Assembly: GCF_003626535.1 (NCBI RefSeq)
Contig: NZ_RBAL01000009.1
Location: forward strand, 1-64,000
DNA length: 64,000 nucleotides
Reading direction: 5' to 3'
Source: Streptomyces hoynatensis
GTDB taxonomy: Bacteria > Actinomycetota > Actinomycetes > Streptomycetales > Streptomycetaceae
The number at the start of each line of letters is the position of its first letter. Positions within the stretch are counted from its first letter, which is position 1. The notes beneath the pieces are model-generated. The model was not told the DNA's origin. It worked only from the letters and a program-made list of their open reading frames with translations, and made no database searches. A program made the position numbers and the translations under genes. Shown here piece by piece: positions 1 to 64,000 of the stretch.

Positions 1-115
1 CCGACAACGCCAGAAGAAGACCATCGGCGGACACCACCACCGTGTGCGACACCCCAGGGGTGTTGTCCACGAAATTAGTGATCAACCAGTTCAGGTTCTG
101 CGCCGCCTGGCTCAT
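1..115 (-). CDS. Roadblock/LC7 domain protein (conservon CvnB type), partial
   Basis: Only the first 38 codons are in the window; the gene runs off the left edge. The start is the ATG at 115-113 and the peptide opens MSQAAQNLNWLITNFVDN, then VSHTVVVSADGLLLALS, the typical first helix and strand of actinobacterial roadblock/LC7 proteins. In streptomycete conservons this small protein (CvnB) sits directly after the sensor-kinase-like CvnA and is followed by a DUF742 protein (CvnC) and a small GTP-binding protein (CvnD), together resembling a membrane G-protein relay. Here it follows the kinase gene by 19 bases, so both are probably one transcript. CvnC and CvnD would lie beyond the left edge; that part is inference. 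Confidence 0.88.
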   Translation of the reverse strand, partial: MSQAAQNLNWLITNFVDNTPGVSHTVVVSADGLLLALS

Positions 116-134
116 CGGGCTCACCCTTACGCTC

Positions 135-3100
135 CTACTGGTAGGTGGGGCCTGAGCCCCGATCCATCCGGCCGGCCGAGGAACCGGCCTGGCGTCCCTG
201 CTGAATTCCGCGGCGGAGGTTGGTCAGCCGGCCGCGGACGTCGTCCGGGCGACGCGAGACCGAAGGACCCGCCTGGGCGGCCTGCTGTTGCTGCTGCGAG
301 GCCGCGCCGGCCACGAGGTTGGCCCGCGGCACCCGCCGGGGCAGGCCGGAGTTGGTCACGCCGCCCGCGGACGGCTGCCGCAGCTGCTCCGCCTGCCGCC
401 ACCGCTCGTCGTTCGGCGAGGAGCGCCAGGGCTGGCCGATCTCGCCGCGCGGCTCCCGCCGGGGCGCCGCGGGCCGCGGCTCGCCCTGGCCCGCGGGCGC
501 GGTGCCCTCGGCGGAGGAGTACGACGGCGGGGCCTGGGACACCGGCGAGCGCCTGGTGCCGAACCAGGTGGTCTCCATCTCCTCGAAGATGGGCGTGCGC
601 TCCGGGGCGCGCTGCGGCTCGTAGGCGGGCAGCGGGTCGCGGAGTTCGTCGGGCCGCCAGGAGGGCTGCGGCTGGGGCTCGGGCGCCGCGGGCCGCCGCT
701 GCTGCGGCTGCGGCTCCTGCCGGAGCGGCGGCACCTGGCGGGGCGGGGCGGGGTACTCGCCGGTGTCCTGGCCGGTGCCCCGACCGGGTCCCTGCCCCGT
801 CCCGGGGCGCTGGCCGGGGAAGCCGAACTCCGTGGTGTCGTCGGGCAGTTGAGGTGCCGGCTGGGGGGCGGGCTGCCGGGCGGGCCGCTGCCGGGAGCTG
901 AACGCGTCCGCGAGCGCGGAGCGTCCGCCCGCCGCACCGCCCGCGGTGGGCCGGGGGAACTCGCCGCTCGTCTCGGACTCGTCGTGACCACGCGGCTGCT
1001 CGGCCGCCTCGCGGGCGACCGGTATTCGGCCGCTGTCCTCCGCGCTGCTCGCCCAGCTCGGGCGGCCGGCCGGGGCGGCGCCGGGCAGCGGGCGCTCCGG
1101 CGCGGGCTGCGGGCCGGGCCCGGCGGGCGGGAAGGCGCCGAAGTCTCCGAAGTCCCCGGCCTCGCGCTGCTCGCCGAAGGAGCCGTACTCGGACTCGGCC
1201 GCGGCCGGGGCGGGCTGCCTGGGGGGCAGCGCGGGACGCTGCCGGCCCGAGGACTGGCCGCGGATGGGCTCGGCGGCGGAGCGTTCGAGGCTGCGCTGCC
1301 AGCCGGGCAGCTGCGCGGTGTCCGGTCCTGAGTCGACGGCGGCGGCGCGGCGCTGCGGCGGCGCCTCCCGCTCCACGGTGTGCGTCGCGGGGCCGCCCTG
1401 GGCCGCGGCGCCAGGCCGCTGCGGCCTGGCGCCCTGCGCCACGTCGGCCGGGAGCATGACCAGGGCCGTGGTGCCGCCCGAGTCCGAGGGCCGCAGCTGA
1501 ATCCTGATGCCGTGCCGCAGGGACAGGCGGCCGACCACGAACAGGCCCATGCGGCGGGAGACGGAGACGTCGACGGTGGGCGGGTTGGCCAGCCGGTCGT
1601 TGATCTCGGCCAGGTCCTCGGGGGACAGGCCGATGCCGGTGTCGTGGATCTCCACCAGGACCCGCCCGTCGGGCAGCGCGTGACCGGTGACCTTGACCTT
1701 GGTCTGCGGGGAGGAGAAGGAGGTGGCGTTCTCCAGCAGCTCGGCGAGCAGGTGCACGAGGTCGTTGACGACCCGGCCCGCGACGTCCGTCTTGGGCACC
1801 GCGCTCAGCTCGATGCGCTCGTACTGCTCCACCTCGGAGGCGGCGGCGCGCAGCACGTCCACCAGCGGCACCGGCCGGGTCCACCGGCGGCCGGGCTCCT
1901 CGCCCGCGAGGACCAGCAGGTTCTCACCGTTGCGGCGCATGCGCGTCGCCAGGTGGTCGAGCTTGAACAGCGAGGACAGCTGGTCGGGGTCGGCCTCGCG
2001 CGACTCCAGCTCGGAGATGAGGGACAGCTGGCGCTGGATGAGGCCCTGGCTGCGGCGCGACAGGTTGGTGAACATCGCGTTGACGTTGCCCCGCAGCAGG
2101 GCCTGCTCGCCCGCGAGCCTGACCGCCTCCCGGTGCACGTCGTCGAACGCCTGGGCCACCCGGCCGATCTCGTCCCTGGTGTAGACGCCCACCGGCTCCA
2201 CGGAGGTGTCGACGTCCTCGGGCTCGGCCTCGGACATCCGGCGCACGACCTCGGGCAGCCGCTTGCGGGCGACCTCCTGGGCGGTGTGCTGGAGCCGGCG
2301 CAGCGAGCGGACCATCGAGCGGGCCACGATGAACGCGCCGACCAGGGAGATGCCGAGGACGAGGAGCACGATGACGCCGTTGATGATGGCCTCGCGCTCG
2401 GCCTCGTCCTGGAGCTGCTGGGCCTGCGCCTGCATCTCGTCGAGGAGCTGGGCCTCGATGTCGTTCATCGCGTCGATCTTGGTGCGCGCGTCGTCGAACC
2501 AGTCGGGGTAGCTCGGCGGCTCGCTCTGGATGCTCTCCTCGGCCGCGAAGACCTGCCGCGCGTAGTCGTCGGCGGAGACGACGTTGACCAGGCCGCCCTC
2601 CAGGGGGCGCAGCAGGTCCTGGCTCTTCTGGCCGTCGCCGTAGAGCTGGGCGAAGCTGTCCAGCTGCGCCTCTTCGTTCTGCTGGTGGGTGCGGCCGTAG
2701 CGCCAGTCGGCGTCGGACAGCTGGGCGTGGTCCCCGTCGTTCTCCTGGCGGGCGAGGCCGGCGGTGATGATCGCGCGCTGGATGGAGGCGTGTTCCTTCG
2801 CCGAGGAGAAGGCGGCGAGGGCGCGGGTGCTGCGGATCATGTCGCCGTTGCTCGTGGCCTGCGCCATGTCGAGCGAGAGGTTGAGCAGCGCCTCGATCAG
2901 GCCGTCGTAGGCGATGACGGTCTGCGAGATGTAGTTCGGGTCCTCGTAGGCCTGGTTGCGGATCTGGCTGATCTGGTTCAGCGAGCGGCCGATGTCGATG
3001 ACCGTGGCCTGGACACCGCGCATGTTCTCGTCGGTGCCGTCGATGTGCAGGGTGGCGTCGCTGAACGAGATCATCGCCTCGTTCGTCCGCTCCCGCGGCG

Positions 3101-3569
3101 CCGCCACCTCTTCCGTCTGCGGGTCCTTGCCGGTGATCAGCGGGCCGGCCGAGCGGTCGCGCTCCTCCTGGAGGGCGGCGGCGAGCAGGGTGGCCTGCTG
3201 GGTCATGTCGGTCAGCAGCTGCATGTCGTCCAGCTGGTCGACCTTCTCCATGGAGGTCTGCATGCGCAGGCCGCCCATGATGGTCGCCGCCACCACGGGG
3301 AGGGCGATCAGCGAGACCAGCCGGGTGCTGATGTGCCAGTTGCGCAGCGCGAGCCTGGAGCCGGCGCGGCTCGGTCTGCTCGGCGCCGGCGAGGCGTTCC
3401 CCTCCGCGGCCTCCTCGGCCGCGTGGTCGCGGGCCGGCTGCTCACCGCTCATGGCCGGCCGTGCCTGGTCGCTGCCCGGGGCAGGCCCGGCGGAGGAGTC
3501 GCGGTCTGTGCCACCGCCCGGCTCCGCATCCCCCGCAGCGCTGCCATCCCTCTTGAAACGTCCCTGCAC
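135..3569 (-). CDS. NIT/HAMP sensor histidine kinase-like protein (conservon CvnA type)
   Basis: A 1,144-aa membrane sensor heading a conservon. The GTG start at 3569 was chosen because VQGRFKRDG begins the conserved region and AGAGG lies 11 bases upstream; longer in-frame starts have no support. Order: disordered N-terminus, TM1 about 83-99, extracytoplasmic nitrate/nitrite-sensing (NIT) domain about 105-390, TM2 about 395-416, HAMP, a helical region with KLDHLATRMRRNGENLLVL, and a HATPase domain with N-box LLAELLENATSF and G-box EIHDTGIGLS. The last ~430 residues are a Pro/Gln/Ala/Arg-rich low-complexity tail. CvnA proteins are thought to signal through the roadblock and GTP-binding partners rather than through a response regulator, and none is seen here. 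The ligand is unknown. Confidence 0.9.
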   Translation of the reverse strand: MQGRFKRDGSAAGDAEPGGGTDRDSSAGPAPGSDQARPAMSGEQPARDHAAEEAAEGNASPAPSRPSRAGSRLALRNWHISTRLVSLIALPVVAATIMGGLRMQTSMEKVDQLDDMQLLTDMTQQATLLAAALQEERDRSAGPLITGKDPQTEEVAAPRERTNEAMISFSDATLHIDGTDENMRGVQATVIDIGRSLNQISQIRNQAYEDPNYISQTVIAYDGLIEALLNLSLDMAQATSNGDMIRSTRALAAFSSAKEHASIQRAIITAGLARQENDGDHAQLSDADWRYGRTHQQNEEAQLDSFAQLYGDGQKSQDLLRPLEGGLVNVVSADDYARQVFAAEESIQSEPPSYPDWFDDARTKIDAMNDIEAQLLDEMQAQAQQLQDEAEREAIINGVIVLLVLGISLVGAFIVARSMVRSLRRLQHTAQEVARKRLPEVVRRMSEAEPEDVDTSVEPVGVYTRDEIGRVAQAFDDVHREAVRLAGEQALLRGNVNAMFTNLSRRSQGLIQRQLSLISELESREADPDQLSSLFKLDHLATRMRRNGENLLVLAGEEPGRRWTRPVPLVDVLRAAASEVEQYERIELSAVPKTDVAGRVVNDLVHLLAELLENATSFSSPQTKVKVTGHALPDGRVLVEIHDTGIGLSPEDLAEINDRLANPPTVDVSVSRRMGLFVVGRLSLRHGIRIQLRPSDSGGTTALVMLPADVAQGARPQRPGAAAQGGPATHTVEREAPPQRRAAAVDSGPDTAQLPGWQRSLERSAAEPIRGQSSGRQRPALPPRQPAPAAAESEYGSFGEQREAGDFGDFGAFPPAGPGPQPAPERPLPGAAPAGRPSWASSAEDSGRIPVAREAAEQPRGHDESETSGEFPRPTAGGAAGGRSALADAFSSRQRPARQPAPQPAPQLPDDTTEFGFPGQRPGTGQGPGRGTGQDTGEYPAPPRQVPPLRQEPQPQQRRPAAPEPQPQPSWRPDELRDPLPAYEPQRAPERTPIFEEMETTWFGTRRSPVSQAPPSYSSAEGTAPAGQGEPRPAAPRREPRGEIGQPWRSSPNDERWRQAEQLRQPSAGGVTNSGLPRRVPRANLVAGAASQQQQQAAQAGPSVSRRPDDVRGRLTNLRRGIQQGRQAGSSAGRMDRGSGPTYQ

Positions 3570-4117
3570 TAGCGTCGCAACCTCTGGACCAGGCGCCCCG
3601 TCGCCGGTGCGGCGAGGCGGAGTCGAGCCGGGGGCACGCGAGCCCCGTAACGGTCGTGGACAACCGCCGCGCTGACGACCGGCCCGTGTGCGGCGCTGGT
3701 TGCGCCCCCCACTTCGTGGCCGACCCGCGACGGTCCGTGGAATTCCAGCACAGTGACCGATCTCCAACAAGGGCCCGGAACACAGCCGTGACATCTATGA
3801 CGCTCCGGAGATGTGCCATCACGGCCCGTGGAGGCAAGTCGTGGAGAAATCGGACTTTTGACCACCCCGGCGCCACCAATTCCCCACACTTCTTACGCCT
3901 ACGGGAGAGTAGAAGGAGGCGAGATGCACTGAAGTGACGCGTTTGACCGAATTACCGAATGCCCGATATGCGGCTTTCGCCGGAGGTAAGTGAGGAAACT
4001 CACACCCTGCAATTGACTCAGCCCACACCCCGGACGGGTATAGAGCCATAGCCTCGTGCTTTACAGAACGCACAGGAATGACAAGCACGTCAGTCCCGGA
4101 GAGCCAGGCAGAGCCAC
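3570..4117. other. Intergenic region between divergent cvnA-like gene and small-peptide gene
   Basis: No convincing protein gene is seen in these 548 bases. AT content rises between about 3,830 and 4,080, consistent with promoters for the leftward kinase gene and the rightward peptide gene. A short perfect inverted repeat, GTGAG-GAAA-CTCAC, lies at 3990-4003. TTGACT at 4013-4018 and TATAGA at 4039-4044 resemble -35 and -10 elements for the peptide gene, but the 20-base spacing is longer than optimal, so this promoter call is weak. Several open frames here have poor codon bias and no ribosome site and are taken as spurious. Confidence 0.5.
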
Positions 4118-4294
4118 GTGAAGACCACCATGACCATGCGCTCCATCGCGAACCCGCGCCGCACCACTCTCGCACACCTCAAGGACGCCGCCGGCCTGGC
4201 GCCGGGCGAGCGTCCGAAGGGCTCGGCGCAGGAGCTGCCGAGCAGCATCGCGAACCCCCGTCGCACCGTCCTGATCGAGAAGCCCGAGTCCTGA
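4118..4294 (+). CDS. 58-aa peptide with duplicated SIANPRRT motif, unknown function
   Basis: I do not recognise a function. The frame starts at GTG 4118 (AGG nine bases upstream; in-frame ATGs at 4130 and 4136 are alternatives) and ends TGA 4292-4294. The peptide contains RSIANPRRTTLAHLKDAAGL near the N-terminus and SSIANPRRTVLIEKPES at the C-terminus, so an eight-residue motif, SIANPRRT, appears twice about 30 residues apart. It is polar and basic, with no signal peptide, transmembrane segment or cysteine. The stop is followed 23 bases on by a perfect 11-bp terminator hairpin, which supports a real short transcript. It could be a regulatory peptide, a protein-binding repeat or a ribosomally made precursor, but no modification enzymes are adjacent. 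Confidence 0.6.
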   Translation: MKTTMTMRSIANPRRTTLAHLKDAAGLAPGERPKGSAQELPSSIANPRRTVLIEKPES

Positions 4295-4317
4295 GGGACC
4301 CGGCGCCTCGCCACGAC

Positions 4318-4347
4318 AGCCCCCGGCCACGCGCACGGCCGGGGGCT
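4318..4347. terminator. Bidirectional intrinsic terminator
   Basis: A perfect 11-bp stem, AGCCCCCGGCC / GGCCGGGGGCT, with an 8-base loop lies between the convergent ends of the small-peptide gene and accE. There is no long U-run, as is usual in streptomycetes. Confidence 0.8.
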
Positions 4348-4366
4348 GTTCTCGTGCCGGGAGGGC

Positions 4367-4600
4367 TCAGCCCTGCCAGCTGTGCGGCGGGCGGTAGCCG
4401 CCGCTGCGCTCAAGGCGCCGCCACACCGCGGTGCTGCGGGCGGACTGCCCCGGCTCCTCGGGGCGCCGTGCGGCCCTGGCGACGAGCAGCGCGGTCACGG
4501 CCGCGAGCTCCTCGACGCTCGCCTGCCCCTTCTCCACCCGCACCAGCTGCGGGTCCCCGCCCGCGGCGCGGGCCCCTCCGTGGTTCGGCTCGGCGCTCAT
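4367..4600 (-). CDS. accE: Acyl-CoA carboxylase epsilon subunit
   Basis: A 77-aa protein 16 bases downstream of the carboxyltransferase beta subunit, with GGAG before the ATG. It has the usual layout of actinobacterial epsilon subunits: a short variable N-terminus, the helix VEELAAVTALLVARAA, a linker, and the C-terminal SAVWRRLE-like signature (here STAVWRRLERSGGYRPPHSW). Epsilon subunits bind the beta hexamer and stimulate biotin-dependent acyl-CoA carboxylases that make malonyl- and methylmalonyl-CoA for fatty acid and polyketide synthesis. Function rests on context plus this signature. Confidence 0.88.
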   Translation of the reverse strand: MSAEPNHGGARAAGGDPQLVRVEKGQASVEELAAVTALLVARAARRPEEPGQSARSTAVWRRLERSGGYRPPHSWQG

Positions 4601-4616
4601 CCCTGGCTCTCCTCAC

Positions 4617-6212
4617 TCACTGGGGCGGGTTGCCGTGCTTGCGGACCGGCAGGTCGGCGTGCTTGGTGCGCAGCATCGCCAGCGAGCTGATGAGCACCTG
4701 CCTGGTCTCCGCGGGCTCGATGACGTCGTCGACCAGGCCGCGCTCCGCCGCGTAGTACGGGTGCATCAGCTCGGTCCTGTACTCCTTGACCAGGCGCGCG
4801 CGCATGGCCTCCGGGTCCTCGGCCGCGTTGATCTGGCGGCGGAAGATGACGTTGGCCGCGCCCTCCGCCCCCATCACCGCGATCTCGTTGGTCGGCCAGG
4901 CGAAGGTCAGGTCGGCGCCGATCGTCTGCGAGTCCATGACGATGTACGCGCCGCCGTACGCCTTGCGCAGGATGACGGAGATCCGCGGCACCGTGGCGTT
5001 GCAGTAGGCGTAGAGCAGCTTGGCGCCGTGCCGGATGATGCCGCCGTGCTCCTGGTCCACGCCGGGCAGGAAGCCGGGCACGTCGAGCAGCGTCACGAGC
5101 GGGATGTTGAACGCATCGCACATCTGCACGAACCTGGCGGCCTTCTCCGAGGCGGAGATGTCCAGGACCCCGGCCATCGCCTGCGGCTGGTTGGCGATGA
5201 TGCCGACCACCTGGCCGTCCAGCCGGGCCAGCGCGCAGATGATGTTCATCGCCCAGCGCTCGTGCACCTCCAGGAACTCGCCCTCGTCGACGATCTCCTC
5301 GATCACCGCCCGCATGTCGTAGGGGCGGTTGGCGTCGGCGGGCACCAGGTCGACGAGCGACTCGCAGCGCCGGTCGGCCGGGTCCTCGGTGGCGACCGAG
5401 GGCGGGTTCTCGCGGTTGTTGCTCGGCAGCAGCGACAGGAGGTAGCGCACCTCCTCGATGCAGGACTCCTCGTCGTCGTACGCGAAGTGGGCCACCCCGG
5501 AGGTGCCCGCGTGCACGTCGGCGCCGCCGAGTTCGTTGTGGCTCACCTCGGCGCCGGTGACCGCCTGCACGACGTCGGGTCCCGTGATGAACATCTGCGC
5601 CGTGTCCCTGACCATGAACACGAAGTCCGTCAGGGCCGGGGAGTAGGCGGCGCCGCCCGCGCAGGGGCCGAGCATCACCGAGATCTGCGGGATCATGCCC
5701 GAGGCCCTGGTGTTGCGCTGGAAGATCCCCCCGTAGCCGGCGAGCGCGGTGACGCCCTCCTGGATGCGGGCGCCTGCGCCGTCGTTCAGCGAGATCAGGG
5801 GCGCGCCCGCGGCGATGGCCATGTCCATGATCTTGTGGATCTTGGCCGCGTGGGCCTCGCCGAGCGCGCCGCCGAAGATCCGGAAGTCGTGCGCGTAGAC
5901 GAACACCCTCCTGCCGTCGACCGTGCCCCAGCCGGTGACCACGCCGTCGGTGTACGGGCGCTTGGTCTCCAGCCCGAATCCGGTCGCCCGGTGCCGCCTG
6001 AGCTCCCCCACCTCGCGGAACGAGCCCTCGTCGAGCAGCAGATCGATCCGCTCCCTGGCGGTCAGCTTCCCCTTCGCATGCTGCGCCTCGGTCGCCTTCT
6101 CCGAAGGGCCGCGCAGCGCCTCCTCGCGGATCGCCAGCAGCTCCGCCACGCGCCCCCTGGCGTCGACGGTGGCCGCCGTGCCGGCGCGCTCTGACTCGGA
6201 TAGATCGGTCAT
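4617..6212 (-). CDS. accB: Acyl-CoA carboxylase beta subunit (carboxyltransferase; propionyl/acetyl-CoA)
   Basis: A 531-aa carboxyltransferase that moves CO2 from carboxybiotin to acetyl- or propionyl-CoA, giving malonyl- or methylmalonyl-CoA. The ATG at 6212 has GTAGGG upstream. The N-terminal crotonase-like half carries KGKLTARERIDLLLDEGSF and the first oxyanion region GGAYSP-like CAGGAAYSPALTDF; the C-terminal half carries the second oxyanion loop RKAYGGAYIVMDSQ and TFAWPTNEIAVMGAEGA. Length and motifs match PccB/AccB of streptomycetes. The biotin-carrying alpha subunit is not in the window, as is common in actinomycetes. The epsilon gene follows at once, so the two are co-transcribed. Substrate preference (acetyl or propionyl) cannot be fixed from sequence alone. 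Confidence 0.95.
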   Translation of the reverse strand: MTDLSESERAGTAATVDARGRVAELLAIREEALRGPSEKATEAQHAKGKLTARERIDLLLDEGSFREVGELRRHRATGFGLETKRPYTDGVVTGWGTVDGRRVFVYAHDFRIFGGALGEAHAAKIHKIMDMAIAAGAPLISLNDGAGARIQEGVTALAGYGGIFQRNTRASGMIPQISVMLGPCAGGAAYSPALTDFVFMVRDTAQMFITGPDVVQAVTGAEVSHNELGGADVHAGTSGVAHFAYDDEESCIEEVRYLLSLLPSNNRENPPSVATEDPADRRCESLVDLVPADANRPYDMRAVIEEIVDEGEFLEVHERWAMNIICALARLDGQVVGIIANQPQAMAGVLDISASEKAARFVQMCDAFNIPLVTLLDVPGFLPGVDQEHGGIIRHGAKLLYAYCNATVPRISVILRKAYGGAYIVMDSQTIGADLTFAWPTNEIAVMGAEGAANVIFRRQINAAEDPEAMRARLVKEYRTELMHPYYAAERGLVDDVIEPAETRQVLISSLAMLRTKHADLPVRKHGNPPQ

Positions 6213-6342
6213 GTACAGACCCTACGGAATCCCCGGCTCGCGCGCCTTCATCAGATCCGTACAGTCTCCGCGCCCGATTCATGGAAACGCTAGACAGAAC
6301 GAGGGTGCTCACCAGGGGGCCAGTGGAGTGACCTCACAGAAT

Positions 6343-6389
6343 CGCCCGGAGTGGCACTGTGGGCTTCCGACAGTGCCACTCCTCGGGCG
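6343..6389 (-). terminator. Terminator downstream of cimA
   Basis: A perfect 12-bp stem GAGTGGCACTGT / ACAGTGCCACTC (6349-6360 and 6370-6381) with a 9-base loop, extended by CGCCCG/CGGGCG across a two-base bulge. It sits 29 bases past the cimA stop and upstream of the accB promoter region (6213-6342), where no other feature is seen. Confidence 0.85.
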
Positions 6390-6417
6390 GTATCCGGCTG
6401 CCGTCTCCCCCTGGCCG

Positions 6418-8088
6418 CTACGCCGCGGGCCCAGCGGGCTGCCGGGCGGGACTCTCCGCGGGGCTCTCCTTCGGACGCAGGCCGGCCCGCAGGAGGCCGT
6501 AGGTGTAGGCGTCGTCCAGGGCCTGCCAGGAGGCCGCGATGACGTTGCTCGCGACGCCGACTGTAGACCATTCGGTGGTGCCGTCGCTGGTGGAGATGAG
6601 CACCCGGGTCGTGGACTGGGTGCCGTGCGTCCCCTCCAGGATGCGAACCTTGTAGTCCACCAGCTGGAGCCGGGCCAGCTCGGGGAAGGTCTGCTCCAGG
6701 GCCGAACGCAGCGCGCGGTCCAGGGCGTCCACCGGCCCGTTGCCCTCGCCGGTGGCCAGCACCCGCTCCCCCTTGGCCCACAGCCGCACCGTCGCCTCGT
6801 TCTCCATGCCGCCGTCGGCCCGCTGGTCGGTGATCGTCCGCCAGGACTCCAGGCGGAAGAAGCGGCGCGGCCCGCCCTCCAGCTCGTCGCGCAGCAGCAG
6901 TTCGAAGGAGGCGTCGGCCGCCTCGTAGGTGAAGCCCTTGAGCTCCTGCTCCTTGACCCTGGCCACGATCCTTCCGACCAGCTCCCGGTCGCCCTCCAGG
7001 TCGAAGCCCAGCTCGCGGCCCTTCAGCTCGACGGAGGCCCGGCCGGCCATGTCCGAGACCAGCATCCGCATCGAGTTCCCCACCTGCTCCGGGTCGATGT
7101 GCTGGTAGAGGTCGGGATCGACCTTGATCGCCGAGGCGTGCAGCCCGCCCTTGTGGGCGAAGGCCGAGACCCCGACGTAGGGCTGGTGGGTGGCAGGCGG
7201 CAGGTTGACGACCTCGGCGATGGCGTGCGAGACGCGGGTCATCTCCCGCAGCGCCCCCTCGGGCAGAACCCGCTTGCCGTACTTGAGCTCGAGGGCGGCG
7301 ACCACGGGGAACAGGTTGGCGTTGCCGACGCGCTCGCCGTAGCCGTTGGCCGTGCACTGCACGTGGGTGGCCCCGCCGTCCACGGCCGCCAGGGTGTTGG
7401 CCACGGCGCAGCCGCTGTCGTCCTGGGCGTGGATGCCCAGCCTGGCGCCGGTGTCGGCGAGCACCGTGCGGACCACGGCCTGTACCCGCGCCGGGAGCAT
7501 GCCGCCGTTGGTGTCGCACAGGACGACGACGTCGGCGCCCGCGCCCGCGGCGGTGCGCACCACGTCGAGGGCGTACTCGGCGTTGGCCGCGTAGCCGTCG
7601 AAGAAGTGCTCGCAGTCCACGAAGACCCGCCGGCCGTGCGAGGTCAGGTACGCCACCGTGTCCCGGATCATGGCGAGGTTCTCTTCGAGGGTGGTGCGCA
7701 GGGCCAGCTCGACGTGGCGGTCGTGCGACTTGGCGACGAGGGTGATCACCGGCGCCTGCGAGTCCAGCAGCCCGCGCACCTGCGCATCCTCCTCGACGGG
7801 CGTGCCCGCGCGCCGGGTGGATCCGAAGGCGACCAGCCGGGCGTGCCGGAAGGCGATCTCCTCCCGGGCCCGGGCGAAGAACTCGGTGTCCCTGGGGTTG
7901 GCGCCCGGCCAGCCGCCCTCGATGAACCCGACGCCGAAGTCGTCGAGGTGGCGGGCGATGGCCAGCTTGTCGGCGACGCTCAGATTGATGCCCTCGCGCT
8001 GCGCGCCGTCACGCAGCGTGGTGTCGAAGACGTGGAAGGCGTCGCTCGGGCGCCGGGACTCCTGATCCTGCTCGGTGGTGGCGGTCAT
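6418..8088 (-). CDS. cimA: (R)-citramalate synthase
   Basis: A 556-aa HMGL-like TIM-barrel enzyme condensing pyruvate and acetyl-CoA to (R)-citramalate, the first step of the threonine-independent route to 2-oxobutyrate and isoleucine. The ATG at 8088 has AGGAG ten bases upstream and begins MTATTEQDQESRRPSDAFHVFDTTLRDGAQ-like sequence; the longer frame lacks support. FDTTLRDGAQREG carries the catalytic Arg/Asp, AHKGGLHASAI the catalytic His region, and the ~150-residue C-terminal part is the LeuA allosteric dimer domain that binds the end product. Length and the Gly-Trp-Pro motif IEGGWPGANP fit the citramalate synthase family rather than leuA. Upstream are an attenuator and a leader peptide with two Ile codons. 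ilvE and leuB follow upstream on the same strand. Confidence 0.93.
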   Translation of the reverse strand: MTATTEQDQESRRPSDAFHVFDTTLRDGAQREGINLSVADKLAIARHLDDFGVGFIEGGWPGANPRDTEFFARAREEIAFRHARLVAFGSTRRAGTPVEEDAQVRGLLDSQAPVITLVAKSHDRHVELALRTTLEENLAMIRDTVAYLTSHGRRVFVDCEHFFDGYAANAEYALDVVRTAAGAGADVVVLCDTNGGMLPARVQAVVRTVLADTGARLGIHAQDDSGCAVANTLAAVDGGATHVQCTANGYGERVGNANLFPVVAALELKYGKRVLPEGALREMTRVSHAIAEVVNLPPATHQPYVGVSAFAHKGGLHASAIKVDPDLYQHIDPEQVGNSMRMLVSDMAGRASVELKGRELGFDLEGDRELVGRIVARVKEQELKGFTYEAADASFELLLRDELEGGPRRFFRLESWRTITDQRADGGMENEATVRLWAKGERVLATGEGNGPVDALDRALRSALEQTFPELARLQLVDYKVRILEGTHGTQSTTRVLISTSDGTTEWSTVGVASNVIAASWQALDDAYTYGLLRAGLRPKESPAESPARQPAGPAA

Positions 8089-8242
8089 GGGGGGTGGCTC
8101 CTGTCGGGTGTCGCGGCTCGGGCTGCCGGCTGGGATGAGGGCCCGCCGACCGGGTACCGCGCGGGGGGGCTCCCGGAACACCGGGGCGAACCGCGGACTC
8201 GGGGGGCCGGGCCGCGGAAGGCCGTGGAAGACCGGGAAAACG

Positions 8243-8270
8243 AAAAGACCCCTCGCGGGTGCGAGAGGTC
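8243..8270 (-). terminator. Attenuator terminator in the cimA leader
   Basis: On the minus strand GACCTCTCGC-ACCC-GCGAGGGGTC forms a 10-bp stem (one U-G pair), followed directly by TTTTCG. It lies about 50 bases after the leader-peptide stop and about 155 bases before the cimA start. A true U-run is rare among this genome's other terminators, which supports transcription attenuation. Confidence 0.75.
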
Positions 8271-8321
8271 TGCGCGCGGGTCTGCGTCAGCGGGCGCCGC
8301 CGCCCGGGAGGGCGGGGACGG

Positions 8322-8357
8322 TCACTGCGGACCGGCGCGCTCATCACCAATAATCAT
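8322..8357 (-). CDS. Putative cimA leader peptide MIIGDERAGPQ
   Basis: An 11-codon frame from ATG 8357 to TGA 8324-8322, with two consecutive Ile codons (ATT ATT, both non-preferred in this GC-rich genome) right after the start. It is followed by the attenuator hairpin ahead of cimA. By analogy with the ilvB leader in this window, ribosome stalling at scarce Ile-tRNA would favour read-through into cimA. No clear Shine-Dalgarno is seen, so it may be translated from a leaderless transcript, but the candidate -10/-35 elements are weak. The call rests on codon content and the hairpin. Confidence 0.6.
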   Translation of the reverse strand: MIIGDERAGPQ

Positions 8358-8533
8358 GGCGAACGAGAACACGGGAGCAGTGTGGCACAGGTCGGTGCCC
8401 GTGCCACCTGCCGTCTCACCATCCGGAACGCGCCGGGCGGGGCCGGGCCGAACGGTCCGGGGCGGCGGCCCCTGCGGCCCGGACCGTTCCGGGCGGGCCG
8501 GCCGGCCCGGGTCGCGTGCCGGCCGGACCGGGC

Positions 8534-9640
8534 TCAGTCGACCCGGTGCATCCAGCCGTGCCGGTCCTCGACCCGGCCGGTCTGGATGCCGACCAGGGTC
8601 TCGCGCAGCCGCATGGTGATCTCGCCGGGCTCCCCGTCGCCGACCGTCCAGGCGGCGTCGGCGGACTTCACCGAGCCGACCGGGGTGATGACGGCGGCGG
8701 TGCCGCAGGCGAAGACCTCGGTGATGCTGCCCTCGGCGTTCCCGCGCTGCCAGTCGTCGGTGGAGATGCGGACCTCGCCGGTGCGGTAGCCGAGGTCGGC
8801 GGCGATGGCGAGCAGCGAGTCGCGGGTGATGCCGGGCAGCAGGGTGCCGGTGAGCTGCGGGGTGACGATCTCCGCCGCCGGGCCGCTGCCGCGCACGAAG
8901 TAGAGGTTCATCCCGCCCATCTCCTCGATCCACCTGCGCTCGACGGCGTCGAGCCAGACGACCTGGTCGCAGCCCTGGGCGAGGGCCTCGGACTGGGCGA
9001 CGAAGGCGGCGGCGTAGTTGCCGCCGCACTTGGCCTCTCCGGTGCCGCCGGGGGCGGCGCGCACGTACTCCTTGGAGAGCCACACCGAGACCGGCTTGAT
9101 GCCGCGCGGGAAGTAGGCGCCGGCCGGGGAGGCGATGACCATGAAGAGGAACTCGTTCGCCGGCCGGTTGATGCCGAGGCCCACCTCGGTGGCGAACATG
9201 AACGGCCGCAGGTAGAGCGACTGTTCGCCCTCCGCCGGCACCCAGGCGCGGTCCTGGGCGACGAGCAGGTCGATGGCCTCGACGAAGGTCTCCACCGGAA
9301 GCTCGGGCATGCCCAGGCGGCGCGCGGAGAGCTGGAAGCGCCGGGCGTTGGCCTCGGGCCGGAACACCGCGATGCCGCCGTCGGGCTGCCGGTAGGCCTT
9401 CAGCCCCTCGAAGATCTCCTGGCCGTAGTGCAGGACCATCGTCGCGGGGTCGAGTTGCAGGGGGGCGTAGGGCTGTAGCTGTGCGTCGTGCCAGCCCCTG
9501 CCCTCGGTCCACTTGATGGTGATCATGTGGTCCGTGTAGTACCTGCCGAAGCCGGGGTTGGCGAGCGCGGCGGCGCGCTCCTCCTCCGGCGCCGGCTGGG
9601 AGGAGGGCTTGAGGTCGAAGGCGATGCGGGGCGTCGTCAT
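8534..9640 (-). CDS. ilvE: Branched-chain amino acid aminotransferase
   Basis: A 368-aa fold-type IV PLP enzyme for the last step of Leu, Ile and Val synthesis (and the first step of their catabolism). ATG 9640 ([13 protein letters not shown]) was chosen over GTG 9658 because AAGGA lies ten bases upstream of it. The catalytic Lys lies in the [15 protein letters not shown] segment; the PLP-binding [15 protein letters not shown] and the substrate motif [14 protein letters not shown] are intact. It is separated by 229 bases from leuB upstream and by the cimA leader region downstream, so it probably has its own promoter. Confidence 0.96.
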
Positions 9641-9801
9641 GATCAGCTGGTCCTTCACGTAGGTAGGGGCGGACCGCGTGCCCCCTCGCCCGGCCGGTAC
9701 TAGGACGTCCGAGCAATCGGGGAGCCGACGGCCCCACGGGGATTATCACGCGGGGCACCGCGGTGTGGGCACACGGGGGCGGCCCTGGGACGATGGTTCC
9801 A

Positions 9802-9830
9802 CCCGGCGGCCGTCTTGCCCAGCCGCCGGG
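9802..9830 (-). terminator. Putative terminator downstream of leuB
   Basis: A perfect 9-bp stem CCCGGCGGC / GCCGCCGGG with an 11-base loop, 39 bases past the leuB stop. The rest of the 9641-9869 gap holds the presumed ilvE promoter; an 11-mer GTACTAGGACG occurs at 9697-9707 and again, inverted, at 11297-11307. Confidence 0.6.
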
Positions 9831-9869
9831 CGCGGGGACCCGGCGGCGTACGTGTGTGTGACCGCTGGG

Positions 9870-10913
9870 TCAGCCGGCTACTCGCGCCGCCAGGGCGTCG
9901 CCGATGGCGGAGGTGGAGCGGGGCGCGGCGGCGTCGCGCCCGGACAGGTCCGCGGTGACGGCTTCCTCGATCCGGGCGGCCTCGGCCTCGTGGCCGAGGT
10001 GGCGCAGCAGCAGGGCGACCGAGAGCACGGTGGCGGTCGGGTCGGCCTTGCCGGTGCCCGCGATGTCCGGCGCGGAGCCGTGGACCGGCTCGAACATCGA
10101 CGGGTAGGTGCCTGCCGGGTTGATGTTTCCCGAGGCCGCGAGGCCGATGCCGCCGGTGATCGCGGCGGCCAGGTCGGTGATGATGTCGCCGAACAGGTTG
10201 TCGGTGACGATGACGTCGAAGCGCTCGGGCTGGGTGACCAGGAAGATCGTCGCCGCGTCCACGTGCAGGTAGTCGGTGGCGACCTGCGGGTACTCCTCGG
10301 CGACCCGGTCGACGGTGCGCTTCCACAGGTGCCCGGCGTGCACCAGGACGTTGTTCTTGTGGACCAGCGTCAGCTTCTTCGCCGGGCGGGCCGCGGCGCG
10401 CGCGAAGGCGTCCCGCACGACCCGCTCCACGCCGTACGCGGTGTTGAGGCTGACCTCGGTGGCGACCTCGGCCGGGGTGCCGGTGCGCATCGAGCCGCCA
10501 TTGCCGACGTAGGGGCCCTCGGTGCCCTCGCGGACCACGACGAAGTCGATGCCGGGGCGGCCCGCCAGCGGGGTCGGGGTGTTTGGGAAGAGCCGGCTCG
10601 GCCTGAGGTTCACGTAGTGGTCGAAGGCGAAGCGCAGCTTCAGCAGCAGCCCGCGCTCCAGCACGCCCGAGGGCACGGAGGGGTCGCCGATGGCGCCGAG
10701 CAGGATCGCGTCGTGCCGGGCCAGCCGTTCGAGGTCCGCGTCGGGGAGCGTCTCACCCGTGGCGTGCCAGCGCGTGGCGCCCAGATCGTAACGGGTGGTC
10801 TCCAGCTTCACATCCCCGGGAAGCGCCGCGGTGAGGACCTTCAATCCCTCCGCGACCACCTCAGGGCCGATGCCGTCGCCGGGAATCACCGCGAGATCGA
10901 TGCTGCGAGCCAT
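9870..10913 (-). CDS. leuB: 3-isopropylmalate dehydrogenase
   Basis: A 347-aa NAD-dependent decarboxylating dehydrogenase of leucine synthesis; in organisms using CimA it also serves on beta-methylmalate toward isoleucine. ATG 10913 has TAAGG nine bases upstream. [12 protein letters not shown] opens the fold, [11 protein letters not shown] and [13 protein letters not shown] carry the metal-binding Asp residues, and [19 protein letters not shown] is the nucleotide-binding loop. The length fits the shorter actinobacterial LeuB type. Confidence 0.95.
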
Positions 10914-10993
10914 GCAGCGGACCTTACGCGCCGCCCCGGGGCCGGACGCCCGGCGTCCACCATCCGGACACCCGGCGTCCACGGCCGCGCGGC

Positions 10994-11185
10994 TCAGTCC
11001 TCGGGTCCCGCGGCGTCGTCCCTGCGGTCGAGCGCCCGCTGGAGCGCGGCCGAGACCTGGCGGACCAGCACCTCCCTGGCGGCGCGGGCCGCCTCGCGGG
11101 CCTGCGCGCGGCCCAGCACCGCCTCGGGGGCGCGTTCCGCCTCAGCGGCGGGGGCGGGCCGGGACTCTGGGGGTGCGTACAGCAT
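10994..11185 (-). CDS. 63-aa hypothetical protein, Ala/Arg-rich helical
   Basis: A small protein with ATG 11185 preceded by GGGAG ten bases upstream, stopping 80 bases before leuB. The sequence is charged and predicted helical ([20 protein letters not shown] then [13 protein letters not shown]), with no signal, membrane segment or cysteine. I recognise no family. The promoter region between 11186 and 11336 contains an AT-rich patch. It may be co-transcribed with leuB. Codon bias and the ribosome site support a real gene. Confidence 0.62.
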
Positions 11186-11336
11186 GACGGATCAGCTCCC
11201 GTGGGGTCCTGCGGTGACAGGGGGGCGACGCTGCCCGGCGATCGACCTCCACAAAAATACCCACGATCCGCGGTGATGTCTCTCCAAATAGTTGAGCGTC
11301 CTAGTACTTGACGCGATCGGCCCCCTTGCGGCTCGC

Positions 11337-13052
11337 TCAGCCCATGTGCGGGTACCGGTGGTCGGTCGGCGGCACCTGCGTTTCCTTGATCACCCGCGGG
11401 GACACCCAGCGCAGCAGGTTGAACTTCGAGCCGGCCTTGTCGTTGGTGCCCGAGGCCCTGGCCCCGCCGAAGGGCTGCTGGCCCACGACCGAGCCCGTCG
11501 GCTTGTCGTTGACGTAGAAGTTCCCCGCCGCGAAGCGCAGCCGCTCGGTCGCCCGCGCGACCGCCTGGCGGTCCCTGGCCAGGACGGCGCCGGTCAGCGC
11601 GTAGGAGGCGACCGACTCCATCTGGCCGAGCATCGCGTCGAAGGCGCGCTCCGCCGCGCTCCCCTCCGCCGCGCCCGCGCCGCCCACCCCGTCCCCGTCT
11701 CCGCCCTCGTTCCCGGCCTCGTCCTCGGCGCCGTCCTCGTACACGTGGATGGCGATGATGGGCCCGAAGAACTCGGTGACGAAGACGTCGTGCTCCGGGT
11801 CCGAGCAGGTCAGGACGGTGGGCCGGACGAAGTAGCCCACGGAGTCGTCGTAGCTGCCGCCCGCCACGATCTCGCAGGCCGGGTCGGCGGCGGCCCGGTC
11901 GATGACCGCCTTGCTCTTGGCGAAGGCCCGCTCGTCGATGACCGCGGCCATGAAGTGCGACAGGTCGGTGGGGTCGCCCATCGACAGCGCCTCGGTCTCG
12001 GCCACCAGCGAGTCCCGCAGGCCCCCCTCCCACAGGGAGCGCGGCAGGTAGGCGCGCGAGGCGGCGGAGCACTTCTGGCCCTGGTACTCGAAGGCCCCGC
12101 GGACGATCGCGGTGCGCACCACGTCCGGGTCGGCGCTCGGATGCGCCACGATGAAGTCCTTGCCGCCGGTCTCACCCACGATCCGCGGGTAGTTGCGGTA
12201 CCGCTCGATGTGCGCCCCCACCTGCTGCCACAGGTAGCGGAAGGTCGCGGTGGAGCCCGTGAAGTGGATGCCGGCCAGCTCCGGATGGGGCAGGGCGACC
12301 TCGGAGACCTCGATCCCGTCGCCGGTGACCAGGTTGATCACCCCGTCCGGCAGGCCCGCCTCCTCCAGCAGCCGCATCAGCAGCACCGCGGAGTGCGTCT
12401 GCGTCGGCGAGGGCTTCCACACGACGACGTTGCCCATGAGGGCCGGGGCGGTCGGGAGGTTCCCGGCGATCGCCGTGAAGTTGAAGGGGGTGATCGCGTA
12501 GACGAAGCCCTCGAGCGGGCGGAAGTCCATCCGGTTCCACACGCCCTTGGGCTGGATCGGGGGCTGCTCGGCGAGGAGTTCACGGGCGAAGTGCACGTTG
12601 AACCGCCAGAAGTCGACCAGCTCGCAGGGGGCGTCGATCTCCGCCTGCTGCACGGTCTTGGACTGGCCCAGCATCGTGGAGGCGGCGATCGTCTCGCGCC
12701 AGGGACCCGAGAGCAGCTCCGCGGCCTTCAGAAAGACCGCCGCCCGGTCGTCGAAGGACAGGGCGCGCCAGCCGGGCGCAGCGGCCAGGGCCGCGTCGAT
12801 GGCCTCGCGCGCGTCCTCGCGGGTGGCGTTCGCATAGGTGCCGAGGCGGGCGCGGTGGCGGTGCGGCTGCACCACGTCGAACCGCTCCCCGCCGCCCATC
12901 CGGCGCCGGCCCCCGATGGTCATCGGCAGGTCGACGGGGTTCTCGGCCAGTTCCTTGAGCTTGCGCTCCAGGCGGGCGCGCTCGGGGGAACCCGGGGCGT
13001 AGGTGTGCACGGGCTCGTTGACCGGCAGGGGGACCTGGGTGACGGCGTCCAT
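11337..13052 (-). CDS. pruA: 1-pyrroline-5-carboxylate dehydrogenase
   Basis: A 571-aa NAD-dependent aldehyde dehydrogenase that oxidises glutamate-5-semialdehyde (from proline) to glutamate. ATG 13052 has GAAGGAG nine bases upstream. Catalytic Glu is in VGETGGKDF (E294) and catalytic Cys in YQGQKCSAASRAY (C328); TPFNFTAIAGNLP is the cofactor-binding entry. It is about 30 residues longer than usual: residues 439-468 are an acidic, Gly/Ala/Glu/Asp-rich insertion (EDGAEDEAGNEGGDG onward) before ERAFDAMLGQ. Proline dehydrogenase lies 87 bases upstream on the same strand; together they perform proline catabolism, with a PucR-family regulator divergent from the pair. Confidence 0.96.
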   Translation of the reverse strand: MDAVTQVPLPVNEPVHTYAPGSPERARLERKLKELAENPVDLPMTIGGRRRMGGGERFDVVQPHRHRARLGTYANATREDAREAIDAALAAAPGWRALSFDDRAAVFLKAAELLSGPWRETIAASTMLGQSKTVQQAEIDAPCELVDFWRFNVHFARELLAEQPPIQPKGVWNRMDFRPLEGFVYAITPFNFTAIAGNLPTAPALMGNVVVWKPSPTQTHSAVLLMRLLEEAGLPDGVINLVTGDGIEVSEVALPHPELAGIHFTGSTATFRYLWQQVGAHIERYRNYPRIVGETGGKDFIVAHPSADPDVVRTAIVRGAFEYQGQKCSAASRAYLPRSLWEGGLRDSLVAETEALSMGDPTDLSHFMAAVIDERAFAKSKAVIDRAAADPACEIVAGGSYDDSVGYFVRPTVLTCSDPEHDVFVTEFFGPIIAIHVYEDGAEDEAGNEGGDGDGVGGAGAAEGSAAERAFDAMLGQMESVASYALTGAVLARDRQAVARATERLRFAAGNFYVNDKPTGSVVGQQPFGGARASGTNDKAGSKFNLLRWVSPRVIKETQVPPTDHRYPHMG

Positions 13053-13139
13053 GGCCGTGGGCTCCTTCTCGGGTCGGATCGGTCGGGGGTCTGCGGGCGG
13101 CGCTCCCGGGCCGGGGGCCCGGCGCTCCGGCGCCCGGGG

Positions 13140-14066
13140 TCAGCCGCGGGAGACCAGGGAGCGGGCGAAGAAGGCGAGGTTGGCGGGGCGCTCGGCCAGG
13201 CGGCGCATGAAGTACGCGTACCAGTCCGTGCCGTAGGGGACGTACACCCGCACCCGGTGGCCGCGGGCGGCCAGCCGCCGCTGCTCCGCCTCGCGGACGC
13301 CGAACAGCATCTGGAACTCGAAGGACCCGGCCGGCCGGCCGCGGCGGGTGGCGATCGCCTCGGCGATCGCCAGCAGGCGCGGGTCGTGGGTGCCGACCAT
13401 CGGGTAGCCCTCGCCGGCGAAGAGCAGGCCGAGGCAGCGCACGTAGGCGCGGTCCACCTCCCGGCGCGCCTGGTGGGCCACCTCCGCCGGCTCCCGGTAG
13501 GCCCCCTTCACCAGCCGCACCCTGGCGCCCGCCGCGGCCAGCGCGCGGCAGTCCTCCTCGGTACGCAGGAGGGCCGACTGCAGGACGGCGCCGGTCTCCG
13601 GGAAGCGCCGGCGCAGCTCGGCGTGGACGGCGAGGGTCGAGTCGACCGTCGGGTGGCTCTCCATGTCCAGGGTGACCGCGGTGCCGGCGGCCGCGGCGGC
13701 CTCGACGACGGGCAGGACGTGGCGCAGCGCGAGGTCGTGGCCGCCGGGGAGGGCCTGGCCGAAGGCGGAAAGCTTCAGCGACATCTCGGCCCGCTCGCCG
13801 AGGCCGAGCCGGCCGAGGGCCTCGGCGAGGGCGAGGTAGGCGTCCCTGGCGCGCAGCGCCTCGGCCGGGTCGTGCACGTCCTCGCCGAGGTGGTCGAGGG
13901 TCACCCGCAGGCCGCGGGCGGCCAGCCCGGCGGCCACGGCCGTCGCCTGGTCAAGCCGCTCCCCCGCGACGAAGCGGTCGACGACGGGCCGGGTGAGGGG
14001 CGCGGCGGAGACGAAGCGGCGGATGCCGTCGTTGCGGGCCGCCGCGAGCAGCGCGGGTCCGAGCAC
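13140..14066 (-). CDS. Proline dehydrogenase (FAD, PutA-like single domain)
   Basis: A 308-aa FAD TIM-barrel enzyme that oxidises proline to pyrroline-5-carboxylate and passes electrons to the respiratory chain. GTG 14066 (VLGPALLAAARNDGIRRFVSA) has GGAGG five bases upstream; the longer open frame is upstream noise. Family motifs are VRLVKGAYREP, SFEFQMLFGVRE and RVYVPYGTDWYAYFMRRLAERPAN, whose Arg pair binds the substrate carboxylate. It is the monofunctional form found in actinobacteria, with the P5C dehydrogenase gene downstream. Confidence 0.93.
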   Translation of the reverse strand: MLGPALLAAARNDGIRRFVSAAPLTRPVVDRFVAGERLDQATAVAAGLAARGLRVTLDHLGEDVHDPAEALRARDAYLALAEALGRLGLGERAEMSLKLSAFGQALPGGHDLALRHVLPVVEAAAAAGTAVTLDMESHPTVDSTLAVHAELRRRFPETGAVLQSALLRTEEDCRALAAAGARVRLVKGAYREPAEVAHQARREVDRAYVRCLGLLFAGEGYPMVGTHDPRLLAIAEAIATRRGRPAGSFEFQMLFGVREAEQRRLAARGHRVRVYVPYGTDWYAYFMRRLAERPANLAFFARSLVSRG

Positions 14067-14198
14067 GGGCACCTCCTCGGTGGGCTGTGCGGCCGGCGAA
14101 AGCCCGGCGCGGCCGGTCCGCCCGGCCTCACCCGAGACGTTAAGGATCGCCCGCTTCGCCCGCCATCGACAGCTGTCCTGCCACCGTGTCCCGGATCT

Positions 14199-14212
14199 CA
14201 TACGTCTGTATG
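14199..14212. promoter_or_regulatory. Palindrome CATAC-GTCT-GTATG, candidate operator
   Basis: A perfect 5-bp inverted repeat in the 280-base divergent gap (14067-14346) between proline dehydrogenase and the PucR-type regulator. AT content is locally high here. PucR-family activators often bind such sites near their targets; assignment is inferred from position alone. Confidence 0.4.
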
Positions 14213-14346
14213 AACCGGGCGCGGGCGGCGGGGCGCGCCCGGGCGCGGAGAGGCGGCGGCGGGCGGGGAACGCTTCCCCGCGGCTGTACGAGAATCGAGG
14301 GCGAAGGGCCTCGGGCAGGCGCCAGGCGGGGAGGTGAGCGGCGGCG

Positions 14347-15501
14347 ATGCGCACGGAGTACCAGGAGCTGATCGACGAGGTCTGCGCGCTGCTCGGCGCC
14401 CCGGCCACCCTCGAGGGCCGGGACTTCGGGCTGATCGCCTACGGGGCGCACGACAGCGCGGACGAGGGCGCGCTCGACCCGGTGCGCACGCGGTCCATCC
14501 TCAGGCGGCGTTCGACGGCCGCGGTGCGGGAGTGGTTCGAGGGCTTCGGCATCGCGCGGGCAAAGGCCCCGGTGCGGATTCCGCCCGACCCGGCCGCCGG
14601 GGTGCTCACCGGGCGGCTGTGCCTGCCGGTGCGGCACGGCGGCGTCGGCTACGGCTACATCTGGCTGCTCGACGACGGCGCGCTCGCCCTGGACGACCCC
14701 AGGCTGGCCGCCGCCGCGGCGGCCGCGGAGCGCATCGGGGCGCTGCTCGCCGAGGAGGCCAGGGCGGGCGCGCGGCTCGGCGAGCTGCTGCGCGAGGCCC
14801 TCACCTCCTCGCCCGCCTCCTCCCCCGGCCACCTCGCCGCGCTCGCCGAGGCGCTCGGCCCGGCGGCGGAGGGCCGGCTTCGGCTGCTCGCCGCCACCGG
14901 CTGGGAGGCGACCCGCGACGTGCCCACCGGGCTGCACGGCGCGCTGGCCGCCTGCACCCTCCCGGCCACCGCCCCGGCGGCGCCGCCCGGAGGGCGGGAG
15001 GCGGCCTGGCGCGTCGTGGCGGTGCTCGCCAGGGAGGCGGCGGCGCGCGCGGTGGCCGGGCGGCTGCACGCGGAGGGCGCCCGGGTGGGCATCGGCGGGG
15101 CGCGTCCCGGCGTGGACGCGCTGGCCGAGGCCTGGCGCGAGGCGCTTGCGGCGGCCAGGAGCGCGGAGGCGGCGGCCAGGTTCCGCGGCGTGGCCGAGTG
15201 GGAGGGGCTCGGGGCGTACCGCATGCTGACGGCGCTGCCCGCGGCCAGGCCCGACCCCGCGGTGCGGCCGCTGCTGCGCGGCGAGCACCGCGAACTCGCC
15301 CGCACCGCCGAGGTCTTCCTCGACCGCGCCGGGCACGCCGGCCAGGCGGCGGCCGCCCTCGGCATCCACCGTCAGACGCTCTACTACCGCCTCGGCCGGG
15401 TCGAGCGCCTCACCGGCCTCTCCCTCGACGAGGGCGAGGACCGGCTCCTGCTCCACATGTCCCTGAAGGCGGCCCGCCTCGGGCCGCCCCCGCGGGACTG
15501 A
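14347..15501 (+). CDS. PucR-family transcriptional regulator, probably of proline catabolism
   Basis: A 384-aa regulator with GGGGAGG upstream of ATG 14347. The N-terminal ~240 residues are an Ala-rich GAF/PucR-like sensory region. The C-terminal ~60 residues are the PucR-type HTH: LARTAEVFLDRAGHAGQAAA then LGIHRQTLYYRLGRVERLTG. Such proteins activate catabolic genes for nucleobases, amino acids and similar substrates. Divergence from proline dehydrogenase/pruA suggests proline or P5C sensing; this is context inference. It is convergent with the LPMO gene. Confidence 0.85.
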   Translation: MRTEYQELIDEVCALLGAPATLEGRDFGLIAYGAHDSADEGALDPVRTRSILRRRSTAAVREWFEGFGIARAKAPVRIPPDPAAGVLTGRLCLPVRHGGVGYGYIWLLDDGALALDDPRLAAAAAAAERIGALLAEEARAGARLGELLREALTSSPASSPGHLAALAEALGPAAEGRLRLLAATGWEATRDVPTGLHGALAACTLPATAPAAPPGGREAAWRVVAVLAREAAARAVAGRLHAEGARVGIGGARPGVDALAEAWREALAAARSAEAAARFRGVAEWEGLGAYRMLTALPAARPDPAVRPLLRGEHRELARTAEVFLDRAGHAGQAAAALGIHRQTLYYRLGRVERLTGLSLDEGEDRLLLHMSLKAARLGPPPRD

Positions 15502-15557
15502 CGCCGCCCGCGGCGGGCCGGGCCTGGCCGCGGCGCCGCGCGGCCGGGGCGGCGCGG

Positions 15558-15597
15558 CCGGGTCCCGCCGGACGCGTCGGCATCCGGCGGGACCCGG
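15558..15597. terminator. Bidirectional terminator between PucR gene and LPMO gene
   Basis: A perfect 15-bp stem, CCGGGTCCCGCCGGA / TCCGGCGGGACCCGG, with a 10-base loop in the convergent gap. Nothing else is seen in 15502-15734. Confidence 0.85.
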
Positions 15598-15734
15598 TGA
15601 GCGCCCGGGACGGACCGGCGGGGTGACGGCCCCTCAGGTGGCGCGAGGGGCAACCGCCGCGTCACGGCCCGGCCGCCGGGAACGCGATCGGCCGGCGGCG
15701 GCCGGCCGGCGGCCGAGCCCGGATCCGCCGGTGA

Positions 15735-16403
15735 TCAGACGAAGTTCACGTCGGCGCACAGGTAGTACGACTGGTCCATGTGCGAGGCCTGCCAGATGGT
15801 GAAGATGACGTGGCGCCCGCTCAGGCCCGAGGTGCTGACGGGAATCATGTAGTGGTTGCTAGGCGCGTAGCTGCCGGTGACCTCAAGCAGCTGCAGGTCG
15901 TCCCAGCCGATGGCCTGGGTGGCGGGGTCGAAGCCCTGCTTGGTGACGTAGACCCGCATGAAGTCGGCGCCGTGGCTCGCCTGGTCGTACAGGTCCATGG
16001 TGAAGCTGGAGGACACGTCCGTCATGTGCCAGGGGCCGACCGCGTCCAGCGAGTTGTACCGGCCGCTCTCGGCGTGGCCGCCGCTGCACAGCTGCCCGTC
16101 GGGGATGGCCGACTCGAACTGCCCGGCGACGCCGTTGCGGTAGAGGCCGTTCCAGTTCCACATGGCGTTCGGGTTGTCCTGCCACGCCTGCCAGCACATC
16201 GGGTCCTCGTCCGCCATGGCGGGGTTCTGGAAGTCGTCGCCCCAGCGCTCCCAGCAGCCGTAGTTGCGGGAGGCGGGGTCGACGAGGGACCCGTGGGCCG
16301 AGGCGTTGTCCGCCATGGGGATGAGACACAGGAGCGCCGCGGACAGCAGCGCGAGCGCGCGCAGCGTCCAGCGGGGCAGGTGGACCAGTTCCTGAAGATG
16401 CAT
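15735..16403 (-). CDS. Secreted AA10 lytic polysaccharide monooxygenase
   Basis: A 222-aa preprotein with ATG 16403 and GGAG upstream. The signal peptide (RWTLRALALLSAALLCLIP) ends in NASA, so cleavage before His37 exposes the N-terminal copper-binding histidine (HGSLVDPASRNYGCW). The second histidine-brace residue is His144 in QASHGADFMRVYVTKQGFDP; Phe near the C-terminus (CADVNFV) fits the axial position. Copper LPMOs oxidatively cleave crystalline cellulose or chitin. The mature form is ~186 residues with no carbohydrate-binding module. It is divergent from a GH6 gene, and a CebR box lies 39 bases upstream, so it is probably induced by cello-oligosaccharides and acts on cellulose. Confidence 0.94.
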   Translation of the reverse strand: MHLQELVHLPRWTLRALALLSAALLCLIPMADNASAHGSLVDPASRNYGCWERWGDDFQNPAMADEDPMCWQAWQDNPNAMWNWNGLYRNGVAGQFESAIPDGQLCSGGHAESGRYNSLDAVGPWHMTDVSSSFTMDLYDQASHGADFMRVYVTKQGFDPATQAIGWDDLQLLEVTGSYAPSNHYMIPVSTSGLSGRHVIFTIWQASHMDQSYYLCADVNFV

Positions 16404-16442
16404 CGTTGCGTTCTCCGTCTTCCGGCTGTGGGGTTCCGGTTC

Positions 16443-16456
16443 TGGGAGCGCTCCCA
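16443..16456. promoter_or_regulatory. CebR box TGGGAGCGCTCCCA (LPMO side)
   Basis: An exact 14-base match to the palindromic operator of CebR, the LacI-family cellobiose/cellotriose-responsive repressor of Streptomyces cellulase genes. It lies 39 bases upstream of the LPMO start. Confidence 0.9.
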
Positions 16457-16630
16457 AATTCACGTGCCCACTACCCGGCGACACACGGCCGAAACATGCG
16501 TTCGGTCAACGGACGGGTTCTGGGAGGCCGTTCGCTCCGCCGTCCGGATTCCCGCCCGTCGCGGAAGCCGTCTTCCGCACCGTCACGACGGTTTACCAAC
16601 GCCGCCGGAGCCGCTATGTTCTTCTCCCTA

Positions 16631-16644
16631 TGGGAGCGCTCCCA
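16631..16644. promoter_or_regulatory. CebR box TGGGAGCGCTCCCA (GH6 side)
   Basis: A second exact copy, 42 bases upstream of the GH6 start, so each gene of the divergent pair has its own operator. Confidence 0.9.
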
Positions 16645-16686
16645 TGTCCCCCCACGTCCGCATCGTCCCGAAGGGAACGATCCATC

Positions 16687-17694
16687 GTGCGCATCCCACG
16701 AGCCGCAGACACCACCGCGCGGCGGCGACGCGCCCTCGCCGCCACCGCGGCCGCCCTGGGCGGGCTGCTGAGCCTGGGCGCCTTCGCCCCGGCGCAGGGC
16801 ACCCCCGCGCAGAGCGGCCCCGCGCCCGCCGGCCTGCCGGAGGGAACCGTCTTCCACAACTACCCGGGCCTGGTCCAGGAATGGGTCGCCGAGAATCCGG
16901 ACGACCCCAGGCAGCCGCTGATAGCCGACAGGATCGCCGCCCAGCCGCAGGCGACCTGGTTCTCCAACTACGAGCCCGAGACCGTCACCGAGGACGTCGG
17001 CGCGGTCACCTCGGCCGCCGCGGCCGCGGGCGAGGTGCCGGTCCTCGTCTCCTACATGATCCCCAACCGCGACTGCGGGGGCGCCTCGGCGGGCGGCGCC
17101 CCCGACTTCGCGAGCTACCTGGAGTGGGCGGAGGGCTTCGCGGCCGGCCTCGGCAGCGGCCCCGCCGTGGTGATCCTGGAGCCGGACGCCCTGGCCCTGA
17201 CCACCTGCCTCGACGATGCGGGACGCGCCGAGCGCTTCGGCGCGCTCGCCCAGGCCGCCGACGCGATGCACGCGGCCGACCCCGAGGCGAGGGTCTACTT
17301 CGACGCGGGCCACTCGGCCTGGCACTCCCCCGGCGACATGGCGCAGATCCTCCGGGAGGCCGGGGTGCTGGAGAGCGGGGACGGCATCTACACCAACGTC
17401 TCCAACTACAACACCACCGCGGACGAGACCGCCTTCGCCCAGGCGGTGCTCGCGGCGCTCGGCGACGCGGACCTGGGCGCGGTGGTCGACACCAGCCGCA
17501 ACGGCAACGGCCCCGCGGGCGGCGAGTGGTGCGACCCGCCGGGCCGGCTGGTGGGCCAGAACCCGACCGCGGACACCGGGAACGCCGCCATCGACGCCTA
17601 CCTGTGGGTCAAGCGGCCAGGGGAGCTCGACGGCTGCGACGGACCGGCCGGTTCGTTCTCGCCCGACAAGGCGTACGAGCTGGCAGGCGGCTGA
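16687..17694 (+). CDS. Secreted GH6 cellulase (endo-1,4-beta-glucanase/cellobiohydrolase family)
   Basis: A 335-aa preprotein; GTG 16687 has AAGGGA ten bases upstream. A Tat-like/Sec signal (TTARRRRALAAT then a hydrophobic stretch) ends near APAQG. The catalytic domain has QATWFSNYEP, SYMIPNRDCGG (Asp129) and VVILEPDALA (Asp167, the likely proton donor), then FDAGHSAWH, VDTSRNGNGP and YLWVKRPGELDGCDG, all GH6 signatures. Length equals a bare catalytic domain; no cellulose-binding module or linker is present. It acts outside the cell on cellulose with the neighbouring LPMO and is probably repressed by CebR until cellobiose is available. Endo or exo mode cannot be fixed without modelling the loops. 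Confidence 0.94.
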   Translation: MRIPRAADTTARRRRALAATAAALGGLLSLGAFAPAQGTPAQSGPAPAGLPEGTVFHNYPGLVQEWVAENPDDPRQPLIADRIAAQPQATWFSNYEPETVTEDVGAVTSAAAAAGEVPVLVSYMIPNRDCGGASAGGAPDFASYLEWAEGFAAGLGSGPAVVILEPDALALTTCLDDAGRAERFGALAQAADAMHAADPEARVYFDAGHSAWHSPGDMAQILREAGVLESGDGIYTNVSNYNTTADETAFAQAVLAALGDADLGAVVDTSRNGNGPAGGEWCDPPGRLVGQNPTADTGNAAIDAYLWVKRPGELDGCDGPAGSFSPDKAYELAGG

Positions 17695-17720
17695 CGCGCG
17701 CCGCGCGCCGCCCTGCCCGG

Positions 17721-17757
17721 ACCGGTGCCGTCCCCGCCTTCCCAGGACGGCACCGGT
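17721..17757 (+). terminator. Terminator of the GH6 gene
   Basis: A perfect 13-bp stem ACCGGTGCCGTCC / GGACGGCACCGGT, 11-base loop, 26 bases after the stop. Confidence 0.88.
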
Positions 17758-17859
17758 TTCCGACCACGACAGAACGCGACACGAGGTGACATTTCGCCAT
17801 GGAAAGGTCTCTTCGCGTCATAAGTCCCATTGAGACACGAAAGACGTAGGCTGGGGTTC

Positions 17860-18543
17860 GTGACCACTGATCTACCGGCCGGACCTCCGGCCCTTGACCG
17901 GCGCCGCCGCAGGGCGCGCCGGACCCGCGAGTCGCTGGCGAGCGCGGCCTTCGAACTGGTCCTGGACGAGGGGCTGCGGGCGGTGACCGTCGAGCGGATC
18001 GCCGAACGCGCCGACGTGGCCAGGCGTACGTTCAGCCGCCACTTCACCAGCAAGGAGAGCGCCGTGCTCGACGTGCTCCGGGCGGACGGCGAACGGATCA
18101 ACGAGTTGCTGCGGGCGCGCCCGCCCCAGGAGCCCCCGCTGGCCGCCTACCGCGCCGCGGCCCTGGCCTGGCTGTCCGACGAGGCCGAGCCCGCCTGGCA
18201 CCGCAGGCCGCGGGTGGTGGAGCTGCTGCGCCTGACCCGCCGCGAGCCCGCGCTCCTCGCGGCCCTGCGCCGGATCAGGTCGGAGGCCCAGGACGAGGCG
18301 GTCCGGGTGGTCGCGGCACGGCTGGGCGTGGACCCGGCCCGCGACCCGCGCCCCGCGGTGCTGGTGAACGCCGCCGCCGGGGCGCTCGCCGCGGCCCAGG
18401 AGCTGTGGGTGGCGGGCGGTGCCCGGGCGGACCTGCCCACGCTCGTCGAACGCGCCTTCGCGGCGCTGACCGGCGAGGGTGGCCAGCCCCGCCCGCTGCC
18501 GCGGCAGCGCGAGGCGACCCCCCGCGACGGCCGGGCGCCGTGA
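17860..18543 (+). CDS. TetR-family transcriptional regulator
   Basis: A 227-aa repressor-type protein. The N-terminal HTH is RRTRESLASAAFELVLDEGL then VTVERIAERADVARRTFSRH and FTSKESAVLDVL; the C-terminal ligand domain ends in a basic tail. GTG 17860 has no clear ribosome site but TAGGCT ends seven bases upstream, so a leaderless mRNA is plausible. The stop overlaps the GTG of the following dehydrogenase gene by four bases, so the two are translationally coupled and the regulator probably controls that enzyme. The ligand is unknown. Confidence 0.88.
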   Translation: MTTDLPAGPPALDRRRRRARRTRESLASAAFELVLDEGLRAVTVERIAERADVARRTFSRHFTSKESAVLDVLRADGERINELLRARPPQEPPLAAYRAAALAWLSDEAEPAWHRRPRVVELLRLTRREPALLAALRRIRSEAQDEAVRVVAARLGVDPARDPRPAVLVNAAAGALAAAQELWVAGGARADLPTLVERAFAALTGEGGQPRPLPRQREATPRDGRAP

Positions 18544-19577
18544 GGGCGGTGCAGTACCGGGAGATCGGGGCGGCGCCCGAGGTGGTGACCGTGCCCGACC
18601 CCGAACCCGGGCCGGGGCAGGTGCTGCTGCGGGTGACCGCGGCGGCGGCCTGCCCCGCCGACATCGCCCTGATGAGCTGGCCCGCCGAGAGCTTCCCCCA
18701 CCCGCTGCCGCTGACCCTCGGCCACGAGGTCACCGGCACCGTGGCCGCGCTGGGCGCGGGCGTGGACGCCCTCGCCGAGGGGGAGGCGGTGGCCCTGTAC
18801 GCGCCGCAGGGCTGCGGGCGCTGCGGCCCGTGCGCGCGGGGCGCGGAGAACCTCTGCCGCAGGGCGGCCGGGCTCGGCCGCTACCCGCCCGGGCTCGGCG
18901 CCCCCGGCGGGATGGCCGAGTTGCTGCTGGTGGACGACGCGCGGTTCCTGCTGCCGCTCGACGGGCTCGACCCGGTGGCGGCGGCCCCGCTGACCCACGC
19001 CGGCCTGGGCGCGTACCACGCGGTGAAGCGCTCCCTGCCGAGGCTGGTTGCGGGCGGCACCGCGGTGGTGATCGGCGCGCGGGGGGAGGGCGGGATCGCG
19101 ATCCGGCTGCTGCGCGCCCTGAGCCCGAGCCGGGTGATCGCGCTGGAGACCGCGCCGGAGACGCTGGAGGCGGCGCGCGCCGCGGGCGCCCACGAGGCGC
19201 TTCCCGCGGACGCGCGGGCGGCGGACCTGGTCAGGGAGCTGACCGGCCAGGAGGGCGCGGCGGCCGTCTTCGACTTCGCCGGCACCCCGCACACGGTGGG
19301 CACCGCGGGGGCCGTGGCGGCGGTGGGCGGGGAGGTGGCGATCCTCGGCCCCGGTGGCGGGGCCCTGGCGGTGGGCGCGGGCACCACGGCTTTCGAGGTG
19401 TCGGTCTCCGCGCCGCACTGGGGCTCGCGGGGCGAGCTGGCCGAGGTGCTCGCGCTGGCGCGCGGCGGAGGTCTCGACGTGCCGGTGGAGACCTACCCCC
19501 TCCGGGAGGCGCCCCTCGCCCTCGAACGGCTGCACGCCGGGAAGCCGGCCGGGCGGCCGGTGTTCCTGCCGGGCTGA
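18540..19577 (+). CDS. Zinc-binding medium-chain alcohol dehydrogenase
   Basis: A 345-aa MDR-family NAD(P)-dependent dehydrogenase starting at GTG 18540 within the TetR stop. LGHEVTGTVAALGAGVD holds the catalytic-zinc Glu/His pair, and CGRCGPCARGAENLCRR is the four-cysteine structural zinc loop. The usual catalytic-zinc Cys aligns with ACPADIALM (Cys). The coenzyme fold (GTAVVIGARGEGGIAIRLL) has ARGEGG where GxGxxG is usual. Substrate unknown; co-regulation with the TetR protein suggests detoxification or a specific alcohol/aldehyde. Confidence 0.88.
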   Translation: MRAVQYREIGAAPEVVTVPDPEPGPGQVLLRVTAAAACPADIALMSWPAESFPHPLPLTLGHEVTGTVAALGAGVDALAEGEAVALYAPQGCGRCGPCARGAENLCRRAAGLGRYPPGLGAPGGMAELLLVDDARFLLPLDGLDPVAAAPLTHAGLGAYHAVKRSLPRLVAGGTAVVIGARGEGGIAIRLLRALSPSRVIALETAPETLEAARAAGAHEALPADARAADLVRELTGQEGAAAVFDFAGTPHTVGTAGAVAAVGGEVAILGPGGGALAVGAGTTAFEVSVSAPHWGSRGELAEVLALARGGGLDVPVETYPLREAPLALERLHAGKPAGRPVFLPG

Positions 19578-19626
19578 GCCAAGGCCGGGGGCCGGGCACG
19601 GGGCCTGGGCCTCGGGCCTGAAAGGG

Positions 19627-19652
19627 CGCCGCCCCGCCTCCCTGGGGCGGCG
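19627..19652. terminator. Bidirectional terminator between dehydrogenase gene and serA
   Basis: A perfect 9-bp stem CGCCGCCCC / GGGGCGGCG with an 8-base loop in the convergent 144-base gap. Confidence 0.75.
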
Positions 19653-19721
19653 GGGCGGTGCGCGAGAGGGCCGGAACGGCCCGCGGCGGCCGGCGAGGCG
19701 GGCCCGGGGCCTGGCGGGGGC

Positions 19722-21311
19722 TCAGTCGGTGAGGTCGACGCTCCTGGCCGAGGTGGCGCCGATCTCCGCGGCGACCTCGGAGAGGACCGTGGCGGGGATG
19801 GTGCCGTCCACCGTGAGGGCGATCAGCGCCTCGCCGCCCTCCTCGGCGCGGGCGACCTGCATGCCCGCGATGTTGATGCCGGCCTCGCCGAGGATGCGGC
19901 CGAGGGTGCCGACGACCCCGGGCCGGTCGGTGTAGCGCAGGAAGGCCATGTGGTCCGAGGCGGCCAGGTCGACGGTGTGCTGGTTGATCCCGACGATCTT
20001 CTGCTGGAACTTGGGCCCGGCCAGGGTGCCGGCGACCGAGATCACCTCGCCGCTGGTGAGGGTGCCGCGGACCGTGATGAGGTTGCGGTGGTCCGGCGAC
20101 TCGGAGCTGGTGGTCAGCCGGACCTCGATGCCGCGCTCCTGGGCGAACAGCGGCGCGTTCACGTAGGACACGGTCTCCGCCACCACGTCCTCGAAGACGC
20201 CCTTGACCGCGGAGAGTTCGAGCACCTTGACGTCGTGCTGGGTGATCTCGCCGCAGACCTCGACGTCGAGCCGCTGGGCGACCTCGCCGGCCAGCGCCGT
20301 GAAGATCCGGCCCAGCTTCTCGGCCAGCGGCAGGCCGGGGCGCACGTCCTCGGCGATGACGCCGCCCTGGACGTTGACCGCGTCGGGCACCAGCTCGCCC
20401 GCGAGCGCGAGGCGGACCGACTTGGCCACCGAGATGCCGGCCTTCTCCTGGGCCTCGCCGGTGGAGGCGCCCAGGTGCGGGGTGACCACGACGTTGTCGA
20501 ACTCGAAGAGCGGGGAGTCGGTGCACGGCTCGCTCGCGAAGACGTCGAGCCCGGCGCCGGCGACCCGGCCCTCCTTCAGGGCGCTGAGCAGCGCCGTCTC
20601 GTCCACGATGCCGCCGCGGGCCGCGTTGACGATGCGGACGGTCGGCTTGACCTTGTGCAGCGCCTCGTCGCCGATGAGGCCCAGCGTCTCGGGCGTCTTG
20701 GGGAGGTGGACGGTGATGAAGTCGGAGACCGCGAGCAGTTCGTCGAGGGTGAGCAGCTTGACGCCCATCTGCGCGGCGCGGGCGGGCTGCACGTAGGGGT
20801 CGTAGGCCACGATCTGCATGCCGAAGGCGGCCATCCGCTGCGCGACCAGCACGCCGATGCGGCCGAGGCCGACCACGCCGAGGGTCTTCTCGGAGAGCTC
20901 GACGCCGGTGTACTTGCTGCGCTTCCACTCGCCGTTCTTCAGCGCGGCGTTGGCCTGCGGGATGTGCCGCGCGGTGGAGACGATCAGCCCACAGGCCAGC
21001 TCGGCGGCGGTCACGATGTTGGAGGTGGGCGCGTTGACCACCATGACCCCGGCCTTGGTGGCGGCGGCCACGTCGACGTTGTCGAGGCCGACGCCGGCGC
21101 GGGCCACGACCTTCAGGCGCCGGGCGGCCGCGATGGCCTCGGCGTCCACCTTCGTGGCGCTGCGGATCAGCACCGCATCCACGTCGGCGAGGGAGCTCAG
21201 CAGGTCGGCGCGGTCGGCGCCGTCGCAGTGCCGGATCTCGAAGTCGGGCCCGAGGGCGTCGACGGTGGCGGGGGAAAGCTCTTCAGCGATGAGTACGACG
21301 GGCTTGCTCAC
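19722..21311 (-). CDS. serA: D-3-phosphoglycerate dehydrogenase
   Basis: A 529-aa enzyme for the first step of serine synthesis, oxidising 3-phosphoglycerate with NAD. GTG 21311 has AAGGA about 12 bases upstream. LGVVGLGRIGVLVAQRM binds NAD; Arg in VNAARGGIVDE, Glu in FASEPCTDSPL and His in VTPHLGASTGEAQEKAG make the catalytic triad. It is the long type (as in mycobacteria), with an allosteric intervening domain about 310-450 and a C-terminal ACT domain (HMAFLRYTDRPGVVGTLGRI) for serine feedback. It lies downstream of ilvC on the same strand behind a terminator, so it is probably a separate unit. Confidence 0.97.
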   Translation of the reverse strand: MSKPVVLIAEELSPATVDALGPDFEIRHCDGADRADLLSSLADVDAVLIRSATKVDAEAIAAARRLKVVARAGVGLDNVDVAAATKAGVMVVNAPTSNIVTAAELACGLIVSTARHIPQANAALKNGEWKRSKYTGVELSEKTLGVVGLGRIGVLVAQRMAAFGMQIVAYDPYVQPARAAQMGVKLLTLDELLAVSDFITVHLPKTPETLGLIGDEALHKVKPTVRIVNAARGGIVDETALLSALKEGRVAGAGLDVFASEPCTDSPLFEFDNVVVTPHLGASTGEAQEKAGISVAKSVRLALAGELVPDAVNVQGGVIAEDVRPGLPLAEKLGRIFTALAGEVAQRLDVEVCGEITQHDVKVLELSAVKGVFEDVVAETVSYVNAPLFAQERGIEVRLTTSSESPDHRNLITVRGTLTSGEVISVAGTLAGPKFQQKIVGINQHTVDLAASDHMAFLRYTDRPGVVGTLGRILGEAGINIAGMQVARAEEGGEALIALTVDGTIPATVLSEVAAEIGATSARSVDLTD

Positions 21312-21496
21312 GGAGTCTCACTGATCCTTTGCGGGAGGCCGCGTCCCGACGGCCGAGGCGGTGGAGAGGTAGGCAGCCACGCGGAGACGCACGACGCTGT
21401 GAGCCTGTGACGCGCTTCGTGCAGTGCAGTGTATCGGCGTGGCGGGGGTCGGGCAGTCCCCTGCGCACCCCCGCCGCCTCGTGCTTCCGCGGGCCT

Positions 21497-21529
21497 GGGC
21501 ACCGCGGGGACCCTCGCCCCGCGGTGCCC
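21497..21529 (-). terminator. Terminator of ilvC
   Basis: A perfect 13-bp stem GGGCACCGCGGGG / CCCCGCGGTGCCC with a 7-base loop, 16 bases beyond the ilvC stop; the remaining gap to serA holds its promoter. Confidence 0.85.
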
Positions 21530-21545
21530 GCTGTGCGCGCTGGGG

Positions 21546-22601
<1,056 letters not shown>

Positions 22602-22648
22602 TCACCGCCGCGGGCCCCCGGCGATTTCCGCGGGCGTGTTTCCCGGAA

Positions 22649-22671
22649 CTCTCCCGTGGTCCAAGGGAGAG
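22649..22671 (-). other. Hairpin in the ilvN-ilvC gap
   Basis: CTCTCCC-N9-GGGAGAG, with a flanking CCGG/CCGG extension, in the middle of the 233-base gap. It could be a processing or partial termination site adjusting ilvC expression relative to ilvBN. No leader peptide rich in Ile/Leu/Val was recognised in this gap. Confidence 0.45.
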
Positions 22672-22777
22672 CCTCCCGGGTTTTGCCGCAGTCTTCCCGA
22701 GGTTCCCGGCAGGTGCGAAGGTCCGCCGCGTGGACCAACCGTATGACGTAGCGGGGGGACGCGGCGGCCGGGTCTCG

Positions 22778-23302
22778 CTATGCGGTCCGGTCCAGGGCAC
22801 GAAGCGACCGGTCGGTGATCGACCTGGCACCACGGCCGATCGCGATCGCCCCGGACTGCACGAGTTCCTTGATCCCGAACGGCTCCAGCATGCGCAGCAT
22901 GGCCTCCAGCTTGTCGCTGCTGCCGGTGGCCTCGATCGTCACGGCCTCGGGTGCCACGTCCACCGTCTTGGCGCGGAAGAGCTGGACGATCTCCACGATC
23001 TGGGACCTGGTCTCGTTGTCGGCGCGCACCTTCACCAGGACGAGTTCGCGGTGCACGGCGGAGCCCGGCTCCAGCTCGACGATCTTCAGCACGTTGACGA
23101 GCTTGTTGAGCTGCTTGGTGACCTGCTCCAGGGGCAGCGCCTCGACGCTCACCACGATGGTGATGCGGGAGACCTCGGGGTGCTCGGTGGTGCCGACGGC
23201 GAGCGAGTCGATGTTGAAACCGCGCCGGGAGAAGAGCGAGGTGATCCGGGACAGGACACCGGGCTTGTTCTCCACCAGGACGGAGAGCGTGTGTTTGGAC
23301 AT
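22778..23302 (-). CDS. ilvN: Acetolactate synthase small (regulatory) subunit
   Basis: A 174-aa regulatory subunit that binds IlvB and confers valine feedback inhibition. The N-terminal ACT domain is SVLVENKPGVLSRITSLFSR followed by RGFNIDSLAVGTTE; the C-terminal ALS_ss_C domain contains ELVLVKVRADNETRSQI and the GIKELVQSGAIAIGRG end. ATG 23302, 91 bases after ilvB, presumably one operon. Confidence 0.97.
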   Translation of the reverse strand: MSKHTLSVLVENKPGVLSRITSLFSRRGFNIDSLAVGTTEHPEVSRITIVVSVEALPLEQVTKQLNKLVNVLKIVELEPGSAVHRELVLVKVRADNETRSQIVEIVQLFRAKTVDVAPEAVTIEATGSSDKLEAMLRMLEPFGIKELVQSGAIAIGRGARSITDRSLRALDRTA

Positions 23303-23393
23303 GTCGGTTGGTTACCTCGGGCGGGACGGGCCGCGGGTCGGTCTGCGGCGGTGGTCGGCGGCTGCTCGGGGCCGGGGGCCGGGGGCGCGGTGG

Positions 23394-25241
23394 TCAGTCG
23401 GCGTCGCCGAAGTCGGGGCGCACCCCGCGGGCCGCCATCACCTCGTCGTTGGAGGTGCCCGCGGCGACCATCGGCCAGACCATGGCGTCCTCGTGGACGA
23501 TGAAGTCCACGACGACGGGCCGGTCGTTGATGGCGTTGGCCTTCTCGATCACGGCGTCGAGCTGGGCCGGGTCCTCGCAGCGCAGGCCGACGCAGCCCAT
23601 GGCCTCGGACAGCTTGACGAAGTCGGGGATGCGGGTGCCGGCGCTGCTCGGGGTGCCGTCGTGCAGCCGGGTGTTGGAGTACCGCTGGTTGTAGAAGAGG
23701 GTCTGCCACTGCCTGACCATGCCGAGGGCGCCGTTGTTGATGATGGCGACCTTGATCGGGATGTTGTTCAGGGCGGCGGTGGCCAGCTCCTGGTTGGTCA
23801 TCTGGAAGCAGCCGTCGCCGTCGATGGCCCAGACGGGGGTGTCGGGGCGGCCGGCCTTGGCGCCGAGCGCGGCGGGCACCGCGTAGCCCATGGTGCCCAG
23901 GCCGCCAGAGTTCAGCCAGGTGCCCGGGTGCTCGAAGCGCAGGAAGTGCGCGGCCCACATCTGGTGCTGGCCGACGCCCGCGGTGAAGACCGTGCCGGAC
24001 GGGGCGAGCGCGCCGATGCGCTCGATGACCTGCTGCGGGGAGAGCGTGCCGTCCTCCGGCAGGTCGTAGCCGAGCGGGTAGGTCTCGCGCCAGCGGTTCA
24101 CCTGCTCCCACCAGCTCGCGTAGCGGGCGGCGGCGTCCGCGCCGCGCGGGGCGTCCGCGGAGCGCAGCGCGGTGACCAGGTCGGCCATCACGTCCTTGAC
24201 GTCCCCGACGATCGGCACGTCTGCCACGCGGTTCTTGCCGATCTCGGCCGGGTCGATGTCGGCGTGCACGATCTTGGCGTGCGGCGCGAAGGAGTCGATC
24301 CGGCCGGTGACGCGGTCGTCGAAGCGGGCCCCGAGGGCGACGATCAGGTCGGCCTTCTGCAGGGCGGTGACGGCCGCCACGGTGCCGTGCATGCCGGGCA
24401 TGCCCAGGTGCTGGGGGTGGCTGTCGGGGAAGGCGCCCAGGGCCATCAGCGTGGTGGTGACCGGGGCGCCGGTCAGCTCGGCCAGCTCGCGCAGCTCCGC
24501 GGCGGCCCCCGCCTTGACGACCCCGCCGCCGACGTACAGCACCGGGCGCCTGGCCTGGGCGATCAGCCGCGCGGCCTCGCGGATCTGCTTGGCGTGCGGG
24601 CGGCTGACGGGGCGGTAGCCGGGCAGGTCGGTGACCGGCGGCCAGGAGAAGGTCGTGGTGCCCTGGAGGGCGTCCTTGGCGATGTCGACCAGGACCGGTC
24701 CCGGGCGCCCCGTGGAGGCGATGTGGAAGGCCTCGGCGATCGTGCGCGGGATCTCGTCGGGGTCGGTGACCAGGAAGTTGTGCTTGGTGACCGGCAGGGT
24801 GATGCCGCAGATGTCCGCTTCCTGGAACGCGTCGGTGCCGATGGTCTTGCTGGCGACCTGCCCGGTGATGGCGACGATGGGGACCGAGTCCATGTGCGCG
24901 TCGGCGAGCGGGGTGACCAGGTTGGTGGCGCCGGGCCCCGAGGTGGCCATGCAGACGCCGACCCGGCCGGTGGCCTGGGCGTAGCCGGTGGCCGCGTGGC
25001 CCGCGCCCTGCTCGTGGCGGACGAGGATGTGACGGACCGCGGTGGAGTCCATCATCGGGTCGTACGCGGGGAGGATCGCGCCGCCGGGGATGCCGAAGAC
25101 GGTGTCCGCGCCGACCGCTTCGAGCGAGCGGATGAGGGACTGGGCGCCTGTCACGTTCTCGATGGTGGCGGTGGGCTGCGGTGCTGCGCCTCGGGGGGCA
25201 CGCGGCTGCGGCTTGGGTGCCCCGGCGGCCTGTTCGGTCAT
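23394..25241 (-). CDS. ilvB: Acetolactate synthase large (catalytic) subunit
   Basis: A 615-aa ThDP/FAD enzyme forming acetolactate or acetohydroxybutyrate. ATG 25241 ([13 protein letters not shown]) was taken because conserved sequence starts at [21 protein letters not shown]-like residues soon after; longer open frame covers the attenuator. [14 protein letters not shown] and [19 protein letters not shown] carry the catalytic Glu; [20 protein letters not shown] through NN is the ThDP-Mg site. An attenuator and a 13-aa leader precede it, so it is controlled by branched-chain aminoacyl-tRNA supply. Confidence 0.97.
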
Positions 25242-25326
25242 CGGCGATCTCTTCTCGGGGTGGTGAGCGGGTGACGCTGGTTTCGGGTGCTGCCTGCCTG
25301 AAGGCGGGCGGCAGGTGCTGATGCAA

Positions 25327-25361
25327 CAAAAAACCCCTCGTGCCTGAGGCATGCGAGGGGG
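25327..25361 (-). terminator. ilvB attenuator terminator
   Basis: Minus-strand RNA CCCCCTCGCATGCC-TCA-GGCACGAGGGG folds into a long stem, followed by TTTTTTG. The position 40-70 bases after the leader peptide stop is that of a classical attenuator. Confidence 0.92.
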
Positions 25362-25396
25362 AGCGCGTCGCTGGGGGTCACGGGGGTATTCCCGGA

Positions 25397-25438
25397 TCAG
25401 CCGACGCGCCGTCCAAGTACGAGAATTCGAGTGCGCAT
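25397..25438 (-). CDS. ilvB leader peptide [13 protein letters not shown]
   Basis: A 13-codon frame, ATG 25438 to TGA 25399-25397, encoding an Ile-Leu-Val-Leu run (ATT CTC GTA CTT, rare codons here). It matches the leader described upstream of actinobacterial ilvB operons. Stalling on ILVL codons when charged tRNAs are scarce would block formation of the terminator hairpin. There is no ribosome site and the -10 box ends only seven bases upstream, so it is probably translated from a leaderless mRNA. Confidence 0.92.
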
Positions 25439-25445
25439 GGCTCAG

Positions 25446-25475
25446 ACATTGCTCTTCTCTCCCGCCGCGTGTCAA
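25446..25475 (-). promoter_or_regulatory. ilvBNC promoter (TTGACA-N18-CAATGT)
   Basis: On the minus strand TTGACA (25475-25470) is a perfect -35, with CAATGT (25451-25446) as -10 after 18 bases. Transcription would begin at or next to the A of the leader ATG at 25438. Confidence 0.75.
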
Positions 25476-25667
25476 GCGAGCGTGAATGAGATCTCACTAT
25501 GCGGGCCTAGTAGGAAAACCGACTATCTCGGCGCCGCGACCAGCGGGTACGGCCCGCCTCCCGGCCCGCCCCCGGGGCGGGAGGCGGGCGGAAGAACGCG
25601 GAGGAACGCGGAGGAACGGGGAGGGACGGGGGCGCGGCGACGGCCGGGCGATCGGGCATGGGGTCCC

Positions 25668-28600
25668 TCAGGTGGGTGAGTCGGCGGGGGCGGGGGCACT
25701 CTTGCCGTCGCGGCGCGCGGCGGGCGGCTCGGGGGCGGCGGGCGGCTCCGGCGCGGCCGGCGGCGGGCCCTGGGCCATGCGGACGCGGCCCTCGTCGAGC
25801 AGCCGCCGCAGCCTGCCCGCCTCCAGCGGCTCGCTGATGGCCAGGCCCTGCCCGCAGTGGCAGCCCATGGCGCGCAGGGCCGCGGCCTGCTCGGGGTGGT
25901 CCACGTCGTCGGCCAGGGAGTCGACCCCGAGGTCGGCCGCCATCCGCAGCAGCCCGGCCGCGATCTTGTGGAGGGGCGGCGATTCGAGCAGGCCGTCCAC
26001 GAGCTCGCCGTCCAGCCGGACCAGGTCCACCGGCAGCCGGTGCAGGGCGGCGGCCGCCGTCCTGCCGCTGCCGAAGCCGCCGAGGGCGATGCCGACGCCG
26101 AGGCGGCTGAGGTCGGTCAGCCTGCGGCGCAGCTCCTGCGAGGCCAGCACGGACTCGGCCTCGGGCAGCTCGATCATCAGCGTCCTGGCGGGCAGGCCGT
26201 GCCGCAGCAGCAGGGCCTCGACGCCGTGTGCGCCACGGCCGTGGTCGGCCAGCCAGGAGTCGGCGACCCGGACGCTGACCGGCACGTCGTACCCCCGGCG
26301 CAGGCGGCGGCCCGCCTCGGCGACGGCCAGTTCGAGCAGCCAGCCGGTGACCTCGCCGGCCCGGCCGCCGGGCCCGGCGGGACCCGGCGGGCCGGGCGCC
26401 CTGGGGCCGGCGCGCAGCAGGTCGAGGGGGACCGCCGGCGGCCGGTGCCCGGAACGCAGCCTCGCCTGGGCCGAGACCGCGGTGACCCGGCCGTCGGCCA
26501 GGTCCACGATCGGCTGGTGCAGCAGCGTGAACTCGCCCGCGTGCAGGGCGCGCCGCAGCCCCTCGGCGGGGCCGGGGCGCCGGGCGGGTCCTGGCTGCAG
26601 GTGCGGGGCGTACAGCTCGACCCTGGCCTTGCCCGCGTGCTTGGCGCGGTACATCGCGAGGTCGGCCTTGCGCATCAGCTCGGCCGGGGTGGCGCCCGGC
26701 TCGGCGAAGGCGATCCCGATGCTGGCGGCGACCCGCAGCTCCCGGTCCTCGACCACGTAGGGCCTGGAGAGGGCGGCGCGCACCCGCTCGGCGATCTCCA
26801 GAATCCGGTACTCGCGCGAGCCCGCGGCGGCCCCCGCCTCGCCGACGATGAGGGCCGCGAACTCGTCGCCGCCCAGCCTGGCGGCGGTGTCCCCGGCGCG
26901 GACCGACTCCCGCAGCCGCCTGGCGGCCTGGATCAGCAGCTCGTCGCCCGCCTGGTGGCCGACCGAGTCGTTGACCGCCTTGAAGCCGTCGAGGTCGATG
27001 AAGAGCACCGCGGTCTCCGGGTCGCCGCCGCGCCCGCCGCCGAGGGCCAGGCGCACCCGCTCGGTGAACAGGGCGCGGTTGGGCAGGTCCGTCAGGGCGT
27101 CGTGGGAGGCGTTGTGCTGCAGCTGCGCCTGGAGCCTGACCCGCTCGGTGACGTCCCGGCTGTTGAAGATCAGGCCGCCCTCGTGGTGGTTGACGCTCGA
27201 CTCGACGTTGAGCCAGCGGCCGTCGCCGTGCCTGACGCGGCACTCGATCCGGGTGGCGGGCTCGCGCGCGGGCGGCACGGACAGGAAGCGGCGCAGCTCG
27301 TGCAGGACGCGGCCGAGGTCGTCCGGGTGGATCAGGGCGGAGAGCTCGCTGCCCATCAGCTGCTCGGCCTGCCTGCCGTAGACCCCGGTGGCCGCCGGGC
27401 TGACGTAGCGCAGGACGCCGTCGGGGGCGGCGATCATGATGACGTCGCTCGACCCCTGCACCAGGGAGCGGAAGTAGTTCTCCTTTTCGGCGAGTTCCCT
27501 GGCGAGCGAGACGTTGTCCCTGAGGGTCAGGCCCTGGCGCAGGAGGAGGGCGAGGACCACGGCGCAGGCGGTGCAGACGACGACGCCGTCCACCTCGTGT
27601 CCGCTGAGTATCGTCACGAGGATGCTCAGCACGCAGACGGCGGCGGCCAGGTACGGGGTGAGGGCGGCGAAGGAGCCGGCCAGCGGGCGGACGGGCTCGG
27701 CGCCGGGGCGTTCGGCCCGGACGGGGCCGAGGGCGCTCAGCGGGCAGCGGTCGGCCAGCCAGGGGGCGGAGGCGAGCAGCAGCGAGGCGGCGAACCAGCC
27801 CGCGTCGAGTAACTGCCCCGAGGTGTACCGCTCCCGCAGCAGGGGCGAGGTGAACAGGGCGTCGCACAGCACGGTCAGGGCGAGCGCGCCGATCGCCGTG
27901 TTCACCGCCTTGCGCTGCCTGGGCCCCGTGCGCCGGAAGTGCAGCACCAGCACCATGCTGACCAGCGCGATGTCGAGCAGGGGGTAGGCGAGCGCGAGGG
28001 CGGCGCGCGGCACGGAGACGTCCTGCAGCCGGGCCGTGTGCGCCAGGGCCACGCTCCAGGAGAGGGTCATCAGCGAGCCGCCGATCAGCCAGACGTCCAG
28101 GCCGAGGCAGACCCAGCCCGAGGCGGTGACCGGCCGCTTGGCCAGCATCAGCAGGCCGACGATGGCCAGCGGCGCGAAGAGCAGGAAGCAGAGGTCCGCC
28201 CAGGAGGAGGGCGGCACCGGCTGGTGGAGCACGACCTCGTACCAGCCCCAGACCGCGTTGCCCAGGCCGATCATCATCGAGGAGAGCCCGAACAGGACCC
28301 AGGCCGGGCGCAGGTCCCCGGCGTGGCCGCGCGCGTACCACAGGCAGGAGCCGGCGGCCAGCAGGCCGGCGGCGCTGAGCCCGAAGTCGCCCATGACGCG
28401 GGCCGCGCCTGGCGAGCCCCAGCCGAGCACGGCCCCCGCCGCGTAGCCGGCGCAGACCGCGGCCACGGCGAGCTGCGGGGCGGGACCGGGCGGCGGGACC
28501 GGCGCCGGCGCCTCCGCCTGGTCCGCGGGGTCCCTGAGGCCCGCCGGGGCGGCGGGTTCCGCGGGTGCCGGAGGGCCCGCGCGTTTCACGGGCTCCGAAG

Positions 28601-28778
28601 GTGCCGCGGGTTCCGCGGGTCTCACGGGTTCCGCGGGGGCGGGGTGGGGGCCGGGGGCCGCCGGCTCCTGCGGGGCCGGGCGGGACGCGGGCCGGCTCGC
28701 GCGCCTGACGAGGCCGGCGCGCTTTTCCGGGCCCGCGCGGTGGGTGTCGGGGTGCCGGTTCGACCGTGGCAGCTGCAT
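25668..28778 (-). CDS. Membrane PAS-GGDEF diguanylate cyclase with degenerate EAL domain
   Basis: A 1,036-aa protein; ATG 28778 (MQLPRSNRHPD) follows a GGGGGG-rich ribosome site, with an in-frame ATG at 28856 as alternative. Residues 1-100 are Pro/Ala-rich; 103-420 hold about ten membrane segments; 430-550 are a PAS domain (ENYFRSLVQGSSDVIMIA); GGDEF lies at 636-640 with the inhibitory I-site RAGD at 627-630, five residues before it. The EAL domain is broken: EAL reads SAQ (769-771), DDFG reads GGFG (IALGGFGSGR), and the metal Asn in SVNV is Arg (VSVRV). So it probably makes c-di-GMP and at most binds it through EAL. It sits next to ilvB, where streptomycetes keep a CdgE-type gene; that name is from memory. 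Confidence 0.88.
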   Translation of the reverse strand: MQLPRSNRHPDTHRAGPEKRAGLVRRASRPASRPAPQEPAAPGPHPAPAEPVRPAEPAAPSEPVKRAGPPAPAEPAAPAGLRDPADQAEAPAPVPPPGPAPQLAVAAVCAGYAAGAVLGWGSPGAARVMGDFGLSAAGLLAAGSCLWYARGHAGDLRPAWVLFGLSSMMIGLGNAVWGWYEVVLHQPVPPSSWADLCFLLFAPLAIVGLLMLAKRPVTASGWVCLGLDVWLIGGSLMTLSWSVALAHTARLQDVSVPRAALALAYPLLDIALVSMVLVLHFRRTGPRQRKAVNTAIGALALTVLCDALFTSPLLRERYTSGQLLDAGWFAASLLLASAPWLADRCPLSALGPVRAERPGAEPVRPLAGSFAALTPYLAAAVCVLSILVTILSGHEVDGVVVCTACAVVLALLLRQGLTLRDNVSLARELAEKENYFRSLVQGSSDVIMIAAPDGVLRYVSPAATGVYGRQAEQLMGSELSALIHPDDLGRVLHELRRFLSVPPAREPATRIECRVRHGDGRWLNVESSVNHHEGGLIFNSRDVTERVRLQAQLQHNASHDALTDLPNRALFTERVRLALGGGRGGDPETAVLFIDLDGFKAVNDSVGHQAGDELLIQAARRLRESVRAGDTAARLGGDEFAALIVGEAGAAAGSREYRILEIAERVRAALSRPYVVEDRELRVAASIGIAFAEPGATPAELMRKADLAMYRAKHAGKARVELYAPHLQPGPARRPGPAEGLRRALHAGEFTLLHQPIVDLADGRVTAVSAQARLRSGHRPPAVPLDLLRAGPRAPGPPGPAGPGGRAGEVTGWLLELAVAEAGRRLRRGYDVPVSVRVADSWLADHGRGAHGVEALLLRHGLPARTLMIELPEAESVLASQELRRRLTDLSRLGVGIALGGFGSGRTAAAALHRLPVDLVRLDGELVDGLLESPPLHKIAAGLLRMAADLGVDSLADDVDHPEQAAALRAMGCHCGQGLAISEPLEAGRLRRLLDEGRVRMAQGPPPAAPEPPAAPEPPAARRDGKSAPAPADSPT

Positions 28779-29076
28779 TCGCCTGTCGCCCCCCTCTCGT
28801 GCCGGACTCGGCTCGTCCTGGACGGACGATACACCAGACTCGTCACTCAGCGACATAGACAAGTCACCATGCGTAGCATCACCGAGGGGCAAACTTATCC
28901 CAGGCTCCCTCGCCTCCCACGCGTTGCCCACCGTCGGCCCCCGTCGGCCCCCGTCGTGCCCCGCCTTCGGCCCAAGGCCCCGGGCCTCACCCCCGGGCCG
29001 GTCCCGGCCGGGGGTGCGCCCCGCCCGTGCACCCGTTCCTTCCCGGGGAGGGCCCCGGGGTTGCCGAGGGCCGCTC

Positions 29077-30039
29077 CTACGCGGTGCTCGCGGACGTGGT
29101 CTCGTCCGCCGTCGCCACGACGTGTTCCATCGGCTGCCCCGCGGCAAACCTGCCGAGCTGACCGCGCAGCAGCCGGACCGCCCGGGGCTTGAACGCCGTC
29201 GAGGGCCCGCCCACGTGCGGGGTGATCAGCACCCCCGGCGCCCGCCACAGCGAGTGGCCCGCCGGCAGCGGCTCCGGGTCGGTCACGTCGAGGGCGGCCC
29301 GCAGCCGGCCCGAGGCGGTCTCGGCGAGCAGCGCGGCGGTGTCCACGACGGCCCCCCGCGCGACGTTCACCAGCAGCGCGCCGTCGGGCAGCCGGGCGAG
29401 GAAGGCGGCGTCCACCAGTCCGCGGGTGGCGTCCGTGAGCGGGGTCGCCACGATCACCACGTCGGCCCCTGGCAGCAGCGCGGGCAGGTCGGCCACCCCG
29501 TGCACCGGGCCGCGCGGGGCCGTGCGCGGCCTGCTCGCGACCCGGGTCACCGAGGCGACCTCGAAGGGCAGCAGCCGGTCCTCGATGGCGGCGCCTATCC
29601 CGCCGTAGCCGAGGATCAGCACCCTGAGATCGGCCAGCGAGGTGCGGAAGGCGGGCGCCCAGCGGCCCTCGTCCTGGGCGCGCACCGCGCCGGGGATGTC
29701 CCGCAGCGCGGCCAGCGCGAGGGTGAGGGCCAGTTCGGCGGTGCTGGTGTTGTGCAAGCCGCCCGCGTTGCACAGTTGCGCCCCTTTGGGGAGGAGGGGA
29801 ATGCCGGGCAGCATGTGGTCGATGCCGGCGGTCAGGGTCTGGACGACGCGCACCGACGTCATCTCGCGCAGCGGGCGCAGGCTGACCTCCTGGCCGCGCA
29901 TGTACGGCACGACGTAGAGGGCGCAGCGCGCCGGGTCGGCGGGGAACTCCCCGTCCCCGTCCCAGTAGAGACAGTTCAGCGAGGGGGGCAGGGGGGCGAG
30001 GTCTTCGAGCGGGAGCGGCAGCCATACGTCGGTACTCAT
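29077..30039 (-). CDS. D-isomer-specific 2-hydroxyacid dehydrogenase
   Basis: A 320-aa NAD(P)-dependent dehydrogenase. VLILGYGGIGAAIEDRL is the nucleotide-binding motif; Arg in VNVARGAVVDT, Glu in VTDPEPLPAGH and His in ITPHVGGPSTAF form the catalytic set. Compared with SerA it lacks an ACT domain, so it acts as a short glyoxylate/hydroxypyruvate-type reductase; the substrate is not determinable. ATG 30039; divergent from an aldo/keto reductase with a 209-base gap. The 298 bases on its 3' side (28779-29076) show no gene. Confidence 0.9.
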   Translation of the reverse strand: MSTDVWLPLPLEDLAPLPPSLNCLYWDGDGEFPADPARCALYVVPYMRGQEVSLRPLREMTSVRVVQTLTAGIDHMLPGIPLLPKGAQLCNAGGLHNTSTAELALTLALAALRDIPGAVRAQDEGRWAPAFRTSLADLRVLILGYGGIGAAIEDRLLPFEVASVTRVASRPRTAPRGPVHGVADLPALLPGADVVIVATPLTDATRGLVDAAFLARLPDGALLVNVARGAVVDTAALLAETASGRLRAALDVTDPEPLPAGHSLWRAPGVLITPHVGGPSTAFKPRAVRLLRGQLGRFAAGQPMEHVVATADETTSASTA

Positions 30040-30248
30040 GGCGTCAGGCTATGCGTTCCGCCCGTCCGGCCCACGGGTGCGTGGCGCCGCCGTCGGCCGG
30101 GGCGACTACGTTGGTGGGGGCCCGGTGGACGAACCGTGGCGGGCACGGCGGCGGCCGGCAGCCCGGGGGCCGGCGGCGGCACCCGTGGGGGGAGCCGACG
30201 GGGCGCCGGCGGGACGCGGCGGGGCGAGCCAGGGAAGGAACGGCGTCG

Positions 30249-31247
30249 GTGCGGTACAGATCTCTCGGCACGGGGGCGCTTACGGTGGGCGCCATCGGCC
30301 TCGGCTGCATGCCCATGAGCGCGGGCTACAGCGCCTCGGAACGGGACGGCGAGTCCTCGCTGCGCGCGGTGCACGCGGCGCTCGACGCGGGCTGCTCGCT
30401 GCTGGACACCGCCGACGTGTACGGCCCGTTCACCAACGAGCTGCTGCTCGGCCGGGTGCTGAAGGAGCGCCGCGGCGAGGTGTTCCTGGCCACGAAGGGC
30501 GGCCTGCTCTCCGGCGAGCAGCACCTGGTGGCCAACGGCAGCCCGGCGTACGTGCGCCGGGCCTGCGACGCCTCGCTGCGCCGCCTCCAGACGGACGTCA
30601 TCGACCTCTACCAGCTGCACCGCGCCGACCCCGAGGTCCCGGTGGAGGAGACCTGGGGGGCGATGGCCGAGTTGGTGCGGGCGGGCAAGGTGCGGGCGCT
30701 CGGGCTGTGCGCGACCGAGGCGCGCGGGCGGCGGCGCGCGCCGGGAGAGGCGGCGTACGCGGCGACGCTGCGGCTGCTGGACAGGGTGCAGCGGGTGTTC
30801 CCGGTGAGCGCGGTGCAGGCGGAGCTCTCGGTGTGGTCCTGCGGCGCGCTGGAGTCCCTCGTGCCCTGGTGCGCGGCACACGGCGTGGGCTTCCTCGCGG
30901 CGATGCCGCTCGGCAGCGGCTTCCTGACCGGCACGCTGGTGCCGGGCGGCGGCTTCGAGCCGGACGACCTGCGGGCCAGGCACCCGCGGTTCACCGCGGA
31001 GATGATGGCCGCCAACCAGCCGGTCGTCGCCGGGCTGCGCCGGGTGGCGGAGCGCCACCCGGGGGCCACCCCGGCGCAGGTGGCGCTCGCCTGGCTGCTG
31101 GCGCAGGGCCCGCACGTGGTGCCGCTGCCAGGCACCAAGAAGGAGCGCTGGGCCAGGGAGAACGCCGCGGCGGCCGAACTCGCCCTCGGCGCCGCGGACC
31201 TGGCGGAGATCGGCGCGCTGCCGCAGGCCCGCGGGTCCTGGGAGTAG
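30249..31247 (+). CDS. Aldo/keto reductase
   Basis: A 332-aa NADPH-dependent AKR. GTG 30249 has AAGGA upstream. Catalytic tetrad positions: Asp in SLLDTADVYG (with Tyr next), Lys in FLATKGGLL, His in IDLYQLHRADPEVPVEE; the C-terminal GTKKERWARENAAA motif binds the cofactor phosphate. It opens IGLGCMPMSAGYSASERDG, resembling AKR13-type enzymes that reduce aldehydes. Substrate unknown. Confidence 0.9.
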   Translation: MRYRSLGTGALTVGAIGLGCMPMSAGYSASERDGESSLRAVHAALDAGCSLLDTADVYGPFTNELLLGRVLKERRGEVFLATKGGLLSGEQHLVANGSPAYVRRACDASLRRLQTDVIDLYQLHRADPEVPVEETWGAMAELVRAGKVRALGLCATEARGRRRAPGEAAYAATLRLLDRVQRVFPVSAVQAELSVWSCGALESLVPWCAAHGVGFLAAMPLGSGFLTGTLVPGGGFEPDDLRARHPRFTAEMMAANQPVVAGLRRVAERHPGATPAQVALAWLLAQGPHVVPLPGTKKERWARENAAAAELALGAADLAEIGALPQARGSWE

Positions 31248-31255
31248 CCGCCCGT

Positions 31256-31272
31256 TTCCCGGGCACCGGGAA
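31256..31272 (+). terminator. Small hairpin after the aldo/keto reductase gene
   Basis: TTCCCGG-GCA-CCGGGAA, a perfect 7-bp stem 9 bases beyond the stop. A weak terminator; the next gene could partly be read through. Confidence 0.45.
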
Positions 31273-31338
31273 GGGGAGGCAGCCGTCCGCGCCATGGGCG
31301 CGGGAGCGGGAAGGCCCGACCGCCGGGAGGCTCCGCCG

Positions 31339-32550
31339 ATGTGCCCACGCCACGCCCGCGGCGCCCGGCGGGCCGCCGGGGCGGTCCGCCGCGCCCGTCC
31401 CGTCCTCGGAGCGCTGGCGGCGCTCGCCCTGCTCGCCGGCTGCGGGGGCGGCGAGGCGGGCGGCGAGGCGGACCAGAGCCCGCGCCCGTCCGGGTCGAGC
31501 AGCGACCCCGCCCCGTCCTCTCCCGGCGCCTCCGCCGCCCCCGCCGAGGGCTCGGCCGAGGTGATCGCGACGGTGGCGCGCGGCCTGGACTCGCCCTGGG
31601 GCATCGCCCGGCTCCCCGGCGGCGACCTGCTGATCTGCTCGCGGGACGAGGGCACCCTCAGCCGGATCGCCGCCGGCTCGGGCGAGGTCACCGAGGTGGG
31701 GCGGGTGCCGGGCGTGACCCCGGGCGGCGAGGGCGGGCTGCTCGGCCTCGCGCTCGACCCCGGCTTCGCCTCCACCGGGCGCCTGTTCGTGTACTACACG
31801 ACCCGCGGGGACAACCGCGTCACCTCCTTCCGCTACGACGCCACCGCACCCGCCGGCGAACGGCTCACCCGGCCCACGGACGTGCTGACCGGCATCCCCA
31901 GGGGCGAGGTCGTGCACAACGGCGGGCGGCTCGCCTTCGGGCCCGACGGCATGCTGTACGTCTCCACCGGGGACACCGACAACTCCGGCACCCTCTCCCA
32001 GGACCCGGACTCGCCGGCCGGCAAGATCCTCCGGATCGATCCCGCCACCGGCCGCCCGCCCGCGGACAATCCCGACCCGGACTCCCCCGTCTACTCGCTC
32101 GGCCACCGCAACGTGCAGGGCCTGGCCTGGGACGCCGAGGGGCGGCTGTGGGCCACCGAGTTCGGCGACCACTCCTTCGACGAGCTGAACCTGATCCGGC
32201 CCGGCGGCAACTACGGCTGGCCCCGGCAGGAGGGGCGCGGCGGCGAGGAGGAGGGCTTCGTGGACCCGGTCGAGCAGTGGCCGCCCGAGGCGGCCTCGCC
32301 CAGCGGGCTCGCCTACCAGCGCGGCTCGCTGTGGCTGACCGCCCTGCGCGGCGAACGGCTGTGGCGCGTCCCGCTCGACGGGGCGGAGCCCGCGGGGGAG
32401 CCGCAGTCCTTCCTCGAAGGGGAGTACGGCCGGCTGCGATCGGTGCTCGCCCTCGGCGAGGACCGGCTCCTGGTGGTGACCAACGAGACCGACAGCCGCG
32501 GCAGTCCGGCGGCGGGCGACGACCGGGTGCTGCTCGTCCGCGTCCGCTGA
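31339..32550 (+). CDS. Lipoprotein soluble PQQ-type sugar dehydrogenase
   Basis: A 403-aa exported lipoprotein; ATG 31339 has GGGAGG upstream. A basic N-terminus and hydrophobic VLGALAALALLAGC give a lipobox (LLAGC), then a Ser/Pro/Ala linker to ~residue 80. The rest is a six-bladed GDH-B-type beta-propeller: GLDSPWGIARLPGGDLLICS, GGEGGLLGLALDPGF, EVVHNGGRLAFGPDGMLYVS, YSLGHRNVQGLAWD and EFGDHSFDELNLIRPGGNYGWP. HNGG (catalytic His region), HRNVQG and GDH are the PQQ/Ca-binding signatures of aldose sugar dehydrogenases. Whether PQQ is available in this organism is unknown. Convergent with the LuxR gene. Confidence 0.88.
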   Translation: MCPRHARGARRAAGAVRRARPVLGALAALALLAGCGGGEAGGEADQSPRPSGSSSDPAPSSPGASAAPAEGSAEVIATVARGLDSPWGIARLPGGDLLICSRDEGTLSRIAAGSGEVTEVGRVPGVTPGGEGGLLGLALDPGFASTGRLFVYYTTRGDNRVTSFRYDATAPAGERLTRPTDVLTGIPRGEVVHNGGRLAFGPDGMLYVSTGDTDNSGTLSQDPDSPAGKILRIDPATGRPPADNPDPDSPVYSLGHRNVQGLAWDAEGRLWATEFGDHSFDELNLIRPGGNYGWPRQEGRGGEEEGFVDPVEQWPPEAASPSGLAYQRGSLWLTALRGERLWRVPLDGAEPAGEPQSFLEGEYGRLRSVLALGEDRLLVVTNETDSRGSPAAGDDRVLLVRVR

Positions 32551-32611
32551 GCGGCGCGCCGGGGCGCCCCCGCCCGGCCCCCGGCCGCCCGGCGGGGCGC
32601 GGCCTGACCGC

Positions 32612-35600
32612 TCAGGCGGGCCCCTCGGTCCCGGCGCCGGTCAGGCCGCGGCCGCCGACGATGCCGAGCCGGTGCGCCAGGGCCGCGGCCTCGCCCCGGC
32701 TGCCCACCTCAAGCTTGGCCAGGATGTTGGACACGTGGACGCTGGCCGTCTTGGGCGAGATGAACAGCTCCTCGGCTATCCGGCGGTTGCTCCGCCCGGC
32801 CGCCACCAGCGCCAGCACGTCGCGCTCCCGCGGCGTCAGCCCGAAGGTCTCCGGCTCGCAGGACCCCGCGCTCTGCTCCTGCAGCGACAGCCGCCCGCGC
32901 TGGGCGAGGCGGGCCATCTCCGCCACCAGGGGCTCGGCGCCCAGGCCCGCGGCCACCGCGTGCGCCTGCGCGAGCAGCGCCCCGGCCCGCTCCCGCTCGC
33001 CCTCGGCGAGCAGCGCCTCCGCCAGCCTGGCCCGGCTCCTGGCCAGCTCGTACGGCCGGGTGAGCTCCTCGAACGCGGCGCAGGCGGCGGCCCAGTCCGC
33101 GACCTTGGCCGTCCCCTCGGCGCGGGCGGCCTCCGCCTCCACCATCAGCCCGTACGCCGCCCACACCGGATAGTCCCGGCGCAGCTCGGCCGCCAGGCCC
33201 CGGATGCGGGCGAGCGCCTCGGCGTGCCCCGGCTCGGCCGCGGGAACGCCCCGCGACTGGGACTCGGCGAGCACCGCGGCGTCCAGCATCGGCCAGGTGT
33301 AACAGCCGCAGCCAGGCGCGAGCCCGGCGTCGACGGCCTGCGCGAACAGCCGCCTGGCGTCGAGGATGCGGCCCTCGGCCGCGGCGAACGCGATGCGGTA
33401 CTGGGCCGCGGGGTGCGCGTACTGCGGGGCCGGGCCCTCGTAGTAGCGGTGCGCCTCCTCCATCCGCTGCAGTCCCTCGCCGGCCGCGGCGAGATCGCCC
33501 TGGGCCAGGGCCAGCCTGACCAGCCGCTGGGCCGCCAGCGCCCTGGTCGTCGGGGTCCGCGCGTGCTTCCTCGCCTCCAGGGCGGCCGCCTTGGCCTCTT
33601 CCCACCGGCCGAGGGAGAACAGGGCGTCCGACCGGTTTCCCGAGATCCAGGACTGGGTGTCGCGCAGGCCGTACCGGTAGGCCATGCGCATGGCCTCCTC
33701 GGCGACCTCAAGCGCCTCCTCCGAGCGGCCCGTGGACTCCAGCAGCGACTGGAGGTTGATGTGGCTGCGGGTGAAGACGCCGACGAGGTCCTCGTCCTCC
33801 ACCCGGCCGGCCACCTCCCGGAACACCGCGAAGCCCTCGTCCCCGCGGCCCGTCTCGACCAGCATCGCGGCCCGGCTCAGCCGCGCGTGCAGCCCGTCGA
33901 GCTCGTCGCCGACCTCCTCGCACAGCGCGACCGCGCGCTCGGCCACGGTCAGCGTGCCCGGCCCCGGCTCGTACACCGCGCCCCACACCGCGGCCTCGGT
34001 GACGACCCTGGCGTGCACCGGGGAGGGCGGCATGTCCTCGATCAGCTTCTGGGCCCTGGCCAGCTCCTCCCAGCCGTTGGAGCGGCCCAGGTTGCGCATC
34101 AGGCGGGAGCGCTCGGTCCAGAACCAGGCCTCGCGCAGCGGGTGGCCGCGCCCCTCCAGCGCCCGCAGCGCCCGCTTGATCAGCGAGACGCCGCGCTCCG
34201 GCTCGCCGGCGAACCGGGCCGCGAGCACCATCTCGGCGAGCAGGTCGAGCTGGCTGAGCACCTCGTCGCTGCAGTCGCACAGCGGGTAGGACTCGGCCTC
34301 CTCGGCGATCCGCAGGCTGGTGCGCAGCTCCATCGGGACGCTGTCCCACAGCTCGAGGGCGCGCTCCAGCAGGTGCAGCTGCTCGGCGTAGGCGTGCTGG
34401 CACCTGGCCCCCGTGGACGCCTTGAGCACCGCGGGCAGCGCCTTGGCCGGGTCGTGCGCGTGGTACCAGTAGCTCGCGAGGCGGGCCGGGAGGGCGCCGG
34501 GCGCCACCAGCCCGGGCTCGCGCTCCAGCGCCTCGGCGAACCGCCGCCTCAGCCGGGAGCGCTCGCCCGGCAGCAGGTCGTCGTCCACCGCCTCGCGCAT
34601 CAGGGCGTGCCGGAAGCGGTAGGTGTCGTCCTCGTCGGCGTGCAGGATGCTGGCGCCCACGGCGGCGCGCAGCGCCTCGATCAGCTCGTCCTCGCCGAGC
34701 CCCGACACCGCGCGCAGCAGCCCGTACTCCACCTTGGAGCCGCCCTCGGCGACCAGCCGCACCACCCGCTGCGCCGTCTCGGGCAGGGCCTCGACGCGCA
34801 CGAGCAGCAGGTCGCGCACCGAGTCGCTGAGCATGCCCTGCCCGTCGCCCGAGACGCTGGCGAGCTCCTCGACGAAGAAGGCGTTGCCGTCGGAGCGGAG
34901 GTAGACCTGCTCCCACAGCTCGGGCGAGGGCTCGGCGCCCAGGATGCCGCACAGCTGGCCGCGGACCTCCTCGCGCGAGAAGCGGGGCAGCTCAAGGCGC
35001 CGCACCGTCCGCAGCCGGTCCAGCTCGGCCAGGAAGGGCCGCAGCGGGTGGCGGCGGTGGATGTCGTCGGAGCGGTAGGTGGCCAGGAGCAGCAGCCGCC
35101 CGCGCTGGAGCGAGCGCAGCAGATAGCCCAGCAGGTCCCTGGTGGACTGGTCGGACCAGTGCAGGTCCTCGACCACGAGCACGAGCAGCCGCTCCTGGGC
35201 CAGCGTTTCGAGCAGCCGCGCGGTCAGCTCGAACAGCCGCCCCCTGACCTCGCCGTCCCACAGCGGATGCCCGCCGAGGGCCGGCCGCCCCAGCTCGGGG
35301 AGCAGCCGAGCCAGCTCGCCGCCGAACCCTCCGGCGGCCTGGCTCAGCTCCTCGCCGAGCTGGCGGTACAGGCCCCGCAGCACGGTGGACACGGGGGCGA
35401 ACGCCATGCCCTCCGCGCCCACCTCCACGCAGACGCCGGTGGCGGTGACGGCGCCCGAGGTCCTGGCCCGGGTGAGGAACTCCTCCACGAGCCTGGACTT
35501 GCCCACCCCGGCCTCGCCGCCGATCACCGCCGCCTGAGGCGCCCCCTCCTCGGCCCGGGCCAGCGCCTCCTCCAGCGAGGCGCGCTCGGTGCCGCGGCCG

Positions 35601-35632
35601 ATGAAGACGGGGCTGACCGTTCTGCTCTGCAT
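32612..35632 (-). CDS. Large ATP-binding LuxR-family regulator (LAL/MalT-like)
   Basis: A 1,006-aa regulator. ATG 35632 (MQSRTVSPVFIGRGTERASL) is taken because it begins the conserved AAA region; ATG 35644 is an alternative and neither has a strong ribosome site. Walker A is GGEAGVGKSRLVEEF (38-52), Walker B LLVLVVEDLHWSDQSTRDLL. A long helical repeat region (TPR-like, about 400-900) follows. The LuxR HTH at the C-terminus is LTPRERDVLALVAAGRSNRR then IAEELFISPKTASVHVSNIL. Such STAND-type ATPases act as signal-gated activators of secondary metabolism or sugar use. The target is unknown; it faces a sugar dehydrogenase gene convergently. Confidence 0.9.
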   Translation of the reverse strand: MQSRTVSPVFIGRGTERASLEEALARAEEGAPQAAVIGGEAGVGKSRLVEEFLTRARTSGAVTATGVCVEVGAEGMAFAPVSTVLRGLYRQLGEELSQAAGGFGGELARLLPELGRPALGGHPLWDGEVRGRLFELTARLLETLAQERLLVLVVEDLHWSDQSTRDLLGYLLRSLQRGRLLLLATYRSDDIHRRHPLRPFLAELDRLRTVRRLELPRFSREEVRGQLCGILGAEPSPELWEQVYLRSDGNAFFVEELASVSGDGQGMLSDSVRDLLLVRVEALPETAQRVVRLVAEGGSKVEYGLLRAVSGLGEDELIEALRAAVGASILHADEDDTYRFRHALMREAVDDDLLPGERSRLRRRFAEALEREPGLVAPGALPARLASYWYHAHDPAKALPAVLKASTGARCQHAYAEQLHLLERALELWDSVPMELRTSLRIAEEAESYPLCDCSDEVLSQLDLLAEMVLAARFAGEPERGVSLIKRALRALEGRGHPLREAWFWTERSRLMRNLGRSNGWEELARAQKLIEDMPPSPVHARVVTEAAVWGAVYEPGPGTLTVAERAVALCEEVGDELDGLHARLSRAAMLVETGRGDEGFAVFREVAGRVEDEDLVGVFTRSHINLQSLLESTGRSEEALEVAEEAMRMAYRYGLRDTQSWISGNRSDALFSLGRWEEAKAAALEARKHARTPTTRALAAQRLVRLALAQGDLAAAGEGLQRMEEAHRYYEGPAPQYAHPAAQYRIAFAAAEGRILDARRLFAQAVDAGLAPGCGCYTWPMLDAAVLAESQSRGVPAAEPGHAEALARIRGLAAELRRDYPVWAAYGLMVEAEAARAEGTAKVADWAAACAAFEELTRPYELARSRARLAEALLAEGERERAGALLAQAHAVAAGLGAEPLVAEMARLAQRGRLSLQEQSAGSCEPETFGLTPRERDVLALVAAGRSNRRIAEELFISPKTASVHVSNILAKLEVGSRGEAAALAHRLGIVGGRGLTGAGTEGPA

Positions 35633-35724
35633 GTCTCGCAGCATCGCACAGGCGACCGACAAAGGGGCAAGGCCGGGGGCCGGGCCGATTCCGGCGGCGT
35701 CCGCCGCCTCGCCGCCGCGCCCGC

Positions 35725-36015
35725 TCATGCGCCCGTGCCCCAGCGGAGCCGCCGCCCGCGGGGAGCCGCCGGCCCGGCGACCCGCGCGGCCTCGGTGTAC
35801 TCCACGTCCGGGCGGCCCCTGCGCCCGATTCCCCTGCTGCCTCCCCTCTTCCTCGACGTCCCCGGGGTGTTCCCCGGGTCCTCGTGGGAGTCCTCGTGGG
35901 AGCCCTTGCGGGAAGCCTTGCCCGACTTCAGCACGCGGTTCGCCACCCGCTCCCGCTCCGCCTGCGCCAGCAGGTCGTCCATCCGCTGCTTGGCCAGGGC
36001 GAGTTCGTGATACAC
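35725..36015 (-). CDS. Small basic protein, function unknown
   Basis: A 96-aa protein starting at GTG 36015 with GGAG eight bases upstream. The first ~35 residues, VYHELALAKQRMDDLLAQAE and following, form an amphipathic helix resembling short actinobacterial hypothetical proteins of unknown role. The tail is Arg/Lys/Gly-rich with GSHEDSHEDPG, encoded by a DNA tandem repeat (gaggactccca twice). No domain, signal or membrane segment is seen. It could bind nucleic acid, but that is a guess. Three GCCTTAGGC palindromes lie upstream. Confidence 0.6.
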   Translation of the reverse strand: MYHELALAKQRMDDLLAQAERERVANRVLKSGKASRKGSHEDSHEDPGNTPGTSRKRGGSRGIGRRGRPDVEYTEAARVAGPAAPRGRRLRWGTGA

Positions 36016-36146
36016 GGCCGTTCTCCTCGGTCTCGTTCGCCTCCGCTTTCCGGCTGCGGCCTCCTGGCCCCGCCGGTGACTCCACAGTCGTCCCCCAGGT
36101 GGGGCCGGCACATCGGGAACCTTGCGGGTCTTCGCGGCGCCCCGGT

Positions 36147-36262
36147 GCCTTAGGCCCCGGCGCGGTGGCCTCACGACGGGCCGCGGGGGGCCTTAGGCAG
36201 GCCCTGACGCCGTGAGTCCGGGGAAATCCGCAGGCAGGGGGTGCCTTACGGGGGCCTTAGGC
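36147..36262. repeat. Three perfect GCCTTAGGC palindromes
   Basis: Copies at 36147-36155, 36190-36198 and 36254-36262, with a related GCCTTACGG at 36243-36251. TTA-containing words are rare in this very GC-rich sequence, so clustering is unlikely by chance. They lie 130-250 bases upstream of the small basic protein and may be operators. Confidence 0.6.
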
Positions 36263-36718
36263 GCCCGCGCCCCCGGGGGCGCGGGCGGGCCGGTGCGGCG
36301 CGGGGAACGCCCGTGCGTCGCACGGGGATACGGGTGCGGCGGCCGGAGAGGCCGGCCACGGCGCCCGCCGGGCCCCGCGCGCCGCCCCGGGGCGGCCGGG
36401 GGCCAGGGCGGCCCGGGCGGGGCCGCGGCGCAACGGGCGCTCGGGCGCGGCCGATGGAGCGCCAGGGGCCTCAACCGGGGCTCTCGCCCTGCCGGTTGGG
36501 CTCCGGGCCGGGACGGGCACGGTGCCGGGTCCGGGGCGGCCGGGGGCCCGTTCCCCGGCGGGTGGCGGCATGCACGGGCGCGTGCGGGCGGCGCGGGCGC
36601 GCGTGCGGGGCGGGCGCGTGCGGGGCGGGCGGGCGCGTGCGGGGCAGCACGCCCGCGCGGGGCGGGCCGCCGCATCGGGCGTCCGCCGCCCGTTCCCGGC
36701 CCGCGCCGGACAGGCGAA

Positions 36719-36753
36719 AGGCCCCGCCCGCCCGATGCGGGCGGACGGGGCCT
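36719..36753 (-). terminator. Terminator of the gat operon
   Basis: AGGCCCCG-C-CCGCCCG / CGGGCGG-A-CGGGGCCT, a 15-bp stem with one mismatch and a 3-base loop, followed on the minus strand by TT. It lies 34 bases past the gatB stop. Confidence 0.88.
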
Positions 36754-36786
36754 CGGAGCGCCGCGTGGGCAAGCGCAGGCGGGGCC

Positions 36787-38298
36787 TCAGCCGCCGCTCA
36801 CGCCCAGCCGTTCGAGGATGAGTTCCCTGGCCCTGGCGGCGTCCGCCTGGCCCCGGGTGGCCTTCATCACCGCGCCCACCAGGGCACCGGCCGCGGCGAC
36901 CTTGCCGCCGCGCACCTTGTCGGCCACGGCCTGGTTGGCCGCGATGGCCTCGTCGACCGCCGCGCCGAGCGCGCCCTCGTCGGACACGATCCGCAGGCCG
37001 CGCTTCTCGACGACCTCGTCGGGCTCGCCCTCGCCCTCCAGCACGCCGTCGATGACCTGCCGGGCCAGCTTGTCGTTGAGCGAGCCCTCCGCCACCAGGG
37101 CGGCGACCCTGGCGACCTGGGCGGGCGCGATGGGCAGCCCGGCGAGTTCCACGCCGCGCTCGTTCGCCCGCCTGGCCAGCTCGCCAAGCCACCACTTGCG
37201 GGCCGCCGCGGCGTCCGCGCCGGCCTCGACGGTGGCGACGATCAGGTCGACGGCGCCCGCGTTGAGCGCGGACTGCATCTCGTGGGCGGAGATGCCCCAC
37301 TCCTCACGGAGCCGGTTGCGCCGGGCGAGCGGGAGCTCGGGCAGCTCGGCGCGCAGCTTCTCCACCCACTCCCTGGCCGGGGCGAGCGGCACGAGGTCGG
37401 GCTCGGGGAAGTAGCGGTAGTCCTCCGCCTCCTCCTTGACCCGGCCCGAGGTGGTGGTGCCGTTCTCCTCGTGGAAGTGGCGGGTCTCCTGCACCACCGT
37501 GCCGCCGTCGGAGAGCACCCCGGCGTGCCGCTGGATCTCGAACCGCACCGCGCGCTCCACGCTGCGCAGCGAGTTGACGTTCTTCGTCTCGCTGCGGGTG
37601 CCGAAGGTCTCCCGGCCGTGCGGGCGCAGGCTCAGGTTGACGTCGCACCGCAGCTGGCCGAGCTCCATCCTGGCCTCGGAGACGCCGAGCGACCTGATCA
37701 GCTCGCGCAGCTCCGCCACGTAGGCGCGGGCGACCTCGGGCGCGCGCGCCCCGGCGCCGACGATCGGCTTGGTGACGATCTCGATCAGCGGGATGCCGGC
37801 GCGGTTGTAGTCGATCAGCGAGTGCGAGGCGCCGTGGATGCGGCCTGCCGCGCCGCCGATGTGGGTGGACTTGCCGGTGTCCTCCTCCATGTGGGCGCGC
37901 TCGATGCCCACCCGGAAGACCTCGCCGTCCTCCAGCTGCACGTCGAGGTGCCCGTCGTACGCGATGGGCTCGTCGTACTGGGAGGTCTGGAAGTTCTTCG
38001 GCATGTCCGGATAGAAGTAGTTCTTCCGGGCGAAGCGGCACCACTCGGCGATCTCGCAGCGGAGGGCCAGGCCGATCCTGATGGCCGACTCGACGCCGAT
38101 CTCGTTCACCACGGGCAGCGAGCCGGGCAGGCCGAGGCAGGTCGGGCAGGTCTGGGAGTTCGGCTCGGCGCCCGGGGTGGTGGCGCAGCCGCAGAACATC
38201 TTGGTCTTGGTGCCGAGCTCGACATGGACCTCGAGGCCCATGACGGGGTCGAAGGCCGCGAGCGCCTCCTCGTACGGCACCAGCTCTGTGACGGTCAC
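36787..38298 (-). CDS. gatB: Asp/Glu-tRNA(Asn/Gln) amidotransferase subunit B
   Basis: A 503-aa tRNA-binding and kinase subunit of GatCAB, which amidates misacylated Glu-tRNA(Gln) and Asp-tRNA(Asn). GTG 38298 has GAGAGG upstream. [20 protein letters not shown] and [15 protein letters not shown] carry zinc ligands; [19 protein letters not shown] and [14 protein letters not shown] are GatB signatures; the C-terminal YqeY-like domain ends [16 protein letters not shown]. Last gene of the gatC-gatA-orf-gatB unit. Confidence 0.97.
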
Positions 38299-38301
38299 GG
38301 T

Positions 38302-38523
38302 CTACCTCTCGGAAGCTTCCTCTTGGTTCAGGCGGCGCAGGTCGCGGGCCAGCAGGGCGAGGCCGGTGACGACCGCCGCAGCCGAGATGACGGCGTCCGC
38401 GAGGCGCAGATTGTCACCCTCTTCCCTGGCGTCCCGCAGCTGCCTGGCGACGCTGAACGCGCCGAAGAGCGTGGTGCCGATCGACAGGTACGTGCTGGCC
38501 TTTGACTTGGGCTTCTTGCTCAT
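38302..38523 (-). CDS. 73-aa predicted membrane protein between gatA and gatB
   Basis: ATG 38523 overlaps the gatA stop (ATGA) and its own stop lies three bases before gatB, so it is locked in the gat operon. The N-terminus is basic ([10 protein letters not shown]), then an amphipathic segment ([20 protein letters not shown]), then a hydrophobic helix [19 protein letters not shown] and a basic end. It is probably inner-membrane anchored. Function is unknown; similar small proteins in the same place of other streptomycetes would support a conserved role. Confidence 0.82.
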
Positions 38524-40031
38524 AGGACGGGCGCCTCCTCCAGGATCGGGTGTCCCCAGCGTGCCTGGAACGCGGCCTCCACCGCGGCTCCCACGCGGTA
38601 GAGCCGGTCGTCGGCCATGGCCGGGGCGATGACCTGCAGGCCCACCGGGAGCCCGTCCTCCGGCGCGAGGCCGCAGGGCAGGGACAGCGCGGCGTTGCCC
38701 GCCAGGTTCACCGGGATGGTGCACAGATCGGCCAGATACATCGCCATCGGGTCGTCGACGCGCTCGCCGATGGCGAAGGCGGTGGTGGGGGTGGTCGGCG
38801 AGACCACGACGTCGACCTGCCCGAACGCCGCCGCGAAGTCGCGGGCGACCATCGTGCGGGCCTTCTGGGCGCTGCCGTAGTAGGCGTCGTAGTAGCCGGA
38901 GGACAGGGCGTAGGTGCCCAGCATGATGCGGCGCTTCACCTCGGGTCCGAAGCCCGCCTCGCGGGTGAGGGAGGTGACCTCCTCTGCCGACCTGGTGCCG
39001 TCGTCGCCGACGCGCAGGCCGTAGCGCATGGCGTCGAAGCGGGCCAGGTTGGAGGAGCACTCGGAGGGGGCGATGAGGTAGTAGGCCGCCAGGGCCTTGT
39101 CGAAGGAGGGGCAGGACAGCTCGACGATCTCGGCGCCCAGCTCCCGGAGCAGCTCGACGGCCTCCGCGAAGCGCTGGGTGACCCCGGCCTGGAAGCCCTC
39201 GCCGCCGAACTCCCTGACGACGCCGACGCGCAGCCCGGCGACCGAGCCGTTCCGCGCCGCCTCGACCACCGGGGGCACGGGGGCGTCAACCGAGGTGGAG
39301 TCCAGCGGGTCGTGACCCGCCATCACCTCGTGCAGCAGCGCGGCGTCCAGCACCGTGCGGGCGCAGGGGCCGCCCTGGTCGAGGGAGGAGGAGAAGGCGA
39401 CCATGCCGTAGCGGGAGACGCCGCCGTAGGTGGGCTTGACGCCGACGGTGCCGGTGAGGGCGGCGGGCTGCCTGATGGAGCCGCCGGTGTCGGTGCCGAT
39501 GGCCAGGGCCGCCTGGAAGGAGGCGAGCGAGGCGGCCGAGCCGCCGCCCGAGCCGCCGGGGACGCGGGTGAGGTCCCAGGGGTTGCCGGTGGGGCCGAAG
39601 GCGCTGTTCTCGGTGGAGGAGCCCATGGCGAACTCGTCCATGTTGGTCTTGCCGAGGAGCACCAGGCCGGCCTCCTTCAGCCGCCTGGTGACGGTGGCGT
39701 CGTAGGGCGGCAGCCAGCCGTCGAGGATCTTGGAGCCGACGGTGGTGGGCACGCCCTCGGTGGCGAAGATGTCCTTCATGGCCAGGGGCACGCCGGCCAG
39801 CGGTCCCAGCCGCTCCCCTGCGGCGCGCTTGGCGTCGACCGCCCTGGCCTGGGCGAGGGCGCCCTCGCGGTCCACGTGGAGGAAGGCGTGCACCTTCTCG
39901 TCCACGGCCTCGATGCGGGCCAGGTGCGCCTCGGTCACCTCGACGGCGCTCGTCGTGCCGTCGGCGATCCGCGCGGCGAGTTCGGCCGCCGTCAGCCGGG
40001 TCAGGCCGGCCGGGTCCTTCACGTCTGCCAC
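38520..40031 (-). CDS. gatA: Asp/Glu-tRNA(Asn/Gln) amidotransferase subunit A
   Basis: A 503-aa amidase subunit that releases ammonia from glutamine for GatCAB. GTG 40031 was chosen because GGAGG lies seven bases upstream; GTG 40037, overlapping the gatC stop, is too close to that site. The Ser-cisSer-Lys triad is in [20 protein letters not shown] and [13 protein letters not shown]. The C-terminal [20 protein letters not shown]-type region is typical. Confidence 0.96.
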
Positions 40032-40033
40032 GG

Positions 40034-40330
40034 TCACTCCTCCCCCAGGATCTGCGGCACCTTGAAACGCTGCTGCTCCTGGGCGGGGGCGCCGGACAGC
40101 GCCTGCTGCGCGGTGAGGCCCGGGCGGACCTCGTCGGCGCGCATGACGTTGGTCAGGGGCAGCGGGTGGGAGGTCGGCGGTACGTCCTCGGCGGCGACCT
40201 CGGAGACGCGGGCGACCGCGCCGATGATGTCGTCGAGCTGTCCGGCGAAGTGGTCGAGCTCCTCGTCGGTCAGCTCCAGACGCGCCAGCCGGGCGAGGTG
40301 GGCGACCTCCTCGCGCGTGATGCCGGGCAT
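40034..40330 (-). CDS. gatC: Asp/Glu-tRNA(Asn/Gln) amidotransferase subunit C
   Basis: A 98-aa belt subunit that wraps around GatA and Gat[21 protein letters not shown] and a C-terminal [15 protein letters not shown] are the family's two conserved blocks. First gene of the gat operon; 109 bases separate it from the GGDEF-EAL gene upstream. Confidence 0.95.
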
Positions 40331-40439
40331 GTGGCGATCCTCTTGCTCGTCGCGGGTTTGCTGGGTCGGGGCAATCCTATGGCGCGCGGGAGGTGGGCGG
40401 CGCCCGGATTCCGGCCCGGCCGGGCGGGCCGGGGCGGGT

Positions 40440-42518
40440 TCAGCCGACGGCCTGCCCCTCGACGGGCACGTCCTCGGCCGGTCCTGGCCCGCCGGCGCGG
40501 GCGCGCAGCCAGGCCGTGGTCTCGGCGGCCGGCATCGCGGCGGCCACCAGCCAGCCCTGGACGGCGTCGCAGCCCAGGTCGCGCAGGCGTTCCCAGGTCT
40601 CGTCGTCCTCCACTCCCTCGGCGACGACGACCAGGCCGAGGGAGTGCGCGAGGTCGATGGTGCAGCGCACGATCTCGGCGTCCTCGCTGTCCACGGTGAG
40701 CCGGGCGACGAAGGAGCGGTCGATCTTCAGCTCGCTGACCGGGAGCCGGCGCAGGTGGACGAGGGAGGAGTAGCCGGTGCCGAAGTCGTCCAGGGACATC
40801 CGCACGCCGTGCCCGGTGAGCCCGGCCAGGGTGTCGGCCGCGAGCTGGGGGTCCTCCAGCATGACGTGTTCGGTGATCTCCAGCTGCAGCGAGCCGGGCG
40901 GGACGCCGTGCCGGGCGAGGCGGGCGGCCACGGTGCCGGCGAACCCGGGGCTGTGCACGTCGCGCGGGGAGACGTTGACCGCGACGGGGACGGTCAGCCC
41001 CTGCGCGCGCCAGCGGGCGAGCTGGCCGAGCGCGGTCTCCAGCACGTACTCGGTCAGCCGCGGCATGAGGCCCGAGGTCTCGGCGATGGCGATGAACTCG
41101 TCGGGCGGGACCTTGCCGCGCTCCGGATGCCGCCAGCGCAGCAGCGCCTCCAGGCCGGCGACGGCGCCGTCGAAGCGGACCTTGGGCTGGTAGTGCAGCT
41201 CGATCTCGCCCGTGTCGAGGGCGCGGCGCAGGTCGCCGAGCAGGGCGAGCCGGTCGGGGGTGTTGCCGTCGCGGGAGGCGTCGTAGACCTCGACGCCGCT
41301 GCGGTCGTTCTTCGCGTCGTACATCGCGACGTCCGCGCGCCGCAGCAGGCCCTCGGCCTCGGGGGCGTGTTCGGGGAAGACGGCTACCCCGGCGCTGGCC
41401 TCCACGACGAGGGTCAGGCCGCCCAGGTCGAGGGGGGCGCTGAGGGCGCCGACGAGGGCGCGGGCCGCGTGCTGGGCGCTGGTGACGGACTCCACGGCGG
41501 GGAGCAGGACGGCGAACTCGTCCCCGCCGAGCCTGGCGGCCTCGGCCCCGGGCGGCAGGCAGCCGCCGATGCGGTCGGCGACGCGCAGCAGCAGCTGATC
41601 GCCCGCGAGGTGGCCGAGGGTGTCGTTGACCGAGCGGAAGCTGTCGAGGTCGATGAGGAGCAACGCGGCCCGCTCGCCCGCCCGTTCGGCTTCGTCGAGG
41701 GCGCCCCTGGTGCGTTCGAGCAGCCACTGGCGGTTGGGGAGCCCGGTCAGCGGGTCGATCAGCTGGTCCTCGACGCGGGCCCGGGCCATCCAGAAGGTGA
41801 AGTCGAGGGCGATCAGCGGGACGGCGAACAGCGGGAGCAGCAGCGGCTTGCCCACGGCGACGACGACGATGAGCGGGGCGACGCACAGCAGGGCGAGCGC
41901 CATGAGCGCCTGCTTCAGCAGGGCGGTGCCCGCCATCGAGGGCAGCCCGCCCGGCGGGTCGCTGCTGAGCCAGTGCAGGGCGCGGGTGAGGACGAGGTAG
42001 GCCAGGGCGCCGAGGAGCAGCTGGAGGGCGGTGGTGGCCTCCCAGGCGGCGGGCTCCCAGCGGTGCTCGATGCTGGGCCGTTCGCCCCAGGCGGCGAGGA
42101 CGAGGGCGGCCGCGCCGACGCCGAGGACGTCGATCGCCCCGTGCAGGAGGGCCTGCGGCCAGCGGTCGCGGCGGGCGGCGCCGGCCAGGGTGACCACGGA
42201 GAGGCTGACCAGGACGGCGGGCAGCCAGCCGTAGAGGAGCAGCATGGACAGGGCGAGCGCCGCGCCAGAGCCGCTGCCGAAACCCCACCAGCGGTCCCGG
42301 CCGAGGGCGACCAGGTGGGCGACGACGATGCCGGTGAGGAGGGCGAACCCCCAGCCGGGGCGGTCGCCGGGGAACAGGGCCTGCCCGTGGTCGAGGACCC
42401 GCAGCACGCCGATCAGGAGCGCGGCCGAGGCGGCGGCGAGCACGGCGGGCCTGACGTAGCGGGAGAGCCAGGCGTGGCCGCCTCCGGGAAGCCGTCTCCC
42501 TTCTGGGGCTGACTGCAT
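40440..42518 (-). CDS. rmdB: Membrane GGDEF-EAL c-di-GMP phosphodiesterase, RmdB-like
   Basis: A 692-aa protein; ATG 42518 has GAGAGGG upstream. Seven or so membrane segments fill residues 20-250, then a GGDEF domain ([11 protein letters not shown]) and an EAL domain. EAL residues are intact: [53 protein letters not shown] and VVAEGVED. The GGDEF lacks the RxxD inhibitory site (PPGA instead), so cyclase activity would not be product-inhibited, or the domain serves as a GTP sensor. The layout and position next to ligA match RmdB, a phosphodiesterase affecting Streptomyces development; the symbol is by that resemblance. Confidence 0.86.
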
Positions 42519-42966
42519 ACAGGTCCCTCTCACGGCCGCTCTCGCCGGCGCCCGGGGCAGGCGCACCACCCCACATTAGGCCGCTCGGCGCCGCCGGGGG
42601 CAGCGAACGGCACCGCGGACCGCGTGGCTTTCGGCCAGTCACATTCCTTTGGCAATACCGAGGGCATATGCCCCTGGCGTGCGAAGAACAAGCCTGCCGC
42701 CGCCGGAAAGTACGCTCCGCCACCGGTGCGCCACCCGCTCGCCACCGGCGCGCCAGGCCGGCGCGCCGGCGCCCTCGCCACCCCACGCCGCCCCCGCCCG
42801 GCACCGGGGCCGGCCGGAACCGGCCGCCGCCGGCGCGGCGGCTTCCCGCCCGCGGGACCGCCCTTGCCCGTGTCATGAGCACGCGACCGATTCCCGCGGC
42901 TCCCCCCGCGGGAACCACCCCCGGCGCCGCGCGCCTCCCCGGCCTCCCCCGGACCCGGCCCCCGGC
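42519..42966. other. Intergenic region between ligA and rmdB-like gene
   Basis: 448 bases between two same-strand genes. A 12-bp perfect palindrome, GGGCATATGCCC, lies at 42662-42673 in an AT-richer patch (about 42630-42680) that may hold the promoter of the GGDEF-EAL gene. Rightward open frames here run into ligA's antisense and are spurious. Confidence 0.5.
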
Positions 42967-46294
<3,328 letters not shown>

Positions 46295-46387
46295 CCCCGC
46301 AGCGTACGGCGGCCGGGCCGCGCGGCGATCCGCGGCCGGGCGCGACCGGGGCGTACGGGGGCGGGCCGGCGCGGCAGGGGCGGGCGG

Positions 46388-47077
46388 TCAGCCGGCGGGG
46401 CGCACGCTCAGGTCGGTGATCTCGGCGCCCGGCGGCAGGTCGAGGGCGGTGAGCACGGTGGTGGCCACCGAGTCCGCCGTCAGCCAGCGCTCCGGGTCGT
46501 ACTCCCTGCCCTCCTGCCGGTGCACCTTCTCCTGCATCGGGGTCGCGGTACGGCCCGGGTAGACGGTGGTCACCCGCACCCCGTGTGCGGCCTCCTCCCC
46601 GCGCAGCGCGTCGGCCAGGGCGCGCAGCCCGTGCTTGCTGGCGGCGTACGCGGCCCAGTTCGGGTGGGCCCGCAGCCCGGCGCCCGAGTTGACGAACACC
46701 ACGTGGCCGCGGGCGGCGCGCAGCTGCGGCAACAGCAGCCGGGTCAGCTCGGCAGGGGCGACGAGGTTGGCCGCGAGCGTGGCCTGCCACACGGCGGGGG
46801 TCAACTCGCCGACGGGGGCGAGCTCGACGACGCCCGCCGCGTGCAGCAGGGAGTCGACGCGCTCGGGCGGCGACTGGTGGCCGAGCGCCCAGGACAGCCG
46901 CTCGGGCACGGCCAGGTCGCCCACCAGGGTCCCGGCGCCGGGGAAACGCTCCGCGAGCTCCCTGGCGCGCCCCGCGTCGCGGGCCCACAGCCACAGCTCG
47001 TCCCCCCGCTCGGCCAGCCGCCCGGCGAGGGCCGCGCCGATGCCGGAACCCGCCCCTGTGATCACATGCGTTGCCAT
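46388..47077 (-). CDS. Short-chain dehydrogenase/reductase
   Basis: A 229-aa SDR. ATG 47077 begins MATHVITGAGSGIGAALAGR, the dinucleotide-binding motif TGxxxGIG. VFVNSGAGLRAHPNWAAYAASKHGL contains the catalytic Ser, Tyr and Lys (YAASK). The N-A-G-like motif is LLHAAGVVELAP. Substrate unknown. It is divergent from a nitrilase-family gene, with an 8-bp tandem repeat in the gap. Confidence 0.92.
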   Translation of the reverse strand: MATHVITGAGSGIGAALAGRLAERGDELWLWARDAGRARELAERFPGAGTLVGDLAVPERLSWALGHQSPPERVDSLLHAAGVVELAPVGELTPAVWQATLAANLVAPAELTRLLLPQLRAARGHVVFVNSGAGLRAHPNWAAYAASKHGLRALADALRGEEAAHGVRVTTVYPGRTATPMQEKVHRQEGREYDPERWLTADSVATTVLTALDLPPGAEITDLSVRPAG

Positions 47078-47152
47078 AGGACCATGGTCTCCCACGGCCC
47101 GCGCGGAGCCGGCGGCGGCCGTCGCCGCCGGGGCCGCGCGCCGGCGAACCGA

Positions 47153-47208
47153 GCAACCGGGCAACCGGGCAACCGGGCAACCGGGCAACCGAGCAACCGA
47201 GCAACCGA
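47153..47208. repeat. 8-bp tandem repeat (GCAACCGR)7
   Basis: Seven perfect back-to-back units: GCAACCGG four times, then GCAACCGA three times; a decayed unit precedes them. It sits in the 146-base divergent gap, ending 15 bases before the nitrilase start and just ahead of its GAGGAGG ribosome site. Copy-number slippage could alter promoter spacing. Confidence 0.9.
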
Positions 47209-47223
47209 CGAGGAGGTCCCCGG

Positions 47224-48042
47224 GTGGGAGAGGTGCGCGTGGCGGTGTGCCAGCTGGCGGCGGACGTCTCGCCGACGGCCAACCTGGCCACCGTCTCGGA
47301 ACGGGTGCGGGCCGCCGCCGAGGCGGGGGCCGGGGCGGTGGTCTTCCCCGAGGCGACGATGGCGAGGTTCGGCATCCCGCTCGGGCCGGTGGCCGAGCCG
47401 CTCGACGGGCCGTGGGCAACGGGGGTGCGCGAGGCCGCGGCGCGCGCCGGAGTGCTGGTCGTCGCCGGGATGTTCACGCCGGCGCCCGACGGGCGGGTGC
47501 GCAACACCCTGCTGATCACCGGCCGTGGCGTGGACACCCACTACGACAAGCTGCACCTCTACGACGCCTTCGGCTTCGCCGAGTCCGCGACGGTCGCGCC
47601 CGGGGACCGGACGGTGCTGGCGGACCTGGACGGGGTGCGGCTGGGGTTCGCCACCTGCTACGACGTGCGGTTCCCCGGGCTGTTCACGCGGCTCGCGGAC
47701 CAGGGGGCGCAGGCCGTCCTGCTGCCCGCCTCCTGGGGCGCCGGCCCCGGCAAGCGGGAGCAGTGGGAGGTGCTGGTGCGCGCCCGGGCGCTGGACAGCA
47801 CCTGCTGGGTGGTCGCGGCCGGGCAGGCCGACCCCGCCACCGTGGGGAAGCCCCCGGCGGGCCGGGCGCCCACCGGCATCGGCCACAGCATGGTGGTCTC
47901 CCCGCTCGGCGAGGTCAGGGCCAGGCTCGGGGCGGCCCCCGGCCTGCTGCTGCACACCCTGGACGCGGCCGAGACGGACCGGGCCCGCGCGGCCGTCCCG
48001 GTGCTGGCCAACCGCCGCCGCGACCTGGAGTCGCCCGCCTGA
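47224..48042 (+). CDS. Carbon-nitrogen hydrolase (nitrilase superfamily)
   Basis: A 272-aa amidase-type enzyme; GTG 47224 with GAGGAGG upstream. The catalytic Glu43 (VVFPEATM), Lys109 (HYDKLHLYDAFGF) and Cys145 (FATCYDVRFP) are all present. The YDKLHLYDAFG and CYDVRFP patterns resemble Nit1/Nit2-like omega-amidases and deaminated-glutathione amidases, so a repair role on 2-oxoglutaramate or deaminated glutathione/mycothiol is possible. Convergent with mnmA. Confidence 0.9.
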   Translation: MGEVRVAVCQLAADVSPTANLATVSERVRAAAEAGAGAVVFPEATMARFGIPLGPVAEPLDGPWATGVREAAARAGVLVVAGMFTPAPDGRVRNTLLITGRGVDTHYDKLHLYDAFGFAESATVAPGDRTVLADLDGVRLGFATCYDVRFPGLFTRLADQGAQAVLLPASWGAGPGKREQWEVLVRARALDSTCWVVAAGQADPATVGKPPAGRAPTGIGHSMVVSPLGEVRARLGAAPGLLLHTLDAAETDRARAAVPVLANRRRDLESPA

Positions 48043-48056
48043 ACGCGCCGCGGGCG
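48032..48056. terminator. Compact bidirectional terminator
   Basis: CGCCCGC / GCGGGCG, 7-bp stem with 11-base loop, overlapping the end of the nitrilase gene and lying just before the convergent mnmA stop. Confidence 0.5.
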
Positions 48057-48061
48057 GCGGC

Positions 48062-49204
48062 TCAGGCGACGTGCGCGGTGCGGCGCTCGGTGGCGGCGAT
48101 GGTGGCGGAACCCACCACCCTGCTCCCGTCGTACAGGACGATCGCCTGCCCAGGGGCGACGCCGCGGACCGGGCTGGCGAAACGCACCCGCAGCTCCTCG
48201 CCTGCGAGTTCGGCCGTCACCGGCGTCTCCCCGCCGTGGGCGCGCAGCTGCGCGGTGTACGCGCCGGGCCCGGTGGGCGTCCGGCCACACCAGCGGGGGC
48301 GGATTCCGGTCAGCGCGACCACGTCGAGGGACTCGGCGGGGCCGACCGTGACCCGGTTGTCCACCGGCGAGATGTCGAGCACGTAGCGCGGCTTCCCGTC
48401 GGGGGCCGGATGCCCCAGCCGCAGGCCGCGGCGCTGGCCGATGGTGAAGCCGTGCGCGCCCTGGTGGGTGCCCACCACGCGGCCGTCCTCGTCCACGATC
48501 TCGCCCTCGGCGCTGCCGAGCCGCCCGGCCAGAAAGCCCCGGGTGTCGCCGTCGGCGATGAAGCAGATGTCGTGGCTGTCCGGCTTCCTGGCCACCGCGA
48601 GCCCCCGGCGCTGGGCCTCGGCCCTGATCTCCGCCTTGGTGGCCCGGGTGTCGCCCAGCGGGAACATGGCGTGGGCCAGCTGCCGCTGGTCGAGCACCCC
48701 GAGCACGTAGCTCTGGTCCTTGTCCTGGTCGGCGGACCTGTGCAGCTCCCGCTCGCCGTCCGCGCCGCGCCGCACGGTGGCGTAGTGGCCGGTGCACACC
48801 GCGTCGAAGCCGAGCGCGAGCGCCTTGTCGAGCAGCGCCGCGAACTTGATCTTCTCGTTGCAGCGCAGGCACGGGTTGGGCGTGCGCCCCGCCCGGTACT
48901 CGGCGACGAAGTCGTCCACCACGTCGGCGCGGAAGCGCTCGGCCAGGTCCCACACGTAGAAGGGGATGCCGATGACGTCGGCGGCGCGCCTGGCGTCGCG
49001 GGAGTCCTCCAGGGTGCAGCAGCCGCGCGCGCCGGTGCGGAAGGACTGCGGGTTCGCGGAGAGGGCGAGGTGGACGCCGGTCACCTCGTGCCCGGCCTCG
49101 GCGGCCCTGGCGGCGGCGACGGCGGAGTCCACGCCGCCCGACATGGCGGCCAGCACCCGCAGGGGGCGCCGGGCCCGGCCCGGCTCGCGGTGGGTCTCGG
49201 TCAT
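48062..49204 (-). CDS. mnmA: tRNA-specific 2-thiouridylase
   Basis: A 380-aa enzyme that thiolates U34 of tRNA Lys/Glu/Gln using sulfur from a cysteine desulfurase. ATG 49204 has GAGG five bases upstream. The PP-loop is [15 protein letters not shown]; nucleophilic Cys is in [12 protein letters not shown] and the persulfide Cys in [15 protein letters not shown]. The C-terminal beta-barrel follows. The desulfurase gene lies 24 bases upstream, a natural sulfur-supply operon. Confidence 0.96.
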
Positions 49205-49228
49205 CACGCCTCAAGCCTACGCGCCGGT

Positions 49229-50398
49229 TCAGGTCAGGCCGGCCGCGCGGGCCCGCCGCACCGCGGGGCCGATGGCCTCGGCGAGCGCGGCCACGTCCTC
49301 CTTGACCGAGGTGTGGCCGAGCGAGAACCGCAGGGTGCCGCGGGCGAGTTCGCGGTCGGCCCCGGCGGCGAGCAGCACGTGGCTGGGCTGCGCGACGCCC
49401 GCGGTGCAGGCCGAGCCGGTGGAGCACTCGATGCCCTGGGCGTCGAGCAGCAGCAGCAGCGAGTCGCCCTCACAGCCGGGAAAGGCGAAGTGCGCGTTGC
49501 CCGGCAGCCGCCCGGCCGGGTCCGGGTCCCCGCCGAGCACGGCGTCGGGAACGGCCGCCAGGACCGCGGCGATCAGCTCGTCGCGCAGCGCGCCGATCTC
49601 CCGGGCGAACCGCTCGCGGCGGGCCACGGCCAGCTCGGCGGCCACCGCGAAGGCGGTCACGGCGGGCACATCCAGGGTGCCGGAGCGGATCTCCCGCTCC
49701 TGGCCGCCGCCGTGCAGCACGGGCGTGGGGCTCCACTCCCGGCCCAGGAGCAGGGCGCCGATGCCGTAGGGGCCGCCGATCTTGTGCCCGGAGACGGTGA
49801 CCGCGGCGAGCGGGCAGGCCCCGAAGTCCACCGGGAGCTGGCCGACGGCCTGGACCGCGTCGGCGTGCATCGGGATGCCGTACTCCGCGGCCACGGCGGC
49901 GAGTTCGGCCACCGGCTGGACGGTGCCTATCTCGTTGTTGGCCCACATGACGGTGACCAGGGCGACCTCGTCAGGGCCGCGCTCGACGGCCGCGCGCAGG
50001 GCGTCCGGGTGCACCCGGCCGTAACGGTCCACCGGCAGCCAGTCGACGGTGGCCCCCTCGTGGTCGGCGAGCCACTGGACGGCGTCGAGCACGGCGTGGT
50101 GCTCCACGGGGCTGGCCAGCACCCGGGTGCGGCGGGGGTCGGCGTCCCTGCGGGCCCAGTACAGGCCCTTGACCGCCAGGTTGTCCGCCTCGGTGCCGCC
50201 CGCGGTGAAGACCACCTCGCTCGGCAGGGCGCCGAGCGCGCCGGCGAGCGACTCCCGCGCCTCCTCGACGGCGCGCCGCGCCCGCCTTCCCGAGCCGTGC
50301 AGCGCGGAGGCGTTGCCGGTGCGGGCCAGCTGCTCGGTCATCGCCGCGATGGCCTCGGGAAGCATCGGCGTGGTGGCGGCGTGGTCGAAGTACGGCAT
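49229..50398 (-). CDS. Cysteine desulfurase (IscS/NifS-like)
   Basis: A 389-aa class V PLP aminotransferase-fold enzyme providing persulfide sulfur. [16 protein letters not shown] opens the protein; [10 protein letters not shown] and [10 protein letters not shown] bind PLP; Lys206 in [13 protein letters not shown] forms the aldimine; the persulfide Cys331 is in [13 protein letters not shown]. The loop length is that of group I (IscS-like). Its operon partner mnmA indicates a role in tRNA thiolation, and possibly Fe-S assembly. Confidence 0.95.
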
Positions 50399-50470
50399 GG
50401 TGGGGCCGATTCTACGAGCAGGGCGGGCGGGGACCGGACCCGCGGGTCCGCTTCCCCGGCCGGCGCCGGC

Positions 50471-50653
50471 TCAGCTGAGCGCGCCGAGCCGGGTCAGCTC
50501 CTGGGCGCAGCGCACGGCGTCCTCCTCGCGTTCGAAGAGCGCGGCGCGCGGGTGGTGGCTGCCCGGGTCGGGGTCGGGAACGTGGGCGAGGTGCCCCTCG
50601 TCGGAGACGACGTACCAGCCGCGGTCCGCACTGTGCCGTGCCTCGTAGCGCAT
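50471..50653 (-). CDS. 60-aa hypothetical protein
   Basis: ATG 50653 begins MRYEARHSADRGWYVVSDEG, and the end EREEDAVRCAQELTRLG is a helix. The pattern, two or three strands with a conserved Trp then an acidic helix, looks like a small alpha/beta protein such as short DUF families in actinobacteria. A longer in-frame start exists at 50689. No function can be assigned. Confidence 0.65.
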   Translation of the reverse strand: MRYEARHSADRGWYVVSDEGHLAHVPDPDPGSHHPRAALFEREEDAVRCAQELTRLGALS

Positions 50654-50704
50654 GGCGGAACCGTACTGCCCCGGGACCCGCCCGGCCACCCGGCCCCGCG
50701 CGCC

Positions 50705-51808
50705 TCAGGCGGGCCAGTAGAGCGTCTCGGCACGGGCCCAGTCCACGGTCGCCTCGCCCTCGCCGTTGCTCAGCACCTCCACGCGCAGGCGGCCCTTGCG
50801 GCTGCCGGAGAGGAAGCCCGTCCAGGTGTGCGAGAAGTGCCCCTCGCCCGCGTCGTGGACCGGGGAGCTGATGGGCAGGCTGCCGGTGCGCTCGTAGCCG
50901 CCGTCGTCCCGCTCGCGGTACTCGGCCAGCCGGATCTGGAACTCCTGCCCCGCGGCCAGCCCCCGCACCCGCACGCCGACCGAGGCCGTGTAGTAGGCGG
51001 GGCCGACCAGGATGGAGGGCTGGGGGTCGCGGCTGACCCAGGCGCCGCCCTCGTGGGCGCGGTTGAAGTTGAGCGTCGTCCACTCGCCCGGCCGCACGGT
51101 GCGGGCGTAGTCCGTGGTGCTGAGCAGGGACCACTTCGGCATGGGGTCCTCTCCTTCCTTGTCCTGGCCGGAGGGCGGGGCTTCCCGGCTCCAGCCGGCC
51201 GGGTGCCGCAGGCGCTCGGCGACCCGGGAGCGCACGTCCTCCATGCCGATGCCGGGGCCGCGGGGGTCGATCTTGCCCGGCTGCCACTCCAGGTGGCCGA
51301 TCACCGAGGTGTCGCCCGCCTTGCCCCAGCCGTGGGCGCGGCAGATCGCGGCCGAGGCCCGGACGATCGCCTCGACCTGGGCCGCCGGCCACGGGTCGCG
51401 GTTGTCGCCGAGGTTGACGCACTCGAAGCCGTAGAAGCGGGTGTTGCCGTCGGTGTCGGCCTCGTTGTCCGCGGGCAGTGCACGCTCGGCGATCACGGCG
51501 GCGAGGACGTCCCCGTCCCCCTTGCCCGCGTGGTTGGCGCGCCCGTGCCCGACGAGGTGGACCGTGCCGTCCTTCGCGATCACGCCGTGGCACAGCGGCC
51601 CCGGCAGGTCGGAGCGGCCGTCGTAGCACAGCTCCACCGAGGACTCGGTGCCCGAGGTGGCGGTGTGGTGGATCATCACCCCGTGCACCGGGCCCCACGG
51701 CCCCGCGCCGTTGCGGTTGTGCGTGCGCCAGCCGCGGTGCTCGACCAGCGTGACGCCCTCCTCCCGCAGCGCCGCGACCAGCGCGTCGGCCGAGAGCGGA
51801 TCGGCCAT
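50705..51808 (-). CDS. N-acetylmuramoyl-L-alanine amidase, endolysin-like
   Basis: A 367-aa protein; ATG 51808 has AAGGGGG upstream. Residues ~20-185 are an Amidase_2/PGRP domain: HGVMIHHTATSGTESS (zinc His), CHGVIAKDGTVHLVGHGRAN, FYGFECVNLGDNRDPWP and TSVIGHLEWQPGKIDPRGPG (second zinc His). Residues ~225-367 form a beta-rich domain of unknown role ending ARAETLYWPA. There is no signal peptide, as in phage lysins that need a holin. It is outside the integrated element (left of the gene tail at 52120), but may be a relic of another phage or a domesticated lysin. Confidence 0.87.
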   Translation of the reverse strand: MADPLSADALVAALREEGVTLVEHRGWRTHNRNGAGPWGPVHGVMIHHTATSGTESSVELCYDGRSDLPGPLCHGVIAKDGTVHLVGHGRANHAGKGDGDVLAAVIAERALPADNEADTDGNTRFYGFECVNLGDNRDPWPAAQVEAIVRASAAICRAHGWGKAGDTSVIGHLEWQPGKIDPRGPGIGMEDVRSRVAERLRHPAGWSREAPPSGQDKEGEDPMPKWSLLSTTDYARTVRPGEWTTLNFNRAHEGGAWVSRDPQPSILVGPAYYTASVGVRVRGLAAGQEFQIRLAEYRERDDGGYERTGSLPISSPVHDAGEGHFSHTWTGFLSGSRKGRLRVEVLSNGEGEATVDWARAETLYWPA

Positions 51809-51991
51809 GGCATAACCCCCTTCGGTGCGGCCGCGGGCACCCTTCGGCACTCCACGCGTTCTCCCAACTACTGTGAGCGTACGCGTGGTTGGCCGCTCGC
51901 GGCGGGCCGATGATGAATGCCTCCCCGCTGGGCGGGAAATTCAACGCCCGCCGCCCCGGAACGCCCGGGAACACACCCGCAAATACGGCGT

Positions 51992-52027
51992 GTGGCGTGG
52001 CCGTCCCCTCGGGGACGGCCACGCCAC
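51992..52027. terminator. Very strong terminator hairpin
   Basis: A perfect 17-bp stem (GTGGCGTGGCCGTCCCC and its complement) with a 2-base loop. It lies 92 bases downstream of the truncated gene tail (minus strand), so it is probably the native terminator of the interrupted host gene. The rest of 51809-52119 shows nothing else. Confidence 0.85.
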
Positions 52028-52119
52028 GAGTGGCGAAGGCCCCGGCCCCCCTTTTCGGGCGGCGGGGGCCTCGTGCGGGGGGCGCCCGCTGCCGGGCGCC
52101 GGCGGTCCGCGGTCCGGGC

Positions 52120-52164
52120 TCAGGCGCCCTGGCTCGCGTTCTCCGCCTGGAACATCCAGTGGTG
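52120..52164 (-). pseudogene. 3' tail of an interrupted host gene, putative attL
   Basis: Minus-strand frame ending HHWMFQAENASQGA-stop (TGA at 52122-52120). The last 12-14 codons have typical high-GC third positions (CAG GCG GAG AAC GCG AGC CAG GGC GCC), whereas upstream codons in the same frame (AGT CGT AGA CCG GAT ACT) do not. This suggests host coding sequence ends and element DNA begins near 52150-52165. Host gene identity is not recognised; its body should lie past the right end of the element. Confidence 0.55.
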
Positions 52165-52174
52165 AGTATCCGGT

Positions 52175-53440
52175 CTACGCACTGACCAGGCCAGATGCCA
52201 CGCGAGTACCCTGGCCTTCCGGAATCATTCCGCCCGACAGGAATCCTTCCCGCCGGACCGCAGCCGCTTCCCGCGCCTTCCGCCTCGCGTCGTCCAGGAC
52301 GCCGCGAGTGCGCTCCTCGGCCTCCGCCCAGAGGTGCGAATACACCCGCAGCGTGGTGAGCACGTCCTTGTGGCCCAGGCGCTTCTGTACGACCTTCGGA
52401 TTCTCCCCGCCTGCGATGAGCACGGAGGCGTAATGATGCCTCAGCTCGTGCCAATGCCGTGCGGGCCCTCCGGCCCGCCGGCAGATGCTCTTCAGAGCCC
52501 AGTCGAGCGTCGACTCGCCGATCGGCTCCCCCCCTGGCATCGTGAACACGAGCCCCGCCCACTCGCCATCCACAGCTGGGGGGTGGGCAGTAACGTACTC
52601 GGCGAGCAGCGTGAGCGCCTCGTCGGTCAGCGGCAGAACCCGGCGGCCGGCGCCCGTCTTCAGGTCGTCGAAGTACAGCCCGCGCCCGCGCTCGTACACC
52701 AGCTGCTCCTCGACACGAAGCACCCCGCGCTCGCGGTCGATGCGGTCCACACGGAGCCCGCGGATCTCGCCCGATCGCAGGCCTGTCATCGCGGTCAGGT
52801 CGATCATCGCGCGCCACCGGACATGGTAGGCGGCGTCCACGAGTCCGAGGACCTCAGCCAGGTCTGGCGGGTCGACCGTGGACTCGACCAGCGTCGGCGC
52901 CTTGATGCCCGCGAACGGACTGACCGCGATCACGCGGTCGATCACCGCGAGCCGGAACACGGAGCGCACCCGGCGCGCGACGCTGTTCGGGGTGGAGCCG
53001 CTCAATTCGTACTTGGCGAGAAGGAGCTGCTGCCACGCGCCAGCCTCGGAGGGCTTGATGGAGCGGATCTCCCGCGTGCCCCACTCCGGGACCAGGTACC
53101 GGTTCAGGACCCCGCGGTACTCAATCTCGGTGCGGCCGTTGATGTTCTGCGCGGGCAGCCACGTGTCGAACGCATAGGTCTCAACCGTGACCTTCCCCGC
53201 CTTCGGGTCCACCCACGAGCCGGTCATCTTCGCCGACTCCTGCTTGATGATCTCCCGCTCCGCCTCCGCCGCCGTGCGGTGAAGACTGGTGCGCTCCCCG
53301 CCGTCGGGGCCGTCATAGCGGGCCTGCCACCGCTTCCCCTTACCGTGCGCCCGGCTGGCGACCTTGCCCTTGTGCTCGCCGCACTCTGGCTCACCGGGCT
53401 TCGGCCGGCTCTTGTGCCAGCGGTCAGCTACGTACCCCAT
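52175..53440 (-). CDS. int: Tyrosine recombinase/integrase
   Basis: A 421-aa phage-type integrase; ATG 53440 begins MGYVADRWHKSRPKPGEP. It has an N-terminal arm-binding region with CxxH, a SAM-like core-binding domain (~75-180) and a catalytic domain with Arg222 (TGLRSGEIRGL), a Lys near 261, HELRHHYAS (His331, Arg334), LGHKD (His357) and nucleophile Tyr367 (RVYSHL). All active residues are intact. It inserts the element into a host attB, apparently the 3' end of a protein gene immediately left. The start overlaps the preceding small gene by 17 bases, indicating coupling. Confidence 0.95.
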   Translation of the reverse strand: MGYVADRWHKSRPKPGEPECGEHKGKVASRAHGKGKRWQARYDGPDGGERTSLHRTAAEAEREIIKQESAKMTGSWVDPKAGKVTVETYAFDTWLPAQNINGRTEIEYRGVLNRYLVPEWGTREIRSIKPSEAGAWQQLLLAKYELSGSTPNSVARRVRSVFRLAVIDRVIAVSPFAGIKAPTLVESTVDPPDLAEVLGLVDAAYHVRWRAMIDLTAMTGLRSGEIRGLRVDRIDRERGVLRVEEQLVYERGRGLYFDDLKTGAGRRVLPLTDEALTLLAEYVTAHPPAVDGEWAGLVFTMPGGEPIGESTLDWALKSICRRAGGPARHWHELRHHYASVLIAGGENPKVVQKRLGHKDVLTTLRVYSHLWAEAEERTRGVLDDARRKAREAAAVRREGFLSGGMIPEGQGTRVASGLVSA

Positions 53441-53642
53441 CGAGCACCTCGCATATGGCCTGCCGACTGATCCCCCCAATGGTCAGCGCTCTCATGATCT
53501 CGGCGTGGCGCCCAAGATCAGCGACAGCCGCCCGACTGACGACAGCGAACGGCTGACCGCTGATCTTGACGCATACGGCTGAGACGGTGGGTGGGAACTC
53601 GTCGGTGACGATCACTGGTTTCACGTGCTGCCTGTGGTGCAT
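53424..53642 (-). CDS. 72-aa hypothetical protein coupled to integrase
   Basis: ATG 53642 follows an excellent ribosome site GGGGAGG. The sequence (MHHRQHVKPVIVTDEFPPTV then FAVVSRAAVADLGRHAEIMR and LTIGGISRQAICEVLDGVRS) ends with a helix-turn-helix-like stretch, so it may be a small DNA-binding protein or recombination directionality factor. It overlaps the integrase start. Function is not recognised. Confidence 0.7.
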   Translation of the reverse strand: MHHRQHVKPVIVTDEFPPTVSAVCVKISGQPFAVVSRAAVADLGRHAEIMRALTIGGISRQAICEVLDGVRS

Positions 53643-53710
53643 GACGCGCCTCCCCGCTCGTCACCCGAGCGCCGTTGCTCGGGTCGGCAGCTTATCCCTG
53701 CGTAGACGGA

Positions 53711-53737
53711 TCGTCACTAGTCGTCTTACATCGTCTT
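53711..53737. promoter_or_regulatory. TCGTC operator cluster (right end of repressor gene)
   Basis: TCGTC occurs at 53711, 53721 and 53731, exactly ten bases apart: TCGTCA-N4-TCGTCTT then TCGTCTT. It overlaps the 3' end of the XRE gene and lies upstream of the 72-aa/int pair, so the same regulator could control integration. Confidence 0.65.
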
Positions 53738-54160
53738 GTTTGGTTGCACGCCATCCGCCTGTGAAAACACCCCTAGTCGGCGCAGTTCGTCCATCGTGAT
53801 GCCGATGGCCTCCCTCATCTCGGCCGCTGTGACGTGGTTGGTGGCGGTGACCATCGCCTTGGTCATGACGCTCTCCAGCATCTCCGCGTCGAGGACGGCA
53901 GGTCGCCCCCAGCCCTCTGGCGGGTCGCCGCCCTCGAGGATGGCCTCTATGGCCCGCGGGGGCCAGCCGAGCGCTCGCGCAATCTTCGGAAGCGTCGGTG
54001 GCATGCGCTTTTTCGGTGGCTCGCCTCTCTCTGCGGCCACGACCGCGAACGTTGATACATGCGCCCTCTCGGCGAGGGCGGCCTGCGTGAGCCCCTTGTC
54101 GCGGCGGCTCTCCCGAAGGGCTCGGGCGAGGCGCGCCCACCCTCCCGGATCTGTGTTCAT
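53726..54160 (-). CDS. XRE-family regulator, probable immunity repressor
   Basis: A 144-aa protein; ATG 54160 follows GAGAGG. The HTH is RLARALRESRRDKGLTQAALAERAHVST with the recognition helix TFAVVAAERG. The C-terminal half (LDAEMLESVMTKAMVTATNH, VTAAEMREAIGITMDELRRL) is helical and may mediate dimerisation. No LexA-type peptidase Ser/Lys pair is seen, so induction would not follow self-cleavage. Divergent from a Cro-sized XRE protein across a region full of TCGTC repeats, the arrangement of a lysogeny switch. Confidence 0.85.
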   Translation of the reverse strand: MNTDPGGWARLARALRESRRDKGLTQAALAERAHVSTFAVVAAERGEPPKKRMPPTLPKIARALGWPPRAIEAILEGGDPPEGWGRPAVLDAEMLESVMTKAMVTATNHVTAAEMREAIGITMDELRRLGVFSQADGVQPNKTM

Positions 54161-54302
54161 CGCTGACCTCTCTGTGTGTGCCCGCCCCACCCGACTGGTG
54201 CGGGCAACAACCGGCAACAGTATCGGTCAATCACGGTCGACACGAGACGAGGACCCGCCATTACCACCGGATAGGCACGCTGCATACACGTCGACATCTA
54301 CT

Positions 54303-54367
54303 TCGTCTTACGTAGTCGATGCTCGTCAATGTTCGTCTTGACTCGTCACACATCGCCTTCTATCGTC
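54303..54367. promoter_or_regulatory. Helically phased TCGTC operator array
   Basis: TCGTC starts at 54303, 54323, 54333, 54343 and 54363, with TCGCC at 54353; every step is a multiple of ten bases. Pairs read TCGTCA-N4-TCGYCTT (54323-54339, 54343-54359), identical in form to 53711-53727. The array covers the -35, spacer and -10 of the rightward promoter, as expected of repressor operators. Confidence 0.75.
54338..54366 (+). promoter_or_regulatory. Early rightward promoter TTGACT-N17-TATCGT
   Basis: TTGACT 54338-54343 and TATCGT 54361-54366 with ideal 17-base spacing. The -10 ends seven bases before the GTG at 54374, so the transcript would be leaderless. Confidence 0.75.
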
Positions 54368-54373
54368 AGTGAT

Positions 54374-54583
54374 GTGCAAGCCGATGGACCGCTGATCCGG
54401 CGGCTGCGCGAACGGGGTGGCTACGGCCTGCGCCGATTCGCTGCCACCGCCGACCTCTCCCCTGCTCACCTGTCACGCATCGAGCGGGGACTGCGCAACC
54501 CGACACCCGAAGTGCTCGCCCGCATAGCAGCCGCTCTCGGGCGAGAAATCGCCGAAATCGAGCCCCCACGACAGGAGACCTGA
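54374..54583 (+). CDS. Cro-sized XRE-family regulator
   Basis: A 69-aa protein from GTG 54374; no ribosome site, consistent with a leaderless message. It is almost entirely an HTH_3 domain: PLIRRLRERGGYGLRRFAAT, DLSPAHLSRIERGLRNPTPE, VLARIAAALGREIAEI. The pairing with the divergent 144-aa regulator and shared operators suggests a Cro/cI-type switch. It is first in the rightward early transcript. Confidence 0.85.
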   Translation: MQADGPLIRRLRERGGYGLRRFAATADLSPAHLSRIERGLRNPTPEVLARIAAALGREIAEIEPPRQET

Positions 54584-54584
54584 C

Positions 54585-54800
54585 ATGAGCGAGACGGGCA
54601 CCGCCTCGCCCTACCTGAAGACGGCCGAAGTGGCCGTCCTGATCCGAAAGAAGCCGGACGCCGTGCGCCAGATGCGCCGACGCGGAACGGGGCCGAAGGG
54701 CGTCCGCATCGGGCGCGACGTGCTCTACGACCGGCGCGACGTCCTCGCATGGCTGGCCGCGAAGGCCGCCGCGGACGAACTGGCCCAGCGCGCTGCTTGA
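54585..54800 (+). CDS. Excisionase-like / MerR-type small DNA-binding protein
   Basis: A 71-aa winged-helix protein of the HTH_17 (excisionase/AlpA) type: YLKTAEVAVLIRKKPDAVRQ, MRRRGTGPKGVRIGRDVLYD, RRDVLAWLAAKAA. AGGAG precedes the ATG, and the gene starts one base after the Cro-like stop. It may be the Xis directing excision, or an activator of early genes. The family assignment is firm; the role is inferred. Confidence 0.8.
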   Translation: MSETGTASPYLKTAEVAVLIRKKPDAVRQMRRRGTGPKGVRIGRDVLYDRRDVLAWLAAKAAADELAQRAA

Positions 54801-54886
54801 GGCGGCGTGGTGGCCGACGCCGGTGTGAGAGACCGGCGCCGACCTCGAACCCCACCTGATCAACCACTGAAGGAAGGAGGGGCCCG

Positions 54887-55273
54887 ATGGCCCCCAGTAT
54901 CCCCGACTCCGTGCGGTTCGACCCGGACCCGCACCCGTCTCTGCTGGTCCTCGCCAGCGGCCTGGCGAAGCATGTGGCCATCGACGGCCGCAGCCTCATC
55001 CTGCGTGGTGGCGACGGCCCCGTGCTCGTCGCCACCGCGGAGGGCCGTCACCTGGGCGTGATCTCGCCCACGCGCGCCGGCTTCGAGGCGGTGCCGGTGG
55101 CGGGGGAGCCGCTGCGCACGGCCCGGGAGGAGCGCGCGCTGCGCCACCTGATCGCCGCGGATGCGGTGCGCGCCCTGCACGACGCCCTGCCGCTCGGCCG
55201 CGCGGAGTTGCGGCACCTGCTCGACCGCGACGACGACCGGTACGCCGCGCTCGCGACGGGCGGTGCGCGATGA
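54887..55273 (+). CDS. 128-aa hypothetical phage protein
   Basis: Preceded by AGGAGG. The protein has a beta-rich first half (LLVLASGLAKHVAIDGRSLI, VLVATAEGRHLGVISPTRAG) and a helical C-terminal half rich in Arg and Leu (RTAREERALRHLIAADAVRA). No known motif, signal or membrane segment. Its stop overlaps the next start (ATGA). Found at the head of the early operon, so possibly host-takeover or regulatory. Confidence 0.75.
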   Translation: MAPSIPDSVRFDPDPHPSLLVLASGLAKHVAIDGRSLILRGGDGPVLVATAEGRHLGVISPTRAGFEAVPVAGEPLRTAREERALRHLIAADAVRALHDALPLGRAELRHLLDRDDDRYAALATGGAR

Positions 55274-55821
55274 CCGGGCAGCCGCCGCTGACGCCGCTGA
55301 CGGCGGCCGAGCTGGACGAGATCCGCGCTCGCGCCGAGGCCGCGACCCCGGGCCACTGGGGAAGCGCCCGTGACGAGCAGGGCGCCTACGCCGTAGAGGC
55401 GCAGCCGCGGCTTGTGCTCGGTGTGGGGTCGCTGCACGACGGTGTGATCGCCGATGTCCATACCGGGTACAGCGATGCGGCATTCGTCGCCCGTGCCCGG
55501 ACCGACATCCCCCGACTGCTCGCCGAGGTCGAGCGGCAGGCACGCGATCTGGAGAAGGCCCGCGAGATGGCCGCCGACCAGCTGCGGCAGATCGAGGCCC
55601 TGACCGACCAGCTCGCCGCCGCCCGGGCGACGGTCGCCGAGCAGCAGGACCAGCTGGCCGCCGTCCGGCCGGGCCGGGAGGACCTGGCCCGCGCCCGGCG
55701 TGAGGGCCGCGAGTGGCATGTCCACGGGCACGACCGGTGCACCTGCGACTCCGACGACCACACCCACGACAGCGGATGCCCGGAGTACGGGCGCCCGGCC
55801 GCCGAGGGTGAGGGCCGGTGA
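55270..55821 (+). CDS. Coiled-coil phage protein (Ea22/DUF-type)
   Basis: A 183-aa protein. The N-terminus (ELDEIRARAEAATPGHWG) and AAFVARARTDIPRLLAEVER resemble a widespread phage family of unknown function. A coiled coil spans about 80-135 (LEKAREMAADQLRQIEALTD onward), followed by a His/Cys/Asp-rich tail (HVHGHDRCTCDSDDHTHDSG) that may bind metal. ATG overlaps the previous stop. Confidence 0.75.
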   Translation: MTGQPPLTPLTAAELDEIRARAEAATPGHWGSARDEQGAYAVEAQPRLVLGVGSLHDGVIADVHTGYSDAAFVARARTDIPRLLAEVERQARDLEKAREMAADQLRQIEALTDQLAAARATVAEQQDQLAAVRPGREDLARARREGREWHVHGHDRCTCDSDDHTHDSGCPEYGRPAAEGEGR

Positions 55822-55988
55822 CCGCCGAGACCTGTGGCGCCCCGCTGGCCCGGGGTGGCGAGTGCCCGCTCCCGGCCCGGCACCCGGGGCCGTGTGACCC
55901 GGTGGGCCTGAACCCCACCGGGCGGCCCCGCCGATCCTCCGCCGGGTCGCGCCGCCGCCACGCCAAGCGCGCCGGGGGTGAGGGCTGA
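55818..55988 (+). CDS. 56-aa Cys-containing basic miniprotein
   Basis: GTG 55818 overlaps the previous stop (GTGA) and its own TGA overlaps the next ATG. Sequence: VTAETCGAPLARGGECPLPA with three Cys and a His (C-x9-C, then HPGPC), then a strongly basic tail (RPRRSSAGSRRRHAKRAG). It resembles small zinc-binding actinophage proteins. Function unknown; the tight overlaps are the main support. Confidence 0.65.
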   Translation: MTAETCGAPLARGGECPLPARHPGPCDPVGLNPTGRPRRSSAGSRRRHAKRAGGEG

Positions 55989-56125
55989 TGTGGGCGCAGA
56001 CGTGGTGGCTCCTCGCCGCCGCCGTCGCCGGACTCGCGCTGATGCGCCTCGGCCTGGACGCGACGTGGCGCGACCGGCGCCTCACCCGCCGCGCCGCGCG
56101 CCGTCTGAGGGGGGGCCGCCGGTGA
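55988..56125 (+). CDS. 45-aa single-span membrane miniprotein
   Basis: MWAQTWWLLAAAVAGLALMR is a clear transmembrane helix, followed by a basic tail (LTRRAARRLRGGRR) that would face the cytoplasm. Start and stop overlap both neighbours (TGATG, GTGA). Position in the early operon rather than near lysis genes argues against a holin; superinfection exclusion or membrane takeover are possible. Confidence 0.65.
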   Translation: MWAQTWWLLAAAVAGLALMRLGLDATWRDRRLTRRAARRLRGGRR

Positions 56126-56310
56126 GCCGCCCCGCCCCCGACAGCGCGCCCGCGTGGGCCCTGCCGCAGCTCGCGGTGGCCTGCCCCACCTGCGGGGCCA
56201 CGCCGGGCCACCTGTGCACGAGCCACGGGGGCACCCGGCCACGCCTCTACGACACCCACCAGACCCGCACCACCACGTGGGCGGCACAGCGGAAGGGCGG
56301 TACCGCCTGA
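56122..56310 (+). CDS. 62-aa zinc-finger-like phage protein
   Basis: GTG 56122 in the overlap GTGA. Contains CPTCGATPGHLCTSHGG followed by RLYDTHQTR, i.e. C-x2-C-x6-C-x2-H and a further His: a pattern common in short actinophage zinc-binding proteins next to recombination or replication genes. Its stop overlaps the exonuclease start by one base. Confidence 0.75.
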   Translation: MSRPAPDSAPAWALPQLAVACPTCGATPGHLCTSHGGTRPRLYDTHQTRTTTWAAQRKGGTA

Positions 56311-57182
56311 TGACGAGCACCCTGCCGGCCGGGACGGAAGTCCCGGCCGGCGGGCCCCGGGTGGTCGAGAACATGCCCGAGGCCGAGTACCACGCCCACC
56401 CCGCCCTCTCCTCCACCGGCGCGAGGCGGCTGCTGCCGCCGTCCTGCCCCGCGCTGTTCGCCTACGAGCGCGAGCACCCGCCGCAACCGAAGGCCGCGTT
56501 CGAACACGGGCGCGCCGCGCACCGGCTCGTCCTCGGCGACGGCCCCGACCTCGTGCGCGTCGATTTCGACGACTGGCGCACGAAGGCCGCCCGCGCCGAG
56601 CGCGAGGAGGTGCGGGCCGCGGGCGGCCTGGCGCTGCTGCCCGACGACTACGACCAGGTGCAGGCCATGGCCGCCGCCATCCGCCAGCACCCGGTCGCCG
56701 GCGCCCTCTTCGCTCCCGGCAGCGGCCAGCCCGAGCTGTCGCTGTTCTGGCCGGACGCGGCAACCGGCGTGGAGTGCCGGGCCCGCCTGGACTGGGCCCG
56801 CACCCCGGAGCCGGGACGGCGCCTGATCGTGCCGGACTACAAGACCGCCGCCGACGCCTCCCCAGACGGGATCACGAAGGCGGTCGCCGCCTGGGGCTAC
56901 CACCAGCAGGCCGCCTGGTACCTCGACGGGGTCCGCGCCTGCGGCCTCGGCGGCGAGGACGCGGTGTTCCTGCTGGTCGTGCAGGAAAAGGCGCCGCCGT
57001 ACCTGGTGACGGTCGCGCAGATCGTGCCGTCGTCGCTGCAACTCGGCGCGGCCCGCAACCACCGCGCCCGCCAGATCTTCGCCGAGTGCACCGCCTCGGG
57101 CCGCTGGCCCGGCTACGCCGACCAGCCCGTCCCCATCTCTCTGCCCACCTGGGCCGCCATCCGAGACGAGGAGTACCTGTGA
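56310..57182 (+). CDS. RecE-like PD-(D/E)XK exonuclease
   Basis: A 290-aa nuclease. AEYHAHPALSSTGARRLLPP at the start and FEHGRAAHRLVLG are typical of the RecE/DUF3799 family; the active site is CRARLDWARTP (Asp), LIVPDYKTAADASP (Asp-x-Lys, DYK) and GYHQQAAWYLDGV (motif after the core). It would resect double-stranded ends 5'-3', producing single strands for the annealing protein encoded next. ATG 56310 overlaps the previous stop. Confidence 0.85.
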   Translation: MTSTLPAGTEVPAGGPRVVENMPEAEYHAHPALSSTGARRLLPPSCPALFAYEREHPPQPKAAFEHGRAAHRLVLGDGPDLVRVDFDDWRTKAARAEREEVRAAGGLALLPDDYDQVQAMAAAIRQHPVAGALFAPGSGQPELSLFWPDAATGVECRARLDWARTPEPGRRLIVPDYKTAADASPDGITKAVAAWGYHQQAAWYLDGVRACGLGGEDAVFLLVVQEKAPPYLVTVAQIVPSSLQLGAARNHRARQIFAECTASGRWPGYADQPVPISLPTWAAIRDEEYL

Positions 57183-58009
57183 CCCAGCCCATCGAGCGCA
57201 CGGCCCCCGCGCCGGCCCCGGCCCCGGCCCGGATCGGACAGGGGACCGCTGTCGAGCAGTCCCGAGCCGCCGCCGAGGTGCAGGCCGCCGTGGTCGTCGC
57301 CCAGCAGTGCCCGCGCAGCCTCCAGGGCGCGCTCGCCGAGATGCGCGAGTCGTGCAGGCAGACGTTCCTCGCCGAGCGGGCGTTCTTCCGCTACTCCCGC
57401 GCCGGGTCAACCGTCACCGGGGCGTCCGTTCACCTCGCCCGCGAGCTGGCCCGCTGCTGGGGGAACGTCCAGTACGGCCTCGTGGAGTTGCGCCGCGACG
57501 ACGAGTTCGGCCAGTCGGAGATGCAGGCGTTCGCCTGGGACGTCGAGAAGAACTCCCGCAACAGCTCCACGTTCATCGTGCCGCACCGCCGCGACACCAA
57601 GGGCGGTCCGAAGCAGCTCACGGACATGCGGGACATCTACGAGAACAACGCCAACAACGGCGCCCGCCGGGTCCGGGAGGCGATCTTCGCGATCCTGCCG
57701 CCCTGGTTCGTCGAGGAGGCCAAGGAGCTGTGCTCGAAGACGCTCCGAGACGGCGGCGGAAAGCCGCTGCCGCAGCGGATCGCCGACGCGATCAGGGTGT
57801 TCGAGGGCCTGGGCATCACCGCTGATCGGATCGAGGCCAAGCTCGGCCGGCCATCCGCGAAGTGGACCGAGCACGACGTGGCGCAGCTGATCGTCACCTA
57901 CAAGTCGTTGCAGCGCGGCGAGATCACGGCCGACGAGGAGTTCCCGGCCGCCCCGGTGACGGCCGAGGAGATCACCGGCCACGCCCCGGCCGCGGACGGC
58001 GGTGCGTGA
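57179..58009 (+). CDS. Putative single-strand annealing protein, RecE partner
   Basis: A 276-aa protein from GTG 57179 overlapping the exonuclease stop. Core: RSLQGALAEMRESCRQTFLA, GSTVTGASVHLARELARCWG, VQYGLVELRRDDEFGQSEMQ, IYENNANNGARRVREAIFAI and FVEEAKELCSKTLRD, a pattern recurring in actinophage proteins beside RecE-like nucleases. It lacks an obvious Walker motif, so it is not RecA-like. By location it should be the Red-beta/RecT-type annealase; sequence alone did not let me place it in a named family. Confidence 0.65.
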   Translation: MTQPIERTAPAPAPAPARIGQGTAVEQSRAAAEVQAAVVVAQQCPRSLQGALAEMRESCRQTFLAERAFFRYSRAGSTVTGASVHLARELARCWGNVQYGLVELRRDDEFGQSEMQAFAWDVEKNSRNSSTFIVPHRRDTKGGPKQLTDMRDIYENNANNGARRVREAIFAILPPWFVEEAKELCSKTLRDGGGKPLPQRIADAIRVFEGLGITADRIEAKLGRPSAKWTEHDVAQLIVTYKSLQRGEITADEEFPAAPVTAEEITGHAPAADGGA

Positions 58010-58203
58010 TGGGCGCCTACCTGCCGCTGATCGTGACCGCCGTCCTGCTGGCCGGCGTGGGGGCCGCGCTGGTGTACGCGGGCTCGACCCGGGCCGGGCG
58101 GGTCCTGACCGGCGCCGCCGACCTCGGGCCGGTCCCGCCCCCGGTCGAGCGGCCGGACTGGCACGCCGAGTTGACCGAGCGCGCCGAGGGGAGCGACCGG
58201 TGA
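58009..58203 (+). CDS. 64-aa single-span membrane protein
   Basis: MGAYLPLIVTAVLLAGVGAA with LVYAGST forms one transmembrane helix; the tail is polar (PVPPPVERPDWHAELTERAE). Overlaps its neighbours by one and four bases. Function unknown; second membrane miniprotein in this early operon. Confidence 0.65.
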   Translation: MGAYLPLIVTAVLLAGVGAALVYAGSTRAGRVLTGAADLGPVPPPVERPDWHAELTERAEGSDR

Positions 58204-58631
58204 GCCCCGACGACTACGACGCGCTGTTCGCCGAGTCCCGCGACCGGCGCCCCTTCGCCAACGGCACCGAGGGCTATGGCTGGCTGGACGCGAATTGCTC
58301 GACCTGCATCCACGAGGGGCCGTCACGGCAAGGGCACGAGGAACAGGGCTGTCCGCTGGTCCTGCTGGCCCTGGTCGGCCGGACCCCGGCGCAGTGGCTC
58401 GACGGGCCGCGGGACGCCGAGGGCCGCTACGGCATCGCGGACCAGTACCGCTGCATCGAGTACCGGCACGAGAACGACGCCGGGCCCGAACCGCGCCCCG
58501 TACCGGAGCCGCCCGGGCAGCTGACGCTCGGCCCGCGGGAGCCGCTGGAGGGCGTGCGGATGCTCACCGCCCTGACCGAGCCCCTGCCGCAGGTCCTCGC
58601 CGCCAACCACGTCACGGACGGAGGCGAGTGA
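58200..58631 (+). CDS. 143-aa Cys-containing hypothetical phage protein
   Basis: GTG 58200 overlaps the previous stop. YGWLDANCSTCIHEGPSRQG holds C-x2-C, with further Cys in EEQGCPLVLLAL and DQYRCIEYRHEND, suggesting a four-Cys metal site. The C-terminal half is Pro-rich. Similar short Cys proteins are common in actinophages; function not recognised. Confidence 0.7.
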   Translation: MSPDDYDALFAESRDRRPFANGTEGYGWLDANCSTCIHEGPSRQGHEEQGCPLVLLALVGRTPAQWLDGPRDAEGRYGIADQYRCIEYRHENDAGPEPRPVPEPPGQLTLGPREPLEGVRMLTALTEPLPQVLAANHVTDGGE

Positions 58632-58705
58632 TGCGCATGCGGATCACGGCCACCGCGTGGCCCATCCCCGGCCTGCGCCTCGGCCCCGACAGCACCCCCT
58701 TCTGA
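58631..58705 (+). CDS. 24-aa miniprotein, tentative
   Basis: ATG 58631 overlaps the previous TGA, and the frame encodes MRMRITATAWPIPGLRLGPD and four more residues before TGA. It is followed directly by a long hairpin. It may be translated by coupling or be a leader; supported only by the overlap. Confidence 0.35.
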   Translation: MRMRITATAWPIPGLRLGPDSTPF

Positions 58706-58707
58706 CT

Positions 58708-58748
58708 GGTCCCGCCGGGCCGTGACCGCACACCGGCCCGGCGGGACC
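58708..58748 (+). terminator. Strong hairpin inside the early operon
   Basis: A perfect 14-bp stem GGTCCCGCCGGGCC / GGCCCGGCGGGACC with a 13-base loop and no U-run, three bases after the previous stop. It may terminate, pause or protect the upstream message; early read-through would then need weak termination or antitermination. Confidence 0.7.
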
Positions 58749-58773
58749 CCCAACACCCCACTTGGAGAGCTAC

Positions 58774-58986
58774 ATGCGCACCACCAGCCCGTCCGTTGTC
58801 GTCTACGACGGCCGCACCTACCGGTCCAGCGTGACCTACAGCGCGGCGGACGGCGGCACCTGGAGCTACGTCGGGATCTGCGACGGCACCTCGCTGTGGG
58901 CCCGCGACTCGGAACCCGACCTGGCGTGGCCGCTCGCCGCCGTCATCGACGAGGTCGGGCCCCTGTCCGAGGCAGGCACCCGGTGA
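58774..58986 (+). CDS. 70-aa hypothetical phage protein
   Basis: ATG 58774 (MRTTSPSVVVYDGRTYRSSV) with GGAG seven bases upstream. Compact beta-type sequence with TWSYVGICDGTSLWARDSEP and LAWPLAAVIDEVGPL; no motif recognised. First of a two-gene group bracketed by hairpins; its stop overlaps the next GTG. Confidence 0.68.
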   Translation: MRTTSPSVVVYDGRTYRSSVTYSAADGGTWSYVGICDGTSLWARDSEPDLAWPLAAVIDEVGPLSEAGTR

Positions 58987-59225
58987 GCCGCCCCTTCCCG
59001 ACAGCCGCCACCTGCACCTGCGACCAGACCCGCGGCGCCGCATGCCCCGTCCACGGGCCGGAGCCGGACGCCCCCATCCACACCCCAGCCCGCGGGCGCA
59101 CCGCGCTCCTCGCCGCCGGGACCGCCCTCACCGCGGTCCTGCTGCTGACCGGCTGCGGCCCCACCCACGCCCCCGCCCCCGCACCGTCCGAGGGCACCGC
59201 CGGCGGCGCGAGCGGCCAGCCGTGA
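58983..59225 (+). CDS. 80-aa protein with C-terminal membrane helix
   Basis: GTG 58983. N-terminal CTCDQTRGAACPVHG is a possible zinc knuckle (C-x-C...C-x2-H); then GRTALLAAGTALTAVLLLTG-C forms a transmembrane helix ending in a lipobox-like LTGC, but too far from the N-terminus for a normal signal unless an internal start is used. A Pro/Ala/Gly tail follows. May be a membrane-anchored exclusion factor; speculative. Confidence 0.6.
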   Translation: MSRPFPTAATCTCDQTRGAACPVHGPEPDAPIHTPARGRTALLAAGTALTAVLLLTGCGPTHAPAPAPSEGTAGGASGQP

Positions 59226-59231
59226 TCCACA

Positions 59232-59266
59232 GCCGCCCCTGCCCGCCCGAACCGGGCGGGGGCGGC
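59232..59266 (+). terminator. Second strong hairpin inside the early operon
   Basis: CCCGCCCG-AAC-CGGGCGGG with outer GCCGCC/GGCGGC across a four-base bulge, six bases after the stop at 59225. With the hairpin at 58708 it brackets the two genes 58774-59225. Confidence 0.65.
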
Positions 59267-59300
59267 CACCCCGAACCGTACCGCCCGAGAGGAGCACGCC

Positions 59301-59690
59301 ATGCCCCGACTCACGCCCACCACCGGCCAACTCCAGTTCCCCACCGTCATCCACGGCACCGTCAACCCGGCCGCCGGCGAGGCTGCCAAGCAGGTCGGCA
59401 CGGCCCGCGCCGAGGCCGCCACCGACGTCTCCTGGGCCGAGGCGTGCGACGCCGCCATAGAGACCATGGCGGCCCGCGGTTTCCCCTTCCAGGCGGCCGA
59501 CCTCATCGCCGAGGGCCTAGTCGACGAGCCCGAGCACCCCAACCAGTGGGGCGCCCGCTTCGGCGCCGCCGCCCGCCACGGCATCATCCGCGACGCCGGA
59601 GCCGTCCCGAGCAAGCGCGCCACCGTCCACAAGAGCCTCTGCAAGCAGTGGATCGGCGTCCGCGCGGCCCGCGGGGAGGTGGCGGAGTGA
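59301..59690 (+). CDS. 129-aa hypothetical phage protein
   Basis: ATG 59301 has AGAGGAG upstream. After a ~40-residue lead the sequence VSWAEACDAAIETMAARGFP, QAADLIAEGLVDEPEHPNQW, GARFGAAARHGIIRDAGAVP reads like a winged-helix domain as found in phage replication or regulatory proteins. Its stop overlaps the next GTG. Probable nucleic-acid-binding role, unproven. Confidence 0.7.
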   Translation: MPRLTPTTGQLQFPTVIHGTVNPAAGEAAKQVGTARAEAATDVSWAEACDAAIETMAARGFPFQAADLIAEGLVDEPEHPNQWGARFGAAARHGIIRDAGAVPSKRATVHKSLCKQWIGVRAARGEVAE

Positions 59691-60544
59691 GCAGCGCGAT
59701 CCCGGCCAGGCCCACCCGCGGCGTCATCAGCCCGCTCGCCCCCCACGGCACCACCGCCCGCGCCAAGGGCCGCCCGGCACAAGGCATCGGCGGATGCAAC
59801 TGCCCCAAGTGCACCGCTGCCCTGCGGCGTTACGACACATGGCGGCGACTCCAAGCCCTCAACGGCACGCCCCTCACCGTGCCGGTCGCCGAAGTCTCCG
59901 CCCACCTCCGACTCCTCATGGACGCCGGCGCCGGCTGGAACCAACTCCAAGACGCGACGGGCAGCTCGAGTAGCACCCTCGCGGCCATCCTCCACGGCAA
60001 GTACAAGAAGGTCACCCGCGGCACCGCGCAGCGCATCCTCGCCCTGTCGCCCGGCGACGCCGTCCCCCCGCGGCGAGCGGTCGACGCCACCGGCAGCATT
60101 CGCCGCGCCCGAGCCCTCATGGCGGCCGGCCACACCAGCAAGGTCATCGCCAGTCGCGCCGGGGTGGACCACACCGTGCTCTACGCGCTGATCAACGCCC
60201 GCTGCGACACAGTCACCAAGTTCACCGCCGAGCGCATCGCCGACGCCTACAACGCCCTCTCCCAGCAGCAGGGGCCCAACGTCCGGGCCATAAGGCGAGC
60301 CCAGCGGCTCGGCTGGCAGGACCCGCTGTTCTGGGAGGACTGCGGCCAGATCGACAACCCGGAGTACGACCCCGCCAGCGTCACGGTGGAGACCACGAGC
60401 GGCGCCGAACTGGCTGAAGAGGCCGCCTGGATGGAGTCCCACGGCTACACGCGCGAGCAAGCCGCGTACCGGCTCGGCGTCACCAAGTCGTACCTCGACC
60501 AGTGCATCCGCCGCTGGCCCCAGCGCTACGGGGAGGCGGCGTGA
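59687..60544 (+). CDS. Multi-HTH DNA-binding phage regulator
   Basis: A 285-aa protein from GTG 59687 in the overlap GTGA. A small Cys motif (GGCNCPKCTAALRRYDTWRR) leads, followed by at least three HTH-like units: GWNQLQDATGSSSSTLAAIL with KYKKVTRGTAQRILAL; GHTSKVIASRAGVDHTVLYA with TKFTAERIADAYNAL; and EAAWMESHGYTREQAAYRLG with VTKSYLDQCIRRW. It is a common actinophage architecture. It may control early or middle promoters; directly followed by the WhiB-like gene. Confidence 0.75.
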   Translation: MSSAIPARPTRGVISPLAPHGTTARAKGRPAQGIGGCNCPKCTAALRRYDTWRRLQALNGTPLTVPVAEVSAHLRLLMDAGAGWNQLQDATGSSSSTLAAILHGKYKKVTRGTAQRILALSPGDAVPPRRAVDATGSIRRARALMAAGHTSKVIASRAGVDHTVLYALINARCDTVTKFTAERIADAYNALSQQQGPNVRAIRRAQRLGWQDPLFWEDCGQIDNPEYDPASVTVETTSGAELAEEAAWMESHGYTREQAAYRLGVTKSYLDQCIRRWPQRYGEAA

Positions 60545-60813
60545 CCAGCCACGACTGGGAGCGGTCCGCGGTCTGCCGCACCACGGACCCCGAACTCTGG
60601 TTCCCGCCGCCGGGCGACAACGGCATCCGCGCCATCCGCATCTGCCGCCGCTGCCCCGTCCGGCGCGCCTGCCTGGACGCCGCCCTCGCCGAGGAAGGCA
60701 CCGCGGGCGCCGACCGGCGACACGGCATCCGCGGCGGCCTCACCCCCACGGCACGCGCACAGACGCAGCCACGGCAGGCCGCCCGCGACCGAGCCAGCAC
60801 GCCAACCAACTGA
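60541..60813 (+). CDS. WhiB-like Fe-S regulator encoded by the element
   Basis: A 90-aa Wbl protein from GTG 60541. Four Cys fit the [4Fe-4S] signature: Cys in SAVCRTTDPELWFPPPGD, then ICRRCPVRRAC (C-x2-C-x5-C). The GIRGGLTP turn (usual G-V/I-W-G-G) is followed by a basic tail instead of the normal AT-hook, though QPRQAARDRAST is basic. Wbl proteins bind the principal sigma factor region 4 and rewire promoters or block septation; phage copies can interfere with host WhiB. Overlaps the previous stop. Confidence 0.9.
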   Translation: MTSHDWERSAVCRTTDPELWFPPPGDNGIRAIRICRRCPVRRACLDAALAEEGTAGADRRHGIRGGLTPTARAQTQPRQAARDRASTPTN

Positions 60814-60832
60814 CCAGCGAGAGAAGGAACCC

Positions 60833-61690
60833 ATGGGCTACCAGCTGCGCCGCCTGCTGAGGGAGGCGCTCGGCCCCGAGATCACCGGCCTCCAGCGCGC
60901 TGTGGCCCTGGAGATCGCCGATGACGCGCACGAGACGTCTCGCGAGAGCTACGCCGTGCTGGATGACCTTGCCCGGTGGACTGGGGCAAAGGACGCCACG
61001 GTGGTGCGGAACGCGCTCAAGAGGCTGGCAGCGGCCGGCTGGGAGTTCCGGGTGCCGATCGGCAAGGGCGCGGATGGCAGGGTCCTGTATGCCGTTCCCG
61101 GCAGGCGAATGACGTTCAAGGTTCCCCCCTTTGAAGGGGTAGCCGTGGCTACCCCTTCGGAAGGCAAGGGGGAGCGGGGGCTACCCCAAGGGGGAGCCAC
61201 GGCTCCTTCAGAAGGAGCAGGGGCTCCCCCTTCACCCCCCCAAGGGGGAGCAGGGGCTCACTCAGAAGGAGCCACGGCTCACTCTGAAGGAGCCGTGGCT
61301 CCCCCCTTCTCCTCATACACCTCACCTCCTCATATCAATGTGGGCGACGAGCAAGCGGCTCCGGGCGACCGCTACCCGGCCCAAGTGCTTCCCCTTGTGC
61401 ACGCGATGAGCGCCAGCGGCTTCCCCAACATCCGGTGGCCCTGGGAAGGCAGCGGGTGGTTCCCGATCATCGCGCTCATCAAAGCGGTCGGCGTCCAGGC
61501 GATGGTCGAGTACGCCCACCGCGCCGCCGCTAACGCGCCCCAAGCGGTCACCTCCGCCAAGTACTTCCTCCGCGGCTGGCAGGAACTCCCGCCGGCGCCC
61601 CCCGAGGACACCCCCGTCTACCGGCCCACCCCGCACCTGCGTGCCGTAGGCGCCCCCTACAGCAACCCCGAAGACCGAGGGATTTTTTGA
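60833..61690 (+). CDS. Lambda-O-like replication initiator with embedded origin
   Basis: A 285-aa protein; ATG 60833 has AGAGAAGGA upstream. Residues 1-95 form a winged-helix domain (LQRAVALEIADDAHETSRES, YAVLDDLARWTGAKDATVVR, NALKRLAAAGWEFRVPIGKG). Residues ~97-175 are a low-complexity Ser/Glu/Gly/Ala/Pro linker (repeats SEGA-x-A and PQGGA) whose DNA is a palindrome array. Residues 180-285 form a helical C-terminal domain (YPAQVLPLVHAMSASGFPNI, KYFLRGWQELPPAPPE). Like lambda O, it would bind origin iterons inside its own gene and load the helicase encoded next (one-base overlap). Role inferred from architecture and context. Confidence 0.75.
   Translation: MGYQLRRLLREALGPEITGLQRAVALEIADDAHETSRESYAVLDDLARWTGAKDATVVRNALKRLAAAGWEFRVPIGKGADGRVLYAVPGRRMTFKVPPFEGVAVATPSEGKGERGLPQGGATAPSEGAGAPPSPPQGGAGAHSEGATAHSEGAVAPPFSSYTSPPHINVGDEQAAPGDRYPAQVLPLVHAMSASGFPNIRWPWEGSGWFPIIALIKAVGVQAMVEYAHRAAANAPQAVTSAKYFLRGWQELPPAPPEDTPVYRPTPHLRAVGAPYSNPEDRGIF
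61136..61302. repeat. Seven phased palindromes (iterons), probable replication origin
   Basis: Palindromes centred near 61145, 61178, 61200, 61220, 61253, 61274 and 61295, so spaced about 33, 22, 21, 33, 21 and 21 bases, i.e. three or two helical turns. Best units are GGGGTAGCC-GT-GGCTACCCC, GGAGCC-AC-GGCTCC, GGAGC-AGGG-GCTCC and GGAGCC-GT-GGCTCC. All share GAGC/GCTC-type arms around a 2-4 base centre, within the linker-coding part of the initiator gene. Confidence 0.75.
61309..61334. other. AT-richer direct repeats next to the iterons, candidate unwinding element
   Basis: CTCCTCATA at 61309-61317 and again at 61326-61334, 17 bases apart, in an unusually AT-rich stretch for this genome that reaches 61340. 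Immediately right of the iterons, as the DUE is in lambda ori. Confidence 0.5.
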
Positions 61691-63018
61691 TGACCACCGA
61701 GATCGCCTGGGAGCCCGCTCTCGACCCCGCACCGTTCGAGCGCACCCCACCCCACGACCCCGTCGCCGAGATGAGCGTCCTCGGCGCCTGCCTCCTCAGC
61801 TCGGAGGCATGCCGCGCCGTCCTGGACTTCCTCAACCCCGCCGCCTTCTACGAGCGCCGGCATGAGGACATCTTCAACGGCATCGGCCGCATGCACGCCA
61901 CCGGCCAGCCCATCGACCCCATCACCCTCGCCAAGCACCTCGCCGACTCCGGCGACCTTGCACGCGTCGGCGGCCCCGGCTACATCCACCAACTCGCCCG
62001 CGCCGTGCCCACCGCTGCGAACGGCGAGTACTACGCCGAGATCGTCGAAGACCGCTACCTGCGCCGCGAACTGATCAAGCTCGGTACCTCCGTCGTCACC
62101 ATGGGCTACGCCACCGACGACGACACCTACGACCTCGTCGAACGCGCCGTCGCCATGGCCCGCGAACTCCGCGACCGCGGGCAGGCCACCGACGACCTGC
62201 CGACCGAGGACCTGCTCGACTTCGTGCAGCACGAGGACAACTACGACTGGATCGTGCCCGGGCTCCTCGAGCGCGGCGACCGGCTGATCCTCACCGCGAG
62301 CGAGGGCGGCGGCAAGTCAACCTTGCTGCGGCAGATCGCGGTATGCCTGGCAGCCGGCATCCACCCGTTCGACCCGGCAACCTACACCGACCCGGTGCGT
62401 GTGCTGGTGCTCGACTGCGAGAACGGCGAGCCGGCCTCCCGCCGCAAGTACCGGCCGCTGCTCAATGCGGCCGAGCGGGCGAAGCGGGGCCTGCGCCGCG
62501 GCCAATTCCACATCGAGTGCCGCCCCGCAGGCGTCGACCTCACCCGCCCCGCCGATCGCGCCTGGGTGATGCGCCGCGTCGAGCGGCTCATGCCGGACGT
62601 GCTGATCGTCGGCCCCGTGTATCGCCTCCACGCCGGCAACCCCAACGACGAGGAACTCGCCCGCAAGGTCTCCGTGGTCATCGACGAGGCCAGGGCCACC
62701 GCCGGCTGCGCCGTCCTCATGGAGGCCCACTCCCCGCACGGCGGACCGGTCGGCCCCCGCTCCCTCCGCCCCCTCGGCAGCAGTCTGTGGATGCGCTGGC
62801 CCGAGTTCGGCTTCGGCCTGCGCCCCGTCGAGGACGAGAAGTCGGCGGCCAACGAGCCAGGTGCACGCGGGCGCCGAGTCGTTCCCTGGCGCGGCATGCG
62901 CGACGAGCGGGACTGGCCGCAGTTCGTGAAGCAGGGCCAGAGCTGGCCGTGGGAGTCCTACCGCCCGGTCGACGCCGACCAGTTCACCGGCTACTCGGCG
63001 ACGGGAGCGATCTGGTGA
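61690..63018 (+). CDS. DnaB/RepA-type replicative helicase
   Basis: A 442-aa protein; ATG 61690 overlaps the initiator stop. Residues 20-125 match the DnaB N-terminal domain (VAEMSVLGACLLSSEACRAV, PITLAKHLADSGDLARVGGP, YYAEIVEDRYLRRELIKLGT). Then a RecA-like RepA/AAA_25 domain: Walker A LILTASEGGGKSTLLRQIAV (200-219), Walker B VRVLVLDCENGEPASRR, and sensor VLMEAHSPHGG. So it is a hybrid of DnaB N-domain and a RepA-like motor, common in actinophages. It should be the element's replicative helicase, loaded by the O-like protein. Confidence 0.88.
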   Translation: MTTEIAWEPALDPAPFERTPPHDPVAEMSVLGACLLSSEACRAVLDFLNPAAFYERRHEDIFNGIGRMHATGQPIDPITLAKHLADSGDLARVGGPGYIHQLARAVPTAANGEYYAEIVEDRYLRRELIKLGTSVVTMGYATDDDTYDLVERAVAMARELRDRGQATDDLPTEDLLDFVQHEDNYDWIVPGLLERGDRLILTASEGGGKSTLLRQIAVCLAAGIHPFDPATYTDPVRVLVLDCENGEPASRRKYRPLLNAAERAKRGLRRGQFHIECRPAGVDLTRPADRAWVMRRVERLMPDVLIVGPVYRLHAGNPNDEELARKVSVVIDEARATAGCAVLMEAHSPHGGPVGPRSLRPLGSSLWMRWPEFGFGLRPVEDEKSAANEPGARGRRVVPWRGMRDERDWPQFVKQGQSWPWESYRPVDADQFTGYSATGAIW

Positions 63019-63212
63019 CGGACTCCTGCCCTGCCTGCCTGCGGCGAGGCATACACCCGTGCGCGGTGCGCTCACGCGGCGCGGCCACGGTCTACGGCTA
63101 CCGCTGCCCCGCCTGCTGCCACGCCTGGGTCACCAGCCGCCTCAACGCCGCATACCGGAGAGCCACCAGCCACCCCAGCCGTATCGCCGAACCCGAGAGG
63201 ACCAGCCCGTGA
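63015..63212 (+). CDS. 65-aa double CxxC zinc-ribbon protein
   Basis: GTG 63015 overlaps the helicase stop. VTDSCPACLRRGIHPCAVRS and YGYRCPACCHAWVTSRLNAA form two CPxC knuckles, a zinc ribbon as seen in small nucleic-acid-binding phage proteins. Its stop overlaps the methyltransferase start (GTGA). Confidence 0.78.
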   Translation: MTDSCPACLRRGIHPCAVRSRGAATVYGYRCPACCHAWVTSRLNAAYRRATSHPSRIAEPERTSP

Positions 63213-64000
63213 CCGCCTACCGACACGACGACGACGCCCTGACCGTTATGGACTGGTTCTGTGGCGCTGGCGGCTCCAGCCAGGGCGCCCACGCCGTCCC
63301 TGGCGTCCGGGTCGAGCGCGCCGCGAACCACTGGTCGCTGGCCATCGAGTCCCACGCCGCGAACTTCCCCGGCACCGACCACTACCGCGGCGACATCCGC
63401 GAGGCCCCCGTCGAGCGCTGGCCCGTCACCGACATCTTCTGGGCCTCCCCCGAGTGCCCGCAGTGGTCGAACGCCCGCGGCAAGAAGCGTGACTTCGACG
63501 CGTCCTTGCAGGCCGCCCTGTTCGACGGCTTCGGCCCGTCGGAGGAAGTCGAGCGGTCCCGGGCCCTGATGGAGGAAGTCCCGATGTACCTGCGCGGCGT
63601 GATCGAGCGCGGCGGTCTCGTCAAGGCTGGCGTAGTCGAGAATGTGATCGACGTCCGTGCCTGGGACCAGTGGGACCGCTGGCTCGGCGAGATCCGCAAG
63701 CTCGGCTACGACACCCGCGTCATCGCCCTCAACAGCATGCACGCTGAGCCCCGCACGGTGCACCGGGCGCCGCAGTCCCGGGACCGCCTGTACGTCGCCT
63801 ACTGGCACCGGACGCTGCGGCGGGCCCCGGACTGGGACAAGTGGCTGCGCCCCACCGCCTGGTGCGGCTCGTGCGAGCAGTGGGTCCGCGCGGTGCAGGT
63901 GTTCAAGACCCCCGGCCGGGACATGGGCCGCTACCGGCAGCAGTACGTCTACCGCTGCCCCAGCACGGCCTGCCGCAACAGCGTGGTCGAGCCCGAGACG
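63209..64000 (+). CDS. DNA (cytosine-5)-methyltransferase, partial at window end
   Basis: At least 264 codons from GTG 63209, no stop before the window edge. Motif I is LTVMDWFCGAGGSSQGAHA; motif IV is DIFWASPECPQWSNARGKKR, with Cys nucleophile but a Glu between Pro and Cys (usual PC); motif VI is AGVVENVIDVRAW (ENV); motif VIII RAPQSRDRLYVAYWHR. A four-Cys zinc-like pair (WCGSCEQW, YRCPSTACRN) lies in the target-recognition region. It probably modifies phage DNA against host restriction; no cognate nuclease is in view, so it seems an orphan. Confidence 0.88.
   Translation, partial: MTAYRHDDDALTVMDWFCGAGGSSQGAHAVPGVRVERAANHWSLAIESHAANFPGTDHYRGDIREAPVERWPVTDIFWASPECPQWSNARGKKRDFDASLQAALFDGFGPSEEVERSRALMEEVPMYLRGVIERGGLVKAGVVENVIDVRAWDQWDRWLGEIRKLGYDTRVIALNSMHAEPRTVHRAPQSRDRLYVAYWHRTLRRAPDWDKWLRPTAWCGSCEQWVRAVQVFKTPGRDMGRYRQQYVYRCPSTACRNSVVEPET

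Follow-up and report, generated by a model that had tools for sequence, protein, structure and literature searches.

A predicted lambda-type replication origin within the initiator gene of a Streptomyces prophage

The stretch of Streptomyces hoynatensis DNA analysed here (64,000 nucleotides, referred to as the window) contains a gene (60833–61690, + strand; 285 aa) that carries seven palindromes in the middle of its coding sequence, which raises the question of what such palindromes do in that place. We estimate the probability at roughly 0.88 that the gene is part of a temperate phage's replication module, in which dimers of a putative initiator on the seven embedded dyads would start replication at that very spot via delivery of a helicase. 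As judged from the sequence, the best reading would be a lambda-type origin in a separate lineage of actinobacterial prophages, equipped with a conserved CCTCA element.

The initiator gene and its prophage context

The gene was annotated as an O-like replication initiator based on its ORF, on the PHROG replication-initiation families and on a two-domain AlphaFold model. Specifically, AlphaFold2 (using 31 homologues) modelled residues 3–100 as a winged helix (pLDDT ~94), corresponding to a predicted DNA-binding N-domain (60833–61135, + strand) with residues 55–67 as its recognition helix. Residues 104–178 mostly had a pLDDT below 50 and constitute a low-complexity, disordered linker (61136–61378, + strand) in which the candidate origin elements and a drop in GC3 across the family are found, while residues 183–251 form a helical C-domain (pLDDT ~90; 61379–61585, + strand; phrog_30000, 9e-21) that presumably contacts the helicase. 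Fold searches yielded generic winged helices (LexA, CRP, MarR, RPC62), with plasmid initiator N-domains among many, and PDB sequence searches returned nothing relevant. AlphaFold2 and the fold search together gave the layout of a winged-helix N-domain, a disordered linker and a separate C-domain, bearing out a preliminary description of this DNA in which a winged-helix N-domain and a helical C-domain were thought to flank the linker. (Folding the N-domain alone without an alignment resulted in a poor model, which was left unused.)

At the sequence level, PHROG replication-initiation families matched 8 of 13 homologues of the window protein, with best values of 7e-27, 1e-4 and 1e-3 for PHROG 270, 391 and 678, respectively; the window protein itself matched PHROG 270 and 678 weakly (0.004 and 0.02), and these families are silent on origin structure. 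Among 24 N-domains, as many as 8 were matched by the O-like PHROG families, with values of up to 3.6e-5. Pfam returned only HTH_36 for the window protein, under its cut-off, and its lambda O family Phage_rep_O did not match.

The next gene (61690–63018, + strand) encodes a DnaB-like helicase, with a DnaB N-domain (PF00772, E 2.4e-30) and an AAA_25 domain (PF13481, E 1.1e-24) rather than a canonical DnaB_C, and with a match to phrog_19 (DnaB-like replicative helicase, 6e-35). Its ATG (61690–61692) and the TGA of the initiator (61688–61690) have one base in common, and this single base is the extent of the overlap between helicase gene and initiator stop that had been pointed out before.

Since an identical copy of the initiator gene is present in L001, a predicted viral contig of 55,877 bp, the gene was placed in a prophage, which spans ~49.2–105 kb on contig C52 (placed from contig coordinates) and in which capsid- and tail-like genes were recognised by eye further to the right. 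Near the opposite prophage ends lies a pair of similar genes (window 50705–51850, – strand, and contig C52 100876–101829, + strand) with LSAD.LLAALR.EGV...RTHN in common, amidase-like by eye. A WhiB-like regulator gene is located just upstream of the initiator (60541–60813; PF02467, 2e-16) and a C5-cytosine methylase gene downstream (63209–64000). A very similar methylase gene follows the initiator and DnaB genes in the relatives L016 and L018, suggesting a shared early module. No match was obtained in a plasmid collection, none for the N-domain among named phages, and a scan of genome contigs revealed no relative.

Seven dyads in the linker and their conservation

A dyad scan together with an IUPAC pattern located seven dyads of 20 bp, termed iterons, at 61136–61155 (iteron 1, GGGGTAGCCGTGGCTACCCC), 61168–61187 (iteron 2, read in another frame as KGERGLP), 61190–61209 (iteron 3), 61211–61230 (iteron 4), 61244–61263 (iteron 5), 61265–61284 (iteron 6) and 61286–61305 (iteron 7, GAAGGAGCCGTGGCTCCCCC). 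Their centres are 32, 22, 21, 33, 21 and 21 bp apart, equalling 3, 2, 2, 3, 2 and 2 helical turns, which agrees with the initial impression of seven palindromes filling the linker at spacings of two or three turns. In sets of 500 each, a plain dyad count of seven, as in the window linker, was attained by none of the dinucleotide shuffles, by one of the synonymous codon permutations and by eight of the synonymous re-draws, this count with a spacer being a weak test in which several homologues, taken singly, were not significant. A tight-centre count (arms of 9, no spacer) was dropped as it misses hyphenated dyads.

The IUPAC pattern had seven exact matches in the 7.26-Mb genome, all within the array and none outside it, and over the 70 kb surrounding the prophage a position weight matrix revealed neither a further site nor another array of this core. 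Because exact matches genome-wide and matrix sites within these 70 kb were both confined to the array, a dispersed repeat or regulon could be excluded. Rickettsia-type and REP-like families do place short palindromes within coding sequence; with zero other exact copies in the genome, and with homologues that always carry their repeats in the same gene and place, an in-frame insertion of such an element is however exceedingly improbable.

Homologues of the N-domain were sought in genomes and viral contigs, and ~55 full-length genes, mostly from prophages, were read. (The N-domain query recovered the genome homologues, and a whole-protein query over 400-genome sets was unsuccessful.) In all of these ~55 genes the corresponding linker contained repeats, which in the majority were phased at two, three or four helical turns, and no homologue lacking an array was encountered among the full-length genes. 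As anticipated in the preliminary description, comparison of the homologous initiator genes showed the palindromes and their phasing to persist, while core, peptide and C-domain vary. In L010, L073 and L078–L080 the repeats were recovered partly by automatic patterns and for the rest by inspection. Registration by an automatic motif finder went wrong in L071, L073 and L076, and a recount with clade patterns covered L071 and L076, and L073 in part. The set does not include L077, an improperly extracted profile-search match, or the truncated L054.

In clade A, consisting of 29 close relatives, 186 units yielded the consensus GRRGKAGCCnnGGCTMCYYC, in which every degenerate position is mirrored (R/Y, K/M). 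A position weight matrix counted 178 units above threshold in this clade, compared to 3.4 after synonymous re-draw at the codon usage of the remainder of the gene and 46.8 after permutation of the linker's own codons; as the matrix was trained on the units it counts, the evidence lies in the contrast with these nulls and not in the absolute number. The homologues are related by descent, and neither unit counts nor layouts are independent of one another.

These counts bear on an alternative in which the low-complexity peptide grew by in-frame duplication and the palindromes are a by-product of its codons. The copies are indeed alike and 65% of the spacings are multiples of 3, but ordinary codons predict only the above-mentioned 3.4 units, and GC3 collapses across the family from 0.843 elsewhere in the gene to 0.535 in the array. 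Moreover, the clade-A units are distributed over two reading frames (157 in one, 29 in another), amounting to approximately one out-of-frame copy per gene, and spacings of 24, 27, 30, 36 or 39 bp, which would keep the frame equally well, are rare or absent. Such a duplication history is hardly credible. Rather, the linker peptide itself looks like a by-product of the DNA sites, as suspected earlier, given the GC3 drop and the copy in another frame.

Across 24 distinct layouts, the spacings between neighbouring dyads were 21 bp (43 times), 22 bp (21 times), 23 bp (8 times), 31–35 bp (33 times) and 42 bp (twice), with few others (24, 27, 30 and 36 bp). The mean resultant length was 0.85 at 10.7 bp, compared to a maximum of 0.35 in 5000 draws from a null that keeps the observed share of multiples of 3. 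The resultant was broad (0.84–0.865 over 10.5–12 bp), with the period not pinned to one value, and off-phase spacings occurred in L063–L067 (36 bp) and in a few other genes (27 and 30 bp).

Folded as single-stranded DNA, the array is far more stable than shuffles (z –9.7), as would be expected if the palindromes acted as RNA or DNA hairpins in the form of an attenuator or cruciform. However, at variable symmetric positions the two arms of a unit matched each other no better than arms shuffled among units. Because both arms draw independently on one consensus, without covariation, the dyads would be pairs of protein half-sites, with the strong single-strand fold as a by-product. Hairpins furthermore need no helical phasing, and no terminator-like site was found, making a hairpin function very improbable. 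The symmetry fits predicted dimer-binding sites instead.

Recognition helix, iteron core and CCTCA repeats

The core of the iterons was found to follow the recognition helix, with RN accompanying AGCC, RT accompanying AACC or ACC, RE accompanying CAACC and GK accompanying GTCnCCC. Half-sites in genes encoding ...VVRNALKR... read GAGCC or TAGCC, and this holds for the distinct L064–L067 group and for L068 as well. In L002 and L066, T replaces N in the helix and the half-sites read AACC or ACC, while L013, L014 and L069 have E in the helix and CAACC half-sites, and the ...GKVLGK... clade has GTCnCCC half-sites. Residue 60 in particular (N, T or E) goes with AGCC, AACC/ACC or CAACC, respectively, across backgrounds. 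L068 and L069 belong to one sub-lineage and have related C-domains, but neither helix nor core is the same in the two. This correlation across backgrounds is the trace to be expected of a protein that reads these sites.

The array of L002 (L002:5280-5420) contains a mixture of AACC and AGCC half-sites, with the G half-sites in the minority and with T60 rather than N60 in the helix, as if it were in the middle of a transition to a new specificity.

The array is adjoined by an AT-richer stretch (61311–61342), in which three CCTCA repeats (61311–61332, + strand; starting at 61311, 61320 and 61328) form a candidate unwinding or single-strand recognition element. The preliminary description had proposed an AT-richer direct repeat after the array; while the CTCCTCATA pair is real, three CCTCA repeats describe the stretch better, and the rise in AT is modest (44–46% versus ~31%, mean over 29 genes). 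GC skew, another feature proposed for inspection, had no turning point at the array and was uninformative.

In most clade-A genes CCTCA is located at fixed positions of +15, +24 and +32/33 from the centre of the last iteron, and its two or three copies 3′ of the array recur across most core types, including very different iteron cores (L066, L072, L073, L078–L080 and L010). Over 56 genes, the 63 nt past the array contained 106 copies compared to 8.2 expected from synonymous re-draw (maximum of 21 in 300), with at least two copies in 36 of the 56 genes; these counts are approximate, as the position of the last iteron was set by hand for some fifteen genes and mis-set for L076. CCTCA repeats were absent past the array in L016–L018, L074–L075 and the Streptomyces phage Mojorita.

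Many relatives, though not the window, have a lone extra iteron 69–75 bp past the array, with the CCTCA stretch lying in between. This far iteron is found at nt 517 of the L008 initiator CDS, and likewise in L002, L009, L011, L036, L037, L039, L041, L049, L050, L053 and L060.

In the matching region of lambda and the Stx phages, single-stranded AT-rich DNA is contacted by O (PMC7466680), and by analogy CCTCA could have a comparable role. More tentatively, and with a likelihood that we put somewhat short of even, this broad family of actinobacterial prophages might possess a two-part origin, in which exchangeable iterons matched to the helix give each phage its own specificity, and the widely shared CCTCA repeats signal unwinding, being recognised sequence-specifically as a single strand by one common factor. 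If true, such an origin would be to GC-rich phages what the DnaA-trio is elsewhere.

Predicted mechanism and comparison with known origins

Four or more kinds of C-domain were found joined to the N-domain and its array. The next gene encodes a DnaB-like helicase in the window and L016–L018, and an IstB/DnaC-like ATPase in L002 (by Pfam) and in L008, L009 and L011 (by likeness), while L012 and L015 have both a loader and DnaB downstream. L010, L013 and L014 contain an array with no recognisable helicase or loader directly downstream, and may use the host DnaB or be remnants. Raleigh and Darolandstone have the C-domain alone in common. Based on these combinations in relatives and in Mojorita, the DNA sites belong with the N-domain, and the C-domain is presumably tied to the loading machinery, a logic known for lambda O.

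The sites with their symmetry and phasing, their conservation, the correlation with the recognition helix, the swapping of modules and the gene order were observed; binding, wrapping, unwinding, helicase delivery and the start of replication at the array are what we infer. The winged-helix N-domain would bind, as a dimer, each of the seven 20-bp dyads in its own gene. Because whole helical turns separate the dyads, their dimers would align on one face of the DNA, which would be wrapped into an O-some-like complex. Strain would be released in the adjoining CCTCA/AT-richer stretch, where the exposed strand is perhaps held by initiator or helicase, after which the C-domain would hand over the phage DnaB-like helicase from the next, overlapping gene.

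Alternatively, the dyads might be initiator sites for autoregulation, copy control or partition, with the true origin located elsewhere. Sites of a self-encoded binding protein can serve control besides initiation, but their central place in the initiator gene, the adjoining AT-richer repeats and the helicase or loader downstream together form the layout of lambdoid origins (PMC7466680), and no second array of the same core is present within the 70 kb surrounding the prophage. We consider a sole control function unlikely.

The analysis supplies a predicted origin, with its initiator and helicase, for a large group of temperate phages from actinobacteria. As more than 50 homologues pair differing recognition helices with differing cores on a fixed scaffold, the family amounts to a natural experiment on the coevolution of initiator and site in coding DNA. 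Specificity swaps can be tested directly with the help of the helix-to-core table, and CCTCA is a concrete candidate for the opening of a GC-rich phage origin.

Several phages with low-GC hosts have their origin within the initiator gene. An origin in this position is already known for lambdoid phages, with 4 to 6 iterons bound by dimers (PMC7466680). Like the window, lambda O/ori-lambda and the origins of the Stx phages P27 and 933W have dyad-symmetric iterons approximately two turns apart in the middle of the initiator gene (20, 24 and 23 bp in the lambda annotation), and in lambda an AT-rich tract lies directly beside the iterons, where the window has a modest rise in AT, and the helicase-loading gene likewise overlaps the initiator stop. 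In contrast to lambda, the window family has an unrelated iteron sequence, 4–7 near-complete 20-bp dyads at 2- and 3-turn spacing, a modest AT content and conserved CCTCA repeats. Comparison of the N-domain with lambda O gave no significant sequence match; hhalign returned 0.4% with lambda O alone, and a probability of 1.3% (E 0.039, in the expected register) with four lambdoid O proteins.

No papers on this initiator family or its origin were found in the literature searched, with subscription journals mostly outside it. Of the lambda O/ori architecture proposed in the preliminary description, predicted function and layout were alike, while homology to lambda O did not emerge.

The order of an O-like initiator followed by a DnaB-like helicase recurs in the gene 18/12 module of P22, which belongs to another sequence family in an enterobacterial host. 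The O/P genes of phage HK97 (an O-like initiator, then a phage DnaB-like helicase in the HK97 annotation) resemble the window in the same way, and differ from it in sequence family and in their enterobacterial host.

Closer by is Mojorita gp41, annotated as a DNA binding protein, which shares its C-domain with the window protein (34% identity) and also has palindromes in its linker, of the GGGCCGAATTCCGGCCC type (L004:2840-3040). Unlike the window protein, gp41 has an N-domain without detectable relation, an unrelated core and no CCTCA repeats, and its gene is probably an independent, second case of an origin within a gene. Because the lambdoid design is known, Phage_rep_O does not match, hhalign stays at 1.3% and the family appeared in none of the literature searched, we filed the window origin as a lambda-type variant: its mechanism would be lambda-type, while its sequence and CCTCA element make it a variant, with an initiator that is not demonstrably a homologue of lambda O.
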